Origin: Verrucomicrobiales bacterium
GTDB taxonomy: Bacteria > Verrucomicrobiota > Verrucomicrobiia > Verrucomicrobiales > DEV007
Length of the DNA stretch: 64,000 bases
Direction: 5' to 3'
Assembly (NCBI GenBank): GCA_002726915.1
Contig: PBSY01000007.1
Location: forward strand, 71,698-135,697
Shown: piece by piece, positions 1-64,000 of the stretch
How positions within the stretch are numbered: the first letter of the stretch is position 1
Layout: every line of letters begins with the position of its first letter
Program-made: the position numbers and the translations under genes
The notes under the pieces: generated by a model
Databases searched by the model: none
What the model was told of the DNA's origin: nothing
What the model saw: the letters and a program-made list of their open reading frames with translations, nothing else

Positions 1-2342
1 TGTTGGGTATTGAGAAGGGCCCACACAAGCCCTTCGTAGGCTTTGTCGCCATATTTCTCGATTTCAGCGAGAGAGAGCGCCATTTCGCGCTCAGTCGGCT
101 CACGAGTCAGCATGGCTTGAAAAATCATGCGGGTCTTCTCCTCCGGATCCCCTGCTTCATGAACTCTCCGACCGAAGACCGCGAACTTATTGACGAGTGC
201 TTCAACAATCGGGCCGTTGAGCAACGCTAGAGCTTGGGGAACAGAAGCTTGGTAGGAAGCATTCTCAATCACTTCACGATCAGACTGCCCAAACTCTCGG
301 AGAAAGTGGCCACGAGGTGCAGGTGAGGAAAGCTCTGAGGAGCGCGCCATCTTTGCGACAAGATTGGTATATGTGCGATGTTCGGCCTGCCTTTCCGCCC
401 TCCATGCCCTCTGCTGACTGCGATCGAGATCTTTCGGAACCTCGGGAAAATCAACCTTGGGAAGCTTGGTCATGACGACTTGTTCGTCGACGCCTCCTTG
501 CATAGACATTGGCGCGTCAACGCCCGCTGACATTGTCATTTCACTCATACCAAGAGCAGCCAGTAAATCTTCATCGTTGACTTTCTTGCCAAGCTCACCA
601 TAGCCAATTTCGGAAATAGCATCACGGCTCCGTCGTCGCACGGCCCCAAGTTCTCTGTTGAGCCGTTGATAAAGCTCCCCGTCTTCAGCCTCGCGGGCCT
701 CATACATTTTTTCTCTAAGTTTTGCCTCTTTAGGAGCTATCTCAGAATACACTTTGGAAATTTCCTCTACCATCGCAATGTAATCCTCGGGAGTGCGATC
801 TTCGAGAGCGTTGTAGATATCTTGAACGCGTTGGAGGCTTGAAACTTGCGATTTCAGGCGGGGACGGTAAACATCGACCTCCGGTAATGCCAGCGCGACA
901 ATTGAGTCCCAAATCTGCTCGGCGCTCATTCGGCGCAGAAGCGGCCCTTCAAAATGGTATGGCTTACCCAACACTAGTTCCTCAGAGTTCGCCCCGCGCT
1001 GGTAGGCTGCCGTATTGAAAAGCACCTCTTGATACTTCCGCATGTCATAATCAAGGTTGCGCATCATTGCTTCGAGGTAGGCGAGTAAGTCGGGATTGGA
1101 GACACTCGTTTGCTCAGTCAACTCATCGACCGGCTCAAAAACTCCGTGACCAAACACATGCTTCCAGAGACGGTTGGCGATGACTTTGGTAAAAGTCGGG
1201 TTCTTCTTGGAAGTCATCCAGTCGGCGTATCTGTTGATCACACCCGCGTCGATATTTTCGAGGTCTATACCTTCGCCGAACATGGCTCGGGGGGAGACCT
1301 GATCGTGTGGCTTGGCATCTTTGTATTGGTAGTCGTGAGGAAGCTTTAGTGCCTTGCTCCCTTCAACGTTTTGCACGTATTGAAGGGGATTGTAGAGGTC
1401 GCTAACCACCCGACGCTGAACCCGATAATTATGATCGTAAGAAGCGTAAGCATCGATGGCTTTGTAAGCAGCGCTTTTAAACTGCTTTCCATTCATCCCC
1501 AGCTTTTGGAGGGTGCGGTCATAGTTTTTCCCTGATACGATTTTCTTCAGTTGCGTCTGATTGGTGATTATGGGGAAATTCTCCATCTCCACCGCACTTT
1601 GAATTACTTCCTTACGCTGTTGGCGCTGGTATTCTCCTAGCGCGACCCGGTTAGGCGTGTCGTAGCGGCGCGAATCCATCCCGTAGGAAAATGCGGCCAT
1701 CTGGTAGTAATCCATCTGCGTCCACTTATCGAAGGGATGATCATGACACTGAGCACACTCAAGGCGAGTCCCAAGGAAAACCCGAACCGTGTTAGACATG
1801 TTATCGAGGGGCATGCCGCGATCGCGCACGTAGTAGCCAATCGCTCCATTTTCCCAAACTACCCCTTTAGCGGAGACGAGATCGTTCACAAACTCGTCAT
1901 ACGGTTTATTCTCCTTGATTGCTTGTTTGACCCACAACTGGTAAGCCGCCTCTACGGTGCGACTATTGTTTCCAAGGCCATTATTAATTCGAAGAATATC
2001 GGCCCAGAAATTGTATGCCTTGGCCATGTGTCCGTCGCTTTCAAGTAAATCAGTGATCAGCTGGCCTCGCTTGCGCTCATAGGTAGACCCATGGAAGTTT
2101 TCTGCCTCTTCGATCGTTGGAACACGCCCGATAATATCAAGGTAAACCCGCCGAACAAACGTTTCATCGCTGATCGCTCCGTTCGGCTCAACGCCATGCT
2201 TCTCCAGACCGGCAAAAATCAGCTTGTCAATATCGTTGGCAGCTTTTCGAACGTCAAAATCGGCCGCACCAAGTGCGGTAACAAAACCAAGGCTGAGACC
2301 AATACCCAGTGAGGATGCCAGAGAAGTCAGGTGCAATTTCAT
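1..2342 (-). CDS. DUF1549/DUF1553 secreted protein (3' end beyond window)
   Basis: The reading frame is absent from the ORF track because it runs off the left edge, but it stays open from an ATG at 2342 to base 1. It opens with a hydrophobic signal-like segment (MKLHLTSLASSLGIG...), followed by DUF1549 with the family hallmark CAQCHDHPFDKW near residue 195. DUF1553 follows, recognisable by RRMSAEQIWDSIVAL and, near the end, MLTREPTERE. The last visible residues (WALLNTQ) match the usual C-terminal end, so probably only about ten residues are missing. No N-terminal planctomycete cytochrome c domain is visible, unlike the relative at 17114. Such proteins are abundant in Planctomycetes and Verrucomicrobia and usually sit beside a DUF1501 gene, which may lie just outside the window. 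The biochemical role is unproven; a periplasmic role linked to polysaccharide use is commonly inferred. Confidence 0.9.
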   Translation of the reverse strand, partial: MKLHLTSLASSLGIGLSLGFVTALGAADFDVRKAANDIDKLIFAGLEKHGVEPNGAISDETFVRRVYLDIIGRVPTIEEAENFHGSTYERKRGQLITDLLESDGHMAKAYNFWADILRINNGLGNNSRTVEAAYQLWVKQAIKENKPYDEFVNDLVSAKGVVWENGAIGYYVRDRGMPLDNMSNTVRVFLGTRLECAQCHDHPFDKWTQMDYYQMAAFSYGMDSRRYDTPNRVALGEYQRQQRKEVIQSAVEMENFPIITNQTQLKKIVSGKNYDRTLQKLGMNGKQFKSAAYKAIDAYASYDHNYRVQRRVVSDLYNPLQYVQNVEGSKALKLPHDYQYKDAKPHDQVSPRAMFGEGIDLENIDAGVINRYADWMTSKKNPTFTKVIANRLWKHVFGHGVFEPVDELTEQTSVSNPDLLAYLEAMMRNLDYDMRKYQEVLFNTAAYQRGANSEELVLGKPYHFEGPLLRRMSAEQIWDSIVALALPEVDVYRPRLKSQVSSLQRVQDIYNALEDRTPEDYIAMVEEISKVYSEIAPKEAKLREKMYEAREAEDGELYQRLNRELGAVRRRSRDAISEIGYGELGKKVNDEDLLAALGMSEMTMSAGVDAPMSMQGGVDEQVVMTKLPKVDFPEVPKDLDRSQQRAWRAERQAEHRTYTNLVAKMARSSELSSPAPRGHFLREFGQSDREVIENASYQASVPQALALLNGPIVEALVNKFAVFGRRVHEAGDPEEKTRMIFQAMLTREPTEREMALSLAEIEKYGDKAYEGLVWALLNTQ

Positions 2343-2540
2343 ACAGCTAGTGCTTTCAGCTTCAGTAGTATAACCCAAATTTCAGAATTTGCCCCTTGAA
2401 CCGCTGCACTGATAAGCGCCTCGAAGTTTAAGACAAACGAACTAACCTCATTGGCGCGATCGCGGCTCTAAGGTCAAAAACCATGGTGGCAGCTGCGCTC
2501 AGGCGGATCGGTTGGTTTTAGCAATAGCTCCACTTAGACT
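2343..2540. other. intergenic region without recognised features
   Basis: About 200 bases lie between the small gene ending at 2541 and the DUF1549/DUF1553 start at 2342. I see no convincing ORF or stem-loop with a T tract. The promoter of the downstream gene should be here, but I cannot pick out clear -35/-10 boxes. Confidence 0.4.
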
Positions 2541-2828
2541 CTATTCCGAAGAATTGGCCCCTTCAGAGGATTCGGCGAGCTTGAGATCTTCAATTAGCTT
2601 GTCGATATAGTCGATATGCTTCAAGGGCAGGCGTCGGCGCAGATGCTTGTTCCACATTACCTCCCGAAGCACTTCCATTTTCTCCAGAGGCAGAAGCTCG
2701 TGCCGCTCCCAGTCAGGATCGGACTTTCGTGTAGAATAGAACTCCCACCTCCCCGCATGCAAAATGGCACGGTAATAGACCAACTCGCCATCCACGGCAC
2801 GGTCGTGCCACTCATGCTTGTTTTTCAT
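2541..2828 (-). CDS. small conserved-looking protein of unknown function
   Basis: The ORF track starts this at 2864, inside hisC. The ATG at 2828 (MKNKHEWHDRAV...) is better, because it follows the hisC stop codon after two bases and so suggests translational coupling. The product has about 95 residues, is rich in charged and aromatic residues (GRWEFYSTRKSDPDWERHEL), has no signal peptide or membrane segment, and ends in an acidic helical region (YIDKLIEDLKLAESSEG). It is likely cytoplasmic. The tight linkage to hisC suggests cotranscription, not necessarily a role in histidine synthesis. I do not recognise a named domain. Confidence 0.75.
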   Translation of the reverse strand: MKNKHEWHDRAVDGELVYYRAILHAGRWEFYSTRKSDPDWERHELLPLEKMEVLREVMWNKHLRRRLPLKHIDYIDKLIEDLKLAESSEGANSSE

Positions 2829-2830
2829 TG

Positions 2831-3925
2831 TTAGCTGAGAACCTGCTTGAGAGTCGCAATGCAACGCTCATTCTGCTCCATCGTCCCTACTGAGATTCTG
2901 ACCCACTCGGGTAGCTTGTAGCCACGCATCGCCCGAATAATAACTCCCTGCTTCAACATGAGATCAAAAACAGCATCGCCGTCGCCAACCTTCACAAGCA
3001 CGAAATTAGCAACGCTAGGAACATACTCGAGACCCATCTCCTTGAACGCACCTTGCAAATACTCTAATCCCTCGTCATTCAGGTCACAAGTACGCTGCTG
3101 GTGTTCGATATCGAGTAACCCGGCAATAGCGCCTGCCTGAGCAATCGCGTTGGTGTTAAACGGTTGGCGACATTTCTGCAAAACACTGGCTATTTCGGGT
3201 GTTGTCAGACCATACCCAATTCGCAGCCCGGCCAAGCCTTGAATCTTTGAAAAGGTCCTCATTATCACAACGTTTCGGCCTTCACTCACATATCTAAGCG
3301 TGTCCGGTGGCTCGTGCAGAAATTCGTAGTAGGCCTCGTCAAAAATAACCATAACATGATCCGGCACCTGATCCATGAAACGCTCAATCCCATCCTGCCC
3401 GACCATAGTGCCGGTGGGGTTATTAGGGTTCGCGATAAAGACTTTTTTGGTTTTCGGGGTAATGGCCGCCGCCATGGCATCGAGATCGTGAACAAAGTCC
3501 GGGTCCGGCACCTCGATGGTTTCAGCCCCGAACAAAGTCGCCATCAGCTTGTAGACAACAAAGGCGTGCTCCGCGGCGACCACGTTGTCTCCAGGATTCA
3601 AAAATCCATGGCCAATCAACTCAATAATTTCATTCGATCCATTCCCCAGAACAACGTTCTCACGCTGGAGCCCGACCTTTTCGGCAATTGCTGTTCGCAA
3701 CTTGTAGCCACCTCCGTCAGGATAAATATTAACCCCCTCCGCAGCTTCTTTCATTGCCTCAACCGCTTTCGGTGAGGGCCCCAGAGGGTTCTCGTTCGAA
3801 GCGACCTTGATGATAGCTTCAGGATCCAACCCGAGCTCCCGAGCCGTCTCTTCGATCGGCTTGCCGGGATCGTATGCGACTAACCCGTCGAGCCATGGGT
3901 GTGCCTGCTTGATGATACTGGACAT
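2831..3925 (-). CDS. hisC: histidinol-phosphate aminotransferase
   Basis: This 364-residue fold-type I PLP aminotransferase matches the HisC family in length and motifs. SNENPLGPSP lies near the N-terminus, NPNNPTG in the middle (binding the PLP ring region), FDEAYYEF carries the aspartate that pairs with the pyridine nitrogen, and RTFSKIQGLAGLRIGYG contains the Schiff-base lysine. It converts imidazole-acetol phosphate and glutamate to L-histidinol phosphate in the cytoplasm. It lies 21 bases downstream of purT and two bases upstream of the small unknown gene, so the three probably form an operon. Another histidine gene, hisI, lies at 39452, so the pathway genes are scattered. A broader aromatic aminotransferase activity is possible in this family. 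Confidence 0.95.
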   Translation of the reverse strand: MSSIIKQAHPWLDGLVAYDPGKPIEETARELGLDPEAIIKVASNENPLGPSPKAVEAMKEAAEGVNIYPDGGGYKLRTAIAEKVGLQRENVVLGNGSNEIIELIGHGFLNPGDNVVAAEHAFVVYKLMATLFGAETIEVPDPDFVHDLDAMAAAITPKTKKVFIANPNNPTGTMVGQDGIERFMDQVPDHVMVIFDEAYYEFLHEPPDTLRYVSEGRNVVIMRTFSKIQGLAGLRIGYGLTTPEIASVLQKCRQPFNTNAIAQAGAIAGLLDIEHQQRTCDLNDEGLEYLQGAFKEMGLEYVPSVANFVLVKVGDGDAVFDLMLKQGVIIRAMRGYKLPEWVRISVGTMEQNERCIATLKQVLS

Positions 3926-3946
3926 AATTTTGCTGAGAAATAGAGA

Positions 3947-5131
3947 TTACAGAGTGACGTCAATTGCGGCACTGGCATTGCGAGCTTTTTCTCGAGCCTC
4001 ATCGATAGAATTCCCGCGAGCCACCACAACCCCCATGCGTCGTTTTCCGGACACCTGGGGTTTTCCGAAGAGACGAAGCTGCGTGTCCGGATCGGTCAAC
4101 GCTCGCTCAAGATTACTGTAACTGACACAAAGAGACTCTCCTTCGACCAACAATACCGCCGAAGCAGAAGGACCGTGCTGCTGAATATTCGGAATCGGCA
4201 GACCCAGAATCGCCCGCGCGTGGAGGGCGAATTGGGATAAGTCCTGAGCGATCATCGTTACCATGCCGGTGTCATGTGGCCGTGGCGAAATTTCTGAGAA
4301 AATCACCTCATCCCCCTTTACGAACAGCTCCACTCCAAAGATGCCGCGCCCACCAAGGTTATCCGTTACCGCCTTCGCATATCGTTGCGCTTCCGCCTTC
4401 GCCGCATCATTCATGGGCTGAGGCTGCCAACTTTCGCGATAATCGCCATCGACCTGGATATGGCCAATTGGCTCGCAGAAAGAGGTGCCTCCAGCGTGGC
4501 GGACAGTCAACTGGGTGATTTCGTAGTCGAAATCGACAAAGCCTTCGACGATCACCTTCCCCTTGCCAGCCCGACCGCCGTCTTGGGCATATTGCCAAGC
4601 CGGCTTAATTTCTTCATCGTTCCTAACGGTGCTCTGCCCTTTACCGGAGGAACTCATGATTGGTTTCACGACCAATGGCAGACCTATTTCTTTTACGGCA
4701 GCAAGATACTCCTCCTCGCTGGAAGCGAACTGATAAGGTGAGGTTTTTAAACCCAGTTCTTCTGCAGCAAGCCGCCGAATCCCTTCGCGATTCATCGTTA
4801 ATTGGGTTGCTCTCGGCGTCGGGATAATCGTCGTCAACCCCTCCCTTTGAAGCTCTGCCAACGTATCGGTGGCGATTGCTTCCACCTCTGGGACTACGAG
4901 ATGGGGCCTCTCTTTTTCAATCACGGCCCTAAGCGCCTCACCATCGAGCATGGAAACGCAATGTGAACGATCCGCCACCTGCATTGCTGGGGCATTTTCG
5001 TAGGCGTCGACAGCGATCACCTCAACGCCGTAGCGCTGGAGCTCAATCACCACTTCTTTACCAAGTTCGCCAGACCCGCAGAGCATAACGCGGGTGGCTT
5101 CTGAAGTGAACGGGGTTCCAATGCTTGCCAT
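3947..5131 (-). CDS. purT: formate-dependent phosphoribosylglycinamide formyltransferase
   Basis: PurT is an ATP-grasp enzyme that makes formyl-GAR from GAR, formate and ATP in purine synthesis. The N-terminal Rossmann-like part shows [19 protein letters not shown]. The ATP-grasp core shows [16 protein letters not shown], the metal-binding region includes [27 protein letters not shown], and [13 protein letters not shown] is close to the C-terminus. The ORF track begins at 5209, but that adds 26 atypical residues. The ATG at 5131 (MASIGTPF...) gives about 394 residues, the normal length, and has AAGGTG at a fair ribosome-binding distance. The gene is divergent from the membrane protein at 5194 and leads the purT-hisC operon. 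Confidence 0.95.
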
Positions 5132-5151
5132 GGGGTTCACCTTAGAGATAA

Positions 5152-5193
5152 ATTGAATTTTCCAAAGGAAAAATCCTCCTCTTTCGCCCTTCC
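5152..5193 (-). promoter_or_regulatory. purT leader with strong SD-like site and small hairpin
   Basis: Read on the minus strand, the 62-base divergent gap contains GAGGAGG, then TTTTCC-TTT-GGAAAA (a perfect 6-bp stem), then the purT SD-like AAGGTG. The GAGGAGG stands about eight bases before a TTG that opens a seven-codon frame ending in TAA before the purT ATG. A leader peptide is only a possibility; the SD-like sequence may be coincidental. Confidence 0.25.
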
Positions 5194-6930
5194 ATGTCGA
5201 CTTTCTCACAGTGGCTACTGCTATTTAAGCTTCACACGAAAATCTTCTTCAGAAAAGCGACCATTGTCGCTCGTCATTCACGCCTCATGACAGGGACGAT
5301 TATCGCTTTTCTGATAGCTTACGTGATCGCATCTTTCTGGCTCTTCAGCCAAGGCTTGGACTATGTCAGTACACTTCCCGCCGCGGGATCCCTGCTCAGC
5401 GACCGACTTATCAGCGTGATGTTTTTCTGCTTCATGCTGATGCTGATTTTTTCCGTTTCCATCACCAGCTATATCTCACTCTACCGAAATCGCGACACCA
5501 CCTGGCTACTGAATCTACCCGTCTCCCACCGAGCTATCTTTCTCTGGAAAAGTTTCGAAGCGGCCATGTTTTCGAGCTGGGGGCTGCTTTTTATTCTTGC
5601 TCCACTGCTTGTCGCCTTTGCACAAAATCGCGAGGTCAGCCCCCTTTTTTACGTTCAGGCGCTTTCACTTCTGCTTCCTTTTTTGATGCTCGCCAGCTCG
5701 ACTGGAAGCCTTCTCATGGTTCTCTCGGTGCGATGGCTGAATATGCGGCAGCTTCAGATTACCCTGGGGATCATCATCATAATTCTCATCGGATCTGCAA
5801 CCTTTACTGCAATCGAGGGCCAGAAAGCCGCCGATGAAACCGGGCTCAGTGCAGCGCTGACCTTTCAGCGAGTGCTCCAGCACACCAATATCTCGGTCAA
5901 TCGATCCATGCCAAGCACTTGGTTGGCAGCCTCGCTCATCGACTGGACCCGGCCCTACCGTCATTCCACTAACCTGCTCTACCCCGCGCTGTTGATCAGC
6001 AATTGCCTTATGGCAGGGCTCGCGCTTTTCTGGGCTGGTAACACCGTTTTTTACAAATCCTGGAATCGGTCCCTGCAGCAGGCGGCTTTAGCAGCCGATC
6101 GACGGCAGTCTAAGAGCGATAGCCTAGGCAAACCCGAGAGGCTCAAAACAGGCTCACCGCTATCCCGAATCATTGGTCGGCCCTTGGCCGCTATTTCGAG
6201 AAAAGACTATCTTACCTTTTTCCGCGAACCGGCTCAATGGATTCAATTCTCGGTCGTTTTTGGGCTTCTCGCGATCTATGCTAGCGGCCTTCGTCAGATG
6301 AACCGGGACATCAGCGAACCGAGAGATCTTTACATTGTTGCGTTTCTCAACCTTGCTGTGTGTGCGCTCGCGCTCTCCACACTGACGACTCGTTTCGTTT
6401 TTCCACAATTCAGCCTTGAAGGACGGAAACTGTGGATACTCGCCATGTCACCGTTGAGACTCCCGACAATCGTGACTCAAAAATTCCTCACTAGCACCTT
6501 GTTCAGCGGCGCAGCAGTAATCCTCATTCTCCTCATCGGCGGCTACAATCTCCAACTTGGCGTGAAAGAATCAGTCTTTTTTGCAACCGCCATCACCCTG
6601 CTTGCAATCGGGCTGAACGGCCTTGCTGTTGGGCTTGGTGTGCTTTTTCCCAATCTTGAAGAGTCGAACGCCGCCAAGATTGTTAGTGGATTTGGAGGCA
6701 CGCTGTGCCTCGTTGGGAGCTTCATCTTTATTCTTTGCTTCATGATGCTCCTTGCATACACGCGACTGAGCATATTCACCGAAAATGAGGTTAATCCTCA
6801 CTGGATTGATACGCCGAGAGGCCTCATTGGAACCCTCACTACCCTGATTCTAACATTCATAGTAACCGCGACACCTCTAATTTTTTCGAAAAAAAAGCTA
6901 AAAAGACTGGAAATACTAAGCAATTTATAA
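5194..6930 (+). CDS. putative ABC exporter membrane protein
   Basis: This 578-residue protein has many hydrophobic segments, with groups near residues 30-55, 70-95, 125-200, 260-290, 345-400 and 435-570, and matches the putative ABC exporter permease type (PF16962-like) by its general pattern, including the intracellular motif [15 protein letters not shown] early on. It would form the membrane part of an exporter in the inner membrane. No ATP-binding subunit is encoded next to it, so the partner must be elsewhere or the protein works differently. Two genes for C-terminally anchored membrane proteins follow on the same strand. The start at 5194 is an ATG 62 bases from the divergent purT start. 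Confidence 0.75.
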
Positions 6931-6970
6931 TATTAATGGAAGTTAAGTAATTAAACCCACACTTCCTGTC

Positions 6971-7636
6971 ATGTCTGTTGCAGCTGAAATCCAACCCATG
7001 TTCTTCGATGAAGAGGGCGGAAACGACCTCGACATCCAATTTGATCCCCAGCAGTTTGAGGCGGTCACGCCTTACTCAGATGATCTAAACGATGAGTATC
7101 AGCAGGCCCAAGACCAACTTCGGCAGCTCCGCCAGCAAGAAGAACAAATCAAACGTCAGGCAGCTGAACTGGAGGAGCTCACAAAAAGGGAAGAGCAATT
7201 TAAAGAGGGCCGCGTTGATGTCACCGAAGACATTACACGTTACCTGTCCGTTCTCGATCGTGAGTCCACTGAGGCTCAGCGCGTCGCCGAGGAATGTGCC
7301 GCTTCCTACGAACGCCTAGAGGGGCACCTTTCTAATATTAACGCGCTCCATCCCGAAAGCTGGAGCCGCGCTGACCGAAAAACTGAGCTGGCGAGCGCCC
7401 TCAGCTGCATTGAGGCCGCTGAAGATGAGATTGATAATCTCATGCCTCTGGTGAACAGCCTTGGAGTCAAGAAGTCAAGCAGCGGCGGCATTCTTAAGAT
7501 GGGTTCGCCTTCAATGCGACTGAATTCGCCCACACAACAGGGAAACTTTCTCTATTGGCTCCGCAGCGGCTTTGCCTTTTCCCTGCCACTTGTCGCTTTC
7601 GCCGCGATCGCCCTAATTATTGTCTTTCTGCTCTAA
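6971..7636 (+). CDS. coiled-coil protein with C-terminal membrane anchor, unknown
   Basis: The 221-residue product begins with an acidic region (FDEEGGNDLDIQFD), followed by a Gln/Glu-rich predicted coiled coil at about residues 35-80 (QDQLRQLRQQEEQIKRQ), a helical middle section, and a single hydrophobic helix at the very C-terminus (FSLPLVAFAAIALIIVFLL). There is no signal peptide, so the bulk should stay in the cytoplasm with the tail in the inner membrane. It follows the exporter-like gene by 40 bases and precedes another tail-anchored protein. I recognise no family. Confidence 0.75.
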   Translation: MSVAAEIQPMFFDEEGGNDLDIQFDPQQFEAVTPYSDDLNDEYQQAQDQLRQLRQQEEQIKRQAAELEELTKREEQFKEGRVDVTEDITRYLSVLDRESTEAQRVAEECAASYERLEGHLSNINALHPESWSRADRKTELASALSCIEAAEDEIDNLMPLVNSLGVKKSSSGGILKMGSPSMRLNSPTQQGNFLYWLRSGFAFSLPLVAFAAIALIIVFLL

Positions 7637-7714
7637 TAGAGCGCGATGCTTTGGCTGGTTCGTTCCACTAAAGGCTCTCTCACCCCACGGATGCAGCCAC
7701 CTCTTTTTTAGCCC

Positions 7715-8110
7715 ATGAGTATTTTCCCAAGGTCCCCCAAAAATCGCAAGCGAAGCCGCCTCTCTTCGCGAAAAGATTCCTCGTGGATTGACGATGCCCA
7801 GGAGTTGACTCGCCCAAAACGTGGCAAATCCTGCCCGCGCGAGACTCAGCACAAGTTGCACGCACAGATCGGAGCTATTGAGTCTTTACTAGCCAAGCAT
7901 CATGCCACTGAAGCTCAGCGTGAATTGATGAAGAAGCAGAACATCCTCCCTCCTCCGGATCGTTCCGCCCATAAACGCGCCAAACGAGTGTTGACTCACG
8001 CAGCAAGACGTCGTTACCACGCTGAGCGCAGCATTGCAGGCATGCGCTTCCTTTTCCTTTTCTGCCTAGCCTGCGGAATCGGATGGTGGTTGATCTTCTC
8101 GGGGATCTAA
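7715..8110 (+). CDS. basic tail-anchored protein, unknown
   Basis: The 131-residue product is strongly basic in its N-terminal two thirds (RSPKNRKRSRLSSRK, HKRAKRVLTHAARRR) and ends with a single membrane helix (FLFLFCLACGIGWWLIFSGI). The topology resembles the previous gene: cytoplasmic domain plus tail anchor. A positively charged cytoplasmic part could contact nucleic acid or membrane surface, but nothing in the sequence proves this. It converges on the gene ending at 8149. The start ATG at 7715 is the only reasonable one. Confidence 0.65.
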   Translation: MSIFPRSPKNRKRSRLSSRKDSSWIDDAQELTRPKRGKSCPRETQHKLHAQIGAIESLLAKHHATEAQRELMKKQNILPPPDRSAHKRAKRVLTHAARRRYHAERSIAGMRFLFLFCLACGIGWWLIFSGI

Positions 8111-8148
8111 ACCAACCCCACCGCTTGATCGGATGTTCGGTTTGCCGC

Positions 8149-9894
8149 CTATTCGGCGCCCTCTGGTTTTTCAACTATTCCGTTCTTTACTTCCTGCTCC
8201 CGGCACCATCCCTTGATTTCAAGGTCGTTAAAGATTTTACCCATAACCCGACGAAGCAGGCCTTTTAGATTTGCATCTTCGAGCTCAGCAAGGCTGCGGA
8301 CCGCTGTCTCTTTGTAAGTCTCAAGGAGCAAGAGGCACTTGTTATCAGCTTCCACCTCCTGAGCCAAGCGGCGGATCTTATGGATCGAGACATCTTGCAG
8401 ATCTTCGTGGCTCCAAAGCGACTCCAAGAGGTTTTTATCGTCTCCACGTGCCCGCTCACGAGCTACGGCCAGCAATACACTGGGACGCATCTTATCCAGT
8501 TCATTGTCGCCAGCATCCTCACCCAAATCATCCATATCGTCCTGAATCTGATAGGCGATTCCCATGTTCTCAGAAAATTTCTCAAGTACCTCGGAGACCT
8601 CATCGAGGCGTCCTGCATAGCTGGCACCAAGTTTTAGGGCGACCTCGAAAGCAGGAGCAGTCTTCTGACGGAAAATCTCTAGCACTTGCTTGGATTTGAG
8701 CGGCTTAGGGTCGCGAGCCCAGACAAGTTCTGCCCCCTGCCCTCGACAGAGCTCACGTTGTCCCATAGAGGCAGCCATCAACATCTCTCCCTTCTGTGCA
8801 TCAGAGATGCTACTCTCCGCGATCATTCGGTAACCTTCGCCGATCAAAAGATCACCAGCGTTCAATGCAACCGGAATACCATGCTCGACATGAAGCGTTG
8901 GTTGGTCATAACGGCCATGATCTTCATCTTCAATGTCGTCGTGTATCAGTGAAGCCTTATGGAAAAGTTCAGAAGCAAATACGATCTTTTTAATATCATC
9001 AGGAATTGGCTCACCCCGGTCTTCGCGAAGCGCCTGGTAAGCAGCCACGGTTAGATAGGGACGCCACCGCTTGCCGTCTCGCGCAAGCCATTCGCGGGCA
9101 ATCCGCTCTTGGGCGCCTTCTGCCGGCCCCATAATCTCCTCAATCGCTTCAACGCTAAACCAGCTCATTACCTCTTCGTGGAGAGCATTCAGGTCGAGTC
9201 GACGCGTCTTGTCTTCGCTGGTTAGGTGAATGTATTCCCACACCCAATCGTTATCGACCGTAGTGTTGATGCAGTCATCCTGCAGAAGGGGCACGGCGAT
9301 AGATGGGATTGCTGCCGCCTCAACATAAGGAAAGGTGCGCTCTAAAACCGGAAGGCATGAGATCCCTACAATGGCTTCGATCTGCCCTGTTTGGATCAGG
9401 GACATCACAATCGCCGACCCTTCGGCTACAAGGACAGCGTAGCCGAGGCGCTCCGCCTCATTTTGGAAATCTTCGATTGTGCAGAGACCGCATTGCTTAC
9501 AAAGCAGCCCAAATTCGTCGAACGGTGCGGGACACTTATCCTCCACTCGGAGACATTTAGGCATGAGTAGGAGACGCCGCTCAAACGGAATCTCAGCGAG
9601 TGTTTCCCTCCACATCTCGTTATTGAGGCACACGGCCGTGTAGTGAAGGTAGGTCTTCTCACCCTCTCTACCCATTCGCTTGAGGATTTCCTTCGCATGT
9701 TCCTCCAACTCATCCAGTGGCATAGGAGGAACGGGATTGTCCTTCTCCACATACTTTTTGATGTTCTCGAGAAAGTAATCCCTCTCTATCTTGGTCTGCG
9801 GAATATTTTTCTTCGGAGGCCGAAAACGGGTCGTCGTAATCGGAACAGGCTTGGGGACCTTGATGGCCTTAATCGTATCAACTGGGGAAGACAT
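8149..9894 (-). CDS. DUF116 / polyprenyl synthetase fusion protein
   Basis: Two domains share one reading frame. Residues of about 40-245 match DUF116: PKCLRVEDKCPAP, then CKQCGLCTIEDF and GISCLPVLERTF give a cysteine-rich, probably metal-binding domain. Residues from about 270 onward are a trans-prenyltransferase with KRWRPYL near its start, the first aspartate-rich motif SLIHDDIEDED and the second YQIQDDMDDLGED, so both magnesium-diphosphate sites look intact. It should condense isopentenyl diphosphate with an allylic diphosphate, for quinone, hopanoid or carotenoid precursors; the product length is not readable. The track start at 9936 is a GTG, and the ATG at 9894 (MSSPVDTIKAI...) is preferred, giving 581 residues. 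The role of DUF116 is unknown. Confidence 0.9.
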   Translation of the reverse strand: MSSPVDTIKAIKVPKPVPITTTRFRPPKKNIPQTKIERDYFLENIKKYVEKDNPVPPMPLDELEEHAKEILKRMGREGEKTYLHYTAVCLNNEMWRETLAEIPFERRLLLMPKCLRVEDKCPAPFDEFGLLCKQCGLCTIEDFQNEAERLGYAVLVAEGSAIVMSLIQTGQIEAIVGISCLPVLERTFPYVEAAAIPSIAVPLLQDDCINTTVDNDWVWEYIHLTSEDKTRRLDLNALHEEVMSWFSVEAIEEIMGPAEGAQERIAREWLARDGKRWRPYLTVAAYQALREDRGEPIPDDIKKIVFASELFHKASLIHDDIEDEDHGRYDQPTLHVEHGIPVALNAGDLLIGEGYRMIAESSISDAQKGEMLMAASMGQRELCRGQGAELVWARDPKPLKSKQVLEIFRQKTAPAFEVALKLGASYAGRLDEVSEVLEKFSENMGIAYQIQDDMDDLGEDAGDNELDKMRPSVLLAVARERARGDDKNLLESLWSHEDLQDVSIHKIRRLAQEVEADNKCLLLLETYKETAVRSLAELEDANLKGLLRRVMGKIFNDLEIKGWCREQEVKNGIVEKPEGAE

Positions 9895-9960
9895 GTGAGG
9901 TTGGGAGGTCCGTATCAAAACAGTATTCAGTCGCACGCCCTGCAGCGCTAGGCTTGTCAG

Positions 9961-9989
9961 TCCAACAACACTCCGAGAGTGTCATTGGA
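9961..9989. terminator. imperfect stem-loop, possible sdh terminator
   Basis: TCCAA and ACACTC pair with GAGTGT and TTGGA around a CGA loop, with a two-base internal mismatch. It lies about 160 bases beyond the sdhB stop. No T tract follows on either strand, so factor-independent termination is doubtful. Confidence 0.3.
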
Positions 9990-10081
9990 TTCACAACATT
10001 GTAACCCTCTAGAGCGTCTTGCAAATCACAATCGATTCAAGGAAAAGCGATTGCGTGATCAGGGGGCGTTTTGCCGGCACT

Positions 10082-10100
10082 TTGCCATCACACATGGCAA
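10082..10100. terminator. perfect 7-bp inverted repeat after sdhB
   Basis: TTGCCAT-CACAC-ATGGCAA is a perfect 7-bp stem with a 5-base loop, 48 bases beyond the sdhB stop codon. On the sdh-coding strand no T run follows. It may stabilise the transcript end or be a protein-binding site. Confidence 0.35.
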
Positions 10101-10147
10101 TTTCTGCCTGATTACTACAGCTCTAACGCTTTCTCACCTTCGACACA

Positions 10148-10900
10148 CTATTTGAAGGCTTCTTTCGTTGAGGCAACCGCGTAGTCCCGATTGAGCCTCG
10201 CGATAACATCAGCGCTGATCTCTTTCGGGCAAACGGCCTCACACTCATAATGGTTGGTGCAGTTACCAAAGCCTTCGGCGTCCATTTGACGAACCATCGC
10301 GAGAACGCGCTTGTCCTTCTCCGGCTGGCCCTGCGGAAGCAGGTTGAGGTGAGCTGCCTTCGCACCGACAAAAAGCATGGCACTGGCGTTTTTGCATGCC
10401 GCGACGCAAGCACCACAACCAATGCAGGCTGCGGCGTCGAAAGACGAGTCAGCGCTATCTTTGGAAATCGGCAGCGAGTTCGCATCCTGAGCGGATCCTG
10501 TTCTAACCGATATATATCCGCCCGCTGAAACAATTCGATCGAAGGCGGAACGGTCAACAACTAGATCACGTACTACCGGAAATGCTTTTCCTCGGAAGGG
10601 CTCAATCCAGATCGTATCACCGTCCTTGAATTTGCGCATGTGAACTTGGCAGGTCGTGATACCTTTTTCCTTGGAATGAGGCACCCCGTTAATAGTCAAC
10701 GAACACATTCCACATATTCCCTCGCGGCAATCATGGTCGAAGTGAATCGGTTCACCACCACGTTGTACGATCTGCTCGTTCACGATATCCAGCATCTCAA
10801 GGAAAGAAGCTTCGGCAGGAATACTATTCGCCTCGTAGGTTTCAATCGTTCCCGTATCGTTTGCGTGCTTCTGGCGCCATACCTTCAGTGTGAGATTCAT
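10148..10900 (-). CDS. sdhB: succinate dehydrogenase iron-sulfur subunit
   Basis: The 250-residue protein carries electrons from the flavin in SdhA to quinone. The N-terminal plant-type ferredoxin domain shows [12 protein letters not shown] and a later cysteine for the [2Fe-2S] cluster. The C-terminal domain shows [13 protein letters not shown] and [12 protein letters not shown] for the [4Fe-4S] and [3Fe-4S] clusters. The long insertion between the C-terminal cysteine motifs and the general sequence resemble the Bacteroidetes/epsilon-type SdhB rather than the proteobacterial one. It is the last gene of the sdhC-sdhA-sdhB operon, 24 bases after sdhA, and acts at the cytoplasmic face of the inner membrane. 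Confidence 0.97.
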
Positions 10901-10924
10901 GAAAATGGAATAATGAGTGTAACG

Positions 10925-12919
10925 CTACTTGTAGGAGCGCACTGATTGTTTGACGTTCTCAAAGATGAGTTCTTCCTTGTGAAGGTTAGGCGGAGAGTCA
11001 TCCCCTGTATACTCCCATGCAGCCACGTAGCTGAACTCTTCATCACGGCGCTTAGCCTCGCCCGGGTTTGTATATCCCGAGGTTACCGCATCATCCTTCT
11101 CTGTGAACTGGTATTCCTCACGGAAGTGGCCGCCACAACTTTCTTCCCGACTCAACGCATCGCGGCACATCAGTTCTCCAAACTCTAGAAAATCAGCAAC
11201 GCGACCAGCCTTTTCCAATTCAGCATTTAGGCTTTCACCTGTTCCGGGGATTTTCACGTTCTTCCAAAACTCTTCTCTAATCTTCGGGATTTTCTCAAGC
11301 GCCTCTTCAAGCCCTGCCTTGTCACGAGACATACCACACTTGTCCCAGACCAAGAGCCCTAGCTCGCGATGAAAACTGTCAACGGTTCGCTCTCCCCCTA
11401 TCGAAAGAAGCTTCTCAATGCGATCAGTTACCGCTTTTTCTGCCTCGTCGAATGCCTCGTTTTCGGTCGTCACGCTCCCGGGCACTTGATTCGCAAGATA
11501 GTTGGGAAGTGTAGCTGGGATAACAAAGTACCCATCAGCCAGGCCCTGCATGAGAGCGCTCGCTCCAAGTCGGTTGGCTCCGTGATCAGAAAAGTTAGCC
11601 TCACCAAGAACATGGAGACCAGGCAGGTTAGACATCAAGTTATAGTCCACCCAGAGACCGCCCATGGTGTAATGCACCGCAGGATATATCATCATCGGTT
11701 CCTTGTAGGGGTTGGAGCCCTGAATCTTCTCATACATCTGGAAAAGGTTGCCGTAGCGGGCACGAATGGTGTCTTCGCCAAGGCGGTCGATCGCGTCGCG
11801 GAAATCAAGAAACACTCCAAGTCCGGTAGAAGCGACACCCCGACCTTCGTCACAAACCTCCTTGGCGGACCGGGAGGAAATGTCGCGAGGAGCCAAATTT
11901 CCAAAACTTGGATATTTGCGTTCGAGGTAGTAGTCCCGATCTTCGTCGGGAATGTCTGCAGCGGTCTTAACGCCCTCGCGAATCGCGGCGGCATCTTCCG
12001 CTGAATTAGGGACCCAGATCCGCCCGTCGTTTCGCAGTGATTCCGACATTAAGGTCAATTTACTTTGGTAGTCCCCGCTCACCGGAATGCAGGTTGGGTG
12101 AATTTGAGTGTAACAAGGGTTGGCCATGTAGGCCCCTTTCTTATGAGCCCGATAGGCGGCCATGACGTTACATCCCATTGCATTGGTAGAGAGGAAGAAG
12201 ACGTTGCCATATCCCCCAGTGGCAAGGACGACGGTATCGGCAGCATGCCGCGAAATCTCGCCCGTAACCATGTCTCGAACGATGATACCTTTTGCATGAC
12301 CATCCACAACAACGAGGTCCATCATTTCGGTTCTCGAGTGCATCTCTACCCCTCCTTTCGCTACCTCCTTAGAAAGCGCTTGGTAGGCGCCAATCAGAAG
12401 CTGTTGACCAGTCTGCCCTCGAGCGTAGAAGGTCCGACTAACCTGAGCCCCACCGAAGGAACGGTTATCAAGAAGGCCACCGTATTCACGAGCGAAAGGA
12501 ACGCCTTGCGCCACGCACTGGTCAATGATGTTTCCACTCACCTCGGCGAGTCGATGCACATTAGCCTCGCGGGAACGGAAATCCCCCCCTTTTACGGTAT
12601 CGTAGAACAGACGATAAACCGAATCCCCATCGTTCTGATAGTTTTTGGCCGCGTTGATTCCTCCCTGCGCCGCGATCGAGTGCGCTCGCCGCGGACTATC
12701 TTGATAACAAAAACACTTCACTTGGTAACCAAGTTCGCTGAGCGTAGCCGCTGCTGCTCCGCCAGCGAGGCCGGATCCAACTACGATGATCGAATACTTC
12801 CGTTTATTCGCAGGATTGATCAGCTTTGAATTATTCTTATGGTTGATCCACTTTTCCGCGATCGGGCCGTCGGGGATAGCCGAATTGAATGTTTCGTTTG
12901 AAGATCCGTTAGCTGCCAT
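10925..12919 (-). CDS. sdhA: succinate dehydrogenase flavoprotein subunit
   Basis: The 664-residue protein oxidises succinate to fumarate. The FAD-binding Rossmann motif is [15 protein letters not shown], and [14 protein letters not shown] contains the histidine expected to bind FAD covalently. [12 protein letters not shown] and [19 protein letters not shown] are conserved in the capping and FAD regions. Like the Bacteroidetes and Chlamydia type, it is longer than the E. coli subunit (588 residues). It sits between sdhC and sdhB. Fumarate reductase activity in the reverse direction cannot be excluded from sequence, although the aerobic context favours succinate oxidation. Confidence 0.97.
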
Positions 12920-12960
12920 TGGGGAGGTATGAATACGGTTAAAAATTGGTAAGACGAGAA

Positions 12961-13710
12961 CTAGCGTTTTTCTTCGGTGACATCGGCAATGTCAGTCACA
13001 GGCGTTTCCATTTCATCACTACCGAAACCTGCCACTGAGGCTGCGAGCGGAATGGAGAGAAATCCGAGCCAAAGAGCTACCGATACAGCAAGCCCAAGCC
13101 TGTTAATTGCTTCACTACTTTTACGACTGCGCCACCCTAGGGTTTGAAAGATAGAAGCTATGCCATGAGAGAGATGTGAGCACAGTAGTGAGATACCGAC
13201 AAAGTAAAAAAGGACGACTAACGGTTTCTGGAATCCAACAATCACCATGCCCCAAACATCGTGTCTCCCTGACGACTCCTTCATCCCTGCAAGCTCTGGA
13301 TCGACCCTTACTGTGAAGTGGAAGATGTGGAACACGACAAAAGCAAGAACAGTAAGGCCGCTCCAAATCATCACTCGGGAACTTTTCGAAGCGACGTTGG
13401 TTGCCTCATTTTGGTAATTCTCAACTTTGGCGGCTCGGTTCTGTTTCGTGAGAGCGATAGTCGCCACAATGTGCATGACGAAAGCCACGACCAATACCCC
13501 TCGAAAAATCCAAATGCCTGCTCCGTGGAGAAAGTGATGCAGAAAGTAGGCGTAGTCGTTCATCGCCTCGCGTCCCGCAAAAATCAGCATATTACCTCCA
13601 ACGTGGGCGATTAAGAAGCCGACAAGAACAACGCCCGTAATGGCCACGATTAGCTTTTTCCCAATCGAAGACTGCCAAAATCGGATAATAGCGTTCGTAA
13701 GGGCGTTCAT
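12961..13710 (-). CDS. sdhC: succinate dehydrogenase cytochrome b subunit
   Basis: This is a single, large membrane anchor of the b558 family with about five transmembrane helices, so no separate sdhD is expected. Histidines within or near helices ([53 protein letters not shown]) are candidates for binding two b hemes. It anchors SdhAB and reduces quinone. The track start at 13737 adds nine residues; the ATG at 13710 ([11 protein letters not shown]) is preferred because AAAGAGA lies just upstream. Promoters for this operon and the divergent symporter must lie in the 183-base gap. Confidence 0.92.
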
Positions 13711-13893
13711 TTGCGGTCTCTTTAAGCAATACGCCACGCATTTGCAAGGAGATGGGGTATAAAACCTAGAAAAATTTGCTCTTTCTTGTCATATGACCCT
13801 TTTGTCGCCCTGGTACTCATTTCCCGATACCATCCTGCCCAAAATCTGTTTGCAAAAAGCGACTGCCCTCCGTTAGCATGCCGGAACTGCCCC

Positions 13894-15660
13894 ATGTCTT
13901 GTCTTTTTCGCCTTTTCGCCGCGCTATTAGCGCTTTTTCCAGCCTTAGCTACCGCACAGGGAAATTCCTCTGGCTTGGCGAGTCGGATTGATGGCGCTCT
14001 TGAGGGAGTCTCAGACGTCGCTGCTAATTTCGTTTTTGGTGGCCCGACCATAACAGAAGGGGTTACGCTTCCAATCATCCTCGTGATCCTCGGATCGACC
14101 GCAGTCTTCCTGACGGTTTACTTCAAATTCATCAATCTTCGAGGCTTCGGGATCGCCTTCCGCACTGTTCGAGGGAAATACACCGACAAGGATGCGCCAG
14201 GTCAGATCACTCATTTTCAGGCACTTAGCGCTGCTCTTTCCGCAACGGTCGGACTCGGCAATATCGCCGGTGTCGCCGTCGCCGTTGGTATCGGAGGGCC
14301 CGGGGCAACCTTTTGGATGATCATTATGGGTCTTTGCGGTATGACGACCAAATTTGCTGAGTGCACGCTTGGCGTAAAATACCGCCGTATCCAGAAAGAT
14401 GGCACGGTCAGGGGTGGCGCCATGTATTACCTTCGGGACGGCTTCAAGGAGATCGGAATGGGTCGTTTTGGCGGGTTTCTTGCAATTCTTTTTGCCATTT
14501 TCGTACTGGGTGGCGCGTTTGGAGCCGGAAACATGTTCCAAGCCAACCAGGCATTCTCGCAGTTCCATGGCCAGTTCATGGGCGACATGTCCATTGATAC
14601 CGCAAAGCTTGTCTTCGGTTGTATTCTTGCGGGGATCGTCGCTGCCGTAATTCTCGGAGGAATCGTCCGCATCGCCCATGTAACCGCTTTTCTCGTCCCT
14701 TTCATGTGTGGCGCCTACGTTCTCGCGGCACTCTTCATCATTGTTTCAAATATCGGAGAATTGGGTAGTGCCTTCGGCGTCATTTTCTCTTCAGCCTTCA
14801 GCACCAGCGCTGTCACCGGAGGTTTGATCGGAGTTCTCATTCAGGGAATTAAGCGGGCGGCCTTTTCCAATGAGGCCGGCCTCGGTTCTGCGCCCATTGC
14901 CCACGCTGCTGTCAAAACAAATAAGCCAGCCAGTGAAGGCTTTGTTGCCTTACTGGAACCCTTTGTCGATACCGTCGTGGTCTGCACGATGACCGCCCTT
15001 GTCATCGTCATTACAGGAACTTGGCAAGTCAGTGCAGAGGTCTCCAGTAAGGCGGGCATTGCCATGGTGGTCGCGCCGGGTGCATCGGAAGTGGTTCAAC
15101 AACTCGATAACGGGCAGTATATCCATGTCAAAGGAACTGAGGATTTTGAAAAGCCTGCGACGAACGGAAAAGAGGCAGAAGTTGTCAACTACACTGAGGT
15201 GATTGGTCTCGTTTCCCCGGAGTTTAAGAATTCCACCAAAAAAACCGGTTGGGTCGAATCGTCAGCCATCGCCGACCGCAAAGGGGTTCCCATGACCTCC
15301 CTCGCTTTTGGTTCTAAGATCTCTTGGTTCCCGAAAGTTCTAACGATCGCCGTTGTCCTCTTCGCCTTCTCAACCATGATCTCATGGTCTTATTATGGCG
15401 AGCAGGGAATTATCTATCTCTTCAGCAAGTTCGGGGACAATGTCAAAATCCCCGTCATCATCTATAAGGTAGTCTTCTGCCTTCTCGTCATCGTGGGCTC
15501 TTCTGCTTCTCTGAGTAGCGTCATCAACCTTTCTGACGCCATGATTTTTGCGATGGTTGCCCCCAACCTAATCGGGCTCTATTTCCTCCTGCCGGTGATC
15601 AAGAAAGAAGCCAATGACTACCTTGAGCACGTTAAGAGGATCGACAACGGCGAAAACTGA
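13894..15660 (+). CDS. sodium:alanine/glycine symporter (AGCS family) with inserted loop
   Basis: AGCS carriers import alanine or glycine with sodium. Family hallmarks are ALSATVGLGNIAGVA, AAFSNEAGLGSAPIAHAA and FAFSTMISWSYYGEQG, with about 11 membrane segments. The ORF track starts at 13786; the ATG at 13894 is preferred because it gives a signal-like N-terminus (MSCLFRLFAALLALFPALATAQG), leaving 588 residues. That is longer than the usual 450-550, partly because of about 80 extra residues between TWQVSAEV and GVPMTSLAF, just before the last helices. The insert ends in KKTGWVESSAI, which resembles the end of a bacterial SH3 domain. No glycine riboswitch is visible upstream. Confidence 0.92.
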   Translation: MSCLFRLFAALLALFPALATAQGNSSGLASRIDGALEGVSDVAANFVFGGPTITEGVTLPIILVILGSTAVFLTVYFKFINLRGFGIAFRTVRGKYTDKDAPGQITHFQALSAALSATVGLGNIAGVAVAVGIGGPGATFWMIIMGLCGMTTKFAECTLGVKYRRIQKDGTVRGGAMYYLRDGFKEIGMGRFGGFLAILFAIFVLGGAFGAGNMFQANQAFSQFHGQFMGDMSIDTAKLVFGCILAGIVAAVILGGIVRIAHVTAFLVPFMCGAYVLAALFIIVSNIGELGSAFGVIFSSAFSTSAVTGGLIGVLIQGIKRAAFSNEAGLGSAPIAHAAVKTNKPASEGFVALLEPFVDTVVVCTMTALVIVITGTWQVSAEVSSKAGIAMVVAPGASEVVQQLDNGQYIHVKGTEDFEKPATNGKEAEVVNYTEVIGLVSPEFKNSTKKTGWVESSAIADRKGVPMTSLAFGSKISWFPKVLTIAVVLFAFSTMISWSYYGEQGIIYLFSKFGDNVKIPVIIYKVVFCLLVIVGSSASLSSVINLSDAMIFAMVAPNLIGLYFLLPVIKKEANDYLEHVKRIDNGEN

Positions 15661-15698
15661 TGCCCACTGACCGGTTGTAGCTCCGTGGGGAATTTTTT

Positions 15699-17087
15699 CT
15701 ACGCGAGAATATCTTCAACGACATGACCGTGAACGTCGGTCAGGCGAAAGTCCCGCCCTGCGTATCGATAGGTCAACTGCTTGTGATCGAGACCTAGCAA
15801 ATGAAGAAGGGTAGCGTGAAGGTCATGCATGTGGACCTTATTTTCCATAGCTTGAAACCCAAATTCGTCTGTAGAACCGTGCGCAAAGCCTGGCTTCACC
15901 CCTCCTCCAGCCAACCACGTTGTGAACCCGCGGGGGTTGTGATCGCGGCCTAGCTTATTTTGGGTGAATGGCGTGCGGCCAAATTCCGATCCCCACCATA
16001 CCAAAGTATCTTCCAGCAAACCCCTTTGTTTTAAATCAGTGAGCAACCCAGCAATGGGCCGATCGACTTGGCCCGCGAGGGGCTCATGCTTCGGCATGTT
16101 ATTGTGTTGGTCCCACACGGGCGTCGATTTATTATCGCAATGGCTCACTTGGATAAAGCGGACCCCGGATTCAGCCAACTGACGTGCCGCTAAGCATTGG
16201 CGCCCGAAACCATCTGTATCGTCATCGCCAATTCCGTAGAGTTCCTGCGTCTGCCGTGATTCTTTGTCAATATTGATAAGATCAGCAGCGTGCGTCTGCA
16301 TTCGCCAGGCGAGTTCGTGTGAGGCGATCATACCATCAACCAGCCCTTGTTCTGAATTGCCCCGCTGAACTTGATTTAACCGTTTAAGAAACTCATACTC
16401 CCGTTTGGATTCGGCTGGACTTACCGGACTCACCAAGTTGCGGATCTCTGGCTTAGCATTCGGGTTACCGGCCTGTCCCAGCACGGTGCCTTGTGTCGAC
16501 GCTGGAAGAAAGGCGTTCCCCCAGTTCCGCGGACCTCCTTTGTTGGCTGGAGGATTCACAGTAACAAACGCCGGTAGGTTCGAATTACCTGAACCAAGAC
16601 CGTAACTAATCCAGGCCCCCACTGAAGGGCGAACCAAATTGGTAGCACCCGTATGCAAAAAGAGAGTTGCCGGCCCATGAGCCACGCCCTCCGTGTGCAT
16701 CGAGTGGATGAAGCAAAGATCATCGACGTGCTTGGCCACTTCCGGAAACAGGCTGGAAGACCACCGCCCGCATTCACCATACTGCTTAAACTCCCAGAAG
16801 GACTTCATTAGCTCGCGCTCCTCATTCTGACGAGTCCGTGGCACCCAGAAATTCGCTTTCTTCTGATGGCCTCTGGTTAGTTCCGGCTTGTAATCGTAGG
16901 TATCTACCTGACTCGGACCTCCCTGCATAAAAAGGAAGATAATCCGCTTGGCTCGTGGCACGATGACTGGGCTCTGATTTGCAAAAGAAGAGAGCGCTAG
17001 CCCACCAAATCCGCATGCCGCACTCTTGAGGAGCGCTCGACGGCTGGGAGCGGAATCAAATGGAGAATCAACTAGGGCAGGACTCAT
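15699..17087 (-). CDS. DUF1501 family secreted protein
   Basis: This is the usual partner of planctomycete cytochrome c/DUF1549/DUF1553 proteins and lies 26 bases downstream of one. The N-terminus has a Tat-like signal (SRRALLKSAACGFGG), so it is probably exported folded. DUF1501 hallmarks include IFLFMQGGPSQVDTYDYKP, HSMHTEGVAHGPAT, and near the C-terminus LVWWGSEFGRTPF and GRDHNPRGFT. The fold is related to the alkaline phosphatase/sulfatase superfamily, but the substrate is unknown. The track start at 17171 adds 28 residues overlapping the upstream gene; the ATG at 17087 (MSPALVDSPFD) fits better, giving 462 residues. Confidence 0.92.
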   Translation of the reverse strand: MSPALVDSPFDSAPSRRALLKSAACGFGGLALSSFANQSPVIVPRAKRIIFLFMQGGPSQVDTYDYKPELTRGHQKKANFWVPRTRQNEERELMKSFWEFKQYGECGRWSSSLFPEVAKHVDDLCFIHSMHTEGVAHGPATLFLHTGATNLVRPSVGAWISYGLGSGNSNLPAFVTVNPPANKGGPRNWGNAFLPASTQGTVLGQAGNPNAKPEIRNLVSPVSPAESKREYEFLKRLNQVQRGNSEQGLVDGMIASHELAWRMQTHAADLINIDKESRQTQELYGIGDDDTDGFGRQCLAARQLAESGVRFIQVSHCDNKSTPVWDQHNNMPKHEPLAGQVDRPIAGLLTDLKQRGLLEDTLVWWGSEFGRTPFTQNKLGRDHNPRGFTTWLAGGGVKPGFAHGSTDEFGFQAMENKVHMHDLHATLLHLLGLDHKQLTYRYAGRDFRLTDVHGHVVEDILA

Positions 17088-17113
17088 TACTATTCGCGTG
17101 GTTGTATCACAAA

Positions 17114-19927
17114 TTACCTCAAATATCGAAAGTCTACCGAGCCGAACAGTATTCGTTGCAGGCCAGCCCAAGCTTCGGTGTCACCTACCTGCGTGTCGCT
17201 GATGAATCCGCGCGCAAGGTCAAGTTCCTCTGCGGAAGGGAGTCTCCCGAGTGTTCGGCGGAAGGCTAACTCAATACGCTCTTCTCTCGTCTCGGCCCTA
17301 AGCCGAAGCAATTCGCTGGCTGCCTCGATGGATCGATCATGGACAAATTGGCTGTTAGTCAGGAAAAGCATCTGAGTTGGAATGTTACTTTCGGTGCGCT
17401 TCCCTATCGTAAAATTAGGATTGGCAAAATCAAAGACACTGAACATCTCGTAGCTGGAATTCCTAAAGACGGGAACGTAAACGCTGCGTTTCATGGTCGT
17501 GAATTCATAGCCAAATTCACTCTTGAACCCTTTTGGCAAGGAAGGCCCTCCCGAATTGCCGTCGAGCGCCCCGGAAAGGGTCAACATAGCATCACGAAGC
17601 GACTCCGCGTCGAGTGATCTGAGATGGGCGCGAGAATAAAAGGAGTTCTCCGGGTCCATCGTCTCAACCGACTTCGTGGCCACTTTGGTGGATCGGGAAT
17701 AGACATCCGAAAACATGATTTCTCGCACGAGAGCTTTAGTAGACCAACCAGATTCTATCAAACGTCCTGCAAGGTAGTCGAGCAATTCGGGGTGAGTTGG
17801 CGCAATTCCCGTCGTGCCGAAGTTGTCAGGAGAAGCGACAAGACCCTCACCCATTAGTTTTAACCAGATGCGATTTGCCAGCACGCGGGCCGTCAACGGA
17901 TGCTGATCGCTCGTAAGCCATTCGGCCAACTCCAATCTTCCACTGGATGACTCTGATATATCAACCTCATCCAAGCTCGCGACTTCGAGGAAGCCTCGCG
18001 GAGCAACTTCTCCCCTACTCGCTTCTACCCCACGGATGCGTATCTCGGTGTCCCCTATCTTATCGGTCGGATGGTCGACCACGCTCATCGCTTGCGGAAT
18101 ATTGGGGGCATTCCTCTCAAGATTCTTAAGTTTCGCTTCTGCTTTGGCCAACGCCTTCTCCAAATTGAGAATACGCGGATTATCAGTGGTGCCCTCCTTG
18201 CTCTCCCGATTCTGTTTTAGTTCAAGCGGGAGCCACTGAATCGCATCGGCTATCGCAACGCCGTCATCGTGAAGGTTTGATATTTCAATGGAGGACTCAT
18301 CCCCGGCTTCAATATCGAAGACCCCGATAGCCTGAAACAAACCATCGTATTCAGGCGTTAGTTTTTGGTTGATCTGATAACCTTCCGCGACAGATCCAAC
18401 GTTCACCATCACCTGAACAATCGGGCTACGATTGCTGGAAGCTGAATAGGAAACCCGGAGTTCATAGCGCCCCGCTGCTTCAAAAACGTGCTCGTAACGG
18501 ACCGACTTTTCTCCCTGCCCTGCATTGAGGTCATGGACGTATCCCGCGTCAATAAAACGAGGCGCTGAGCTGGATGACTTCCACTCACCAACTTTCACCG
18601 CCTCTTCGTCGTCAATCACGATACCCGGGAGAAGCGTGGACGCGACTTTCTTAGATTTCTTGCCAGCACCGCGCCCGAAGGAGGCCAACTCCGTTTTGAA
18701 GGCCACCACCTCGGCATCGGCTGCCGCTTTCTCTTTTTCGTAGTCTTCAATGGCCCGTTTTGCCTCCTTAGTGGGCGGAACTGGTTCGAGATGCCAGGCT
18801 GACACATTGGAGTGTTTCACCGATCTTGTGCTGAGGAAGATCCCAGCTAGCGAATAATAGTCTTTGGTCGGGATTGGATCAAACTTATGGTCGTGACAAC
18901 GCGAACAGGCGATGGTCTGCCCCATAAAAGCACGACCGATTGTGTCAACCTGCTCATCAATGATCTCGAAATCGAGCTCCGCCTTGTTCTGGTTCTCGTA
19001 ATTGTTTGGACCCATCACGAGGAATCCAGTCGCGATTAGGTTCTCAGAACGCTCCTTCTGAGTCTCGTATGGCAACAAGTCACCGGCGATGTGAGCCTTG
19101 ATCAGTTCGTCAAGAGGGCGGTCTGTGGCAAAGGAGTCGATCACGTAGTCACGAAACCTCCAGGCATCCGGAAAAGGCAGGGCACGACCTCCTCCACTGG
19201 AATCCGCATAACGCACGATATCGAGCCAGTGCCGGCCCCATCGCTCTCCAAACGCATTAGAAGCCAGCCACTGCTCCACAAACGCCTCCCAATTCTCTTC
19301 GCTAGGATCAAGCTCAAAGTGGAGCTGCTCCTCTACTGTTGGAATGAAACCGGTCAAATCAACCCGAGCCCGCCGCAGTCGCCGCTGAGGACTCGCCGCA
19401 GGGGAAGCTTCGAGACCTTCAGTTTCGAGCCTCGCATTGATGAAATCGTCGATCGAATCCCGTTTGCCAAAATCGGTTTGTCGCGGGCGAAAAGACCAAA
19501 ATTTCCGCCCTTCCTCAACCGTCATACCTCCGTCTTCGCCTCCCATTCCGCGCTCGCGCGGATCAGGAGTCCCCATCGCGATCCACTTTTCAAAATCGGC
19601 CACCACTGAGTTTGGCAACTTGCTCTTAGGAGGCATCTCCAGATCAGGATCCTCGTAGCGGATCGTCTCGATTAGCAGACTACCCTCAACATCGCCTGGA
19701 ATCACGGCCGGGCCGGAATCACCACCAACTTCCCAACCCGCCTTACGATCGAGCCAAAGACCGCCCTTTTTAGTGCCTTCCGCTTCAGAATGGCACTCAT
19801 AACAATGCGCGACCAAGGCCGGCCGAATTTTTGACTCAAAAAAGGCCATCCCAACATCGGACCCCAAAGCTGGGGTTTTCGCGATCAGGGCAAGGAAATA
19901 GAAAACGATGATGTTTGGGGAACCCAT
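17114..19927 (-). CDS. planctomycete cytochrome c / DUF1549 / DUF1553 protein with golvesin-like insert
   Basis: The preprotein starts with a signal peptide (MGSPNIIVFYFLALI). A planctomycete cytochrome c domain carries the heme motif CYECH near residue 40 and GDVEGSLLIETI. DUF1549 follows from about residue 150 (ERWGRHWLDIVRYADSSG; CSRCHDHKFDPI). A segment of about 130 residues (IVIDDEEAVKVGEWKSS ... GVAIADAIQWLP) looks like a golvesin/xanthan lyase C-terminal-type beta-sandwich. DUF1553 ends the protein (HPLTARVLANRIWLKLMGEGL; RTLGRLPSAEELDLA). The track start at 19963 is a TTG; the ATG at 19927 is preferred. It heads an operon with DUF1501. A periplasmic or outer-membrane role in polysaccharide use is inferred only. 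Confidence 0.92.
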   Translation of the reverse strand: MGSPNIIVFYFLALIAKTPALGSDVGMAFFESKIRPALVAHCYECHSEAEGTKKGGLWLDRKAGWEVGGDSGPAVIPGDVEGSLLIETIRYEDPDLEMPPKSKLPNSVVADFEKWIAMGTPDPRERGMGGEDGGMTVEEGRKFWSFRPRQTDFGKRDSIDDFINARLETEGLEASPAASPQRRLRRARVDLTGFIPTVEEQLHFELDPSEENWEAFVEQWLASNAFGERWGRHWLDIVRYADSSGGGRALPFPDAWRFRDYVIDSFATDRPLDELIKAHIAGDLLPYETQKERSENLIATGFLVMGPNNYENQNKAELDFEIIDEQVDTIGRAFMGQTIACSRCHDHKFDPIPTKDYYSLAGIFLSTRSVKHSNVSAWHLEPVPPTKEAKRAIEDYEKEKAAADAEVVAFKTELASFGRGAGKKSKKVASTLLPGIVIDDEEAVKVGEWKSSSSAPRFIDAGYVHDLNAGQGEKSVRYEHVFEAAGRYELRVSYSASSNRSPIVQVMVNVGSVAEGYQINQKLTPEYDGLFQAIGVFDIEAGDESSIEISNLHDDGVAIADAIQWLPLELKQNRESKEGTTDNPRILNLEKALAKAEAKLKNLERNAPNIPQAMSVVDHPTDKIGDTEIRIRGVEASRGEVAPRGFLEVASLDEVDISESSSGRLELAEWLTSDQHPLTARVLANRIWLKLMGEGLVASPDNFGTTGIAPTHPELLDYLAGRLIESGWSTKALVREIMFSDVYSRSTKVATKSVETMDPENSFYSRAHLRSLDAESLRDAMLTLSGALDGNSGGPSLPKGFKSEFGYEFTTMKRSVYVPVFRNSSYEMFSVFDFANPNFTIGKRTESNIPTQMLFLTNSQFVHDRSIEAASELLRLRAETREERIELAFRRTLGRLPSAEELDLARGFISDTQVGDTEAWAGLQRILFGSVDFRYLR

Positions 19928-20082
19928 CGACAAAAGTTTACTAACTCGCGCCGCCTCAGACAACAGCGTTTTCGCGTATGAGCTTTAGACTAAGTGGGCC
20001 ACCCTAGATCATTCGTCACAAGCCCCAATGGCAACATCGTGACTGGCAGAGTTGGCACTTTGCGCCATATTTGTGCGTTTTT
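19928..20082. promoter_or_regulatory. divergent intergenic region
   Basis: This 155-base gap separates the divergent PVC operon (minus) and GtrA-like gene (plus), so promoters for both should lie here. I see no unambiguous -35/-10 pair or operator. Confidence 0.35.
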
Positions 20083-20619
20083 ATGCACAAGGCGCTCCTC
20101 CGATCTCTCCGACAGGATCTGCATACCGTCCTAGAGTATCGCCGCGAACACGGGTTGCGGGAGTTGCTGATGTGGCTGCCGACGAAAAAAGCACCGGGCG
20201 CCGTTCAATTCGTGAAATACGTCGTTTCAGGTGGAATCTCCACGGTGGTCCAACTCGCCATTTTCATTTGGCTCTCTCACAGCTTGTTTCCGGCACACGA
20301 TTACCTTAACGGGCCGCCCCTTTCAGGTGAGGTGAAGGAGAAAAATGCCATCATCAGCAACCTGATCGCGTTCCCCTTTTCTAACCTCTGCGCCTACTTT
20401 TTGAATATTTTATTTGTATTCACTCCGGGCCGCCACTCGAAATGGTTTGAGTTCACCCTCTTTACCGGCATCTCGCTTGCCAGCTTCAGTTTAGGCCTAT
20501 TGGGAGGGCCCCTCCTGATATCAGCCGGTCTGGATCCGTGGGCAGCTCAGTTCGGGTTTATGATCACGTCGGCGCTGGTGAACTTCGCCTGCCGAAAATT
20601 TCTCGTCTTCCAGAAATAA
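20083..20619 (+). CDS. GtrA-like membrane protein
   Basis: This 178-residue protein has four membrane segments in the GtrA arrangement: FVKYVVSGGISTVVQLAIFIWL, NLIAFPFSNLCAYFLNILFVF, a third around FTGISLASFSLGLLGGPLLI, and a last one ending in ALVNFACRKFLVF, which is the family's C-terminal signature. GtrA-like proteins are thought to move lipid-linked sugars across the inner membrane or assist in polysaccharide modification. A 45-residue cytoplasmic N-terminal extension precedes the first helix. The track start at 20071 is a TTG, and ATG at 20083 is preferred. No glycosyltransferase gene accompanies it, which is unusual for the classical gtrA-gtrB pairing. Confidence 0.85.
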   Translation: MHKALLRSLRQDLHTVLEYRREHGLRELLMWLPTKKAPGAVQFVKYVVSGGISTVVQLAIFIWLSHSLFPAHDYLNGPPLSGEVKEKNAIISNLIAFPFSNLCAYFLNILFVFTPGRHSKWFEFTLFTGISLASFSLGLLGGPLLISAGLDPWAAQFGFMITSALVNFACRKFLVFQK

Positions 20620-20635
20620 AGTTAACTGGGGCAGG

Positions 20636-21091
20636 TCAGGGCTTGGCTTGCCCCAACAGCACGGAAGCAGTCATCCGAAGCAGATCCCTTTCGAGGAGTT
20701 CAGCCATAGCGCGCAAGTAGCGGACCATATCATCGCGCTGGTTACGGTTCAGGTGGACTCGCTCTCCGAGGTGGCGGAGGACCTGACGATCCGAAAGATT
20801 TTCGAGATGGATCACGTCCTCTCTTGTGAAGCCAACTTTTTCGAGCGCCTCGAACATCTCTTCGAGTGGATGACCGGTATGACTGCATCGGACCTGCGCA
20901 TGCTCGGTCCATTCGAGCAGATGATCGTTAACCTTTCGCGCGACTTCAATGCCAGTCTGCTGTGTCACCGTCTGGATGAGATGCCCACAGTTGCAATGCG
21001 CCATATGTCCCCACTCATAGCGAGCTCCAGACTCAACTCGGTCTGCAGTTTCTCGGAGGGCGGAAATAAGTTCGACGGAAGGTCTTGCCAT
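20636..21091 (-). CDS. uncharacterised protein with H-x3-CNCG motif
   Basis: The 151-residue, largely helical cytoplasmic protein has the motif WGHMAHCNCGHLIQTV, a second region with EWTEHAQVRCSHTGHP, and a C-terminal part with LENLSDRQVLRHLGER. The clustered Cys and His residues could bind a metal. Similar proteins of about this size, with a WGHxxxCNCGxLxQ pattern, occur in Bacteroidetes as unnamed conserved proteins from memory; no function is known to me. It converges with the GtrA-like gene, leaving only 16 bases between stops. The ATG start at 21091 is the natural one. Confidence 0.75.
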   Translation of the reverse strand: MARPSVELISALRETADRVESGARYEWGHMAHCNCGHLIQTVTQQTGIEVARKVNDHLLEWTEHAQVRCSHTGHPLEEMFEALEKVGFTREDVIHLENLSDRQVLRHLGERVHLNRNQRDDMVRYLRAMAELLERDLLRMTASVLLGQAKP

Positions 21092-21325
21092 AATGAAAAG
21101 GTTGGTTAGGAGAAAACGCCAAACGCGTCCACCTATTGGTTACTCGTAAAACAGGATGAAAGATGCAGGAAAATCAGTCAAAACCGCGACGTCCCAAAAG
21201 AGAACTAATTACCGGATACTGCTAAGGGCAAAATAAACGACGAAGAAATTGGTCAATGAGCTTACGAATCGGAGCGGGCTTGGCGTTGATCTGCGACGCC
21301 TTATCAGGTCAGTCGGCAGTCTTTG
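21092..21325. other. intergenic region, nothing recognised
   Basis: These 234 bases between two minus-strand genes carry short ORFs that are unconvincing in composition. I see no tRNA cloverleaf signature, repeat or strong terminator. Confidence 0.4.
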
Positions 21326-21874
21326 TTACCGCTGGGTAATTATATCTGGCTTCCTTATCGTTGACCGGATGGTAAGGAAAAGGATGACCAGTCCGCAGAG
21401 CAGGCAGATGGAAAGACCAATAAGCTGCCCCCAGTTGCCCTGTGTGCCGCGGACTAGGACGGAGCGCCCCGGTTTTTCGGGGTGGTAGTAGACCGACACC
21501 TTCTCTCCCTTTGGGAATTGCCGCTGCTCCTTCTGGGCATCAGAGCGCCGGTCGTGGTCATTAGATCCGAAGCGCAGCCGATGTCCTTTGTAAGCCTGCC
21601 CCTCGACCTCGTAATTGTAGCGAATCTCCACCGAGTAGTCCGTGTCGCTGGCGCTCGATTTATTCGCCCCGCCAGGTGAGCTGCGGGTGGTGCTCGAACC
21701 TATCCTTGAAATGGTGATCTCCCCTGTGACCTGTGGCCAGGATTCGCTCTCACGGTCCTGCTTAATATTCCAAGCCGTCATCGTAACACCGGCTAGGCCG
21801 ATGAGTGTGGCGATTCCACCCACACCCCACCCGAAGAGGAGGCCGGCGATTCGAGTAGGGTCGGTTGTGATCAC
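21326..21874 (-). CDS. DUF3592 membrane protein
   Basis: Two membrane helices (IAGLLFGWGVGGIATLIGLAGV and LIGLSICLLCGLVILFLTI) flank an extracytoplasmic beta-rich domain. The signatures WPQVTGEITIS, IRYNYEVEGQAYKGHRL and FPKGEKVSVYYHPEKPGRSVL are typical for DUF3592. Function is unknown. The track begins at a TTG at 21931; I favour the GTG at 21874, which places the first helix about ten residues from the N-terminus, but no good ribosome-binding site supports either, so the start is uncertain. Confidence 0.75.
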   Translation of the reverse strand: MITTDPTRIAGLLFGWGVGGIATLIGLAGVTMTAWNIKQDRESESWPQVTGEITISRIGSSTTRSSPGGANKSSASDTDYSVEIRYNYEVEGQAYKGHRLRFGSNDHDRRSDAQKEQRQFPKGEKVSVYYHPEKPGRSVLVRGTQGNWGQLIGLSICLLCGLVILFLTIRSTIRKPDIITQR

Positions 21875-22152
21875 TAGGAGTAGTCGTAAACGTAGGATTA
21901 AATCCCGACAACAATAATCAGCAATTTGCAAAGCAATTTTGCTGCATCGCCTGATAGCATCTCAGCGAATTTTATCGAGCTTCCCGTCCTCTCTGTTAAA
22001 CTTATTCGCTTGAGCACCTCACATTCCCACACTCAACAGGTTCAAATCAGCCACTCAGCCCTGTTAAATTCGCTCTTTCAGGCACCCCAATCGAGAGAGG
22101 CTCCCGACTATTTTCCCTTCCCTCCTGCCTTCATTCTCCCTACCATTCCTCC
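21875..22152. promoter_or_regulatory. divergent gap upstream of glpK
   Basis: The 278 bases separate the DUF3592 gene from glpK. An inverted repeat CAGCAA...TTGCTG with internal GCAAT repeats lies near 21919-21944. The region just before glpK is very pyrimidine-rich and shows no Shine-Dalgarno sequence. Promoters for both genes should be here. Confidence 0.3.
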
Positions 22153-23634
<1,482 letters not shown>

Positions 23635-23729
23635 GGCTTAGTAGAACCCAATTAAGAGAGTTATTCCCACGACGCAGTGATCCCTTGCAATTCGGGCGTT
23701 TCTAGGAAATCTTTCGCCACTTTTCATCC

Positions 23730-24104
23730 ATGCGAAGCCTCCTACGTTCCAAGATCCATCTCGCTACCGTCACAGAAGCAAACGTGGACTATGTCGGTAG
23801 TATCACCATCGACAAGAACCTGCTCGATGCGGTGGGTCTCTGGGTTGGGGAAAAGGTACTCGTCGTCAGCGCCAGCACTGGAACGCGTCTCGAAACCTAT
23901 GTGATCAAGGGCGCCCCCGGATCCGGGATCATCGGCATCAATGGCGCAGCAGCCCACCTTATCAACGCTGGCGAGAGGGTGATTATTATGGGCTTTGAGC
24001 TCGCCGAAAAGCCCGTCGAACCGAAAGTGGTTCTCTGCAACAAGGAGAACGGCATTGCCGAGTTCCTCAGCGAAGAGGCCGGAATAGCACTCACGAGCGA
24101 GTAG
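23730..24104 (+). CDS. panD: aspartate 1-decarboxylase proenzyme
   Basis: PanD makes beta-alanine from aspartate for pantothenate and CoA. The 124-residue proenzyme shows the self-cleavage site YVGSITID, where cleavage before Ser25 creates the pyruvoyl group, and the conserved RSKIHLATVTEA start, GTRLETYVI and NGAAAHLINAGERVIIM. Length and motifs fit the bacterial pyruvoyl type. It follows glpK after 95 bases on the same strand and may be transcribed independently. coaD, further along the same pathway, lies at 30320. Confidence 0.97.
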   Translation: MRSLLRSKIHLATVTEANVDYVGSITIDKNLLDAVGLWVGEKVLVVSASTGTRLETYVIKGAPGSGIIGINGAAAHLINAGERVIIMGFELAEKPVEPKVVLCNKENGIAEFLSEEAGIALTSE

Positions 24105-24117
24105 CGCCTGCTGAAGA

Positions 24118-25173
24118 TCAGGGATTAGCCCAAGACCTGATCACTTCCTCGAGTCCTTTGACGACGAATTCGAGTTGCTCCATATCCAGCTGGTCGACTG
24201 TATCCGTTGGTTTGTGGTAATGCTCATATCGGAACGGAATCGTATCTGTCACCATGATTGCTGGAAAGCCCTCCTGCCAGAAAGACCAGTGATCAGACCA
24301 ACCCACTCCGGGAATCGATTCCGGGAAGACCCCGCCGACCGCCGGAATACCAGAGACGCCCTCAAAGACTCTCTTGGCCTGATCACCAAGGAACCGCGAA
24401 TTCTCGTTCGCCACAAAAGCGAGAAAGTTTCCTTCCTTCGGAAATACCCCTTCCAGCCCTGGAGGCACCTCTTGGCTGTTTGGTTCGTCCGTGAAATACC
24501 CGAGTCCATCGAAAGCGATCATCGCTACGATTTTTTCTTCCCGCTCTGCGCAGCCGCGCGCATGAACCCAACTCCCCATTTCTTTCGTTTGGAAATAGGG
24601 TGGTTCCTCATTTGCGAAGGCGACAAAACGAATCGTGCGCTGCTGTTGTTCTCCTGCCAAAGCCTGAGCGATTGATATAAGGGCCGCCACCCCGCTGCCA
24701 TTATCATTCGCGCCTGGAGAACCTGGAACTGTATCATAGTGAGCCCCCACAATGATGATCTCATCTCTTAAAGCCATCCCGGGCAGTTCCGCTACTAGGT
24801 TCCGGACTCGGTGAGGCTTCCCATTTTCTGCGAAGCTTGACGCAAGCTCGTATTCCTCCCGCTTTACGACATAGCCGAGATTGGTGGGGCCGAGGCTTGA
24901 TTCAATCCAGAAAGCCGCCTGCTCAAGTTGGTTCATCTTACCAACGTGACGTTCGCCAATTGTTTCGCAGAGGATCCTGATATGTCGTTCGAGAGTTTCG
25001 CGACTGACCGGCTCCTGATTGAGACTGGCCGCCTCGAGGCGGACCTGCTCGTTCGGATCTTGTGGTCCTTTCGCTTTCTGGAGGTGAGAGTTCACCATCG
25101 ACGTTACACCAATGGCGAGTAATCCGGCGGGGAAAGCCACAAGCAAGAAAGGAATCAATTTTCGGCCCGTCAT
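24118..25173 (-). CDS. M28 family zinc aminopeptidase-like protein
   Basis: The 351-residue protein begins with a membrane or signal segment (LIPFLLVAFPAGLLAIGV), so it is probably periplasmic or membrane-attached. The M28 metal site is visible: VGAHYDTVPGSPGANDNGSG supplies His and the bridging Asp, FVAFANEEPPYF supplies the catalytic Glu pair, FDGLG supplies an Asp, and the C-terminal HYHKPTDTVDQLD supplies the last His. It likely removes N-terminal residues from peptides. Its start overlaps the lpxB stop as TGATG, which suggests translational coupling, though a functional link with lipid A is not obvious. Confidence 0.9.
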   Translation of the reverse strand: MTGRKLIPFLLVAFPAGLLAIGVTSMVNSHLQKAKGPQDPNEQVRLEAASLNQEPVSRETLERHIRILCETIGERHVGKMNQLEQAAFWIESSLGPTNLGYVVKREEYELASSFAENGKPHRVRNLVAELPGMALRDEIIIVGAHYDTVPGSPGANDNGSGVAALISIAQALAGEQQQRTIRFVAFANEEPPYFQTKEMGSWVHARGCAEREEKIVAMIAFDGLGYFTDEPNSQEVPPGLEGVFPKEGNFLAFVANENSRFLGDQAKRVFEGVSGIPAVGGVFPESIPGVGWSDHWSFWQEGFPAIMVTDTIPFRYEHYHKPTDTVDQLDMEQLEFVVKGLEEVIRSWANP

Positions 25174-26294
25174 CAGTTTTTCCAGAGGTGACTGACAATA
25201 CGCGCCGCATTCTCGTAGGCTCCGCCTTCACCGAGTGTTTTTACCACTTCGGCAAGGTCATTCTGCAGTTGGCTCCGCCTATCCTCGCTGGCAAGCAAAT
25301 CACCTAGGGCTTCGGCAATCCCTTCAGGCGTTGCTCGATCCTGAAGTAACTCGGTGACGACCTCACGATCGGCCATCACATTGACGATTCCGAGATAATT
25401 CACCTGCATGAGGCGTCGCGCCGCTACTGCTGTGAGCCAAGCCACTTTGTAAGTCAGGCAATGAGGCAAACCAAGGCAGGCCGCCTCCAGTGTTGCAGTT
25501 CCCGACGCCACCACACCGACTCCAGCCGCTTGCATGATGTCGTGACTGTTTGACTCACCCACTTCAACCGATCCTGACAGACCCGTCTCACTAACCATTT
25601 TTCTGAGACGCTGAGTCAGTGCAGGCGTAGCTCCAGATGTGATAAACTTCAAATCAGGGTGCTGCTTCAGCAACAAGGCTGCGGCACCCAGCATCGGCGG
25701 GAAGAGTTTTTCAATCTCGCGTTCCCGCGAGCCCGGCAACAGGGCGACGAGTTTAGGGTTGCGCACAAGGTTGTCGTTCTTGAGCTTTTCCATTTCATCA
25801 ACCAACGGGTGTCCTGAAAACTGCGTAGGGAGGCCCGACTCCTTGTAGAGTTCTTTCTCAAAGGGAAAGATACAAATCATTAAGTCGAGCAACTCTGACA
25901 TTGTCTTAATGCGCCCCTTTTTCCAGGCCCATACCTGGGGACTAATGTAGTAGATCAACTTCCCCTGATAGCCTTCACTTCGCAGTCGTTTCGCAAGTCT
26001 CAGATTAAAGCCCGGGTAATCAATCAGGACGACTCCGTCGGGTTTCAGCCGAAGTATTACATTGACGGTTTCATCCAACTTATTTTTGAAGTAGCCGTAT
26101 TTCTTCAGGACTTCCCAGAGCCCCAACACCGCCGCCTCATCCAACCAATTCTCAATTTCCCCGGAAATTTCGTGCATCAGGGGGCCTCCGAGGCCCGCGC
26201 ATTGCCATTCACCCGATTCCGCGAGTGCACGCAGCAGCGCTGATCCGTGGATGTCTCCACTGATTTCGCCGGATACGAGGAATAGTGAATTCAT
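25173..26294 (-). CDS. lpxB: lipid-A-disaccharide synthase
   Basis: LpxB joins UDP-2,3-diacylglucosamine with lipid X to form the lipid A disaccharide at the inner face of the inner membrane, evidence that the cell builds lipopolysaccharide. Characteristic sequences are LVSGEISGDIHGSALLRAL, GVVLIDYPGFNLRLAKRLR, YYISPQVWAWKKGRIKTM, FSGHPLVDE, LLPGSREREIEKLFPPML, and ASGTATLEAACLGLPHCLTYKV. The ATG at 26294 (MNSLFLVSGEIS) gives 373 residues, matching the family; the track start at 26327 adds eleven. It is the first gene of a two-gene unit with the M28 peptidase. Confidence 0.95.
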   Translation of the reverse strand: MNSLFLVSGEISGDIHGSALLRALAESGEWQCAGLGGPLMHEISGEIENWLDEAAVLGLWEVLKKYGYFKNKLDETVNVILRLKPDGVVLIDYPGFNLRLAKRLRSEGYQGKLIYYISPQVWAWKKGRIKTMSELLDLMICIFPFEKELYKESGLPTQFSGHPLVDEMEKLKNDNLVRNPKLVALLPGSREREIEKLFPPMLGAAALLLKQHPDLKFITSGATPALTQRLRKMVSETGLSGSVEVGESNSHDIMQAAGVGVVASGTATLEAACLGLPHCLTYKVAWLTAVAARRLMQVNYLGIVNVMADREVVTELLQDRATPEGIAEALGDLLASEDRRSQLQNDLAEVVKTLGEGGAYENAARIVSHLWKN

Positions 26295-26499
26295 GGTAAA
26301 ACGACACTTAGCGTCAAACTTCGGCAACGATCAAGGGGACAGCTTCATAAGTTAGACCGCGCGATGTTAGACGGGAAACCGCGAAACTGCTAATCGATTT
26401 TCGCAACCCAGTTGAAACGCCGACCCCTAAACCTTCGAATCTAAATGCTGTTCATTTAAACACTTGCCATAAAGGGCAAAATCGAGTATCCGATTTCTG
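26295..26499. promoter_or_regulatory. divergent gap between lpxB and dprA
   Basis: These 205 bases hold the promoters for two divergent genes. A short hairpin, TTGCC-ATAAAG-GGCAA, lies near 26464, about 20 bases before the dprA start. I cannot assign promoter boxes. Confidence 0.3.
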
Positions 26500-27618
26500 A
26501 TGACTTCCACGGAGGCATTCCTAGCGCTCAACCTCTTGCCTGGCATTGGTCCGATTCGGATGCGGCACCTCCTAAAGGAATTTGAAGAGCCTTCGGAATT
26601 GCTCAAGGCGAGCGAAAAAAAACTACAACAGATCCCCGGCATTGGTGCTGAAATGGCCCGTTCAATTCGATCCTGGGAAAATCTCGTTGATCTCGCTGAG
26701 GAAAAGCGTCGCATCGCCGAGCATGACATTTCCCTTCTCACCCTCAAGGACAACGAATATCCCGCCGCTCTGCGGGAAATTCATGACCCCCCCTTTCTTT
26801 TATATGTTAGAGGCCATTTGGAGCCTAGTGATGCTGCCGCTATTGGTATCGTAGGTTCAAGGCGTATGACCCATTATGGCCGGGAGCAGGCGAGAAAACT
26901 TGGCTTCCAGCTTGCAAGAGCCGGCTTTACGATCATTAGCGGTTTGGCAAGGGGAATTGATACCGCTGCCCACGAAGCTGCTCTTGCCGCCGAAGGCCGC
27001 ACCGTCGCTGTACTTGGATCAGGCATTGGGAACATTTACCCACCGGAGAATGAGGTTTTGGCCGACCGCATCGTCGAGAATGGAGCCGTCATCTCCGAGT
27101 TTCCCGTGCTTTATGTTCCAGATAAGCAGTCATTCCCCCTAAGAAATCGAATTGTTTCTGGTATGTCTGAGGGGCTCCTTGTGGTCGAAGCGCCCGCACG
27201 CAGCGGTTCTCTCATCACAGCAAACCAAGCGATGGAGCAAGGTCGCACCGTTTTTGCCGTCCCAGGTCCAATCGATCGGCCCACGTCGGAAGGATGCAAT
27301 CGTCTCATCCGAGATGGAGCCACTCTCGTGACCTCAGGACAAGACGTTATCGACGACCTAAACACTGGCCTAAATTCCCTAAATCTTGAATTTGCTTCCC
27401 CCGAACAGCCGAGGGCCAAGCATTCCCCAATCCTCGATTCACTCGATGATCAGCAGGTAAAAATCCTCGAGGAACTTGAAAAAGGCGAACAAACCATCGA
27501 CACCCTTGCAGAAGCTATTTGTGCCCCCGCCCGTGCTGTCAGCGCCAACCTCTTGCAACTCGAAATGAAGCACCTCGTAAAACAGCTTCCGGGAAAATAC
27601 TTCACGAAACTGATTTGA
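26500..27618 (+). CDS. dprA: DNA-processing protein DprA
   Basis: DprA binds incoming single-stranded DNA and loads RecA during natural transformation. The 372-residue protein has an N-terminal helix-hairpin-helix-like part (GIGPIRMRHLLKEF, IPGIGAEMARSI), the Rossmann-like core with IGIVGSRRMTHYGREQARKL, IISGLARGIDTAAHEAAL, AVLGSGIGNIYPPEN, FPLRNRIVSGMSEGLLVVEAPARSGSLITA, and a C-terminal winged helix (QVKILEELEKGEQTIDTLAEA). All features are present. No comEC, comM or pilus genes are beside it, so competence is possible but not shown here. It is followed closely by the topoisomerase gene. Confidence 0.96.
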   Translation: MTSTEAFLALNLLPGIGPIRMRHLLKEFEEPSELLKASEKKLQQIPGIGAEMARSIRSWENLVDLAEEKRRIAEHDISLLTLKDNEYPAALREIHDPPFLLYVRGHLEPSDAAAIGIVGSRRMTHYGREQARKLGFQLARAGFTIISGLARGIDTAAHEAALAAEGRTVAVLGSGIGNIYPPENEVLADRIVENGAVISEFPVLYVPDKQSFPLRNRIVSGMSEGLLVVEAPARSGSLITANQAMEQGRTVFAVPGPIDRPTSEGCNRLIRDGATLVTSGQDVIDDLNTGLNSLNLEFASPEQPRAKHSPILDSLDDQQVKILEELEKGEQTIDTLAEAICAPARAVSANLLQLEMKHLVKQLPGKYFTKLI

Positions 27619-27678
27619 CGGATGACTAAAAACGGGGCACTCCATTTCCGGGGAACACTCCCTCACTCTCCAAGCACC

Positions 27679-30312
27679 ATGTCGAAATCACTTATCATCG
27701 CCGAAAAACCTAGCGTTGCGAATGACCTTGCTCGCGTCCTAGGAAAGGATCCTGCTATCGGCAGATTCGACAAAAAGGACGACTATTTCGAGAATGACCG
27801 ATACATTATTTCATCTGCGGTCGGTCACCTTGTGCAGACGGCTAAACCCATGACTGCTGAGGGTAAATCGCTTCCTTGGAAGTTTGATGCCCTTCCCGTC
27901 ATCCCACTCGATTTTGTTCTCGAACCGAGTGAACAGAAAGGCGCTAAAACCCGTCTCAACCTGCTCAAACGCCTCATGAAGCGCAAAGAAGTCACTGAGC
28001 TAGTCAACGCCTGTGATGCTGGACGTGAGGGCGAACTGATCTTCCGTTACATTGTGCAGTTTTGTGGCATTGAGAAGGCAGTGCGTCGTCTCTGGATGCA
28101 GTCAATGACCGATGGCGCGATCCGCGAAGCCTTTACCGACTTGCGCTCCGATAAAGAGATGCAGCCTCTTTCTGATGCCGCCTACTGCCGTTCCGAATCA
28201 GACTGGCTCGTCGGCATAAACTCTACGAGGGCAATGACAGCTTTCAATTCTAAGTTCGGAGGTTTCAACAAGACCCCGGTAGGACGAGTGCAGACACCAA
28301 CACTGGCTCTCCTAGCCGAGCGTGAACGCGAAATTGAAGAGTTCACCAGCGCAGACTACTTCGAAGTGCATGGTAATTTTCAAGTCGCCGCCGGCACCTA
28401 CCTCGGTCGCTGGTTTGATGAAGGTTTCAAGAAGTCAGAAGAGAAGCCTCATGCCCGAGCCGAGCGTATCTGGGATCGTGAGCAAGCCGACGCCATCGTT
28501 GAGCGTTGCCTCGGCAAGGAAGCCACCATCGAGGAGAAAAAGAAACCTTCAAAGCAGAGTGCCCCTCAACTCTACGACCTGACCAGCCTGCAGCGCGAAG
28601 CGAACGGACGCTTTGGTTTTTCGGCGCGCAGGACCCTTCAGTTGGCTCAATCGCTCTACGAGCGCCACAAAGCCCTAACCTACCCGCGAACTGATTCCCG
28701 CTATCTGCCAGACGACTATCTCGAGACGACCATTGAAACGCTAACCAAGATCTCAAGCGCCTCTAACTTCACCGTTGGAGATATGCCAGACCATGCCGCG
28801 TATGCACTTAAGAACGGCCTAGTTACTGGAGGCAACAAGCGCATCTTTAACGGAGCTAAAGTCAGCGATCACTTTGCTATCATTCCAACCGGTCAAATCC
28901 CCTCCGGCCTTGATGAAGCCGAGCTGAAACTCTACGATATGGTGAGCCGCCGTTTCATCGCAGCATTCTACCCGTCGGCGGAATTCGAGAACACGACTCG
29001 TATAACAAGAATCGCAGAAGATGCATTTAAGAGCGACGGAAAAATTCTCGTTACAGCAGGATGGCTGGGAGTCTATGGCAAGAAGGTCGGTGCTCCTGAC
29101 AAACCAGCCCACGAAGAGGAAAGCGGCAAGAGAGCCAGCGCCGACAAGCAGATTGTCGCTGTAGCACCCGACGAGAAAGCCAAGACCGACTCGATCAAAC
29201 TCGAAGAGAAGGCAACTCGACCTCCGGCACGCTTCAACGAAAGCACCCTTCTCTCCGCGATGGAGACTGCAGGCAAGCGAGTTGACGACGAAGAACTTCG
29301 TGATGCCATGTCCGAACGCGGCCTCGGCACACCAGCAACTCGTGCCTCCACCATCGAAGGTCTGATTAACGATAAGTATATCAACCGAGACGGACGAGAT
29401 ATCATTGTGACAACTCGCGGCACTAGACTAATTGACCAGCTCCACAGCATGGAAATTGGCCTACTGACCTCACCCGAAATGACGGGCAGATGGGAATATA
29501 AGCTTCGCCAGATGGAACAGGGCAAACTAGACCGCCCCACCTTCATGCGAGACATCAAGCAACTCACTAGTAGCGTGGTCGACACCGCAAAGGACTACGC
29601 GAAAACAGCACTCGAAAGAGAATGGCCTGAATTTCCTGCTCCCTGCCCTGTCTGTGCTGCTCCGACGATGGATCAGGACGACGGTCGCTACAAGTGCAAG
29701 CAACCCGATTGCAAGTTCACCCTGCCAAAGGTCGTCGCGAGCCGCCCGCTCACCGAGGAAGAAGCAAAAACACTTCTGACCACCAAATTGGTCGGCCCCC
29801 TTACCGGCTTTGTGAATCGTTTCAAGCAACCCTTCGATGCCGCTATCGAGCTTCAGGAAGACAAAAAAGCAGGACTTAAGGCGGGCTTCATTTTCGAGAA
29901 AACTCCGGAAGAGGAGGAAGAAGTTGAATCCATTAAGGAGGAAAACAAACTTTGCGCCTGCCCACTTTGCGATAATGGCAACGTTTACGTGACACCTCAC
30001 AGCTACATCTGTGACCGTCGAGTTTCTGGAGACGGCTGCAAAGCCCGCCTATCGAAAGAGATGTGCAAATACGAGATCCCCCATGACCAAGCGCTAAAAT
30101 ACTTCACCGAAGGTAAGACCGACGTCATCGACAAGTGGATCAGTAAAAAAGGACGCCCTTTCAAAGCTGCGCTGACCTGCAACAAGAAGGGACGCCGCAT
30201 GCTGGGATGGGAGTTCCCCCCTCGCGAGCCCGCGAAGAAAAAGACAGCCGCCAAGAAGGCTGCCACAAAGAAAACAGCTAAGAAAAAAGCTGCTGCAAAA
30301 AAGACCGAATAG
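27679..30312 (+). CDS. topB: type IA DNA topoisomerase (topoisomerase III-like) with lysine-rich tail
   Basis: The Toprim domain opens the protein (SLIIAEKPSVANDLARVLG; ACDAGREGELIFR). The active-site tyrosine is residue 335 in LTYPRTDSRYL, and PVGRVQTPTLALLAERE is typical of the topoisomerase III group. After the catalytic core come two cysteine clusters resembling zinc ribbons (CPVCAAPTMD ... CKQPDCKF, and CACPLCDNG ... CDRRVSGDGC). The last 25 or so residues are alternating Lys and Ala (KKKTAAKKAATKKT), like histone H1 tails. The enzyme relaxes or decatenates DNA through a covalent 5'-phosphotyrosine. The track start at 27622 adds 19 atypical residues; ATG at 27679 is preferred. The gene symbol follows the general type; topA-like naming is also possible. 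Confidence 0.9.
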   Translation: MSKSLIIAEKPSVANDLARVLGKDPAIGRFDKKDDYFENDRYIISSAVGHLVQTAKPMTAEGKSLPWKFDALPVIPLDFVLEPSEQKGAKTRLNLLKRLMKRKEVTELVNACDAGREGELIFRYIVQFCGIEKAVRRLWMQSMTDGAIREAFTDLRSDKEMQPLSDAAYCRSESDWLVGINSTRAMTAFNSKFGGFNKTPVGRVQTPTLALLAEREREIEEFTSADYFEVHGNFQVAAGTYLGRWFDEGFKKSEEKPHARAERIWDREQADAIVERCLGKEATIEEKKKPSKQSAPQLYDLTSLQREANGRFGFSARRTLQLAQSLYERHKALTYPRTDSRYLPDDYLETTIETLTKISSASNFTVGDMPDHAAYALKNGLVTGGNKRIFNGAKVSDHFAIIPTGQIPSGLDEAELKLYDMVSRRFIAAFYPSAEFENTTRITRIAEDAFKSDGKILVTAGWLGVYGKKVGAPDKPAHEEESGKRASADKQIVAVAPDEKAKTDSIKLEEKATRPPARFNESTLLSAMETAGKRVDDEELRDAMSERGLGTPATRASTIEGLINDKYINRDGRDIIVTTRGTRLIDQLHSMEIGLLTSPEMTGRWEYKLRQMEQGKLDRPTFMRDIKQLTSSVVDTAKDYAKTALEREWPEFPAPCPVCAAPTMDQDDGRYKCKQPDCKFTLPKVVASRPLTEEEAKTLLTTKLVGPLTGFVNRFKQPFDAAIELQEDKKAGLKAGFIFEKTPEEEEEVESIKEENKLCACPLCDNGNVYVTPHSYICDRRVSGDGCKARLSKEMCKYEIPHDQALKYFTEGKTDVIDKWISKKGRPFKAALTCNKKGRRMLGWEFPPREPAKKKTAAKKAATKKTAKKKAAAKKTE

Positions 30313-30319
30313 CCACGCT

Positions 30320-30799
30320 TCAGCGTTTCAGCTTCTGCGCCATCGCTTGTTTTACCACTAGAGGAACAAATCGATCGATATCACCGCCGAAGGCTGCAAC
30401 TTCCTTCACAATTCGTGAACTCAAGTAAATGCTCTCCTGACTCGGCATCAGGAAAACCGTCTCAAGCGTCTCGTCTAGGCTACGGTTCATTAAAGCCATC
30501 TGAAATTCATACTCAAAATCGGAAACCGCTCGAAGACCCCGCAATACTGCGTTCGCTTCCACCTCTTTTACGTAATCCACGAGCAAACCTTCGAACGCAG
30601 TCACTTGCACCCCTTCAAGATGGCAGGAAGCCTTTTCAATTAGATCAACTCGCTCTTCCATCGTGAAGAACCCTTCCTTCTCGTGATTAAGGGCCACCGC
30701 GACTATAACGCGATCCCAGAGCTTGGACGCCCGCGCAATAACATCTAGATGACCGTTGTGGACTGGATCAAAACTTCCTGGGTAAATAGCAGTTTTCAT
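30320..30799 (-). CDS. coaD: phosphopantetheine adenylyltransferase
   Basis: CoaD transfers AMP from ATP to 4'-phosphopantetheine, giving dephospho-CoA, the penultimate CoA step. The 159-residue nucleotidyltransferase shows AIYPGSFDPVHNGHLDVIARA (TxxH-type motif HNGH), VLRGLRAVSDFEYEFQMALMNR, and SSRIVKEVAAFGGDIDRFVP, all hallmarks of bacterial CoaD. Length is exact for the family. It converges with the topoisomerase gene, with eight bases between stop codons, and is divergent from the lipoprotein gene at 30899. Confidence 0.97.
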   Translation of the reverse strand: MKTAIYPGSFDPVHNGHLDVIARASKLWDRVIVAVALNHEKEGFFTMEERVDLIEKASCHLEGVQVTAFEGLLVDYVKEVEANAVLRGLRAVSDFEYEFQMALMNRSLDETLETVFLMPSQESIYLSSRIVKEVAAFGGDIDRFVPLVVKQAMAQKLKR

Positions 30800-30898
30800 A
30801 GAACATAAATCTGACTTTAACCAGACTCAGGGAATTGTGACCCCATATCTGGAAGTTTTTCAAAGACATTTCCGAGATTCCCGCTTATTATTAATCTC

Positions 30899-31318
30899 AT
30901 GAAATACGGTAACGGTTGGCATTTTATCGGAATCGTAGGGGTTTGTTTCGGACTTTCCTCGTGTCATTTGGGTAGTAACAAAAACAAGGGTGGCATACCC
31001 CCTCTGACCGGCGACGCGACGATTAATACTGTTGGATTTCTCGAAACAGACTTCGAGCCTCTCAACATGTGGCTCGACGAAATCTTCGAGGTTAATTACA
31101 AGCACATGACCGCAGAACTAATCTTCGATCAGGTGCCTCTAAACGATATATTCTATCAAACAGATAGCTTATCTTCTATCACGACCCCTTTCAATTTTTC
31201 ATCACCAGGAATTACTCGCCGTCAGCTGCTTAAGAAAATTTCAGATCATTGGAAGCTGAGGATTTCTTTGATAAGCGACTCCACTGGAAATCCGACTGCG
31301 GTGTTGGTTAGGGGCTAA
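30899..31318 (+). CDS. putative lipoprotein, secretin/TonB N-terminal-like domain
   Basis: The 139-residue product has a type II signal peptide ending in a lipobox, LSSC, so it should be lipid-anchored. The rest (MTAELIFDQVPLNDIFYQ ... ITRRQLLKKISDHWKLRIS) has the rhythm of short secretin/TonB N-terminal (STN) domains, in which a helix with LL..I....L is followed by a strand. It could be a small cell-envelope accessory protein. No secretin or TonB receptor is adjacent. The assignment of the domain is by eye and tentative. Confidence 0.7.
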   Translation: MKYGNGWHFIGIVGVCFGLSSCHLGSNKNKGGIPPLTGDATINTVGFLETDFEPLNMWLDEIFEVNYKHMTAELIFDQVPLNDIFYQTDSLSSITTPFNFSSPGITRRQLLKKISDHWKLRISLISDSTGNPTAVLVRG

Positions 31319-31373
31319 GTTAAAACGACCTCTACAACTTAATTGCTGCCGTACAGCTCTCAAAGGACAGCCT

Positions 31374-32672
31374 TCAGCTCGTTCTATAAACTTCCCGGAT
31401 CACCTCGCCTAGGATACGAAATCCATCTCTCACGATGGACTCGGGCTGAGTGTAGCTCACACGAATGCACTGCCGAGCGTGATCCCATCCGTCAGCATTG
31501 AGACCAAAGAAGAAATATTCGCCCGGGACGACAATGACACCGGCATCTTTCAGTCGAAGATAGAGCTCACGACAACTGATTGGCAGATTCTCAAACCAGA
31601 ACCAGAGAAAAAATGCACCTTCACTTTCGTGAACCCGCCATGGCACCTCTCGCGGCAAAAATTCTTCTGCAAGCTCCATAGCCTGCTCTGAACGTGCTTG
31701 ATAATGTGGACGAACCACCTCATTAGACAGTCGCTTAATTTCGCCTGTCTCCAACAATGGGCGGACCAAGGCCTGTCCCACATTATTGTTTGCAAGACCG
31801 ACAATAGCCGTCATCGAACGAATCTCACGGACAATCTCAGGACGGGCGACAACAATGCCGGTGCGGGTCCCAGGGAGACCCAGTTTGCTGAGGCTTAATA
31901 TCAGGATGATATTGTCGTCCCACACGGGAGTGGCATCACGAAATACAACGCCAGGGAAGGGTAAACCGTATGCATTATCGATGATGAGAGGAATGCCTTT
32001 TTCACTGGCCAACCCCCTGAGAACTGAAATTTCTTCATCGGTGAGCACATTACTGCTTGGGTTGGTCGGTCGCGAAACAGCGATAGCACCGTGAGAATCA
32101 TTGAGGCCTAGATTGTCAAAGTCGATTCGATACTTAAAGCGTCGCTCCCCCGTTATTTCGACCAGAGGCTTCCGACTGTCGAATAGATCGTTATCTGAAA
32201 CCCCTTGATCGCCATATCCAATGTATTCGGGGACAATGGGAAGCAAGATGCGCTTTTCGCCACCATCTGTCATCTCACCAGCAAAGCGGTTTAGAAGAAA
32301 GAAAGAAGCTGTTTGACCACCATTGGTGACCGCAATGTTTTCCCGAGTTAAATCCCACCCGTATTGAGTTTGCAAAAAGCCCGCGACAGCTTCGCGAAAC
32401 GAAGGACTCCCGGCTGGTTGATCATAATCAGCGAGAACGCGGTCGAACTCATTTCCCTCGTCATCAAGGAGCGCCTCCATCTGCTTGCGCCAGAGTCGCT
32501 GTATGGATGGAATATGATCTGGATTCCCCCCACCCATCATGCGTAAACGATCCTTACCACTGGTAAGCGCTTCACCGAGATCATCCATCAACTCAGTGAT
32601 ACCGGAGTCGTCTGTCAGCTTACTCGCGAAGACAGATTGTGGATAGGGTGGATCAAAGCGGGTATGACTCAT
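31374..32672 (-). CDS. avtA: valine-pyruvate aminotransferase
   Basis: AvtA interconverts valine and pyruvate with 2-ketoisovalerate and alanine using PLP. The 432-residue protein shows the family-specific opening RMMGGGNPDHIPSIQ, the dimer and PLP motifs NGGQTASFFLLNRF and SRPTNPSSNVLTDEE, the pyridine-binding region IIDNAYGLPFPG, and ILSLSKLGLPGTRTGIVVA, which carries the Schiff-base lysine. These match AvtA rather than general class I aminotransferases. Its start codon overlaps the candidate thiD start on the opposite strand. Confidence 0.92.
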   Translation of the reverse strand: MSHTRFDPPYPQSVFASKLTDDSGITELMDDLGEALTSGKDRLRMMGGGNPDHIPSIQRLWRKQMEALLDDEGNEFDRVLADYDQPAGSPSFREAVAGFLQTQYGWDLTRENIAVTNGGQTASFFLLNRFAGEMTDGGEKRILLPIVPEYIGYGDQGVSDNDLFDSRKPLVEITGERRFKYRIDFDNLGLNDSHGAIAVSRPTNPSSNVLTDEEISVLRGLASEKGIPLIIDNAYGLPFPGVVFRDATPVWDDNIILILSLSKLGLPGTRTGIVVARPEIVREIRSMTAIVGLANNNVGQALVRPLLETGEIKRLSNEVVRPHYQARSEQAMELAEEFLPREVPWRVHESEGAFFLWFWFENLPISCRELYLRLKDAGVIVVPGEYFFFGLNADGWDHARQCIRVSYTQPESIVRDGFRILGEVIREVYRTS

Positions 32673-33566
32673 GGAAAGGCAATAGACCTATTTGCACTCG
32701 ACACAGCTTTCTGGCAAGCTTCACCAGTATCATTTTCTCACAACCCTAACGATATCGCCTCCCCTACTTCACCTCCTGTCGCCCTGACTATTGCCGGTTC
32801 CGATTCGTCCGCCGGTGCTGGGATTCAAGCGGATTTGAAAACCTTCGCGGCTCACGGAGTCTATGGAGTCAACGCCATTACGGCCATCGTGGCAGAAGCT
32901 CCAGGGTCCGTCTCACAAATTCAACCGACCGACCCCTGTCTGTTGACTGCTCAAATTGGCCGCGTAAACACTTCCTTTCCCATATCGGCCATCAAGACGG
33001 GGATGCTGGCAACTGGAGAAAATGTGGTGGCCGTCGCTCGCTTTATTGAAGCCAATCCCGCCATTCCTGTCGTTGTTGACCCTGTGATGCGGGCCACTGC
33101 CGGCGAAGCTCTGCTCGATGAATTCGGGCGGGATCGACTCGTGGAGGATTTAATTCCACTGGCAACCCTCATCACTCCAAATCTCCCTGAAGTTGCTGTC
33201 CTCTTGGAAAAGTGCGAAGACTCGATCATACCCGCTGAAGCGGCCCTACAACTATTCGAGACCTTCGGCTCTTCTTTCCTTGTCAAGGGAGGCCACACGA
33301 ATGGAGATACAACGATCGTTGATTACGCCTGCATCGGAGGCAACGTTATTGAACTCCCTCATGAACGGCTTGCCGTAGCCGATATCCACGGCACCGGTTG
33401 CACCCTCTCATCGTCAATCGCGAGCCACCTCGCCCTTGGTCAGCCACTCCTCGAGGCGATCTCCGGCGCCGTGTCCTATCTCACTTCCGCGCTGGCAGCA
33501 CACTTTTCATGGCCTCAATCCGGCGGCAGCGAAGCGTTGAATCATTTACCGAATTCCGTAGACTGA
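32664..33566 (+). CDS. thiD: hydroxymethylpyrimidine (phosphate) kinase
   Basis: ThiD phosphorylates HMP and HMP-phosphate for thiamine synthesis. The ribokinase-fold motifs are ALTIAGSDSSAGAGIQADLKTF, VYGVNAITAIVAE, VDPVMRATAGEALLDE, LITPNLPEVAVLL, FLVKGGH and the ATP/anion-hole motif DIHGTGCTLSSSIAS. The start is uncertain. The track begins at a GTG (32637); the ATG at 32664 still leaves an atypical extension of about 37 residues before VALTIAGSD and overlaps the 5' end of avtA by nine bases. No other in-frame ATG lies closer. No TPP riboswitch is visible. It precedes the degenerate S41 gene by eight bases. Confidence 0.9.
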   Translation: MTHGKAIDLFALDTAFWQASPVSFSHNPNDIASPTSPPVALTIAGSDSSAGAGIQADLKTFAAHGVYGVNAITAIVAEAPGSVSQIQPTDPCLLTAQIGRVNTSFPISAIKTGMLATGENVVAVARFIEANPAIPVVVDPVMRATAGEALLDEFGRDRLVEDLIPLATLITPNLPEVAVLLEKCEDSIIPAEAALQLFETFGSSFLVKGGHTNGDTTIVDYACIGGNVIELPHERLAVADIHGTGCTLSSSIASHLALGQPLLEAISGAVSYLTSALAAHFSWPQSGGSEALNHLPNSVD

Positions 33567-33574
33567 TCGTGACC

Positions 33575-34681
33575 ATGCTCAAGCGATTCATTCTTCTCCT
33601 AGCCGTAATCCCTTGCATCGTCTTCGCTGAGCAAGATACTGCGCCAGAAGCGAAACTCCCGGCCGCGCTGCTGACCACCGACGATACACAGCGTCTGCGC
33701 GAGCTGATCGACACGCTGAATCAGTCCAGCCTCCAGGAAGCGTTTCGCCTGCTCACTACCGACTACATCAATCATGATAATCTCAGCGAGCTCGAAATTA
33801 ATCGCGCCGCCCTGCAGGGAATGCTCAAGCGACTCGATTTCGGCGCCATGCTACTGACTGAGGAAGAACTTAACGAGCGTGACTCTCCGTTTGGATTTCA
33901 CCAAGCCATTATCGCCAAAGACACTGCTTACATCCGATTCGGCCGATTCAACGAGAAGTGTCTAACCCAACTTGACCGCTCACTAAACGAGTTTTCTAAA
34001 AATCCAGAAATCACCCACTTGATTATGGACCTCCGCTCCCCGCAGGCGCAGGCAAAATTCGTCATCGCTTCGGAAATCCTTGGCCGCTTCCGCCCTCCGA
34101 ACGAACTTCTATTTAAGATCCGACGACCAGGAAACGATCGGCCAACGCTCTTTATCTCCCAACCAGTCGAGCACAGTTGGAATCGCGAACTCATCATTCT
34201 GGTGGATGCCGAAACGGGTAATGTTGGAGAAATCATCGCGGCCGTATTGAAACGCGAAACCAATTGCCTCGTCATCGGCGAAAAGACTCCCGGTCTCACC
34301 GTGGAATACCGCGATGTTCCCATCGGTGAGGATCGTGTTCTACGCTACGCGATCGCCGAAGTAGTGCTTGAAGACGACTCTTCGATCTTCAGGGTTGGCA
34401 TTACTCCTGACATTGTCACACCGACTCCCTATGAATCTAAAAGGTCTATTTTCCGTCAGACCGAAGGAGGAAAAAAACTCGGAGATTTTCTCGTCCAGAA
34501 AGAACGCCCACGCCTTAATGAAGCTGCGCTCGTTGCTGGCACTGATCCTGAGATCGATTACTATCTTCTTCGCAGTGATAACAAGCCCACTCCGTGGGAC
34601 AAGCCTCCGCTTCAGGACCGGGCATTGCAGCAGGCTGCCGACCTACTCAATGCGACTGCTTTTATCAATTCAGATGGTTAA
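33575..34681 (+). CDS. secreted S41 peptidase-like protein lacking catalytic residues
   Basis: A signal peptide (MLKRFILLLAVIPCIVFAEQD) begins the protein. From about residue 110 the sequence follows the S41 (C-terminal processing peptidase) fold: KDTAYIRFGRF, ITHLIMDLRSP, ELIILVDAETGNVGEIIAAVL, VIGEKTPGL and RVGITPDIV. Where active members have (T/S)ASASE with the nucleophile, this has TGNVGE (Asn216), and where they have the general-base lysine in GK, this has GL (Leu241). No PDZ domain is obvious. It is probably an exported non-catalytic relative acting as a binding or scaffold protein. The start at 33575 is preferred to the track start at 33398, which lies in thiD. bioF follows three bases later. 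Confidence 0.8.
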   Translation: MLKRFILLLAVIPCIVFAEQDTAPEAKLPAALLTTDDTQRLRELIDTLNQSSLQEAFRLLTTDYINHDNLSELEINRAALQGMLKRLDFGAMLLTEEELNERDSPFGFHQAIIAKDTAYIRFGRFNEKCLTQLDRSLNEFSKNPEITHLIMDLRSPQAQAKFVIASEILGRFRPPNELLFKIRRPGNDRPTLFISQPVEHSWNRELIILVDAETGNVGEIIAAVLKRETNCLVIGEKTPGLTVEYRDVPIGEDRVLRYAIAEVVLEDDSSIFRVGITPDIVTPTPYESKRSIFRQTEGGKKLGDFLVQKERPRLNEAALVAGTDPEIDYYLLRSDNKPTPWDKPPLQDRALQQAADLLNATAFINSDG

Positions 34682-34684
34682 GCA

Positions 34685-35824
34685 ATGCGCAGTCCTGAAA
34701 GTGAGCTAGAGGCCCTCGAGTCATCAGGGCTACGTCGCCAACTGAGGCGCATCGATTCGCCCCAGGGAGTCGTGATTACGCTCGCGAATGGAACTACGCT
34801 TCTCAACTTTTCTTCCAACGATTACCTCGGACTCGCCAATCATCCGCTTACCCGGGCCTCTTTCATAAAGAACATTGAGGCGTTCGGAACCGGCGCCGGT
34901 GCATCCCGTCTCGTTTGTGGCTCCCAGTCACCTCACCACGGACTGGAAGAAAAGTTAGCCGCTTTCAAGAAAACCGAAAGCGCCTTGACCTTCAGCTCCG
35001 GCTTTGCAACCGCAACCGGTGTCATTCCTGCTCTTTGCGACAAGGAGGACATCATCATTCTCGACAAGCTTTGCCATGCATCCCTGATTGACGGGGCTCG
35101 TCTCAGCGGGGCAACCATGCGAGTCTTCCCTCACAATGACCTCGAAAAGCTCGCCAGCCATCTTTCCTGGGCCGAGAGAAAAATTGCGAAGGACGGCCGA
35201 ATCCTTGTTATCACCGAGTCAGTCTTCAGCATGGACGGCGATCGGGCGCCCCTACAGGGAATCTGCGATCTCCTCACCCCTTCCCCGGCCCTTCTTCTGG
35301 TCGACGAAGCGCATGCGTTCGGCTATATCGGCCCTGAGGGACGCGGGCTCGCTGCAGAACTCGGCCTCGAGGAGCAAATCAACCTCCAAATGGGAACTTT
35401 TAGTAAGGCGGCTGGACTATCAGGTGGCTATATCTGCGGTTCCCGCAACATGACCGATCTTCTCGTGAACAAGGCTCGTAGCTTCATTTACTCCACCGCC
35501 CCTGCGCCCTCACTTGCCGCCACCATTTCTGACTGCCTTGACCTCATCGCGGGAGACAATGGTGCCACTCTTCGTTCAGCCCTGTGGGACAACATCCAAT
35601 TGTTCAACTCGGAGGCCACCAGCGCCATTATTCCGCTGATCATCGGGGAGAATGAACCAACTCTCGCGGCAGCTCAAACTCTCCGTGAGAGCGGCTATCT
35701 CATACCAGCTATTCGCTACCCCACTGTTTCAAAGGGGACTGCTCGGTTGCGAGTCACACTTTCTGCAAATCACCTTCCGGAACACATAAAAGGGCTGAAG
35801 GAGGCATTTCCCGGCCTTTGCTAA
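34685..35824 (+). CDS. bioF: 8-amino-7-oxononanoate synthase
   Basis: BioF condenses pimeloyl thioester with alanine to 8-amino-7-oxononanoate in biotin synthesis. The 379-residue alpha-oxoamine synthase shows FSSNDYLGLANHP, GAGASRLVCGSQSPHHGLEEKLA, ITESVFSMDGDRAPL, LLVDEAHAFGYIGPEGRG and MGTFSKAAGLSGGYICG with the PLP lysine. The family also includes Kbl and serine palmitoyltransferases; the short length and lack of a typical Kbl pattern favour BioF. No bioA, bioB or bioD genes are adjacent. It begins three bases after the S41-like gene, so the two are likely cotranscribed. Confidence 0.85.
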   Translation: MRSPESELEALESSGLRRQLRRIDSPQGVVITLANGTTLLNFSSNDYLGLANHPLTRASFIKNIEAFGTGAGASRLVCGSQSPHHGLEEKLAAFKKTESALTFSSGFATATGVIPALCDKEDIIILDKLCHASLIDGARLSGATMRVFPHNDLEKLASHLSWAERKIAKDGRILVITESVFSMDGDRAPLQGICDLLTPSPALLLVDEAHAFGYIGPEGRGLAAELGLEEQINLQMGTFSKAAGLSGGYICGSRNMTDLLVNKARSFIYSTAPAPSLAATISDCLDLIAGDNGATLRSALWDNIQLFNSEATSAIIPLIIGENEPTLAAAQTLRESGYLIPAIRYPTVSKGTARLRVTLSANHLPEHIKGLKEAFPGLC

Positions 35825-35894
35825 CCTTAACTTGCAGCAATGGTTATCACCCTTGGCCAGCGCTGAATTATTCGCTCTACAGTCTTCGTATAAC

Positions 35895-36767
35895 ATGAGA
35901 ACAGCCATCCTAATCTTCTCTCACCTGCTGCTCCACCACTTCACTCTTGCTACCCCCCTCGAGCCTATCAAACTTTGGCCCGAAGGGGTCCCCGATGAGG
36001 CTGGCCTTGAGTTCCCTAAGGAGAAAGTCGAGCTTCGAGGAAATTTAAAAATTGAAATCGTTTCAAACGTGAGCGACCCGACCCTCACTTGGTATCCTGC
36101 CGAAACCCCCAACGGAACTTCAGTTATTGTCTGTCCTGGAGGCGGCTACAATATCCTCGCCTACTCCCACGAAGGAAAAGAGATTTGCCAATGGCTCAAT
36201 TCCCTCGGAGTGTCAGCCGCCCTCCTGAAATATCGCGTCCCACGACGCAAAACTTTTGAGAAGCACCACGCACCGCTCCAAGACGTGCACCGCGCGATTG
36301 GCATGATCCGAAACCGCTCTAAAGAGTGGAAGATAGATCCTGGAAAAGTGGGGATTCTCGGGTTCTCAGCCGGTGGTCATCTCTCAACCATGGCCTTGAC
36401 CTGGGATGAAGAACGCACCTATAAGGCTGATCCCTCGATGGACCACGATAATCTCGTGCCGAACTTTGGCATTCTCGTTTACCCAGCCTACCAGCTTGAT
36501 GAAAACGATCCTGACAGGCTCTCACCCGAGATTACCGTCGATGAAAATACCCCGCCCGCTTTTATCGTCTGCGCTCATGGCGATAAGAAGTGGGTGGAAG
36601 GTAGCGCCCGTTACTACATTGAGATGCTCCGCCACAACCGCTCGTGCGAGTTGCACGTCTTCGCCAAGGGTGGGCACGGCTTTGGCTACCAAAATACGCC
36701 GGAGGAAATTCGCCAATGGCCAACCCTTGCAAGCCAATGGATGGGCGCGATGGAAATTAACGATTAG
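35895..36767 (+). CDS. secreted alpha/beta hydrolase (esterase-like)
   Basis: A signal peptide (MRTAILIFSHLLLHHFTLATP) precedes an alpha/beta hydrolase of the BD-FAE/acetylxylan esterase-like kind. Motifs are the oxyanion-hole segment VIVCPGGGYNILAYSHEGK, the nucleophile elbow GFSAGGH, an acid near AFIVCAHGDKKW, and the catalytic histidine in AKGGHGFGY. A SGNH fold is ruled out by the GxSxGG elbow. The likely substrates are acetyl or other esters on polysaccharides, in the periplasm. The ATG at 35895 gives 290 residues; the track start at 35832 adds 21 residues without a signal pattern. Confidence 0.88.
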   Translation: MRTAILIFSHLLLHHFTLATPLEPIKLWPEGVPDEAGLEFPKEKVELRGNLKIEIVSNVSDPTLTWYPAETPNGTSVIVCPGGGYNILAYSHEGKEICQWLNSLGVSAALLKYRVPRRKTFEKHHAPLQDVHRAIGMIRNRSKEWKIDPGKVGILGFSAGGHLSTMALTWDEERTYKADPSMDHDNLVPNFGILVYPAYQLDENDPDRLSPEITVDENTPPAFIVCAHGDKKWVEGSARYYIEMLRHNRSCELHVFAKGGHGFGYQNTPEEIRQWPTLASQWMGAMEIND

Positions 36768-36846
36768 CCGCGAAGATAGCCCCATTACCCGTTTCGACTG
36801 TAATCTGAAAAAACAATGCAACTAATTGGTGAATCTGGCATCATCC

Positions 36847-37746
36847 ATGCAGCCAATCCGAATCATGGAAGAAAATGACATTAGCGCCACAGCAGAAAAA
36901 ATGACCCCTTTCGACTACGAAGGGCTCACAGAGCAATATCTCATTCCATGGGGAGCCAATATTGGGTTCGCCCTTCTTATTCTAATTGTTGGTATCATTG
37001 TCTCCAAATGGATCGTGAACTTGGCCCGTCATGGAATGAGGCATGCCAAGTTTGACGACATGCTGATCGACTTTGTCACCAGCCTTCTGAAATGGTTACT
37101 CTACTTCATTTTCATCATCGCCTCCTTAAATCGGCTCGGAGTGCCAACAACGTCTTTTATCGCCGTTCTGGGCGCCGCGGGCCTGGCCATTGGACTTGCT
37201 CTCAAGGATTCACTCCAGAATTTTGCGGCGGGGGGCATGTTGATTATGTTTCGGCCTTTCAAGACGGGTGACTCCATCGAAGCAGGGGGCGCTTCTGGAG
37301 TGGTGGAAGATGTCCAGATTTTCAGCACCACGATGCGCACAGCGGACAACCGTGAAATTGTGCTTCCCAATGGAGACATTTTCAGCGGTAAAATCACGAA
37401 TAACAGTGCTCGAGATACTCGCCGAATCGATCTTGTCGTCGCCATTGGCTACAACGATGACCTTCGAGAAGCCAAGAGAACTCTTGAACAAGTAATCAAC
37501 GCAGAAGACCGTATCCTCGCTGAACCGGAACCCCTAGTCGCCGTCGGTGAACTCGGTGCTTCCAGCGTAGATATCCTCGTTCGCCCCTGGGTCAAAACGC
37601 CTGATTTCTTCGCTACCAAGTGCGCTCTGACCGAAAATATCAAACTTGCGCTCGACGACGCCGGCATATCCATGCCATTCCCCCAGATGGATATTCACGT
37701 CGACCAGGATCCTTCCGGTCCCAGCGTCAGTCCAAAGATGGACTAG
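36847..37746 (+). CDS. small-conductance mechanosensitive channel
   Basis: This MscS-family protein of about 300 residues has three membrane helices (IGFALLILIVGIIVSKWIV; LKWLLYFIFIIASL; and the pore-lining helix SFIAVLGAAGLAIGLALKDSLQNFAAGG), then a cytoplasmic beta domain (FKTGDSIEAGGASGVVEDVQIFSTTMRTADNREIVLPNGDIF) and an alpha/beta domain ending in PFPQMDIHVDQ. It should open at high membrane tension to release solutes on hypo-osmotic shock. ATG codons at 36847 and 36865 are both possible; the track start at 36826 is a TTG. The short size places it with MscS itself rather than MscK. Confidence 0.93.
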   Translation: MQPIRIMEENDISATAEKMTPFDYEGLTEQYLIPWGANIGFALLILIVGIIVSKWIVNLARHGMRHAKFDDMLIDFVTSLLKWLLYFIFIIASLNRLGVPTTSFIAVLGAAGLAIGLALKDSLQNFAAGGMLIMFRPFKTGDSIEAGGASGVVEDVQIFSTTMRTADNREIVLPNGDIFSGKITNNSARDTRRIDLVVAIGYNDDLREAKRTLEQVINAEDRILAEPEPLVAVGELGASSVDILVRPWVKTPDFFATKCALTENIKLALDDAGISMPFPQMDIHVDQDPSGPSVSPKMD

Positions 37747-37755
37747 TCTTCGATC

Positions 37756-38736
37756 TTAACCGAACGCCCGAATAAACCCGACTTCCAGCGCAAGCGCCTC
37801 GAACACATTCGTGTTCAGGTTATCACGCAGAGTCTCCACTGCTCTGACTCGCTGGCTAAGTTCATCGATACTGAGTGAATCTGCGAGCAGGCGGGTGCCC
37901 TGCTCGTAATCGGGCAGGTCGAGGTGCCTTACCCCATGCTGGATCCGTAGCGCATCGCCGAACCACATCATCAGATAATCGATCAGCAGATTCCGCTGCT
38001 GTAGGTATTCAGCTTCGGTAAGGGCCTTGTAGTATTCCTCCCGCCGTTTGAGATAGTCCCCTTCCGTTGTCTTTCGGTAGTGAGCGACTTCAGCCTTCAT
38101 GGCTTCTTCATTCCGTTTTGCGATCGTCGCCTTCTCTTCTTTTAATATTGCAGCGAAGCTGGCCATAAGCCCCAAAGCTCCAGAAACTCCAGTCTGTTGT
38201 TCGACTGCATGTTTCTTCAAGGTCGCGAGAAAATCAGAAGCCGACGGACTCAAGTCTACCGGACCCGGCTCTCTGGCTAGTTTGATTTGAACGCAGCGCG
38301 AAAGAATGGTATCGAGCAGCATTTCCGGACGCGCCGTTAGAAGTAGAAGCCGACAGAAAGCGGGCGGCTCCTCTAAAGTCTTGAGGAAGGCATTCTCTGC
38401 CTCAGGTCCCATACGATCAGCATCTTTGACTACCGCAAATTTGGTCACACCCTTAGGGGCAGCCATTTGGAGCGTGTGCTCGACCGAACGGATCGCAGCG
38501 ACCGTGATTCTCCGCGACTTCGATTCCGGGCCGATAACAGTCGTGGTGGACGATTTGAGATCTTCCAAAGAACTCGCTCCAGTTTCGCCCGATGGATTGA
38601 CCATCTCGATCATTTTAATCGCAAGGGCTTCCTTACCGCTACCAATGGGACCGGTAACAAGATAAGCATGAGCCAGGCGCTCATTCTCCTTGGCCAGTCC
38701 GATCAGATCAACCGCTTTGTCGTAACAAAAGCTCAT
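37756..38736 (-). CDS. holB: DNA polymerase III delta' subunit
   Basis: HolB is the delta' subunit of the clamp loader. The 326-residue protein shows YLVTGPIGSGKEALA (P-loop-like), VTKFAVVKDADRMGPEAENAFLKTLEEPP (sensor and box containing NAFLKTLEEP) and LLLTARPEMLLDTILSRCVQI, with the SRC sensor 1 motif. No clear zinc-binding cysteine cluster is present. It overlaps the tmk stop by four bases (ATGA), the common tmk-holB arrangement, and so is probably translationally coupled. Confidence 0.92.
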   Translation of the reverse strand: MSFCYDKAVDLIGLAKENERLAHAYLVTGPIGSGKEALAIKMIEMVNPSGETGASSLEDLKSSTTTVIGPESKSRRITVAAIRSVEHTLQMAAPKGVTKFAVVKDADRMGPEAENAFLKTLEEPPAFCRLLLLTARPEMLLDTILSRCVQIKLAREPGPVDLSPSASDFLATLKKHAVEQQTGVSGALGLMASFAAILKEEKATIAKRNEEAMKAEVAHYRKTTEGDYLKRREEYYKALTEAEYLQQRNLLIDYLMMWFGDALRIQHGVRHLDLPDYEQGTRLLADSLSIDELSQRVRAVETLRDNLNTNVFEALALEVGFIRAFG

Positions 38737-39377
38737 CCCATCGAAACTCCCACGCGTTTGTTGAAAACTGACTCGATCTCAGTGGTCACCTCGTCGATCG
38801 TTGCTGAGGCATCGATAACGGCGAACCGCTCCGGAGCCTCCGCTGCGAGCCGTAGGTAGCCCTCACGGATCTTTTCAAAAAACTCCATCGGATTCGACTC
38901 CATTCGGTCCTCAACACTGCCACTTGCGGCGACCGCCCGCGAATGCCCTGTTTTAACATCCAGATCAAGCAGGATGGTCAAGTCGGGCATGGTCTCACCA
39001 ACAGCGAAAGAATTGATCTCCTTGACGGCGTCCACATTGAGTCCACGTCCGACCCCCTGATAGACCGTTGTCGAGTCGAGAAATCGATCTGCCACGACCC
39101 AGGTTCCTTTGTCTAAGGCAGGTTCAATCACGCGACGCACCAACTGGGCCCGACTCGCTGCAAAAAGCAGCAACTCGCTCTCATGCGTCAAGTCTGTGCC
39201 TTCCTCATCGAATTGAAGCAGATTTCGAATCTTTTCACCCGCAGGTGTTCCTCCCGGTTCGCGTGTCTGGAGAACATCAAACCCACGGGTTTCCAGCATC
39301 GCGACACAGCGCTGGATTTGCGTGGATTTGCCACAACCTTCCGAACCTTCAAATGTGATAAATTTCCCGCGTTGCAT
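38733..39377 (-). CDS. tmk: thymidylate kinase
   Basis: Tmk phosphorylates dTMP to dTDP. P-loop GKFITFEGSEGCGKSTQ, the DR(Y/F) motif in WVVADRFLDSTTVYQGVGRG, QTREPGGTPAGEKIR, and TILLDLDVKTG are family hallmarks. The segment after DLDV (GHSRAVAASGSVEDRME) is the LID region. ATG at 39377 gives MQRGKFITFEG, the usual distance to the P-loop; ATG at 39392 is five residues longer and cannot be excluded. It starts an operon with holB and is divergent from hisI. Confidence 0.95.
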   Translation of the reverse strand: MQRGKFITFEGSEGCGKSTQIQRCVAMLETRGFDVLQTREPGGTPAGEKIRNLLQFDEEGTDLTHESELLLFAASRAQLVRRVIEPALDKGTWVVADRFLDSTTVYQGVGRGLNVDAVKEINSFAVGETMPDLTILLDLDVKTGHSRAVAASGSVEDRMESNPMEFFEKIREGYLRLAAEAPERFAVIDASATIDEVTTEIESVFNKRVGVSMG

Positions 39378-39451
39378 CGGAGACAATTGCATCTATGAAT
39401 GCGTGACACAGGAAAGTCTATTCCTAATTATTCTCAACCCTAAACAGAATC

Positions 39452-39904
39452 ATGTCCGATACAGCAAAAATAACCTTTGGATCGCGCGACGACAGGAAAA
39501 TCGTCGAAACCGAACTCACTTTCGCGCCAAAATTCGATGATCATGGACTAATCGTGGCCATTGCCCAGGACTCCGATACCAACGAGGTTCTCATGGTGGC
39601 TTACATGAATGAGGATTCTCTTAAACAGACCCTCGCTATCGGCGAAGCAGTCTACTTTTCCCGAAGCCGGCAGGAAATATGGCACAAAGGAGCCACTTCG
39701 GGCCACACGCAAACCGTTGAAAAAATACTCACAGACTGTGATCAGGATGCCTTGGTTCTCAAAGTGCGCCAAAAAGGTCCCGGTTGCTGCCACGTCGGAT
39801 ATAGATCTTGCTTCTACAGAAATATACAGGAAGCCGGTGATCCCGTATCTTTAAATCAGGTGATCGAAGATCGGAGTTACGACCCGAATGTGGTCTACAA
39901 GTAA
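39452..39904 (+). CDS. hisI: phosphoribosyl-AMP cyclohydrolase
   Basis: HisI opens the purine ring of phosphoribosyl-AMP in histidine synthesis. The 150-residue protein shows the conserved VLMVAYMNEDSLKQTL, YFSRSRQEIWHKGATSGHTQTV, DCDQDALVLKVRQKGPGCCHVGYRSCFYR, where the cysteines and aspartates bind zinc and magnesium. There is no fused HisE (pyrophosphohydrolase) domain, so HisE must be separate. hisC at 2831 is the only other histidine gene in the window. Confidence 0.96.
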   Translation: MSDTAKITFGSRDDRKIVETELTFAPKFDDHGLIVAIAQDSDTNEVLMVAYMNEDSLKQTLAIGEAVYFSRSRQEIWHKGATSGHTQTVEKILTDCDQDALVLKVRQKGPGCCHVGYRSCFYRNIQEAGDPVSLNQVIEDRSYDPNVVYK

Positions 39905-40019
39905 AAGAAAACGCTCTTACGGCCGCCCTTGCTATGCGCACCCGTGCAGAAGAGACAGGGCTGAGTTAGCATTCGAAAGCGACAGAAACCAACCAACCTT
40001 TTCGCCGCAATAAGCACTA

Positions 40020-41993
40020 ATGAAATCCCTTTGGTCTGATTCAGAAGCCCGCAAATTCAGAGGTCACCTCGGCAAGCGCGTCTACACGTCACGACTGCTA
40101 GGTGCCAATCCCGAACTCGTTCTCCACGGCGGCGGTAACACTTCGGTTAAGATCAATGAGAAAGATTTCTTCGGCGATAAAGTTGATGTTCTCTATGTCA
40201 AAGGATCCGGCTGGGACCTCGCTACAATCGAGAAACAGGGCTTCGCTCCCGTGCGCATGGACGCTCTCCTGAAGATGGCCGAACGCAAAGGGCTGTCTGA
40301 TCCCGAAATGGTGAAGCAGCAGCGTGCTGCCATGCTTGAACCGAACGCTCCCAATCCGAGCATCGAGGCCATCCTCCACGCTACGATCCCACAGAAGTTT
40401 GTCGATCACACGCATGCTAATGCAGTCGTAGCCCTGACCAATCACAAGAACGGTCGCGAAGCGGTCGAGGAAGTCTATAGCGACCGCGTTGCCGTCATTC
40501 CCTACGTCATGCCAGGTTTCGATCTTGCCAAGGCCGTCGCAAAGGCCCTCGCAAAGGTCGATCCCTACAAGCTTGAAGGTATCATCCTGATGAACCACGG
40601 CATCTTCACGATGCATGACGACGCAAAAACGAGCTACGAACTCATGATTAAGCTCGTGACTGATGCCGAGCGCTACCTCGCCAAAAAGCTTGGCAAAGGC
40701 TTCAAGCTTCCTAAAGCTCAGCCGAACGAAGACCTGCTCGCTCTTTCCGAAATCCGAAAACTAGTTTCCGAACTCCGTGGCGTCCCAGTAATTGCCTCGC
40801 TTGACCAGTCCCCTTTCGCTGCTGGCTTCGCGAGTCGCAAGGACGTTGCTCGTCTCGCGACTCGCGGACCACTAACGCCCGATCACACTATCCGTAGCAA
40901 GCGGATCCCTGCGATCATTGGCACAGACTCCGCTAAGGCTCTAAGTAGGTTCGCTGCCGACTACGCCAAGTATTTCGAGAAATACAACCAAGGTGAAACT
41001 ATACTCACTCCCGATCCCCGATGGGCAGTTTGGCGGGACAAGGGCGTCATCAGCTTCGGGGCGACCGAAAAAGAGGCCGGTATCCTTGCCGATATCGTGA
41101 CTCACACTTGGCAAACAATTCAAAAGACCGAAGCTGCCTTCGAAGGTGGTTGGAAAGCTCTTCCAGCCGGAAAACTCTTTGAAATCGAATACTGGGAACT
41201 CGAGCAAGCTAAACTAAAGAAGGGCGGCTCCACTCCAACTCACCAAGGCAAAGTTGCCGTGGTAACCGGATCTGCTGCTGGTATTGGTTTTGCTTGTGCT
41301 GAATCTCTGGCCGAGCAGGGAGCCAAAGTCATTGGCATTGATCTCAGTCCTGAGATTAAAGAGCAGATGGCCAAAATCGGTGGCATTGGCGTTATTGCCA
41401 ATCTTACCAATGATCAGAAAGTCAAATCAGTGATCGACGACGTTGTGCGCCGTTTCGGTGGCATCGATATTCTTGTCAGCAACGCTGGTATATTTACGGC
41501 CGGAGCCTACCTCGAACACCTTGAGTCATCGAACTGGGAGAAATCCATGGCCGTCAACCTGACCAGCCATCAACTGCTCCTTAAGAACACCATTCCCTAT
41601 CTCAAAAACGGAATCGACGGGGCGATCGTCCTTGTAGGCTCCCGCAATGTCAATGCACCCGGCGCCGGCGCCGCCAGTTACTCCTGCGCCAAAGCAGGTC
41701 TGACCCAACTCTGCCGCGTGGCCTCACTGGAACTCGCTCCTTTCGGAGTACGCTGCAACATCATTCACCCCGATGCGGTCTTTGATACGAAGCTTTGGAC
41801 TCCAGAGAACCTCAAGCGCTCCGCTGAGCGCTACAACATGTCCGTTGAGGAGTATAAGACTCGCAACCTCATGAAGACAGAAATCAAGTCCAAGGATGTC
41901 GGCAACATGGTCGCAGCCATGGCCAGTCCATTGTTCGGAAAGACTACCGGGGCTCAGATTCCGATCGATGGTGGTAACGACCGCGTGATTTAG
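40020..41993 (+). CDS. class II aldolase / short-chain dehydrogenase fusion
   Basis: The N-terminal half (about 1-400) is a class II aldolase domain: LHGGGNTSVKIN and DHTHANAVVALTN carry the expected zinc-binding histidines, and ILMNHGIFTM the third. The C-terminal half (about 415-657) is an SDR dehydrogenase with VVTGSAAGIGFACAE for NAD binding, LVSNAGIF, and SYSCAKAGL with the catalytic Tyr and Lys. This layout is found in bifunctional rhamnulose-1-phosphate aldolase/lactaldehyde dehydrogenase and in a related, less specific group. It should cleave a ketose phosphate and handle the released aldehyde. Rhamnose or fucose is likely but the exact sugar is not readable, and no sugar kinase or isomerase is adjacent. 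Confidence 0.9.
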   Translation: MKSLWSDSEARKFRGHLGKRVYTSRLLGANPELVLHGGGNTSVKINEKDFFGDKVDVLYVKGSGWDLATIEKQGFAPVRMDALLKMAERKGLSDPEMVKQQRAAMLEPNAPNPSIEAILHATIPQKFVDHTHANAVVALTNHKNGREAVEEVYSDRVAVIPYVMPGFDLAKAVAKALAKVDPYKLEGIILMNHGIFTMHDDAKTSYELMIKLVTDAERYLAKKLGKGFKLPKAQPNEDLLALSEIRKLVSELRGVPVIASLDQSPFAAGFASRKDVARLATRGPLTPDHTIRSKRIPAIIGTDSAKALSRFAADYAKYFEKYNQGETILTPDPRWAVWRDKGVISFGATEKEAGILADIVTHTWQTIQKTEAAFEGGWKALPAGKLFEIEYWELEQAKLKKGGSTPTHQGKVAVVTGSAAGIGFACAESLAEQGAKVIGIDLSPEIKEQMAKIGGIGVIANLTNDQKVKSVIDDVVRRFGGIDILVSNAGIFTAGAYLEHLESSNWEKSMAVNLTSHQLLLKNTIPYLKNGIDGAIVLVGSRNVNAPGAGAASYSCAKAGLTQLCRVASLELAPFGVRCNIIHPDAVFDTKLWTPENLKRSAERYNMSVEEYKTRNLMKTEIKSKDVGNMVAAMASPLFGKTTGAQIPIDGGNDRVI

Positions 41994-42014
41994 TAACGGA
42001 ATGCTCGACCTCAG

Positions 42015-42046
42015 CCTCCGAGGCCGCCCTCGCAAGGTGGCGGAGG
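42015..42046. terminator. GC-rich stem-loop between convergent genes
   Basis: CCTCCG and GCCGCC pair with GGTGGC and CGGAGG around a CTCGCAA loop, with one bulge and a G-U pair. It lies between the stops of the aldolase/dehydrogenase and the DUF2007 gene, where a bidirectional terminator is expected, but neither strand has a T tract. Confidence 0.35.
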
Positions 42047-42061
42047 AGGGCAAGCTTCCAT

Positions 42062-42400
42062 CTATTTTCTCGTCAAGGCCAACAGGCTCTCGCATGACCA
42101 GCAGGCTTCAAAGTTACCCGGGTTTATTTCTCCGCAAGAGGGACAGGCCACCTCCTCGTTCACTTTTCCAGCGTTGATACGCGAATTTTCGACGTATTCC
42201 TTCAGCACCTGCAAAGCGCGAGGGTAATCCTCGTCGTGAATCACGTTGAGGGCGGGAAAGAACTCAGGAATCGGCACCTCACTAAAACCAGCCATGCAGA
42301 GGTGCTCGTTGCGGATCACCGTCGCTATTCCCTCGCTCTCAAGGATCGACTTCATGTGTCCGACGATTGTTGAGTCCGCCTCGCGAAAGAGTTCCCTCAT
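42062..42400 (-). CDS. DUF2007 domain protein with zinc ribbon
   Basis: The 112-residue protein opens with a DUF2007 domain (MRELFREADSTIVGHMKSILESEGIATVIRNEH ... NVIHDEDYPRALQVL), a small ferredoxin-like fold linked to PII-like signalling by name only. The C-terminal 30 residues contain a zinc-ribbon-type motif with CPSC and CWSC (ACPSCGEINPGNFEACWSCESLL). It is probably a soluble cytoplasmic protein, with function unknown. ATG at 42400 is well placed. It converges with the aldolase gene and is divergent from the penicillin-binding protein gene. Confidence 0.85.
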   Translation of the reverse strand: MRELFREADSTIVGHMKSILESEGIATVIRNEHLCMAGFSEVPIPEFFPALNVIHDEDYPRALQVLKEYVENSRINAGKVNEEVACPSCGEINPGNFEACWSCESLLALTRK

Positions 42401-42505
42401 TTAGTAGGTAGTCTACCAGAACGAATAGGGCCTCAGAAAGCCCTTTTCCCGAAAAGGGGCTCACGGTTCGAGCGACGGGAGAATCTCACCAAAATCATCT
42501 GTAAA

Positions 42506-42535
42506 TTGGACCAATCGAGTTATTTAACCTATCTT
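42506..42535 (+). promoter_or_regulatory. candidate sigma-70-like promoter for the PBP gene
   Basis: TTGGAC and TATCTT are separated by 18 bases in the 158-base gap, about 20 bases upstream of the start codon at 42559. Both match the consensus in four or more positions. It is a pattern match only. Confidence 0.35.
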
Positions 42536-42558
42536 AAGAAGTCTCTCTCCCTGTGCCC

Positions 42559-44829
42559 ATGCCACAAAAGAAACCCCAACACGCAAAATCAGGTCCCTTC
42601 GAAATGATCTACGCGAAGTCACGTCGCAAGAAAGGTCGCAAGAAAGGTCGCAAGAAAGGTCGTTCTGGCTTTTCCAGGGCACTGTTCCGACTTGGATCAA
42701 CTCTAACGGCCTTAGGTATCACTTTGAGCGTTATTGGATCCATCTACTTCAGTATCTTAGCGAAACGCTTCGACATGAACGTGATCAAGGAGGTCCCTCA
42801 GCGCACCCTTGTCTACAGTAAGCAGGGCAACCTTCTTGGCCATCTATCTGGTCATGGGGAAAACCGCCTCGTCGTTGACGCCTCGGAAGTCTCCGATCAC
42901 TTCATTAATGCCTTGCTCGCCAGAGAAGACAGCCGCTTCTATGAACATAGTGGCGTCGATTACATCGGGGCGATGCGGGCAGTTGTGCTCAACATCAAAG
43001 CTAGAGGCTTCGACCAGGGCGCTTCGACCCTGACCATGCAACTGGCTAAGAATGCCTACGGCAACAAAGACAAAACCATTCACCGAAAACTGCTAGAAGT
43101 CGCCATCGCCGTACGGATCGAACAAAACTACAGCAAGGATGAAATCCTAGGCTTCTACATGAACCGGATCTACTTTGGGTCCGGCCTTTACGGTATCGAG
43201 CGTGCTTCGCAGGGTTTCTTTATGAAACCCGCCAGCGACCTCACCCCCGGCGAAGGCGCCATGCTCGCCGGTGTCATTCGTGGTCCTAGCCTACTCAACC
43301 CATTTCGCAGTCTCGAAGCTGCTACAGACATACGCGACGAAGTAGTTGCCCGAATGGTCGCGGAAAAGCTCATTAGCGAAGCCGACGCAGCAGAAGCAAA
43401 AACCGAGACTATCACTCTCCGCCCCCCTGACAAACGCCTAGCAACTGGGAGCTATAATCTCCAGACCGTCTTTGATCTGCTAAGTGATTTCCTCGCGCCT
43501 GAAGACATCGAGAACGGTGGTCTCAAGATACACACCACCCTCGACGCCGAGCTTCAGGCCTCTGCCGAAAAGTCTCTAGACGACCACCTCACAAGAATCG
43601 AATCCCGCCCTGGTTTTCAGCATCCGAAAAAAAGCGTTCACCAGCGCGGCAAAGCGACTCGCTATCTCCAAGGAGCCGTCGTCAGCCTCGACAACTCCAG
43701 TGGTGCGATCCTCGCAATGGTCGGTGGCCGTAGCTTTGGGGACAGCGCTTTCAATCGAGTTTACCGTGCCCACCGCCAAGTTGGCTCCACCTTCAAGCCC
43801 TTTGTTTACGCCAATGCTTTCGAAACCACTGGCCTGCTGCCCGGAGCCTACGTCAATGATGACCTTATTAGTCTTAGCCATAACGGCGGCCCCGTCTGGA
43901 GCCCTCAAAATAGCGATGGAACTTTTACCGGTCTGCAGCCTTCCGCTGTCGGCCTTATCCGCTCGCGTAACACCATGTCGATCCGCGTCGGACAACTTGG
44001 AGGGATACATAATGTGAGGGAGCTCGCTAGGACTCTCAAATTCGGTGAAATACCAGATTCACCGGTCATCTATCTCGGCGCGTTCGAGACGACCCCCATG
44101 ACCGTTACCAGCGCCATGTCTATCTTTGCGGCCAAGGGCGTCAACTTCACGCCATACCTGATCGAGCGGATCGAAAACAGCAACGGCGATCTTCTTTACC
44201 AGAATCAGATTCGTGTAACCCAAGTCCTGCGCGAATCTACCGCCTGGATGACAGCGGATATCCTCGGGGAAGTCATGTCGACGGGAACCGGAGTTTCGGC
44301 GCGAAATGCCGGCTACACCGTTCCCTCCTATGGCAAAACCGGAACCACAAATGACTACAGAGATGCTTGGTTCGTTGGCTTCACAGACAAAATCACCACC
44401 GGAGTCTGGGTTGGGCTCGACCAACCCAAGACAATCATGGAAAGAGGTTATGGCAGCACACTCGCCCTGCCCGTCTGGACGGAGGTCATGAAAACAGCTG
44501 AAAACTCTGGATATGCCGCCGAAGCCCTGCCGTTGCCACCCGGTTGCAAGAACACCATTCTCTGCCGGGAATGCGGGTTGCTCGCCGGCAAACAAACTTT
44601 GTATCCTTATCAGATGCCCCTCCCTCCCGACCGTCAACCAAGTGCTACTTGCCGCGGCCACGGGTTAGGCCCCTTCGCGGGGATGGACCGTAAGCCCCGA
44701 GCCTATTCTATCCCGGGAGGGCTAGTCGCCCGGCCAATCAATTCACAGAGATCACCGCTTGGTGAAGGCGACTTCGGCAATAAGGTGAAAAAAATTGGCC
44801 GCTTTCTCTTTGGGAGGGGCGAACGCTGA
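42559..44829 (+). CDS. class A penicillin-binding protein (transglycosylase/transpeptidase)
   Basis: The protein polymerises and cross-links peptidoglycan outside the inner membrane. After a basic cytoplasmic tail it has one membrane helix (residues about 40-65), then a family 51 transglycosylase domain (EDSRFYEHSGVDYIGAMRA; GASTLTMQLAKNAYG; RKLLEVAIAVRIEQNYSKDEIL) and a transpeptidase domain with SxxK in GSTFKPFVYA, SxN in SRN, and KTG in GKTGTTNDYRDAWFVG. Near the C-terminus there is CKNTILCRECGLLAG, a cysteine-rich element unusual for the family. A PBP1A-like role is likely. Start at 42559 ATG instead of the GTG at 42553. The tail contains a repeated KKGR. Confidence 0.95.
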   Translation: MPQKKPQHAKSGPFEMIYAKSRRKKGRKKGRKKGRSGFSRALFRLGSTLTALGITLSVIGSIYFSILAKRFDMNVIKEVPQRTLVYSKQGNLLGHLSGHGENRLVVDASEVSDHFINALLAREDSRFYEHSGVDYIGAMRAVVLNIKARGFDQGASTLTMQLAKNAYGNKDKTIHRKLLEVAIAVRIEQNYSKDEILGFYMNRIYFGSGLYGIERASQGFFMKPASDLTPGEGAMLAGVIRGPSLLNPFRSLEAATDIRDEVVARMVAEKLISEADAAEAKTETITLRPPDKRLATGSYNLQTVFDLLSDFLAPEDIENGGLKIHTTLDAELQASAEKSLDDHLTRIESRPGFQHPKKSVHQRGKATRYLQGAVVSLDNSSGAILAMVGGRSFGDSAFNRVYRAHRQVGSTFKPFVYANAFETTGLLPGAYVNDDLISLSHNGGPVWSPQNSDGTFTGLQPSAVGLIRSRNTMSIRVGQLGGIHNVRELARTLKFGEIPDSPVIYLGAFETTPMTVTSAMSIFAAKGVNFTPYLIERIENSNGDLLYQNQIRVTQVLRESTAWMTADILGEVMSTGTGVSARNAGYTVPSYGKTGTTNDYRDAWFVGFTDKITTGVWVGLDQPKTIMERGYGSTLALPVWTEVMKTAENSGYAAEALPLPPGCKNTILCRECGLLAGKQTLYPYQMPLPPDRQPSATCRGHGLGPFAGMDRKPRAYSIPGGLVARPINSQRSPLGEGDFGNKVKKIGRFLFGRGER
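42625..42660 (+). repeat. three tandem 12-base repeats in the PBP tail
   Basis: Three perfect copies of CGCAAGAAAGGT lie in frame at codons encoding RKKG in the cytoplasmic tail, giving the basic run KKGRKKGRKKGR. Copy number could change by slippage without shifting the frame. Confidence 0.9.
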
Positions 44830-44940
44830 GCCTTCTGGGGTTTATGTTTTGTATCAAGATGAGGTATAAAAAGCATACTAATCCCAGTATTTAGGTCTGG
44901 AAAAGATTTCTGGTTGTGTCATTTTCGGAAGGTCCCCAAA

Positions 44941-45765
44941 ATGAACAACCCACGCGATAAGTTTTTCAGTCTCGTCCCTGACGGATCTCCTCATGATGTG
45001 AAGGGCGAGCGTGAGGTGATGCTACCCGGTATGTCCCTCGAAATCCACGCGACTCGCAAGATTCGTCTGGAACAGTGGGACCTAAAGGGCCTCATTGACC
45101 CCTACTGGCGCCTCTACTGTCCGGTCGAGGGCAAGGCGATCGTGTGCATTGGTGACAAAGAGATTGAGCTCGTGCCCGGAAATTTGTACCTGATTCCCCC
45201 ACGCACTTCAATCACCTCGCACAATCCTGAACCCTTCACGAAGTGGTATGTGCACTTCATCCTAGGCCGGTCCGATCTTCTATCTGTTTCGGGTATCTAC
45301 ACCCAAGAGATCGATGAAATCAGCCAAGGTTTTATTGACACACTCAATAATGCCAAGGGTGAGCCCTGCAATTGGGAGTCAGCAAGCTTGGTCATCCACG
45401 CTCTCGGCAACCTTCCTTCCTCCGCGTGGACCGACCAGAAACTCGACCCACGTGTAGAGAAAGCGATGGATTTCCTCGAAACAAACCTTGCCCGCAAGAT
45501 TAACGCAGAGGACGCCGCAAAGGCCGCCGGTGTCAGCGTGAGAAATCTCAATCACCTGTTCCGCTCCCAGCTCCGGGTAGCCCCCATGGGAGTGCTGCTC
45601 AATTATCGCCTCGACAAAGCCTGCCATTTGCTGCGTCACTCGGATCAATCAATCGAACAAGTCGCTGAGAATTGCGGTTTCCCCAACCGCTATTATTTTA
45701 GCCGCATGCTCAAGCAACATCGGGGAATCTCTCCAGCCGCCTATCGAAAAGGGCAGCTATACTGA
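44941..45765 (+). CDS. AraC family transcriptional regulator
   Basis: The N-terminal half is a cupin-like sensor domain (about residues 20-120; GKAIVCIGDKEIELVPGNLYLIPPRTS), and the C-terminal half is an AraC-type double helix-turn-helix (DAAKAAGVSVRNLNHLFRSQL, then IEQVAENCGFPNRYYFSRMLKQHRGISPAAYRK). Such regulators usually control sugar-use genes. The ligand and target are not readable. The track begins with a GTG at 44914; the ATG at 44941 (MNNPRDKFF) is preferred. It follows the PBP gene and precedes the DUF2071 gene, with 21 bases in between. Confidence 0.92.
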   Translation: MNNPRDKFFSLVPDGSPHDVKGEREVMLPGMSLEIHATRKIRLEQWDLKGLIDPYWRLYCPVEGKAIVCIGDKEIELVPGNLYLIPPRTSITSHNPEPFTKWYVHFILGRSDLLSVSGIYTQEIDEISQGFIDTLNNAKGEPCNWESASLVIHALGNLPSSAWTDQKLDPRVEKAMDFLETNLARKINAEDAAKAAGVSVRNLNHLFRSQLRVAPMGVLLNYRLDKACHLLRHSDQSIEQVAENCGFPNRYYFSRMLKQHRGISPAAYRKGQLY

Positions 45766-45786
45766 GCCTTCACTGTCCTATGCGTA

Positions 45787-46542
45787 ATGGCTAAACTGCC
45801 TACCATAAACTCCCGAAAGCAGGCGTGTCTGCGACCAAGGGGGAAGCCGGTGATGTTTCAGACTTGGACGGACCTTGCTTTCCTTCATTGGGAGTTCGAA
45901 GCAGATGAGATTGCCGCAACCCTACCTCCGGGACTCCACGTCGATACCCATGAAGGAAAGGCGTATGTTGGTCTCGTCCCGTTCTACATGAGGAACATTC
46001 GCCTAAAAGGACTGCCAATGATACCGGGAAACACCAATTTCCTTGAAATGAATGTCAGGACCTATGTCCATGACACCGAAGGCCGCCCCGGCGTCTGGTT
46101 CTATTCGCTAGATGCCACTAATTCTCTTGCCTGTGTTGTAGCCCAAGCCAAATACCACCTCCCATATTACCACGCCAAGATCTCAGCACAGCGAGAAGCT
46201 GACTGGATTGACTATCGATGCCAACCCAAACGGGGAGACAGCCGATACGAATCGCGAGTACGTTACCAAGGTGACGGCAATGACGTCTCTGGTGCTCCAG
46301 GAAGCCTTGAGTATTTTCTCGCTGAGCGCTACCTACTCTTTGCGTGGCAGGAGAAGCGTAAGCGCCTCTTCACCGGCAGGGTCCACCATACCCCCTACCG
46401 TCTCGAGACAGCAGAGGTGAACGAATATCGGACTGGGGCGATGACTTGGTGTGGATTTGACGTTGACGGACGCCCCCCCGATCAGGCGCACTTCTCAAAG
46501 GGCGTCAATGTTGATATCTTCTCACTGAAACCCGCAGAATGA
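45787..46542 (+). CDS. DUF2071 (YqjF-like) protein
   Basis: The 251-residue protein shows the family pattern: PVMFQTWTDLAFLHWEFEADE near the start, LPPGLHVDTHEGKAYVGLVPFYM, NFLEMNVRTYV, and GVWFYSLDATN. It is soluble, lacks signal peptide or membrane segments, and is near the AraC regulator. Function of DUF2071 is unknown; the fold is suggested to be related to acetoacetate decarboxylase-like proteins. Its start follows the regulator stop by 21 bases, so cotranscription is plausible. Confidence 0.88.
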   Translation: MAKLPTINSRKQACLRPRGKPVMFQTWTDLAFLHWEFEADEIAATLPPGLHVDTHEGKAYVGLVPFYMRNIRLKGLPMIPGNTNFLEMNVRTYVHDTEGRPGVWFYSLDATNSLACVVAQAKYHLPYYHAKISAQREADWIDYRCQPKRGDSRYESRVRYQGDGNDVSGAPGSLEYFLAERYLLFAWQEKRKRLFTGRVHHTPYRLETAEVNEYRTGAMTWCGFDVDGRPPDQAHFSKGVNVDIFSLKPAE

Positions 46543-46637
46543 TCTATAGGATTCAGCAGGCGCTCTTCCCCAGCTCCCCGTTTCGTCCTGACAAAGACTC
46601 TATTTTCGGGGTAACAACTGCATCTACAGACAAGGCA

Positions 46638-49600
46638 CTACCCCTTCATCTGCGCCAGATACTCTATGAGCGAGGCGAACTCTTCCAGCGACAACGCACT
46701 CGCGAGGCCGCGAGGCATCATAGATACTGGGAGGTGCTCCTCGTGCTTTACCTCTGAGGCTTTCAATCTCGTTACCTGCCCCGCCATATTTCGTAGTGTC
46801 AGGGTGTCCGTGTTGCTCTCGGTTACGAAACCAATGTGAACCGTGCCATCCTTCATCTCAACCTGCGCTGTCTGAAATCCCTGAGAAATCGTATCTTCCG
46901 GCCGTAGTATAGCGACAGCAATCTGCTCACGATTCATGATAGACCCAATCTGGCCCATAAACGGACCCAGAGCAGGGCCTCCGGCCTTGAGGGCATGGCA
47001 GGCAATACAACCTTGCTGAGTGAATAGCTGCTTCCCCTTGGCGGTGTCGCCTTCTATTTTCTCCAGCGAAAGAATCACATCCTCGATCGGAGTGGTCCCA
47101 ACGGCGCCCTTTTTAGATCGAATCTTCGCAAGATCGACGGTTGGAACTTCCCTCTTTCTTTCTTCAGAAACAAGAGTTCCAAGACCATTGATCCCGAGTC
47201 GCATCCGATCGTTAAGACGCGAGAAGAAACGCTGCCCTTCCTCTTCGCTTCTGGAGTGTGAATGTTTCAGAGCAACGGCAATTTTTTCGGAGCTCTCCCA
47301 AGTCACCGGCTTGTAGTAGGGCCCACGAGTGTCCGGTCGAGTCGACCACCACCAGCTCCCATCATAAGAGGCTTCTTTCTGATAAAGACGAGCGAGAGTA
47401 CGAAGGAGGTCTTCCTGCTGAGCCTCGTTGTCGGCGCGTTCAAGTGCCGCGAGCAAACCGTCGACCGTTTCGGGACTGTGCATGTAGGAGAGTGCCCAAA
47501 GGGCAAGATCCTGGCTTGAGGTTCCTACCGCAGCAAGGTTGGCATCAACCGAATTCAGGCGAACAAGAGATTTCACCGCCACATGAGGCAGAACCACCGC
47601 CGAATTGGCGGTCGAATGAAGAGGGGCCACGTTAGAGCCTGCTGCGCCAGCTTTCGGATGAATGGTCGAAGCAAAGAAATCAATTGAACCATCAGCGGGA
47701 CCTGACTCGGCCTTTCTAACTTTGGCTTCAAAGCGAAGGGCGCCGGCCGGCACCTCATAGGCGAGTCCATCCTGGACCTCGGCAGTCACAAAATGCTCAA
47801 TTCCTCTCGCTGCTTTCCGGCTGAGCTCCGATCCATCTGGATTCCTGTCGATGTGAACTCGACCGGAAATCGGCTTGAGATCGCCGAGCTTCAGGGCCTT
47901 GCCACCGCTAAGAATAAAGACGGGATTGTAAAAGGAAATATGAGTTGGAACGTCTGCCCTGTTGGTTTCCTTCAGGTTCAGATAAAGCGTTTCACCTTCT
48001 GCCACTTCAAACTTCACATTAGCGGTTCGGTTACCTCCTTTGAGGGTGTCGAGTTGCGTTGAGCTCGGCCTGCCGCCAACACGAGATCGCTTGTAGTCAA
48101 CTGAGAGAAGCGAGGCAGCGGCCTCAGGATTGCCTAGGCGACCAAGGGCCACCGCGGATGCTACCTTTTGGCGAGGGCTGCCGTCATGAAGCGCCGCAAT
48201 AAACGGCTCGAGCGGAAGATCAGCATCTTCGATTGCGGGCAACCGGTCGGTAGCTGCCCGCAAGGCGAATTCAACGAGACTATTGTCGTTGGTGAAGGCA
48301 AGCAAATCACTAGGATTTTCAGTCAGCTGAGCGAGCGTGTAGAGCGATGCTACACGAGCCTCGAGAGACAGCGATGTATTCCTGATTTGTTTTTTGAGTA
48401 AGAGCTCAGCCTTTTCGGCATCATCACGCTCCAATAGCTCAATTTGAGCGAAGGACCGAATCTTGGCACTCGCGGAAGCGATCAAAGCGGACAGCTCAGC
48501 GACACTGGCTTTCCCAAAGTCCGGTCCAGGCTGATAAGACCAACTCTTCGGCACGACACGCACCACGTAACCCTTCGAGTCATTCCCTTTGAATCCAGCA
48601 CCATCCCAAGCGCTCAAAAACATCTGGCCTGAGGTATCAACATCAAGGTCAGATACCTGAGAGACGCTCACAAAATCCTCAGGAGCCTGCAAATAGCTTG
48701 CACCGTCTACGGTGAGACGATGAAGGTAAACCGCCTTGCGCCCCCAGTCGGCCATGAGAGGCTGTTTGTTGTATTTCTCCGGCCAGTTTGGCTCGTCAAG
48801 AAATAGCGCGCCAACCCCAGAACCACCGCCTAGATCTTCCAGCGCTGGGATTATCTCGTCGGCAAAGTTGATGAAGAGACGTGGGTAGCCATAATCACCG
48901 CTCTGAACGTGATGGGTAAAGCGAACGTTCCAACCTCCCCCATCGTTAGTATTACCGCGCGTGAAAATGTTCATAAAGGGATCAATCGCGACATCGTAAA
49001 TATTGCGCATCCCAGTGGTGTAAAGTTCCATCTCTCTGCCGTCTGGTCGAACTCTAACAATACCCCCACCCAACAAAGTCAATTCAGTACCGTCGGCGCC
49101 TTTGGCATTGGCGAAACCAAAGTCCCCTATTGCGATGTAGATCCAACCATCAATCCCAATCTGGATACCGTTAGTTGAGTGGTCAGTACCGCGGGAGTTC
49201 AGTGATGAAGGTGAGCAGATACCTGAGACGAGAAGCTTCGGCGGTCCGTCGGCGATGCCGTCGGCATTAGCGTCTAAAAGCACTTTGAGGTCCATGCCTG
49301 TCGCCTTACCATCCTTACCAAACGCGGTATGCAAGACCCAGAGTCTATTGCCAGCGGCGATCAGACCCCGCGGGTTATCAATCTCGGCGAAGATCGTGTG
49401 GGAGTCAGCAACCCCATCTTTGTTTTTGTCCTCAAGCTTCACGATGCGGCCTTTACCGGGCCCCTTACCAAGCGATCCATTCAGATCAACACCAACAAAG
49501 ACGGAGCCATCGGCGCTGGAGCAGAGGCAAGCCGGGCTCGGAACGATGTCCGGACCAGCCATCGTCACAATTCGAAGATCGTCGGGAACCGAATCAGCAA

Positions 49601-49664
49601 AAAGAGCGGAGGTGCCTAGACTAAAACAGAATGTAACTAAACTGAGAAACTTGGGGAATTTCAT
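46638..49664 (-). CDS. PVC-type heme-binding propeller/HEAT/cytochrome c protein
   Basis: After a signal peptide (MKFPKFLSLVTFCFSLGTSALFAD), residues of about 40-390 form a glucose-dehydrogenase-like beta-propeller (STNGIQIGIDGWIYIAIGDFG). HEAT-like repeats follow (SPRQKVASAVALGRLGNPEA). A section at about 550-690 (KAARGIEHFVTAEV ... GSIDFFAS) looks like a NPCBM-type carbohydrate-binding domain. Further HEAT-like repeats lead to a C-terminal cytochrome c domain with the heme motif CIACH near residue 885. The arrangement is typical for PVC bacteria, where it is suggested to pass electrons from sugar oxidation. The track start at 49676 is a TTG; ATG at 49664 is preferred. It lies downstream of the sulfatase on the same strand. 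Confidence 0.9.
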   Translation of the reverse strand: MKFPKFLSLVTFCFSLGTSALFADSVPDDLRIVTMAGPDIVPSPACLCSSADGSVFVGVDLNGSLGKGPGKGRIVKLEDKNKDGVADSHTIFAEIDNPRGLIAAGNRLWVLHTAFGKDGKATGMDLKVLLDANADGIADGPPKLLVSGICSPSSLNSRGTDHSTNGIQIGIDGWIYIAIGDFGFANAKGADGTELTLLGGGIVRVRPDGREMELYTTGMRNIYDVAIDPFMNIFTRGNTNDGGGWNVRFTHHVQSGDYGYPRLFINFADEIIPALEDLGGGSGVGALFLDEPNWPEKYNKQPLMADWGRKAVYLHRLTVDGASYLQAPEDFVSVSQVSDLDVDTSGQMFLSAWDGAGFKGNDSKGYVVRVVPKSWSYQPGPDFGKASVAELSALIASASAKIRSFAQIELLERDDAEKAELLLKKQIRNTSLSLEARVASLYTLAQLTENPSDLLAFTNDNSLVEFALRAATDRLPAIEDADLPLEPFIAALHDGSPRQKVASAVALGRLGNPEAAASLLSVDYKRSRVGGRPSSTQLDTLKGGNRTANVKFEVAEGETLYLNLKETNRADVPTHISFYNPVFILSGGKALKLGDLKPISGRVHIDRNPDGSELSRKAARGIEHFVTAEVQDGLAYEVPAGALRFEAKVRKAESGPADGSIDFFASTIHPKAGAAGSNVAPLHSTANSAVVLPHVAVKSLVRLNSVDANLAAVGTSSQDLALWALSYMHSPETVDGLLAALERADNEAQQEDLLRTLARLYQKEASYDGSWWWSTRPDTRGPYYKPVTWESSEKIAVALKHSHSRSEEEGQRFFSRLNDRMRLGINGLGTLVSEERKREVPTVDLAKIRSKKGAVGTTPIEDVILSLEKIEGDTAKGKQLFTQQGCIACHALKAGGPALGPFMGQIGSIMNREQIAVAILRPEDTISQGFQTAQVEMKDGTVHIGFVTESNTDTLTLRNMAGQVTRLKASEVKHEEHLPVSMMPRGLASALSLEEFASLIEYLAQMKG

Positions 49665-49831
49665 AGATCGCTTCAAACTCGCTTACAACTTACGTTTTTC
49701 AAACAGCACAAGCCGAGCCAAATAAAGCATTTCTCTTTCCGCTTTCGACATGCAAGAGGGCAGCCACCCGCCCCCACAGGAGAATTAGGCTATCAGCCAG
49801 CACCCAACCACGCATTATCAAGCCACCAGCA
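49665..49831. other. intergenic region between sulfatase and propeller gene
   Basis: These 167 bases contain no credible gene. An unpaired GC-rich run (CCCGCCCCCACAGG) is the most striking base composition; no clear terminator is visible. Confidence 0.35.
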
Positions 49832-51199
49832 TCACTTCAAATGCCAGTTTTCACCATCCGCCATTATGCTGGCGTTGATCTCAAGTAGCTTTTTCTTCAA
49901 CTGGTCGACCAGTTCCGGTTGATCCCCGGCAAGATCGTTCTCTTGGCTGGGATCGATTTCGAGATTATATAATTCGAAGTCCCGGTAGCCCCCTCGTTTG
50001 ATCGAGGGAATCCAAGCTTCTTGAAATAAATTGCTGGTCGGAAGCTCATAGTCTGGATAGGCAACTAGAGAAAAATCGCCATCGCGCATGGCAACGACCG
50101 GCCTTGATTTATGCAGATGCCAGAACATGGGTTGATGACGCGAGAATTCAGCTTCTTCCCCAAGTAGTAGGGGCGCAAGATTACTCCCATCGAGGTGAAC
50201 GCCATCGGGGTATGCAAGTCCCAATAATCCGCAAACGGTGGGCAGCAGGTCAACAATGCCAGCAGGCTCGTGAATCGCGACTCCGGCTTTCACTCTACCA
50301 GGCCACGAAACGATCCCCGGCACACGTATTCCACCATCCCAGTTGGTTCCCTTCTTACCCCGCAGATTACCAACACGATCAGACCGGTAACTACCGTTGT
50401 CCGAGGCATAAATAATAAGAGTGTCTTCTCCGGGAGCCACCTCCTTAAGCTTAGCAATGAGTCTCCCGATAGCGCGATCGGTATTATCGATCGTTCCTGA
50501 ATAAATTGCGGAGCTTTCCCTGGGGTCTCCGTATTTTGAAACAAGATCATCAGGGGCCGCAATTGGCGCATGAGGCTCATGGAACCAAACGTTGAGAAAG
50601 AATGGTAAATCGGGATCGCGATGTTCATCCAACCAGGTGATTGCTTCGTCGACAACCAACTGGCAAGAATAGCCCTCTAATTCTCCAACAGGCTTCCCGT
50701 TACGAATAAAGTTTTTCGGATTACGATGGCTGGGCTCCGCATTGTTCCAAGTCGCAAACCAATAATCGAAACCATGATTCGCTGGGGTCGGCTTTTTTCG
50801 CTCCTCAGTTGGAAGGCCAAGGTGCCATTTGCCAAGATGGGCGGTCCCATAGCCATCTTCTTTCAGGACTTCCGCCAGGGTGGTCTCGCGCTCCAGCAGA
50901 TGGGAGTTTTGGCTCTCGTCATGAATCCAACTGTAGACGCCCGTGCGGATATGGTGCCTACCCGTCAACAACGAGGCCCGCGAAGGAGAGCACACCGCAC
51001 AGCCTGAGTAGAACTGGGTAAAGCGGGCTCCGTCGGCCGCTAATCGATCCAAACTCGGAGTTTCAACGGGGCCGCCGTAGCAACCAATGTCTGACCAGCC
51101 AAGATCATCAGCCAAAATGACAACCACGTTGGGCTTTGCAGATATATTGACGGTGAGTCCAAGCACCGTCAGGGAAAAAAGAAAACCGATTCTCAACAT
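49832..51199 (-). CDS. formylglycine-dependent sulfatase
   Basis: The signal peptide is MLRIGFLFSLTVLGLTVNIS. The sulfatase domain follows: NVVVILADDLGWSDIGCYGG supplies two metal aspartates, and FYSGCAVCSPSRASLLTGR is the activation sequence, with Cys70 expected to become formylglycine (CxPxR). HLGKWHLGLP and IIYASDNGS supply further metal and sulfate contacts. Family S1. It likely removes sulfate from a polysaccharide outside the cytoplasm. No anaerobic or FGE-type maturation gene is in the window. The 455-residue length is normal. Confidence 0.95.
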   Translation of the reverse strand: MLRIGFLFSLTVLGLTVNISAKPNVVVILADDLGWSDIGCYGGPVETPSLDRLAADGARFTQFYSGCAVCSPSRASLLTGRHHIRTGVYSWIHDESQNSHLLERETTLAEVLKEDGYGTAHLGKWHLGLPTEERKKPTPANHGFDYWFATWNNAEPSHRNPKNFIRNGKPVGELEGYSCQLVVDEAITWLDEHRDPDLPFFLNVWFHEPHAPIAAPDDLVSKYGDPRESSAIYSGTIDNTDRAIGRLIAKLKEVAPGEDTLIIYASDNGSYRSDRVGNLRGKKGTNWDGGIRVPGIVSWPGRVKAGVAIHEPAGIVDLLPTVCGLLGLAYPDGVHLDGSNLAPLLLGEEAEFSRHQPMFWHLHKSRPVVAMRDGDFSLVAYPDYELPTSNLFQEAWIPSIKRGGYRDFELYNLEIDPSQENDLAGDQPELVDQLKKKLLEINASIMADGENWHLK

Positions 51200-51383
51200 G
51201 GTTTGAACTTAAAGAAATTCACAACTTTTGTCATCTATCGCTCAAATGACCCAAGAAAGAAAGGGCGCCGTCCAGTTTTGGTTCTCAAATCAGTGATATT
51301 CCTTGCAGATCGACTGTCCAAATCACCGATTAGCGCGAAATTCCGCAGTTTTTACCCATCGACTCTGCTGCTACCGCAGCTGC

Positions 51384-51404
51384 TCGCGTGTGCCGAACAC
51401 GCGA
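51384..51404. promoter_or_regulatory. perfect 8-bp inverted repeat with 5-base loop
   Basis: TCGCGTGT-GCCGA-ACACGCGA is a perfect inverted repeat, roughly midway between the two divergent genes. No T tract follows, so it is more like an operator than a terminator. Confidence 0.45.
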
Positions 51405-51540
51405 ATCCACGGCCTCCGCCGTTGAGAATAACTATGCTGAAATCAGCCCAGAACGAAAAATAGGCCAAGACGAGTCCAATGTTTATACTATCGGGAACAA
51501 CAGAATTTAAGATTCCTGAAAAATCCTGCGTTTTCCTGCA

Positions 51541-51568
51541 TTGACTTTCGAGTAAACGGAGCTTTAGT
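51541..51568 (+). promoter_or_regulatory. candidate promoter for rpmF-plsX-fabH
   Basis: TTGACT at 51541 and TTTAGT at 51563 are separated by 16 bases and lie just upstream of the rpmF ATG. The -35 is near the consensus and the -10 matches four of six. The predicted leader would be short. Confidence 0.45.
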
Positions 51569-51596
51569 GCGCGCTCCACTTGAATTCAGCTCAGCT

Positions 51597-51779
51597 ATGG
51601 CAGTTCCAAAACGTCGCACCTCCAAAATGAAGAAGCGCCTTCGCCGTTCCGGCCAGCGCTGGCGAGCACGCAAGCTCAACGTTTGCCCCGAGTGCGGCAG
51701 CGCCACTCCCTCGCACATCGCTTGCCCTAGCTGCGGCTACTACAAGGGCCGCCAGGTGATCACCGTAGACGAACTATAA
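51597..51779 (+). CDS. rpmF: ribosomal protein bL32
   Basis: The product of 60 residues has the bL32 start MAVPKRRTSKMKKRLRRS and a zinc-binding CPECG ... CPSCGYY pair of cysteine motifs. It is a component of the large ribosomal subunit. The track start at 51567 adds ten residues; ATG at 51597 gives the universal start MAVPK. It leads the classical rpmF-plsX-fabH order, although a hairpin separates it from plsX. Confidence 0.96.
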   Translation: MAVPKRRTSKMKKRLRRSGQRWRARKLNVCPECGSATPSHIACPSCGYYKGRQVITVDEL

Positions 51780-51807
51780 TCAGGTCTCCAGTGCCTGAAA
51801 CCATCGA

Positions 51808-51845
51808 AAAATCATCTCTTTCCGAGGTGATTTTGTCTTTTTCGG
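51808..51845 (+). terminator. stem-loop with T-rich tail between rpmF and plsX
   Basis: AAAATCATCTC and GAGGTGATTTT form an 11-bp stem with one G-U pair and a TTTCC loop, followed by GTCTTTTTC. It lies about 30 bases after rpmF and 50 before plsX, so it could partly end transcription and set the ratio of ribosomal protein to lipid enzymes. Confidence 0.65.
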
Positions 51846-51893
51846 GGTTGCAACCCACCCCCCACTGTTCCTAGATAGCCTTCGAATCACACG

Positions 51894-52910
51894 ATGAGAA
51901 TCGCGCTGGATGTTATGGGCGGCGACAAGTCCCCCAAAGCCGCTATTGAGGGTGCCGTAGAGGCACTTGCAGACAGCTCCATCGACTTCGAAAAACTCTT
52001 CCTAGTCGGTGATGAGACCACCGTTCAGGCCGAATTGGACCGCGTTTCATTCACTCACAAGAAAATTGAAGTAGTTCACGCCCCCGAATCCGTGGAAATG
52101 CATGAATCTGCTGTAAAATCGGTTCGTCAGAAGAAAAAATCTTCCATTGCAGTCTCTCTCGACCTCATTAAAAAAGGCGAGTGCGAGGCTTTTGTCAGTG
52201 CTGGCAACACCGGAGCAGTCGTTGCCGCATCTACGATTAAGCTCAGAACCATTCCCGGAATTGAGCGTGCCGGCATCGCCTCCCCTTTACCTAACGAACA
52301 CGGCCCCTGTAACATGATCGATGCCGGTGCAAACGTCGAAGCCAAACCCTCTCACCTCCTCGGCTATGGTATCATGGGAGCAGTCTACGCGAACCACGTT
52401 CAAGGCAAAGAGAATCCGAGGGTCGGCCTAATGTCTGTCGGCGAGGAAGACTCAAAAGGAACTGACTTCACCCGGGAAGTGTTCCAAATGTTAAAAGACT
52501 CTCACCTGAATTTCGTCGGAAATATTGAAGGGCATGATCTCTTTGAGTCTCACTTAGATGTGGTGGTATGTGACGGTTTTGTGGGAAATGTCCTCCTTAA
52601 AACCTGCGAAGCGACTGCAAAGGCCGTCTCCAAATGGTTACGTCAGGAAATGATGGCGTCGCCCATTCGCCAGCTGGGGGGGCTTATTGCGAAAGGTGCC
52701 TTCAAGGCCGCTAAAGAGCGAGGGAACTACGAAACCTACGGGGGTAGCCCACTGCTTGGGGTTAATGGGATTGTAATCATCGGACACGGCTCCAGTTCAC
52801 CAAGGGCGATAAAGAATGCTATCCGAGTCGGTGCAGAAGCTGTAAAACATCACGTGAACCCGCACATCGAAGAGGAGATGGCGCAAGTTGCCTCTCTTCT
52901 GGTTGAGTGA
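51894..52910 (+). CDS. plsX: phosphate acyltransferase PlsX
   Basis: PlsX makes acyl-phosphate from acyl-ACP for phospholipid synthesis. The 338-residue protein has the family motifs MRIALDVMGGDKSPKAAIEGA, VSAGNTGAVVAASTIKLRTIPGIERAGIA, MIDAGANVEAKPSHLLGYGIMG, and DVVVCDGFVGNVLLKTCEATAK. It lies between rpmF and fabH as in many bacteria, with fabH starting 15 bases after its stop. It acts at the inner face of the inner membrane. No plsY is adjacent. Confidence 0.97.
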   Translation: MRIALDVMGGDKSPKAAIEGAVEALADSSIDFEKLFLVGDETTVQAELDRVSFTHKKIEVVHAPESVEMHESAVKSVRQKKKSSIAVSLDLIKKGECEAFVSAGNTGAVVAASTIKLRTIPGIERAGIASPLPNEHGPCNMIDAGANVEAKPSHLLGYGIMGAVYANHVQGKENPRVGLMSVGEEDSKGTDFTREVFQMLKDSHLNFVGNIEGHDLFESHLDVVVCDGFVGNVLLKTCEATAKAVSKWLRQEMMASPIRQLGGLIAKGAFKAAKERGNYETYGGSPLLGVNGIVIIGHGSSSPRAIKNAIRVGAEAVKHHVNPHIEEEMAQVASLLVE

Positions 52911-52925
52911 TCCGCTTTAAAATCT

Positions 52926-53942
52926 ATGACTGATTCCGTTGCACCCTCTGCTCCAGCGCTGGTCCCGGTGAAAATTGCTGGAACTGGTAGTTACCTCCCC
53001 GAGCGGATCATGACTAATCATGACCTCGAGGCAATGGTAGACACCTCGGACGAATGGATCACTACGCGCACCGGAATCAAGGAACGTCGCATTGCCGCTG
53101 AGGGCGAATACACGAGCCACCTCGCGACCAAAGCAGCTGAAGCGGCTCTAGAGCAGGCCGGACTGAATTCTGACGATGTGGAACTAATCATCGTTGCCAC
53201 GATCACTCCTGATACCCTCACTCCGGCAACCGCCTGCTACGTGCAACAGCAGTTGGGCTCACTCAAGGCAGTAGCCTTTGATATTTCTGCCGCCTGCTCG
53301 GGATTCCTCTACGCTTTAGATTACGCCAAACACACCGTAGGGGCCGGCGCATTTAAGAATGCTCTGATCATTGGTGCAGAGAAACTAAGCGCGTTTGTTG
53401 ACTGGAACGATCGCAATACCTGCGTCCTTTTCGGCGATGGAGCCGGCGCTGCTGTCATTCTCCCTTCTGTTAGCGGAGACGGAAAGATTCTTTCTTCCCA
53501 ACTTGGGACCGACGGTGCCCAAGCTGAATTATTGAATATCCCATGCGGAGGATCGGCCTGCCCTATCACACTTGAAAACGCGAACGAGAAAACGGCCGTT
53601 CTAGCGATGCAAGGACGCGAGGTTTTCAAGCATGCAGTCAACGCGATGAAACGAGCCAGCATCGAGGCCATTAAAGCAGCCGGGCTCACTTTTCAGGACA
53701 TTAAACTGCTGATCCCCCATCAAGCAAATCTCCGTATTATCGACGCTATCGTTGAACGACTTGAAATCAGACGCGAAGACGTTTTCATCAACCTTGATAA
53801 ATACGGCAACACGTCTGCCGCTGCCGTCGCTATCGCCCTCGATGAAGCCCACCGAAGCGGTCGCATCAACCGCGGGGACAAGATTCTGCTTGTCGCCTTC
53901 GGAGCTGGCCTGACATGGGCCAGTGCTGTTATCGAGTGGTAA
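52926..53942 (+). CDS. fabH: 3-oxoacyl-ACP synthase III
   Basis: FabH starts fatty acid synthesis by condensing acetyl-CoA or another primer with malonyl-ACP. The 338-residue thiolase-fold protein has the catalytic Cys124 in FDISAACSGFLYAL, the histidine in LIPHQANLRIIDA, and the asparagine in NLDKYGNTSAAAVAIAL; DEWITTRTGIKERRIA is the conserved early motif. All catalytic residues are intact. Rather than fabD or fabG, the next genes are the bat cluster. Confidence 0.97.
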   Translation: MTDSVAPSAPALVPVKIAGTGSYLPERIMTNHDLEAMVDTSDEWITTRTGIKERRIAAEGEYTSHLATKAAEAALEQAGLNSDDVELIIVATITPDTLTPATACYVQQQLGSLKAVAFDISAACSGFLYALDYAKHTVGAGAFKNALIIGAEKLSAFVDWNDRNTCVLFGDGAGAAVILPSVSGDGKILSSQLGTDGAQAELLNIPCGGSACPITLENANEKTAVLAMQGREVFKHAVNAMKRASIEAIKAAGLTFQDIKLLIPHQANLRIIDAIVERLEIRREDVFINLDKYGNTSAAAVAIALDEAHRSGRINRGDKILLVAFGAGLTWASAVIEW

Positions 53943-53990
53943 ATTCTACAATCGGATGGACGTTTGCGGTATAAACCCCTCCGTAGCGTG

Positions 53991-55001
53991 ATGTTTTACC
54001 TCGCAGAAACTACTTTTACTTTCGCTTACCCTTGGGCATTTCTGCTTCTTGCCCTGCTCCCTCTTCTTGCACTGTTGCGCAGCGCGTCGGGAAACCAAGG
54101 AGCTGTTGTGTTTTCTTCGCTTCACATCCTCATGCGTCTTGGCCCGATCGCCCGCGGGCGTGCTGGAGGCTTTCGGCTCGCCAGCCTTTTCCTATCGCTG
54201 ATCTGCCTCACCTGCGCACTGGCAAGACCGCAAATCGTCAATCGCACTGAACATATCTCCGAGAGTGGTGTTGAACTTATTCTGGCCATCGACGTTTCCC
54301 GTTCCATGCAAGTGGAAGACTTCACGATTGCCAACAGCCGAGCCAATCGTCTCCAAGCCGCGAAAAAAGTAACACGTGATTTCATCCGAAGCCGAACCAC
54401 TGACCGGATCGGGATTCTCGCCTTCGCTGGCCGTCCTTATCTTGCCAGTCCACTCACGATGTCTAAAGCTTGGCTCGAAGGTCCTATGGGACTTGAACGA
54501 GTCGATATTGGTATGGTAGAAGACGGGACTGCTATTGGCTCAGCCATCGCAGCCGCGGCGAAACGCCTAGACAGGAGAGATTCCAAGAGCAAAATTATAG
54601 TACTGCTCACCGATGGGGTCAATAATGCCGGAAAACTGTCCCCGCTCGAAGCGGCTAAACTAGCCAAGACCCTTAACATCCGTATCTACACGATCGCGGT
54701 CGGGACTTATGGTGACTACGTCATACAGACCCCACTTGGCCCTCAGCGACTGCGACAGGAATTTGATGAGAAAACCCTTCAAGAAATTGCAGAGATCGCC
54801 GATGGAAAGTACTTTCGGGCGCAAGACACATCCGGACTCGAGCGAATCTTCGCAGATATCGACGAGATGGAAAAGACTGAAGTCATTCGACACACGCGAG
54901 TTGAGGCAGACGAACTCTTCTATTGGCCTGCATTCGCTGCCATTATCTTCGGGTTACTAACTATTGTAGGGGAGGAAACTTTTTGGAGACGATATCCATG
55001 A
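53991..55001 (+). CDS. batA: BatA-like von Willebrand A domain membrane protein
   Basis: Two N-terminal membrane helices (WAFLLLALLPLLALL; LASLFLSLICLTCAL) precede a vWA domain with a complete metal-dependent adhesion site, AIDVSRSM (DxSxS) and LLTDGVNN. A last membrane helix follows near the C-terminus (WPAFAAIIFGLLTIVG). This is the BatA layout, with the vWA domain on the periplasmic side. Bat proteins are linked to stress and aerotolerance in Bacteroides by older genetics. The track begins with a TTG at 53964; ATG at 53991 (MFYLAETTF) is used here. Its stop overlaps the next start as ATGA. Confidence 0.92.
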   Translation: MFYLAETTFTFAYPWAFLLLALLPLLALLRSASGNQGAVVFSSLHILMRLGPIARGRAGGFRLASLFLSLICLTCALARPQIVNRTEHISESGVELILAIDVSRSMQVEDFTIANSRANRLQAAKKVTRDFIRSRTTDRIGILAFAGRPYLASPLTMSKAWLEGPMGLERVDIGMVEDGTAIGSAIAAAAKRLDRRDSKSKIIVLLTDGVNNAGKLSPLEAAKLAKTLNIRIYTIAVGTYGDYVIQTPLGPQRLRQEFDEKTLQEIAEIADGKYFRAQDTSGLERIFADIDEMEKTEVIRHTRVEADELFYWPAFAAIIFGLLTIVGEETFWRRYP

Positions 55002-57076
55002 CCGACCTAACTTTTGCATCTCCGGCCTGGCTTTGGGGAGGGCTGCTGATAGTCCCTCTCTTGGCCCTGCGAATGTGGTCGCACTGGCGCGCCAGCAGCA
55101 ACCTTCCCGGCCTTGTCTCACCAAGATTGACAGGGCAGTTAATCAACGGCCGTAGTCGACCACAGCGTTGGGTTGTGTTTTTACTTCGAATAATGGCCCT
55201 TATTGCTCTCTTCGGAGCCATGAGTCGGCCGCAGATGGGCTATGAAGAAGTAGAGATCCGTTCAGATTCCCGGAATCTGATCATAGCGATCGACACCTCT
55301 CGTAGCATGATGGCAGATGATCTTGCGCCCAATCGCCTTGCCCGCGCAAGACTGGCAGCCACCGACATCGTTAGAGCACTTCCTGAAGACCGCATTGGAT
55401 TGATGGCCTTTGCGGGACGACCGTTTCTGCAGGCCCCACTCACCGTCGACCACGAAGCGGTGCTGGAAGCCATCTCCCAACTGGATACCGAGGTCATCCC
55501 GCGCGGTGGCACGAACTTGGCCGCTGCAGCCGAAATGGCCGTTAAAACTTTCGATGAATCTAACCTCGAGCAAAGCATTTTTGTCATCTTTTCAGATGGA
55601 GAAGCCCTCGAGGGCGGCGAAGAACTGGAAAGCGTACGCAGGCGAGCATCCGAGGCAGGAATGACGATTATCACGGTAGGCGTCGGTACCCGCGAAGGCT
55701 CACTCATCCCAGAGCAAGACGAGAAAGGCCGACCCATTCCAGGATTTTTCCTTAAGGATCGCGAAGGGCAGATTATCCGCAGTCGACTTGAAACCGGAGC
55801 CATCCGCGAATTGGCCGGAAATGACGGAATCTATCTCCATCTCGGTGGTAAATCCTCCCTCTCACGCGTCGTTCAGGAAATCAAAAAAGGGATCACCACC
55901 ACACGAGAAGCCGGTGAATCACGACTCCGCCCTATCGAGCGCTTCATGTGGCCTCTTGGCGCTGGTTTCATTCTGCTTGCGCTATCGCACTGTGTTCCCC
56001 TCCTTTGGCCGAAACCTCGAGAGATCTCATTAGTGAAAACTTCCCGTGCTGCTGTGATGTCCCTCATTATACTCCTAATAACGCCATCAGCTTTCTCATC
56101 TGACGCCGTTATTCAAGGACACGAACTCTATCTTCAGGAAAGGTACGACTCTGCCATCCTTACCTACGAAACTGCCTTGTCAGGAAAAGCATCTAACAGT
56201 GACCGTTCGCGACTCCAGATGGGGCTTGGAGCAGCCACATTTCGGCACGGTAACTACGAGCGTGCCGCAGAAGCCTATGGCGAGGCTTTAGTAGGCTCTA
56301 ACGAGAGCACTCAGGAACTAGCCCACTACAACCTCGGAAACACCCTCTTTCGACAGGGTGAGTCTGGCCTAACCACTCAATCCGCCTCCAACCCGGATAC
56401 ATTGCAAAGCCTCTCCTCACCTTCCGACCAGCGTGACACCACGATCAGACAGTGGGAAAGTGCCATCGAGCATTACAAGTCTGCCCTTTCGATCAACGCA
56501 AAAAACCAAAAAGCGAGCCACAATCTTGAGGTCGTGAAAAACAAGCTCGAGGAACTTAAGAAACAGCAGGAAAAGGATCAGCAGCAAAAAGACGCTGACC
56601 AACCCGACGAGAATCAGGATCAGCAAAACAATGAGTCATCTCCGCAGGAACCGGAGGACCAACAAAACGAACAGGAACAAGAAGATCAGCAAAATTCAAA
56701 CGAGGACGAGCAGAACGCCGATCAACAGTCCGAGGACAACCCTGAGGAAAACGAACAGAAGCAACCTGAAGAACCCAGTGGCAATCAGGACCAGAACGAG
56801 GAAAATCAGGAACCTCCACAAACCGACAATCAGGACTCTCAAGAAACGCCGGAGCAACCCAACGCCCCGAAAGACGGCGATCTCAGTGCTCAAGCTGATC
56901 AACCCCAAAACACCCCGCCACAGCAAGGCAGAATGAATCCGGAGGATCGGAGGCAGAATCCCGAAACCGGGTATTCGCCTTCCGAAGCCCGTCAACTACT
57001 CGAAGCACTTGCCGATGAGACCGAAGTCAAACCTGTCTTGATTCCCTCAGGAAACGAGAATTACAAAAACTGGTAA
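54998..57076 (+). CDS. BatB/BatC fusion: vWA domain, TPR repeats, Gln-rich tail
   Basis: The 692-residue protein joins two proteins that are often separate. The first half is BatB-like: two membrane helices near the start, then a vWA domain with AIDTSRSMMADD and SDGEALEGG, and a membrane helix near residue 310. The second half has TPR-like repeats (about 350-500: ELYLQERYDSAILTYETAL; HYNLGNTLFRQGESG; IEHYKSALSINAKNQKASHNLE), as in BatC, and then more than 120 residues dominated by Gln, Asn, Glu, Asp and Pro. The tail may be disordered and exposed to the periplasm. The track start at 54923 lies inside batA; the ATG at 54998 overlapping the batA stop is preferred. Confidence 0.88.
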   Translation: MTDLTFASPAWLWGGLLIVPLLALRMWSHWRASSNLPGLVSPRLTGQLINGRSRPQRWVVFLLRIMALIALFGAMSRPQMGYEEVEIRSDSRNLIIAIDTSRSMMADDLAPNRLARARLAATDIVRALPEDRIGLMAFAGRPFLQAPLTVDHEAVLEAISQLDTEVIPRGGTNLAAAAEMAVKTFDESNLEQSIFVIFSDGEALEGGEELESVRRRASEAGMTIITVGVGTREGSLIPEQDEKGRPIPGFFLKDREGQIIRSRLETGAIRELAGNDGIYLHLGGKSSLSRVVQEIKKGITTTREAGESRLRPIERFMWPLGAGFILLALSHCVPLLWPKPREISLVKTSRAAVMSLIILLITPSAFSSDAVIQGHELYLQERYDSAILTYETALSGKASNSDRSRLQMGLGAATFRHGNYERAAEAYGEALVGSNESTQELAHYNLGNTLFRQGESGLTTQSASNPDTLQSLSSPSDQRDTTIRQWESAIEHYKSALSINAKNQKASHNLEVVKNKLEELKKQQEKDQQQKDADQPDENQDQQNNESSPQEPEDQQNEQEQEDQQNSNEDEQNADQQSEDNPEENEQKQPEEPSGNQDQNEENQEPPQTDNQDSQETPEQPNAPKDGDLSAQADQPQNTPPQQGRMNPEDRRQNPETGYSPSEARQLLEALADETEVKPVLIPSGNENYKNW

Positions 57077-57079
57077 TCC

Positions 57080-58801
57080 ATGCTGCGCCGCCTTGCCATT
57101 TTTCTCCTCACATTGTTCATCGGCTTCGCTTCGACAGCCCAAGAACCTCTCGGATCTCAAAATATCTTCTCGGCAGAGTTACTAGGAGGTGACAACCGAA
57201 TTCCAGTTGGAGAGTATAGCAATCTTGTCTTCAAATTTGCAGGAGGTGATATCGACCTTCCCAACCAAATTGAGGCCGACGGATTAGAAATTCTTCAGTC
57301 GCGAAAACAGCAGCACTCTCTCAACATCAACGGTGTCAAAACTTTTGTGACCACCCATTTTTACACGGTTCGAGGAACTGAATTGGGGACCTTCATAATC
57401 CCGGCCGTCGAGGTCCCACTCAAGGACGCAACTCTGAAGTCAGAGGCCATACAGGTGACGATTTACGAGCGCGACAATTCCGACACCGCTAATTCAGCTC
57501 GCACTGAATTCGGCAAACTCGAACTCGAAAAAGCTGAGTTCTATGTCAATGAAATTGTACCTTTTACCATGACAGGTTACGTTCGCGGCCGGAACTCAAT
57601 CAACGATGTCGTCCGCGCCCAACTCGAGCATGAAAGCTTCATCTTCAAAGGCTTCCGCAATGTCCGCACAAGTGCCTCGGAAATCGGCAATACACTGTTC
57701 TCTGAGGCAGCACTTCCCTCAACGTTTTTTGCTCTGAAGCCTGGCGAGCACCGCCTTGGACCAGGCACTATCGCGGTGCGTGTAGTAGAATCAGGAGGAG
57801 GCAGAGGCCTCTCCGCCTTCTTCACGCGCACCAGCCTTAAGGAACTCGCCACTAATACCGTCACTACCACGGTGAAACCGCTCCCCGGAGGTGCCCCGCG
57901 CAGCTTTACCGGAGGTGTAGGAAACTTCATGATCAAGATGATACCATCGACCAAGGAGCTTAATCTTGGAGATCCTATTTCAATTGACTTCGAAGTGACT
58001 GGAGTTGGCAATCTCCGCACCATGTCAGCTCCGGTATTTTCCGTTAGTGATAAAAACTGGAAGACTTTCACCCCCGCTAAAACACTAAACGAGGAGCAAG
58101 ACTCCGATGGTATAGAGCCCGGCACGGTCACCTTTTCGCAGGTGATCATCCCAGAGTTTGAGGCCGCCGAAATCCCACCCTTTGAACTAACCTATTTCAA
58201 CCCGATTAGTGCTGAATACGTCACCCTGAAAACGGACTCCATACCTATTTCGGTCACTAAGGATGGGAGTTCCTACGAAGCCCTAGAGCAACCGCTCAAT
58301 GTCTCAAACGGGGGCTCGGAAAGGGAGACAGCAGCCGCACAGCCGGATCCCAAATTTGAGGACATGATGCACATCCGGCTCAACGCCCCGCGTTGGCTTG
58401 CCGAGATTAGTCCAGATAATCCTGGGGTATTTTACATCTCGATGCAGATCCTGTTCTCAGTCTCCTTCTGCACCATTCTTGGCTTCGGATTATTCCGCTG
58501 GTTGAGGCAACTTAAACATCAGCAGAATCACCCAAAGACTTCGACCACTTTCAGGCAGTCACTCAAGCGCATTCCGAAAGACGGAGCACCTAAGAAGGAA
58601 TTCTATCATGCGGTCTCCACTTCTCTCACCCTGTGGAAAGACGAGAACAGCGAGGCTTCCGATAAGGCGCCTGAGGTTGTCGATAACCTTTTGAAGCGCT
58701 GCGAGGACCTTCTCTACAGCGGCGAGTTCACCTCAGACGCTCCAATCGCCAAAAACGAAGCCAGCGAAATTCATTCTATCCTTCGAAAACTCCAACGCTA
58801 G
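57080..58801 (+). CDS. batD: BatD-like protein
   Basis: The signal peptide (MLRRLAIFLLTLFIGFASTAQ) leads to a long beta-rich periplasmic part (about residues 25-450; EADGLEILQSRKQQHSLNINGVKTF, FTMTGYVRG, LGDPISIDFEVTGVGNLRTM), a single membrane helix (MQILFSVSFCTILGFGLFRWL, about 455-475), and a cytoplasmic tail. This matches BatD (oxygen tolerance protein), which probably contains repeated Ig-like domains. It follows BatB/C after three bases, and its stop overlaps the next start as TAGTG. Confidence 0.85.
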   Translation: MLRRLAIFLLTLFIGFASTAQEPLGSQNIFSAELLGGDNRIPVGEYSNLVFKFAGGDIDLPNQIEADGLEILQSRKQQHSLNINGVKTFVTTHFYTVRGTELGTFIIPAVEVPLKDATLKSEAIQVTIYERDNSDTANSARTEFGKLELEKAEFYVNEIVPFTMTGYVRGRNSINDVVRAQLEHESFIFKGFRNVRTSASEIGNTLFSEAALPSTFFALKPGEHRLGPGTIAVRVVESGGGRGLSAFFTRTSLKELATNTVTTTVKPLPGGAPRSFTGGVGNFMIKMIPSTKELNLGDPISIDFEVTGVGNLRTMSAPVFSVSDKNWKTFTPAKTLNEEQDSDGIEPGTVTFSQVIIPEFEAAEIPPFELTYFNPISAEYVTLKTDSIPISVTKDGSSYEALEQPLNVSNGGSERETAAAQPDPKFEDMMHIRLNAPRWLAEISPDNPGVFYISMQILFSVSFCTILGFGLFRWLRQLKHQQNHPKTSTTFRQSLKRIPKDGAPKKEFYHAVSTSLTLWKDENSEASDKAPEVVDNLLKRCEDLLYSGEFTSDAPIAKNEASEIHSILRKLQR

Positions 58802-59586
58802 TGAAGCCCTCGACTACAATTCTTTCGCCCTTCGCCGCATCATTCTTTCTTGCGTTAAGCTCAATCTGTTTCAGCGAGGAACCTGATGCAGTTTTCCTAT
58901 CGGCAAACGCTGACTTTGAATCCAAAGACTTTGAGCAGGCCAAACTTAAGTTCCAGAGCCTCGTTGAGAAAAGCCTGATCTCATCGGAGCTCTATTTCAA
59001 TCTTGGCACAACTCACTTCCGACTTGGAAACGAAGGTGAAGCAATGGTCTGGATGCGGCGGGCCGTCATCGCAGAACCCGGCATGCCAGAGGCCAGACAA
59101 AATATTGAGTTCCTCCGGATCCGCCTTGGATTTCTCGAATTTGATGACAGCTCCCTACGCCAACTCCTAGGAATTCTGCCTCCCGCCGCGGGTCGCTGGA
59201 CGGGGACCTGTTGTCTCTGGATGGGATTACTTTGCGCAGCAGGCGCCGTTTTCAGCAATCGACTAAGACCGAACCGCTCCGTCACGGTGACACTGGCTAC
59301 CATCCTGATAACAATTGGCGTTGCAGGCTTCGCACTTCAGCACCATCAAAATCGCTACATCGACGCTAGGAATTTTTCGACGATCACCTCCTCTGATGCC
59401 ACCGCTCTCACCGCACCCTCACCCAGTGCCAAAATCGTCATTGCTCTTCCGCCGGGATCAGAGGTACGCGCCTTGCAAACTTCTGGCCAGTGGTGCTACG
59501 TTGATATTCCTGGCAATCTGAGAGGCTGGATTAAATCGTCCCACTTACAATCCAACTGGCCGATCGCCACCCAAACTTTCAACTAG
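58801..59586 (+). CDS. batE: BatE-like TPR and SH3 domain membrane protein
   Basis: The GTG start overlaps the batD stop. After a signal segment (FAASFFLALSSICFS), TPR-like repeats (about residues 30-105; ELYFNLGTTHFRLGNEGEAMVWMRRAVIAEPG) precede two membrane helices (about 135-195) and a C-terminal bacterial SH3 domain (VIALPPGSEVRALQTSGQWCYVDIPGNLRGWIKSSHL). This is the BatE arrangement and is the last gene of the bat cluster. The SH3 domain could bind peptidoglycan or partner proteins in the periplasm. Confidence 0.85.
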   Translation: MKPSTTILSPFAASFFLALSSICFSEEPDAVFLSANADFESKDFEQAKLKFQSLVEKSLISSELYFNLGTTHFRLGNEGEAMVWMRRAVIAEPGMPEARQNIEFLRIRLGFLEFDDSSLRQLLGILPPAAGRWTGTCCLWMGLLCAAGAVFSNRLRPNRSVTVTLATILITIGVAGFALQHHQNRYIDARNFSTITSSDATALTAPSPSAKIVIALPPGSEVRALQTSGQWCYVDIPGNLRGWIKSSHLQSNWPIATQTFN

Positions 59587-59591
59587 ACCCA

Positions 59592-60572
59592 ATGAAGACC
59601 ACCACTTTTATCACCATCCTTATTGGTGCTCTATCCTTTTCGCTCAGCGCTGAAGACCGACTTGTCATCGGCGCCGAAGGAAAACGCTCTGTCGCCATCG
59701 TCGATCCGTCTGACGGGAACAAACTCCTTTGGCAGCACAATCTGAACGGACCAGTCCACAACCTACACTTGATGCCTGACCTCAATCTTCTGACTCAAGA
59801 TGGATGGAAAAATATCATTGAGGTGTGCCTAACCGAAGGTGTGGTTTGGAGCTATGATGCCGCGAAGAATAACAGAACGGAGGCTAATACCCCTGAAAAA
59901 TATGAAATTCATGCCATTGAGAGACTCGAAAACGGCAGAACCATGATTGTCGAATCCGGTTCAAGTCGAATTATCGAGGTCGATACCGATGGTAAACTTC
60001 TCAAGGAAATCCCGCTTCGAGTTTCTTCTCCCAACGGTCACTCTGATACCCGGCAAGTCCACAAGCTTGGGAATGGCCATTACCTAGTCGCCCACGAAGC
60101 AGACCAAGTCATAAAGGAATACGGCCCCGAGGGGGAGGTAGTTTGGGAATTCTCCATTCCACTTTTTGGAAGAGAGCCCACTAAAGGCCATGGGCCTGAT
60201 TCATTCGGCGGGAAGTGCTTTAACGCGATCAAAGCAAGGAATGGTAACTACCTCATCGCCACCGGCAATGGGCACAGCGTCCTCGAAGTGAATCCTGCGA
60301 AAGAAATCGTGTGGAAGCTTGAGCAAGACGATCTTGAGGATATCACCCTCGCATGGGTCACCACCCTTCAGGAACTAGAAAACGGAAACCTTATTATTGG
60401 CAACTGCCATGCCGGTCCTGACAATCCACAAATCATCGAGATCACACGTGATAAACAAGTGGTCTGGAGCTTCAATGATTTTGAAAACTTTGGCAACGCT
60501 CTCGCCGTCTCGCTCGTGGTCGACGGGGATACCGCTTCAGCCATCCGCAAAAAGCTAAGCGCATCAAACTAG
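59592..60572 (+). CDS. secreted beta-propeller protein (PQQ-like repeats)
   Basis: A signal peptide (MKTTTFITILIGALSFSLSAED) is followed by repeated blades with the pattern hhEh...G...W (VLEVNPAKEIVWKLEQDD; IIEITRDKQVVWSFND; VIKEYGPEGEVVWEFSI), so a beta-propeller is clear. The function is not readable; relatives in PVC bacteria are often annotated as PQQ-binding-like or arylsulfotransferase-like domains. It begins five bases after batE and probably belongs to the same transcript, though it is not a usual member of the bat cluster. Confidence 0.8.
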   Translation: MKTTTFITILIGALSFSLSAEDRLVIGAEGKRSVAIVDPSDGNKLLWQHNLNGPVHNLHLMPDLNLLTQDGWKNIIEVCLTEGVVWSYDAAKNNRTEANTPEKYEIHAIERLENGRTMIVESGSSRIIEVDTDGKLLKEIPLRVSSPNGHSDTRQVHKLGNGHYLVAHEADQVIKEYGPEGEVVWEFSIPLFGREPTKGHGPDSFGGKCFNAIKARNGNYLIATGNGHSVLEVNPAKEIVWKLEQDDLEDITLAWVTTLQELENGNLIIGNCHAGPDNPQIIEITRDKQVVWSFNDFENFGNALAVSLVVDGDTASAIRKKLSASN

Positions 60573-60600
60573 CTTCCCCTTCTCTACTTTTTATTCTTCC

Positions 60601-61827
60601 ATGTCCGCTCGAAAATGCGCACTCAAAGCGCTTTATACTTGGGAAGACACATCCATTTACGCGGACGAGATCCTCTCGGACCTCGCAAAAAATGCTCAGC
60701 TTTCATCTGCAGACCGCGGACTGGCGCAGGAAATCTTTTATGGCACGATACGCAATCTCTTCCTCGTCGATGAAATTATAGAACAACTCCGCCACGGTAG
60801 GATCAAACCGGCGACACAAAACGTTCTGCGCATCGGTCTTTACCAAATTTTCTGTTCGGGTATCGCTAATCACGCGGCCGTCAACGAAACGGTTAACCTC
60901 GCCCGACCACACGAAAAAGGCCTTGTAAATGCCATCCTCAGGAACGCATTACGACGGGAAGAAAAAATTAAGGATGACATCGCCACCTGGCCGCTCGAGG
61001 AGCAATTTTCGCACTCCGGATTTTTAATTGAACGATGGGAAAAACAGTTCGGAGAAAAAGCCACCCGTTCGTTACTGAAGTGGAACAACACCCCTCCCTC
61101 AGTTTTCGCTAGAATCAACTCCCTCGCCGCAAACAAGGAAGCACTCGAAAAAGTCAAGCTTGAGACAGAATCCTATTTACTAGGCAAGGAATACCCCGAC
61201 TTTTTTCAGCTGAACGGCCCTCCAAACACCGAATGGCTCAACGAAGGGCTCATCTACATTCAGGACCCAAGCACCTCTCACTCATGCCTCCTCCTCGATC
61301 CTAAGCCGGGCGAAGCGATTCTCGATGCCTGCGCAGCGCCCGGAGGCAAAACTGGCTACATCGCCCAAATGATGCAGAATGAGGGAGAAATTCTCGCGAC
61401 TGACAGCTCGAGTCAGCGTCTTCAACAAACACGGGAGAATCTTGAGAGACTGGGAGCCAGCCAGGTCGATATTCGCGAAGCAGACTGGACGCGAGACTCG
61501 TCTTTTCCCAAAGATCGAAAGTTTGACGCCATTCTGCTGGACGTTCCCTGCACCAACAGTGGTGTGATACGGCGCCGAGTCGATGTCCGATGGCGCCTGC
61601 AACCGGATGATTTCTCACGGCAGGCCAAACTTCAGGGAGAGTTGCTCGCACGAGTCTCTGAACACCTAAAACCAGACGGGCGCATCGTTTACAGTACCTG
61701 CTCCATCGATCACGAGGAAAATGAGGCAGTGATCGAATCTTCAGGTCTCCAAGTCGAAGAGGTGAAACGCTGCCTACCTTGGGAAGATAGTTACGATGGC
61801 GCTTTTGCTGCCCTGCTCCGGCCTTAA
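60601..61827 (+). CDS. rsmB: 16S rRNA m5C967 methyltransferase
   Basis: RsmB methylates C967 of 16S rRNA. The N-terminal NusB-like domain spans about residues 1-140 (ADRGLAQEIFYGTIRNLFLVDEII; HAAVNETVNLAR), and the C-terminal Rossmann-type methyltransferase has DACAAPGGKTGYIA (SAM binding), DVPCTNSGVIRRRVDVRWR (motif IV with the release cysteine) and YSTCSIDHEENE (catalytic cysteine). All is intact. Length of 408 is a little shorter than in E. coli (429). No adjacent fmt or def genes are seen. Confidence 0.95.
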   Translation: MSARKCALKALYTWEDTSIYADEILSDLAKNAQLSSADRGLAQEIFYGTIRNLFLVDEIIEQLRHGRIKPATQNVLRIGLYQIFCSGIANHAAVNETVNLARPHEKGLVNAILRNALRREEKIKDDIATWPLEEQFSHSGFLIERWEKQFGEKATRSLLKWNNTPPSVFARINSLAANKEALEKVKLETESYLLGKEYPDFFQLNGPPNTEWLNEGLIYIQDPSTSHSCLLLDPKPGEAILDACAAPGGKTGYIAQMMQNEGEILATDSSSQRLQQTRENLERLGASQVDIREADWTRDSSFPKDRKFDAILLDVPCTNSGVIRRRVDVRWRLQPDDFSRQAKLQGELLARVSEHLKPDGRIVYSTCSIDHEENEAVIESSGLQVEEVKRCLPWEDSYDGAFAALLRP

Positions 61828-61879
61828 TTTCTGCCTTTCCACCACTTGCGCCAAGCCTCAAATTCGAATAGTAACCGAC

Positions 61880-63412
61880 ATGTTCCGATCTCTCGCCAGC
61901 TCGATCCTGACTTTTATCGCCGTCCTCCTCTTCGCATTTGTCATCATCTTTCTCTACAGCGGGAGTCAAGGAGTGAAGATTTCCCGTGTGGCCATGGAGG
62001 GCGACCGGTCCACCCCGCAGATTCTAGCGGACATTCGCGCCAAGCAGAGCAAGGCCAGTGAGATTGTCTCCACCGGAGATAACAATGAAGAAATGGACGA
62101 GCCCGAAACCAACGTGTCCAGAGGTGACGGCCCTCCTGTTGTCATCTGGGTGAGCATTCCGGGTTTCCGCGGTGACTATCTTGAAAAGGCTGACACACCG
62201 TTTTTTGACTTGCTCGCGCGAGACGGTGACGAAACTAACAAGATGCGCCCTAACTTTCCCTGCCTGACTTCACCGGCACACACAACTCTAGCGACCGGTG
62301 TTCCTGTGTCCGTCCACGGCATTCTCGGCGATAAAATTCGCGAAGGGGGCGCCATCGTCAATGCGACCGATCCGGATCTGCTCAATGCCGAGCCCATATG
62401 GCAAACTGCGACGCGCCAGGGAATCAAGACCCTCGTTCACGACTGGCCTCTGTCTTTCAATCAAACCGGTGACAACGCCGCAGCGGAATTTTTGGCCAGT
62501 TACGATGACAGCCTCGATGATGTGGCGCGCCTCAACCGTGCCCTTGATGCATGGAGAGCAGACTCCGGTGCCACTCTAGCCAGAGAAAAAGAATCTCCCG
62601 CCGAAGTCGAAGATGGCGCCGCAATGAATGCCGAAGTTGGATCGGTTGATGCTCCGGTTACTCCCACTGATAGCAGTGCCGAAAAGTTCCGACTGGTTAT
62701 GCTCCGTCTCGATGACGTCAAAAAAGCAGGCATGGAGTTCGGTCCTCGAGAGGACGATACTTACGCGGCTATCAGCAAAACTGATACTGCTCTGAACACC
62801 TTTTTTGATACCGTTCAAGCTGAATGGAATACTCTCGCACCGGAGAATGCCAACCTGATCTTCCTCGTCACTACCGATCACGGTATGGCCGAGCGCCAGA
62901 AGAACGTCAATATCTCTCACCTCCTTGGCGACAAAATGATGGCAAACGCGGAAATCGTTGCTCATGACGCGATTGCCAACCTTTTCTTTAAGGACCTTCC
63001 CGAGTCTGAGGCCGAGCAGAAAGTATTCATCCAGAAGTTCGACAGCGAACTCGGCAAGAGGATTTACTTCAGAACGATCAAGAGAGAGGAAATACCTGAG
63101 GAATGGTCTTATGTTTACCCTGAACGCACCGGAGATCGAATTTTAGTCCTCAAAACGGGATACGCTTTTACCGAAGAAAAGTCAGACGACCCAGTGTTTG
63201 ATCCAATAAACGCTTTCGCCGGCTATGGTTATCCTGTTGAGGAATCGATTCGGATGTCTGGTCAGGTCCTACTCTCTGGATTCCCCAATTCTCCGATAGG
63301 CGGGGGTTCACTAGACGAGATCGACCAGCTCAACTTCCACGCAACGGTGTGTAAAATGCTTGGCATTGAGCCGGCCGAAGGTGCCAACACTGAGACTCTG
63401 CCCATCTACTAG
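61880..63412 (+). CDS. membrane-anchored phosphodiesterase/pyrophosphatase-like protein with altered metal sites
   Basis: An N-terminal membrane helix (SILTFIAVLLFAFVIIFLY) anchors an extracytoplasmic alkaline phosphatase superfamily domain of the nucleotide pyrophosphatase/phosphodiesterase type: VIWVSIPGFRGDYLEKADTPFFDLLA, NFPCLTSPAHTTLATGVPVSVHGI, TTDHGM and NFHATVCKMLGIEP. The threonine nucleophile and DH are kept. However, the first metal aspartate (normally SxDGxR) is Pro (SIPGFR), the PDxxGHxxGP motif reads KKAGMEFGP, and HGY near the C-terminus reads YGY. Three or four metal ligands are therefore missing. It may be a non-enzymatic binding protein. ATG at 61880 is preferred to the track start at 61796, which overlaps rsmB. 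Confidence 0.8.
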   Translation: MFRSLASSILTFIAVLLFAFVIIFLYSGSQGVKISRVAMEGDRSTPQILADIRAKQSKASEIVSTGDNNEEMDEPETNVSRGDGPPVVIWVSIPGFRGDYLEKADTPFFDLLARDGDETNKMRPNFPCLTSPAHTTLATGVPVSVHGILGDKIREGGAIVNATDPDLLNAEPIWQTATRQGIKTLVHDWPLSFNQTGDNAAAEFLASYDDSLDDVARLNRALDAWRADSGATLAREKESPAEVEDGAAMNAEVGSVDAPVTPTDSSAEKFRLVMLRLDDVKKAGMEFGPREDDTYAAISKTDTALNTFFDTVQAEWNTLAPENANLIFLVTTDHGMAERQKNVNISHLLGDKMMANAEIVAHDAIANLFFKDLPESEAEQKVFIQKFDSELGKRIYFRTIKREEIPEEWSYVYPERTGDRILVLKTGYAFTEEKSDDPVFDPINAFAGYGYPVEESIRMSGQVLLSGFPNSPIGGGSLDEIDQLNFHATVCKMLGIEPAEGANTETLPIY

Positions 63413-63427
63413 GGGTCGCTACTTCGT

Positions 63428-63880
63428 CTACCTCGCTTCGGACGATGCACGATCTGAGGTTAGTGAGCCATTGAAGGCTTTCATCTCTGCCCGAAACCAG
63501 ATCGCCACCCCCCAGACCAAGAGGAGAACGTTTTCGAAAACCTTGACTGGGTAGTTTAGTTCCTCATTGCTACCAAAGCAGCCACAAGTGATATCTAGCC
63601 CTCTTGCCCATGAAATTGCAATGGCGCCGGTAAACATCACCAGCGCACCCACAAGTAAAAAAGCACCTCCCCGCACCCATTTACCAGCCATTACGGCAAC
63701 ACCTGAGACGACCTCGATCCAAGGGATAAGAAGTGCCATGGCTGGGGCAACCGGATCTCCGATGAGGCGGAAATTCCTCACTGTATCAGCGAAAGTAATG
63801 GGGTCTTTCAGTTTTGCGACACCGCTCCAAATGAAAAGAGCCCCAAAACCAAGCCGAAGGATAAGCCAGAAAACTTTCAT
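63428..63880 (-). CDS. DoxX/MauE-like membrane protein
   Basis: This 150-residue protein has four membrane helices and the conserved CGCFG in a loop (GLDITCGCFGSNEEL), which is the signature of the MauE/DoxX-like family. Opening motifs are LRLGFGALFIWSGVAKLKDP and IPWIEVVSGVAVM. Such proteins are linked with disulfide or electron-carrier handling in the membrane. It converges with the phosphodiesterase-like gene at a 15-base gap, and another minus-strand gene end lies 26 bases upstream, suggesting an operon. Confidence 0.85.
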   Translation of the reverse strand: MKVFWLILRLGFGALFIWSGVAKLKDPITFADTVRNFRLIGDPVAPAMALLIPWIEVVSGVAVMAGKWVRGGAFLLVGALVMFTGAIAISWARGLDITCGCFGSNEELNYPVKVFENVLLLVWGVAIWFRAEMKAFNGSLTSDRASSEAR

Positions 63881-63906
63881 GGGTGTTCAAGGCGATCCGA
63901 TTCTAA

Positions 63907-64000
63907 TCAGCGCGCCCGCATTGAATGCACCAGTTTGCTCTGACCCTCAAGCAGCTTCTCCCCTCGACCAAACTTTTCTCGGAGCACCCAAAGGAACTCT
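63907..64000 (-). CDS. 3' end of an unidentified minus-strand gene
   Basis: An open frame runs in from the right edge and ends at TGA (63909-63907). The visible 31 codons give FLWVLREKFGRGEKLLEGQS and a basic end. The frame and short distance to the DoxX/MauE gene (26 bases) suggest that it precedes that gene in an operon. Too little is visible to name it. Confidence 0.45.
   Translation of the reverse strand, partial: EFLWVLREKFGRGEKLLEGQSKLVHSMRAR

Follow-up and report, generated by a model that had tools for sequence, protein, structure and literature searches.

A single frame joins DUF116 to a prenyl diphosphate synthase

The window analysed here is a 64,000-nucleotide stretch of DNA from a Verrucomicrobiales bacterium (GenBank assembly GCA_002726915.1, contig PBSY01000007.1). 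On its minus strand, at positions 9894–8149, a single open frame of 581 amino acids encodes a DUF116 domain followed by a trans-prenyl diphosphate synthase domain. An alternative GTG start at 9936 would yield 595 amino acids, and the plus strand of 8149–9894 contains many stops. The genes sdhC, sdhA and sdhB all lie upstream of the fusion on the same strand. The features considered here are the following:

12961–13737, minus strand: sdhC (cytochrome b558 family), neighbour
10925–12919, minus strand: sdhA, neighbour
10148–10900, minus strand: sdhB, neighbour, adjacent to the fusion in close relatives only
8149–9894, minus strand: DUF116–trans-prenyl diphosphate synthase fusion, 581 aa (Pfam and 98 aligned homologues)
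9232–9663, minus strand: DUF116 domain, aa 78–221 (PF01976 and alignments)
8401–9102, minus strand: prenyl diphosphate synthase domain, aa 265–498 by Pfam, with the fold extending to about aa 555 (PF00348, AlphaFold and Foldseek)
within 8401–9102, minus strand: first Asp motif, aa 319–323, and second Asp motif, aa 452–456
8908–8910, minus strand: codon of Tyr329, which stands where the canonical RRG following the first Asp motif has its second Arg

Both Pfam matches are well above their cut-offs: PF01976 (DUF116) with 120.4 bits against 25 (E 6e-35), and PF00348 (polyprenyl_synt) with 137.7 bits against 27 (E 5e-40). An initial annotation, made from the letters alone, had described the two domains, naming no strand, as lying in one uninterrupted frame with intact motifs; the minus-strand frame and the Pfam matches bear this out, and every motif that it named (PKCLRVEDKC, CKQCGLC, GISCLP, HDDIEDED and QIQDDMDD) is found in the frame.

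The fusion recurs across phyla and forms one clade

The fusion is genuine. Eighty loci of separate public genomes encode the fusion protein at 51–97% identity, mostly matched over the full length; nearly all of these loci carry both domains, far above chance, and their records come from Verrucomicrobia, Lentisphaerales, Planctomycetota, Acidobacteria, KSB1 and one Omnitrophota. Ninety-eight homologues from Verrucomicrobiota, Lentisphaerota, Planctomycetota, Acidobacteriota and KSB1 align with the same fusion. On a tree that includes canonical synthases of relatives, the fused synthases group together with 100/100 support, apart from the IspA-like and IspB-like enzymes of those relatives. The recurrence at 80 public loci, together with the aligned homologues and the single clade, rules out a frameshift joining two genes, and that an assembly or sequencing artefact fused them is vanishingly improbable. 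Nor are the domains encoded separately in close relatives, which the initial annotation had named as a finding that would undo its reading: in the genus-mates that have the gene, the fusion is one frame of about 580–610 aa.

The joining of DUF116 to a prenyl synthase is not new in itself. It was mentioned in 2015 for Psta_0175 (Makarova et al., PMC5898192), which has the same domain fusion by the authors' description; their guess was electron transfer, with a fold like that of flavodoxin. A single example is given there, and the operon with a cyclase and a radical SAM protein described below is not reported.

The synthase domain carries an altered RRG motif

The AlphaFold2 model of the fusion has a pLDDT of 82.6, and Foldseek matches its C-terminal part to GGPP synthases in the PDB (1wy0, E 1.2e-11, TM 0.81 on the target); Ord1 is also among the matches. 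The domain shares its fold, both Asp motifs, GKRxRP and KT with canonical PF00348 synthases (archaeal and bacterial GGPP synthases, 1wy0, 5jfq). Alignment of the fusions indicates that GKRxRP, HKASLxHDDIxD, the KT pair and the second Asp motif are kept almost without exception. The Asp motifs, K275, R276, R278, H312 and K411 are present in 94–100% of fusions, with D452 and D453 kept in 99 of 99 rows and D456 in 94 (Glu in 5). A small residue, Ala or Ser, stands directly before the first Asp motif and an invariant Phe eight residues ahead of it, which points to a product chain longer than C15.

The fusion departs from canonical trans-prenyl synthases in its added N-terminal DUF116 and in the RRG motif, whose second Arg is Tyr in 95 of 99 fusions and Asp in 4. 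By contrast, Arg-Arg is found in all 26 parsed canonical synthases of relatives, and also in the five closest solved structures among the matches listed. We take this second Arg to be a ligand of the IPP diphosphate, as in FPP synthase structures. Since no fusion tested has an Arg there, the acceptor may be something other than IPP, a lead that also sets the scope of our assignment: fold and motifs place the domain among the trans-prenyl diphosphate synthases, a membership that does not extend to use of IPP. The RYG in place of RRG is a natural active-site variant with which to study what, in place of IPP or in addition to it, the enzyme accepts.

DUF116 is a predicted iron-sulphur domain

Seven cysteines of DUF116 (residues 114, 121, 132, 135, 138, 180 and 208) are invariant in the alignments of fused members tested, with the exception of genome G294. 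The same seven positions are common to the standalone DUF116 proteins (COG1852, arCOG02078), which occupy frames of about 150–230 aa that have no synthase. Modelled alone (pLDDT 90), DUF116 is predicted to be a four-stranded alpha/beta domain behind N-terminal helices. Comparison of this fold with the PDB gave no match below E 0.001 (best E 0.067), and it is therefore the cysteines that lead us to infer a bound metal and to predict that DUF116 is an iron-sulphur redox partner domain. A role in sensing metal or redox state, suggested in the initial annotation, fits these near-invariant cysteines, and also the conserved operon that surrounds distant copies, with its many Fe-S and radical SAM proteins.

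Distant relatives encode the fusion in a conserved operon

How widespread the domain pair is had been left open by the initial annotation; it proves widespread, and its copies in distant relatives lie in an operon. We clustered the neighbours of the 80 fusion loci and kept the recurrent same-strand families. In distant relatives the operon comprises a two-cluster ferredoxin (FER), a radical SAM protein (RSAM), the fusion, an alpha-alpha-toroid protein (TOR) and a squalene-hopene-cyclase-like protein with a DxDD motif (SHC-like). The KSB1 locus (L102) has the order cysteine desulfurase, GcvH-like protein, CobW GTPase, a small CxC protein (SML), FER, RSAM, fusion, TOR and SHC-like. The same gene set recurs in Planctomycetota (L103, L108), Acidobacteriota (L107), Lentisphaerota (L110, L112) and Verrucomicrobia (L066, L067), where gene order varies slightly and the set is not always complete; the GcvH-like, CobW and cysteine desulfurase genes are extra in some lineages. 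Divergent Verrucomicrobiota keep the core FER-RSAM-fusion-TOR-SHC, and SML and FER are one protein there (L137:7968–8729, L144:5907–6587 and L145:7215–7853), which supports the two working together.

The residues kept in the partners fit their predicted activities. RSAM has CxxxCxxC and three more cysteines, FER has two four-cysteine sets, the GcvH-like protein keeps the Lys in GFKA and CobW keeps CxCC. The DxDD of the SHC-like protein (D350-A-D352-D353) aligns with that of a solved squalene-hopene cyclase and marks it as a candidate class II terpene cyclase, while its score against TIGR01507 is 124.7 bits, below the curated cut-off of 431.1. The best score of RSAM against the NCBIfam equivalogs was 67 bits (cut-off 650), with none above cut-off among the 25 matches listed, and no tested module member exceeded an equivalog cut-off among the matches listed. 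The solved structures nearest RSAM include the peptide maturase SkfB. The core module contains no class I terpene synthase. A defence system was considered and rejected, PADLOC having returned only generic viperin matches, to RSAM.

The gene combination and operon were not found in the literature searched (subscription papers and preprints lay outside it), where DUF116, COG1852, arCOG02078 and Psta_0175 lead only to PMC5898192. The operon context is the new result, and the pathway is apparently undescribed.

The partners co-occur with the fusion across Verrucomicrobiota

Among 388 Verrucomicrobiota genomes, we counted as carriers those whose DUF116 match lies in a frame of 370 aa or more, 63 at first and 64 with the addition of G294 after inspection, spread over more than twenty families. 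FER/TOR matches were found in 62 of the 64 carriers and 4 of the 324 non-carriers (Fisher p ~2e-64), and RSAM, at E 1e-60, in 58 carriers and no non-carrier (Fisher p ~1e-62), these being counts of genomes and not of independent events, uncorrected for phylogeny. The four non-carrier matches are weak matches to the toroid only, and genomes with standalone DUF116 only have none of FER, TOR and RSAM. Among close relatives, the SHC-like protein is present in families f1, f3, f82 and f83 and absent in f2 and f84, both of which are without the fusion.

Two carriers fall below the FER/TOR threshold. In one (G365), the fusion does have genes for RSAM, TOR and SHC-like next to it. The other, G294 (86% complete), yielded no FER, TOR or RSAM in either search; its fusion (L194, contig C25) has lost three of the seven DUF116 cysteines (132, 138 and 208) and retains every synthase motif. 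This single case suggests that the DUF116 cysteines matter only together with the partners.

The window genome has a split operon and a local succinate dehydrogenase neighbourhood

The operon is split in the genome of the window and could not have been seen from the window alone. The partners are present there at 52–69% identity to the copies of a chimeric query that held no cysteine desulfurase, in small groups: RSAM; TOR with SHC-like; GcvH-like with CobW; and SML with FER. Next to the RSAM gene, and on its strand, lies a gene for a DeoC/LacD-family aldolase (L123:9363–10151). On contig C22 (L125:5099–7624), 6 nt separate the end of a squalene/phytoene synthase gene from the GcvH-like gene, which CobW follows. 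We rejected a place for squalene synthase in the pathway, since almost every relative has one, those lacking the fusion included, and no homologue is near the module at other loci.

In the window itself, the plus strand beside the fusion encodes an ABC_tran_2 membrane protein (5194–6930), followed by two frames without Pfam matches (6971–7636 and 7715–8110); about a dozen close relatives keep this block next to the fusion. On the other side, the end of sdhB lies 253 nt from the ATG of the fusion and 211 nt from the GTG. A scan for read-through from sdhB into the fusion gave nothing above chance, and sdhB is probably outside the pathway of the fusion.

The initial annotation had proposed, from sdhCAB, a tie to quinone synthesis. 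That the fusion supplies a respiratory quinone with its side chain, in connection with succinate dehydrogenase, seems to us very unlikely. The sdh genes do precede the fusion in the window, as they do at 12 related loci, and in one lineage (L066:10781–13698 and L067) the operon is followed on the same strand by genes matching menF, menD and menH, the last assigned by eye. This adjacency to sdh, however, is limited to the group of 12 close relatives and absent from distant loci, with gaps of 190–785 nt where measured, and menaquinone synthesis is not known to involve a cyclase or a radical SAM protein of this kind. Moreover, genus-mates of adequate completeness mostly have three prenyl synthases, IspB-like, IspA-like and the fusion, and relatives without the fusion retain the ordinary ones (f2 genomes have two). 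With an IspB-like gene of about 350 aa also present, the fusion is not the sole long-chain prenyl synthase. Since the IspA-like and IspB-like enzymes are separate genes and the adjacency to sdhCAB is local, we rejected the quinone side chain as the main reading. The earlier interpretation thus stands as to a genuine, widespread fusion and a fitting metal or redox role, and not as to quinones.

A candidate terpenoid pathway

We consider it on balance probable, if by no wide measure, that the protein is a dedicated prenyl diphosphate synthase that supplies a class II cyclase, in a terpenoid pathway that is conserved and apparently undescribed, and that DUF116 is its Fe-S partner. The sequences show the fusion, the one clade that its synthases form, and that it is linked to, and co-occurs with, FER/SML, RSAM, TOR and SHC-like; the reactions, all of them predicted, would run as follows. 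The C-terminal domain would condense IPP with an allylic diphosphate to the long prenyl diphosphate, whose protonation-driven cyclisation would be started by the SHC-like protein, perhaps with TOR, and RSAM would modify the chain or ring. The seven cysteines of DUF116 would hold one or two Fe-S clusters; supplied by FER/SML, the domain could pass electrons to the synthase or the next enzyme, or gate it. Counting against this reading are the loss of the RRG Arg, the lack of a class I terpene synthase in the core, the failure of DUF116 to match any PDB fold significantly and the dispersal of the genes in the window genome. A broader proposal, to which we give slightly less than even credence, is that the five-gene core (SML/FER, RSAM, fusion, TOR and SHC-like) is an undescribed pathway, present in at least five phyla, to a class-II-cyclised and radical-SAM-modified isoprenoid, in which DUF116 would represent a novel kind of Fe-S redox domain that works on prenyl transfer or alongside it.

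The hopanoid and sesquarterpene pathways likewise combine a prenyl synthase with an SHC-family cyclase, and extended hopanoids involve the radical SAM protein HpnH. The module differs from them in a core without squalene synthase, in its additional toroid protein and DUF116, and in an SHC-like protein that scores far below the hopene-cyclase cut-off.

With the second RRG Arg lost, the chief rival is that the synthase domain is a trans-prenyl-synthase-like prenyltransferase acting on an acceptor other than IPP (a peptide, an aromatic or another compound), with SHC-like cyclising and RSAM modifying the product. There is precedent in ComQ, PalQ, ChrPC and Ord1, trans-IDS-like enzymes that use the same fold to prenylate tryptophan, and ChrPC joins prenylation to cyclisation (PMC13290415); the Foldseek match to Ord1 and the proximity of RSAM to SkfB also agree with such a role. 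In these enzymes, however, the second Asp motif is repurposed (PMC13290415), whereas the fusions keep DDxxD almost throughout along with three other canonical IPP-site residues (the Lys and Arg of GKRxRP and His312), and no precursor peptide was found in a non-systematic look. We therefore regard this rival as unlikely, if worth keeping in view. Another idea is that the synthase domain is a non-catalytic sensor of prenyl diphosphates with DUF116 as its output. The altered RRG and the redox-rich neighbourhood would suit a sensor, but both Asp motifs and the Lys and Arg ligands are kept almost without exception and the core module has no regulator, which leaves little probability for it.

On the terpenoid reading, the orphan domain DUF116 is placed in a definite gene set, and an unknown lipid is predicted in common aquatic and soil bacteria; the five genes named are those whose joint deletion or expression would reveal it.

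Several loci vary the module. NapH/NosR-like and NapG-like polyferredoxin genes and genes for PQQ-like propellers flank it in some divergent genomes (L129, L136, L137, L144 and L145), and a membrane electron-supply chain is possible. PQQ-like propellers are common in these phyla, which makes their link to the module uncertain. Where the usual RSAM is not adjacent to the fusion, a larger and different radical SAM protein (about 470–670 aa) is encoded directly before it (L094:4246–5829, and also L106, L109 and L111).
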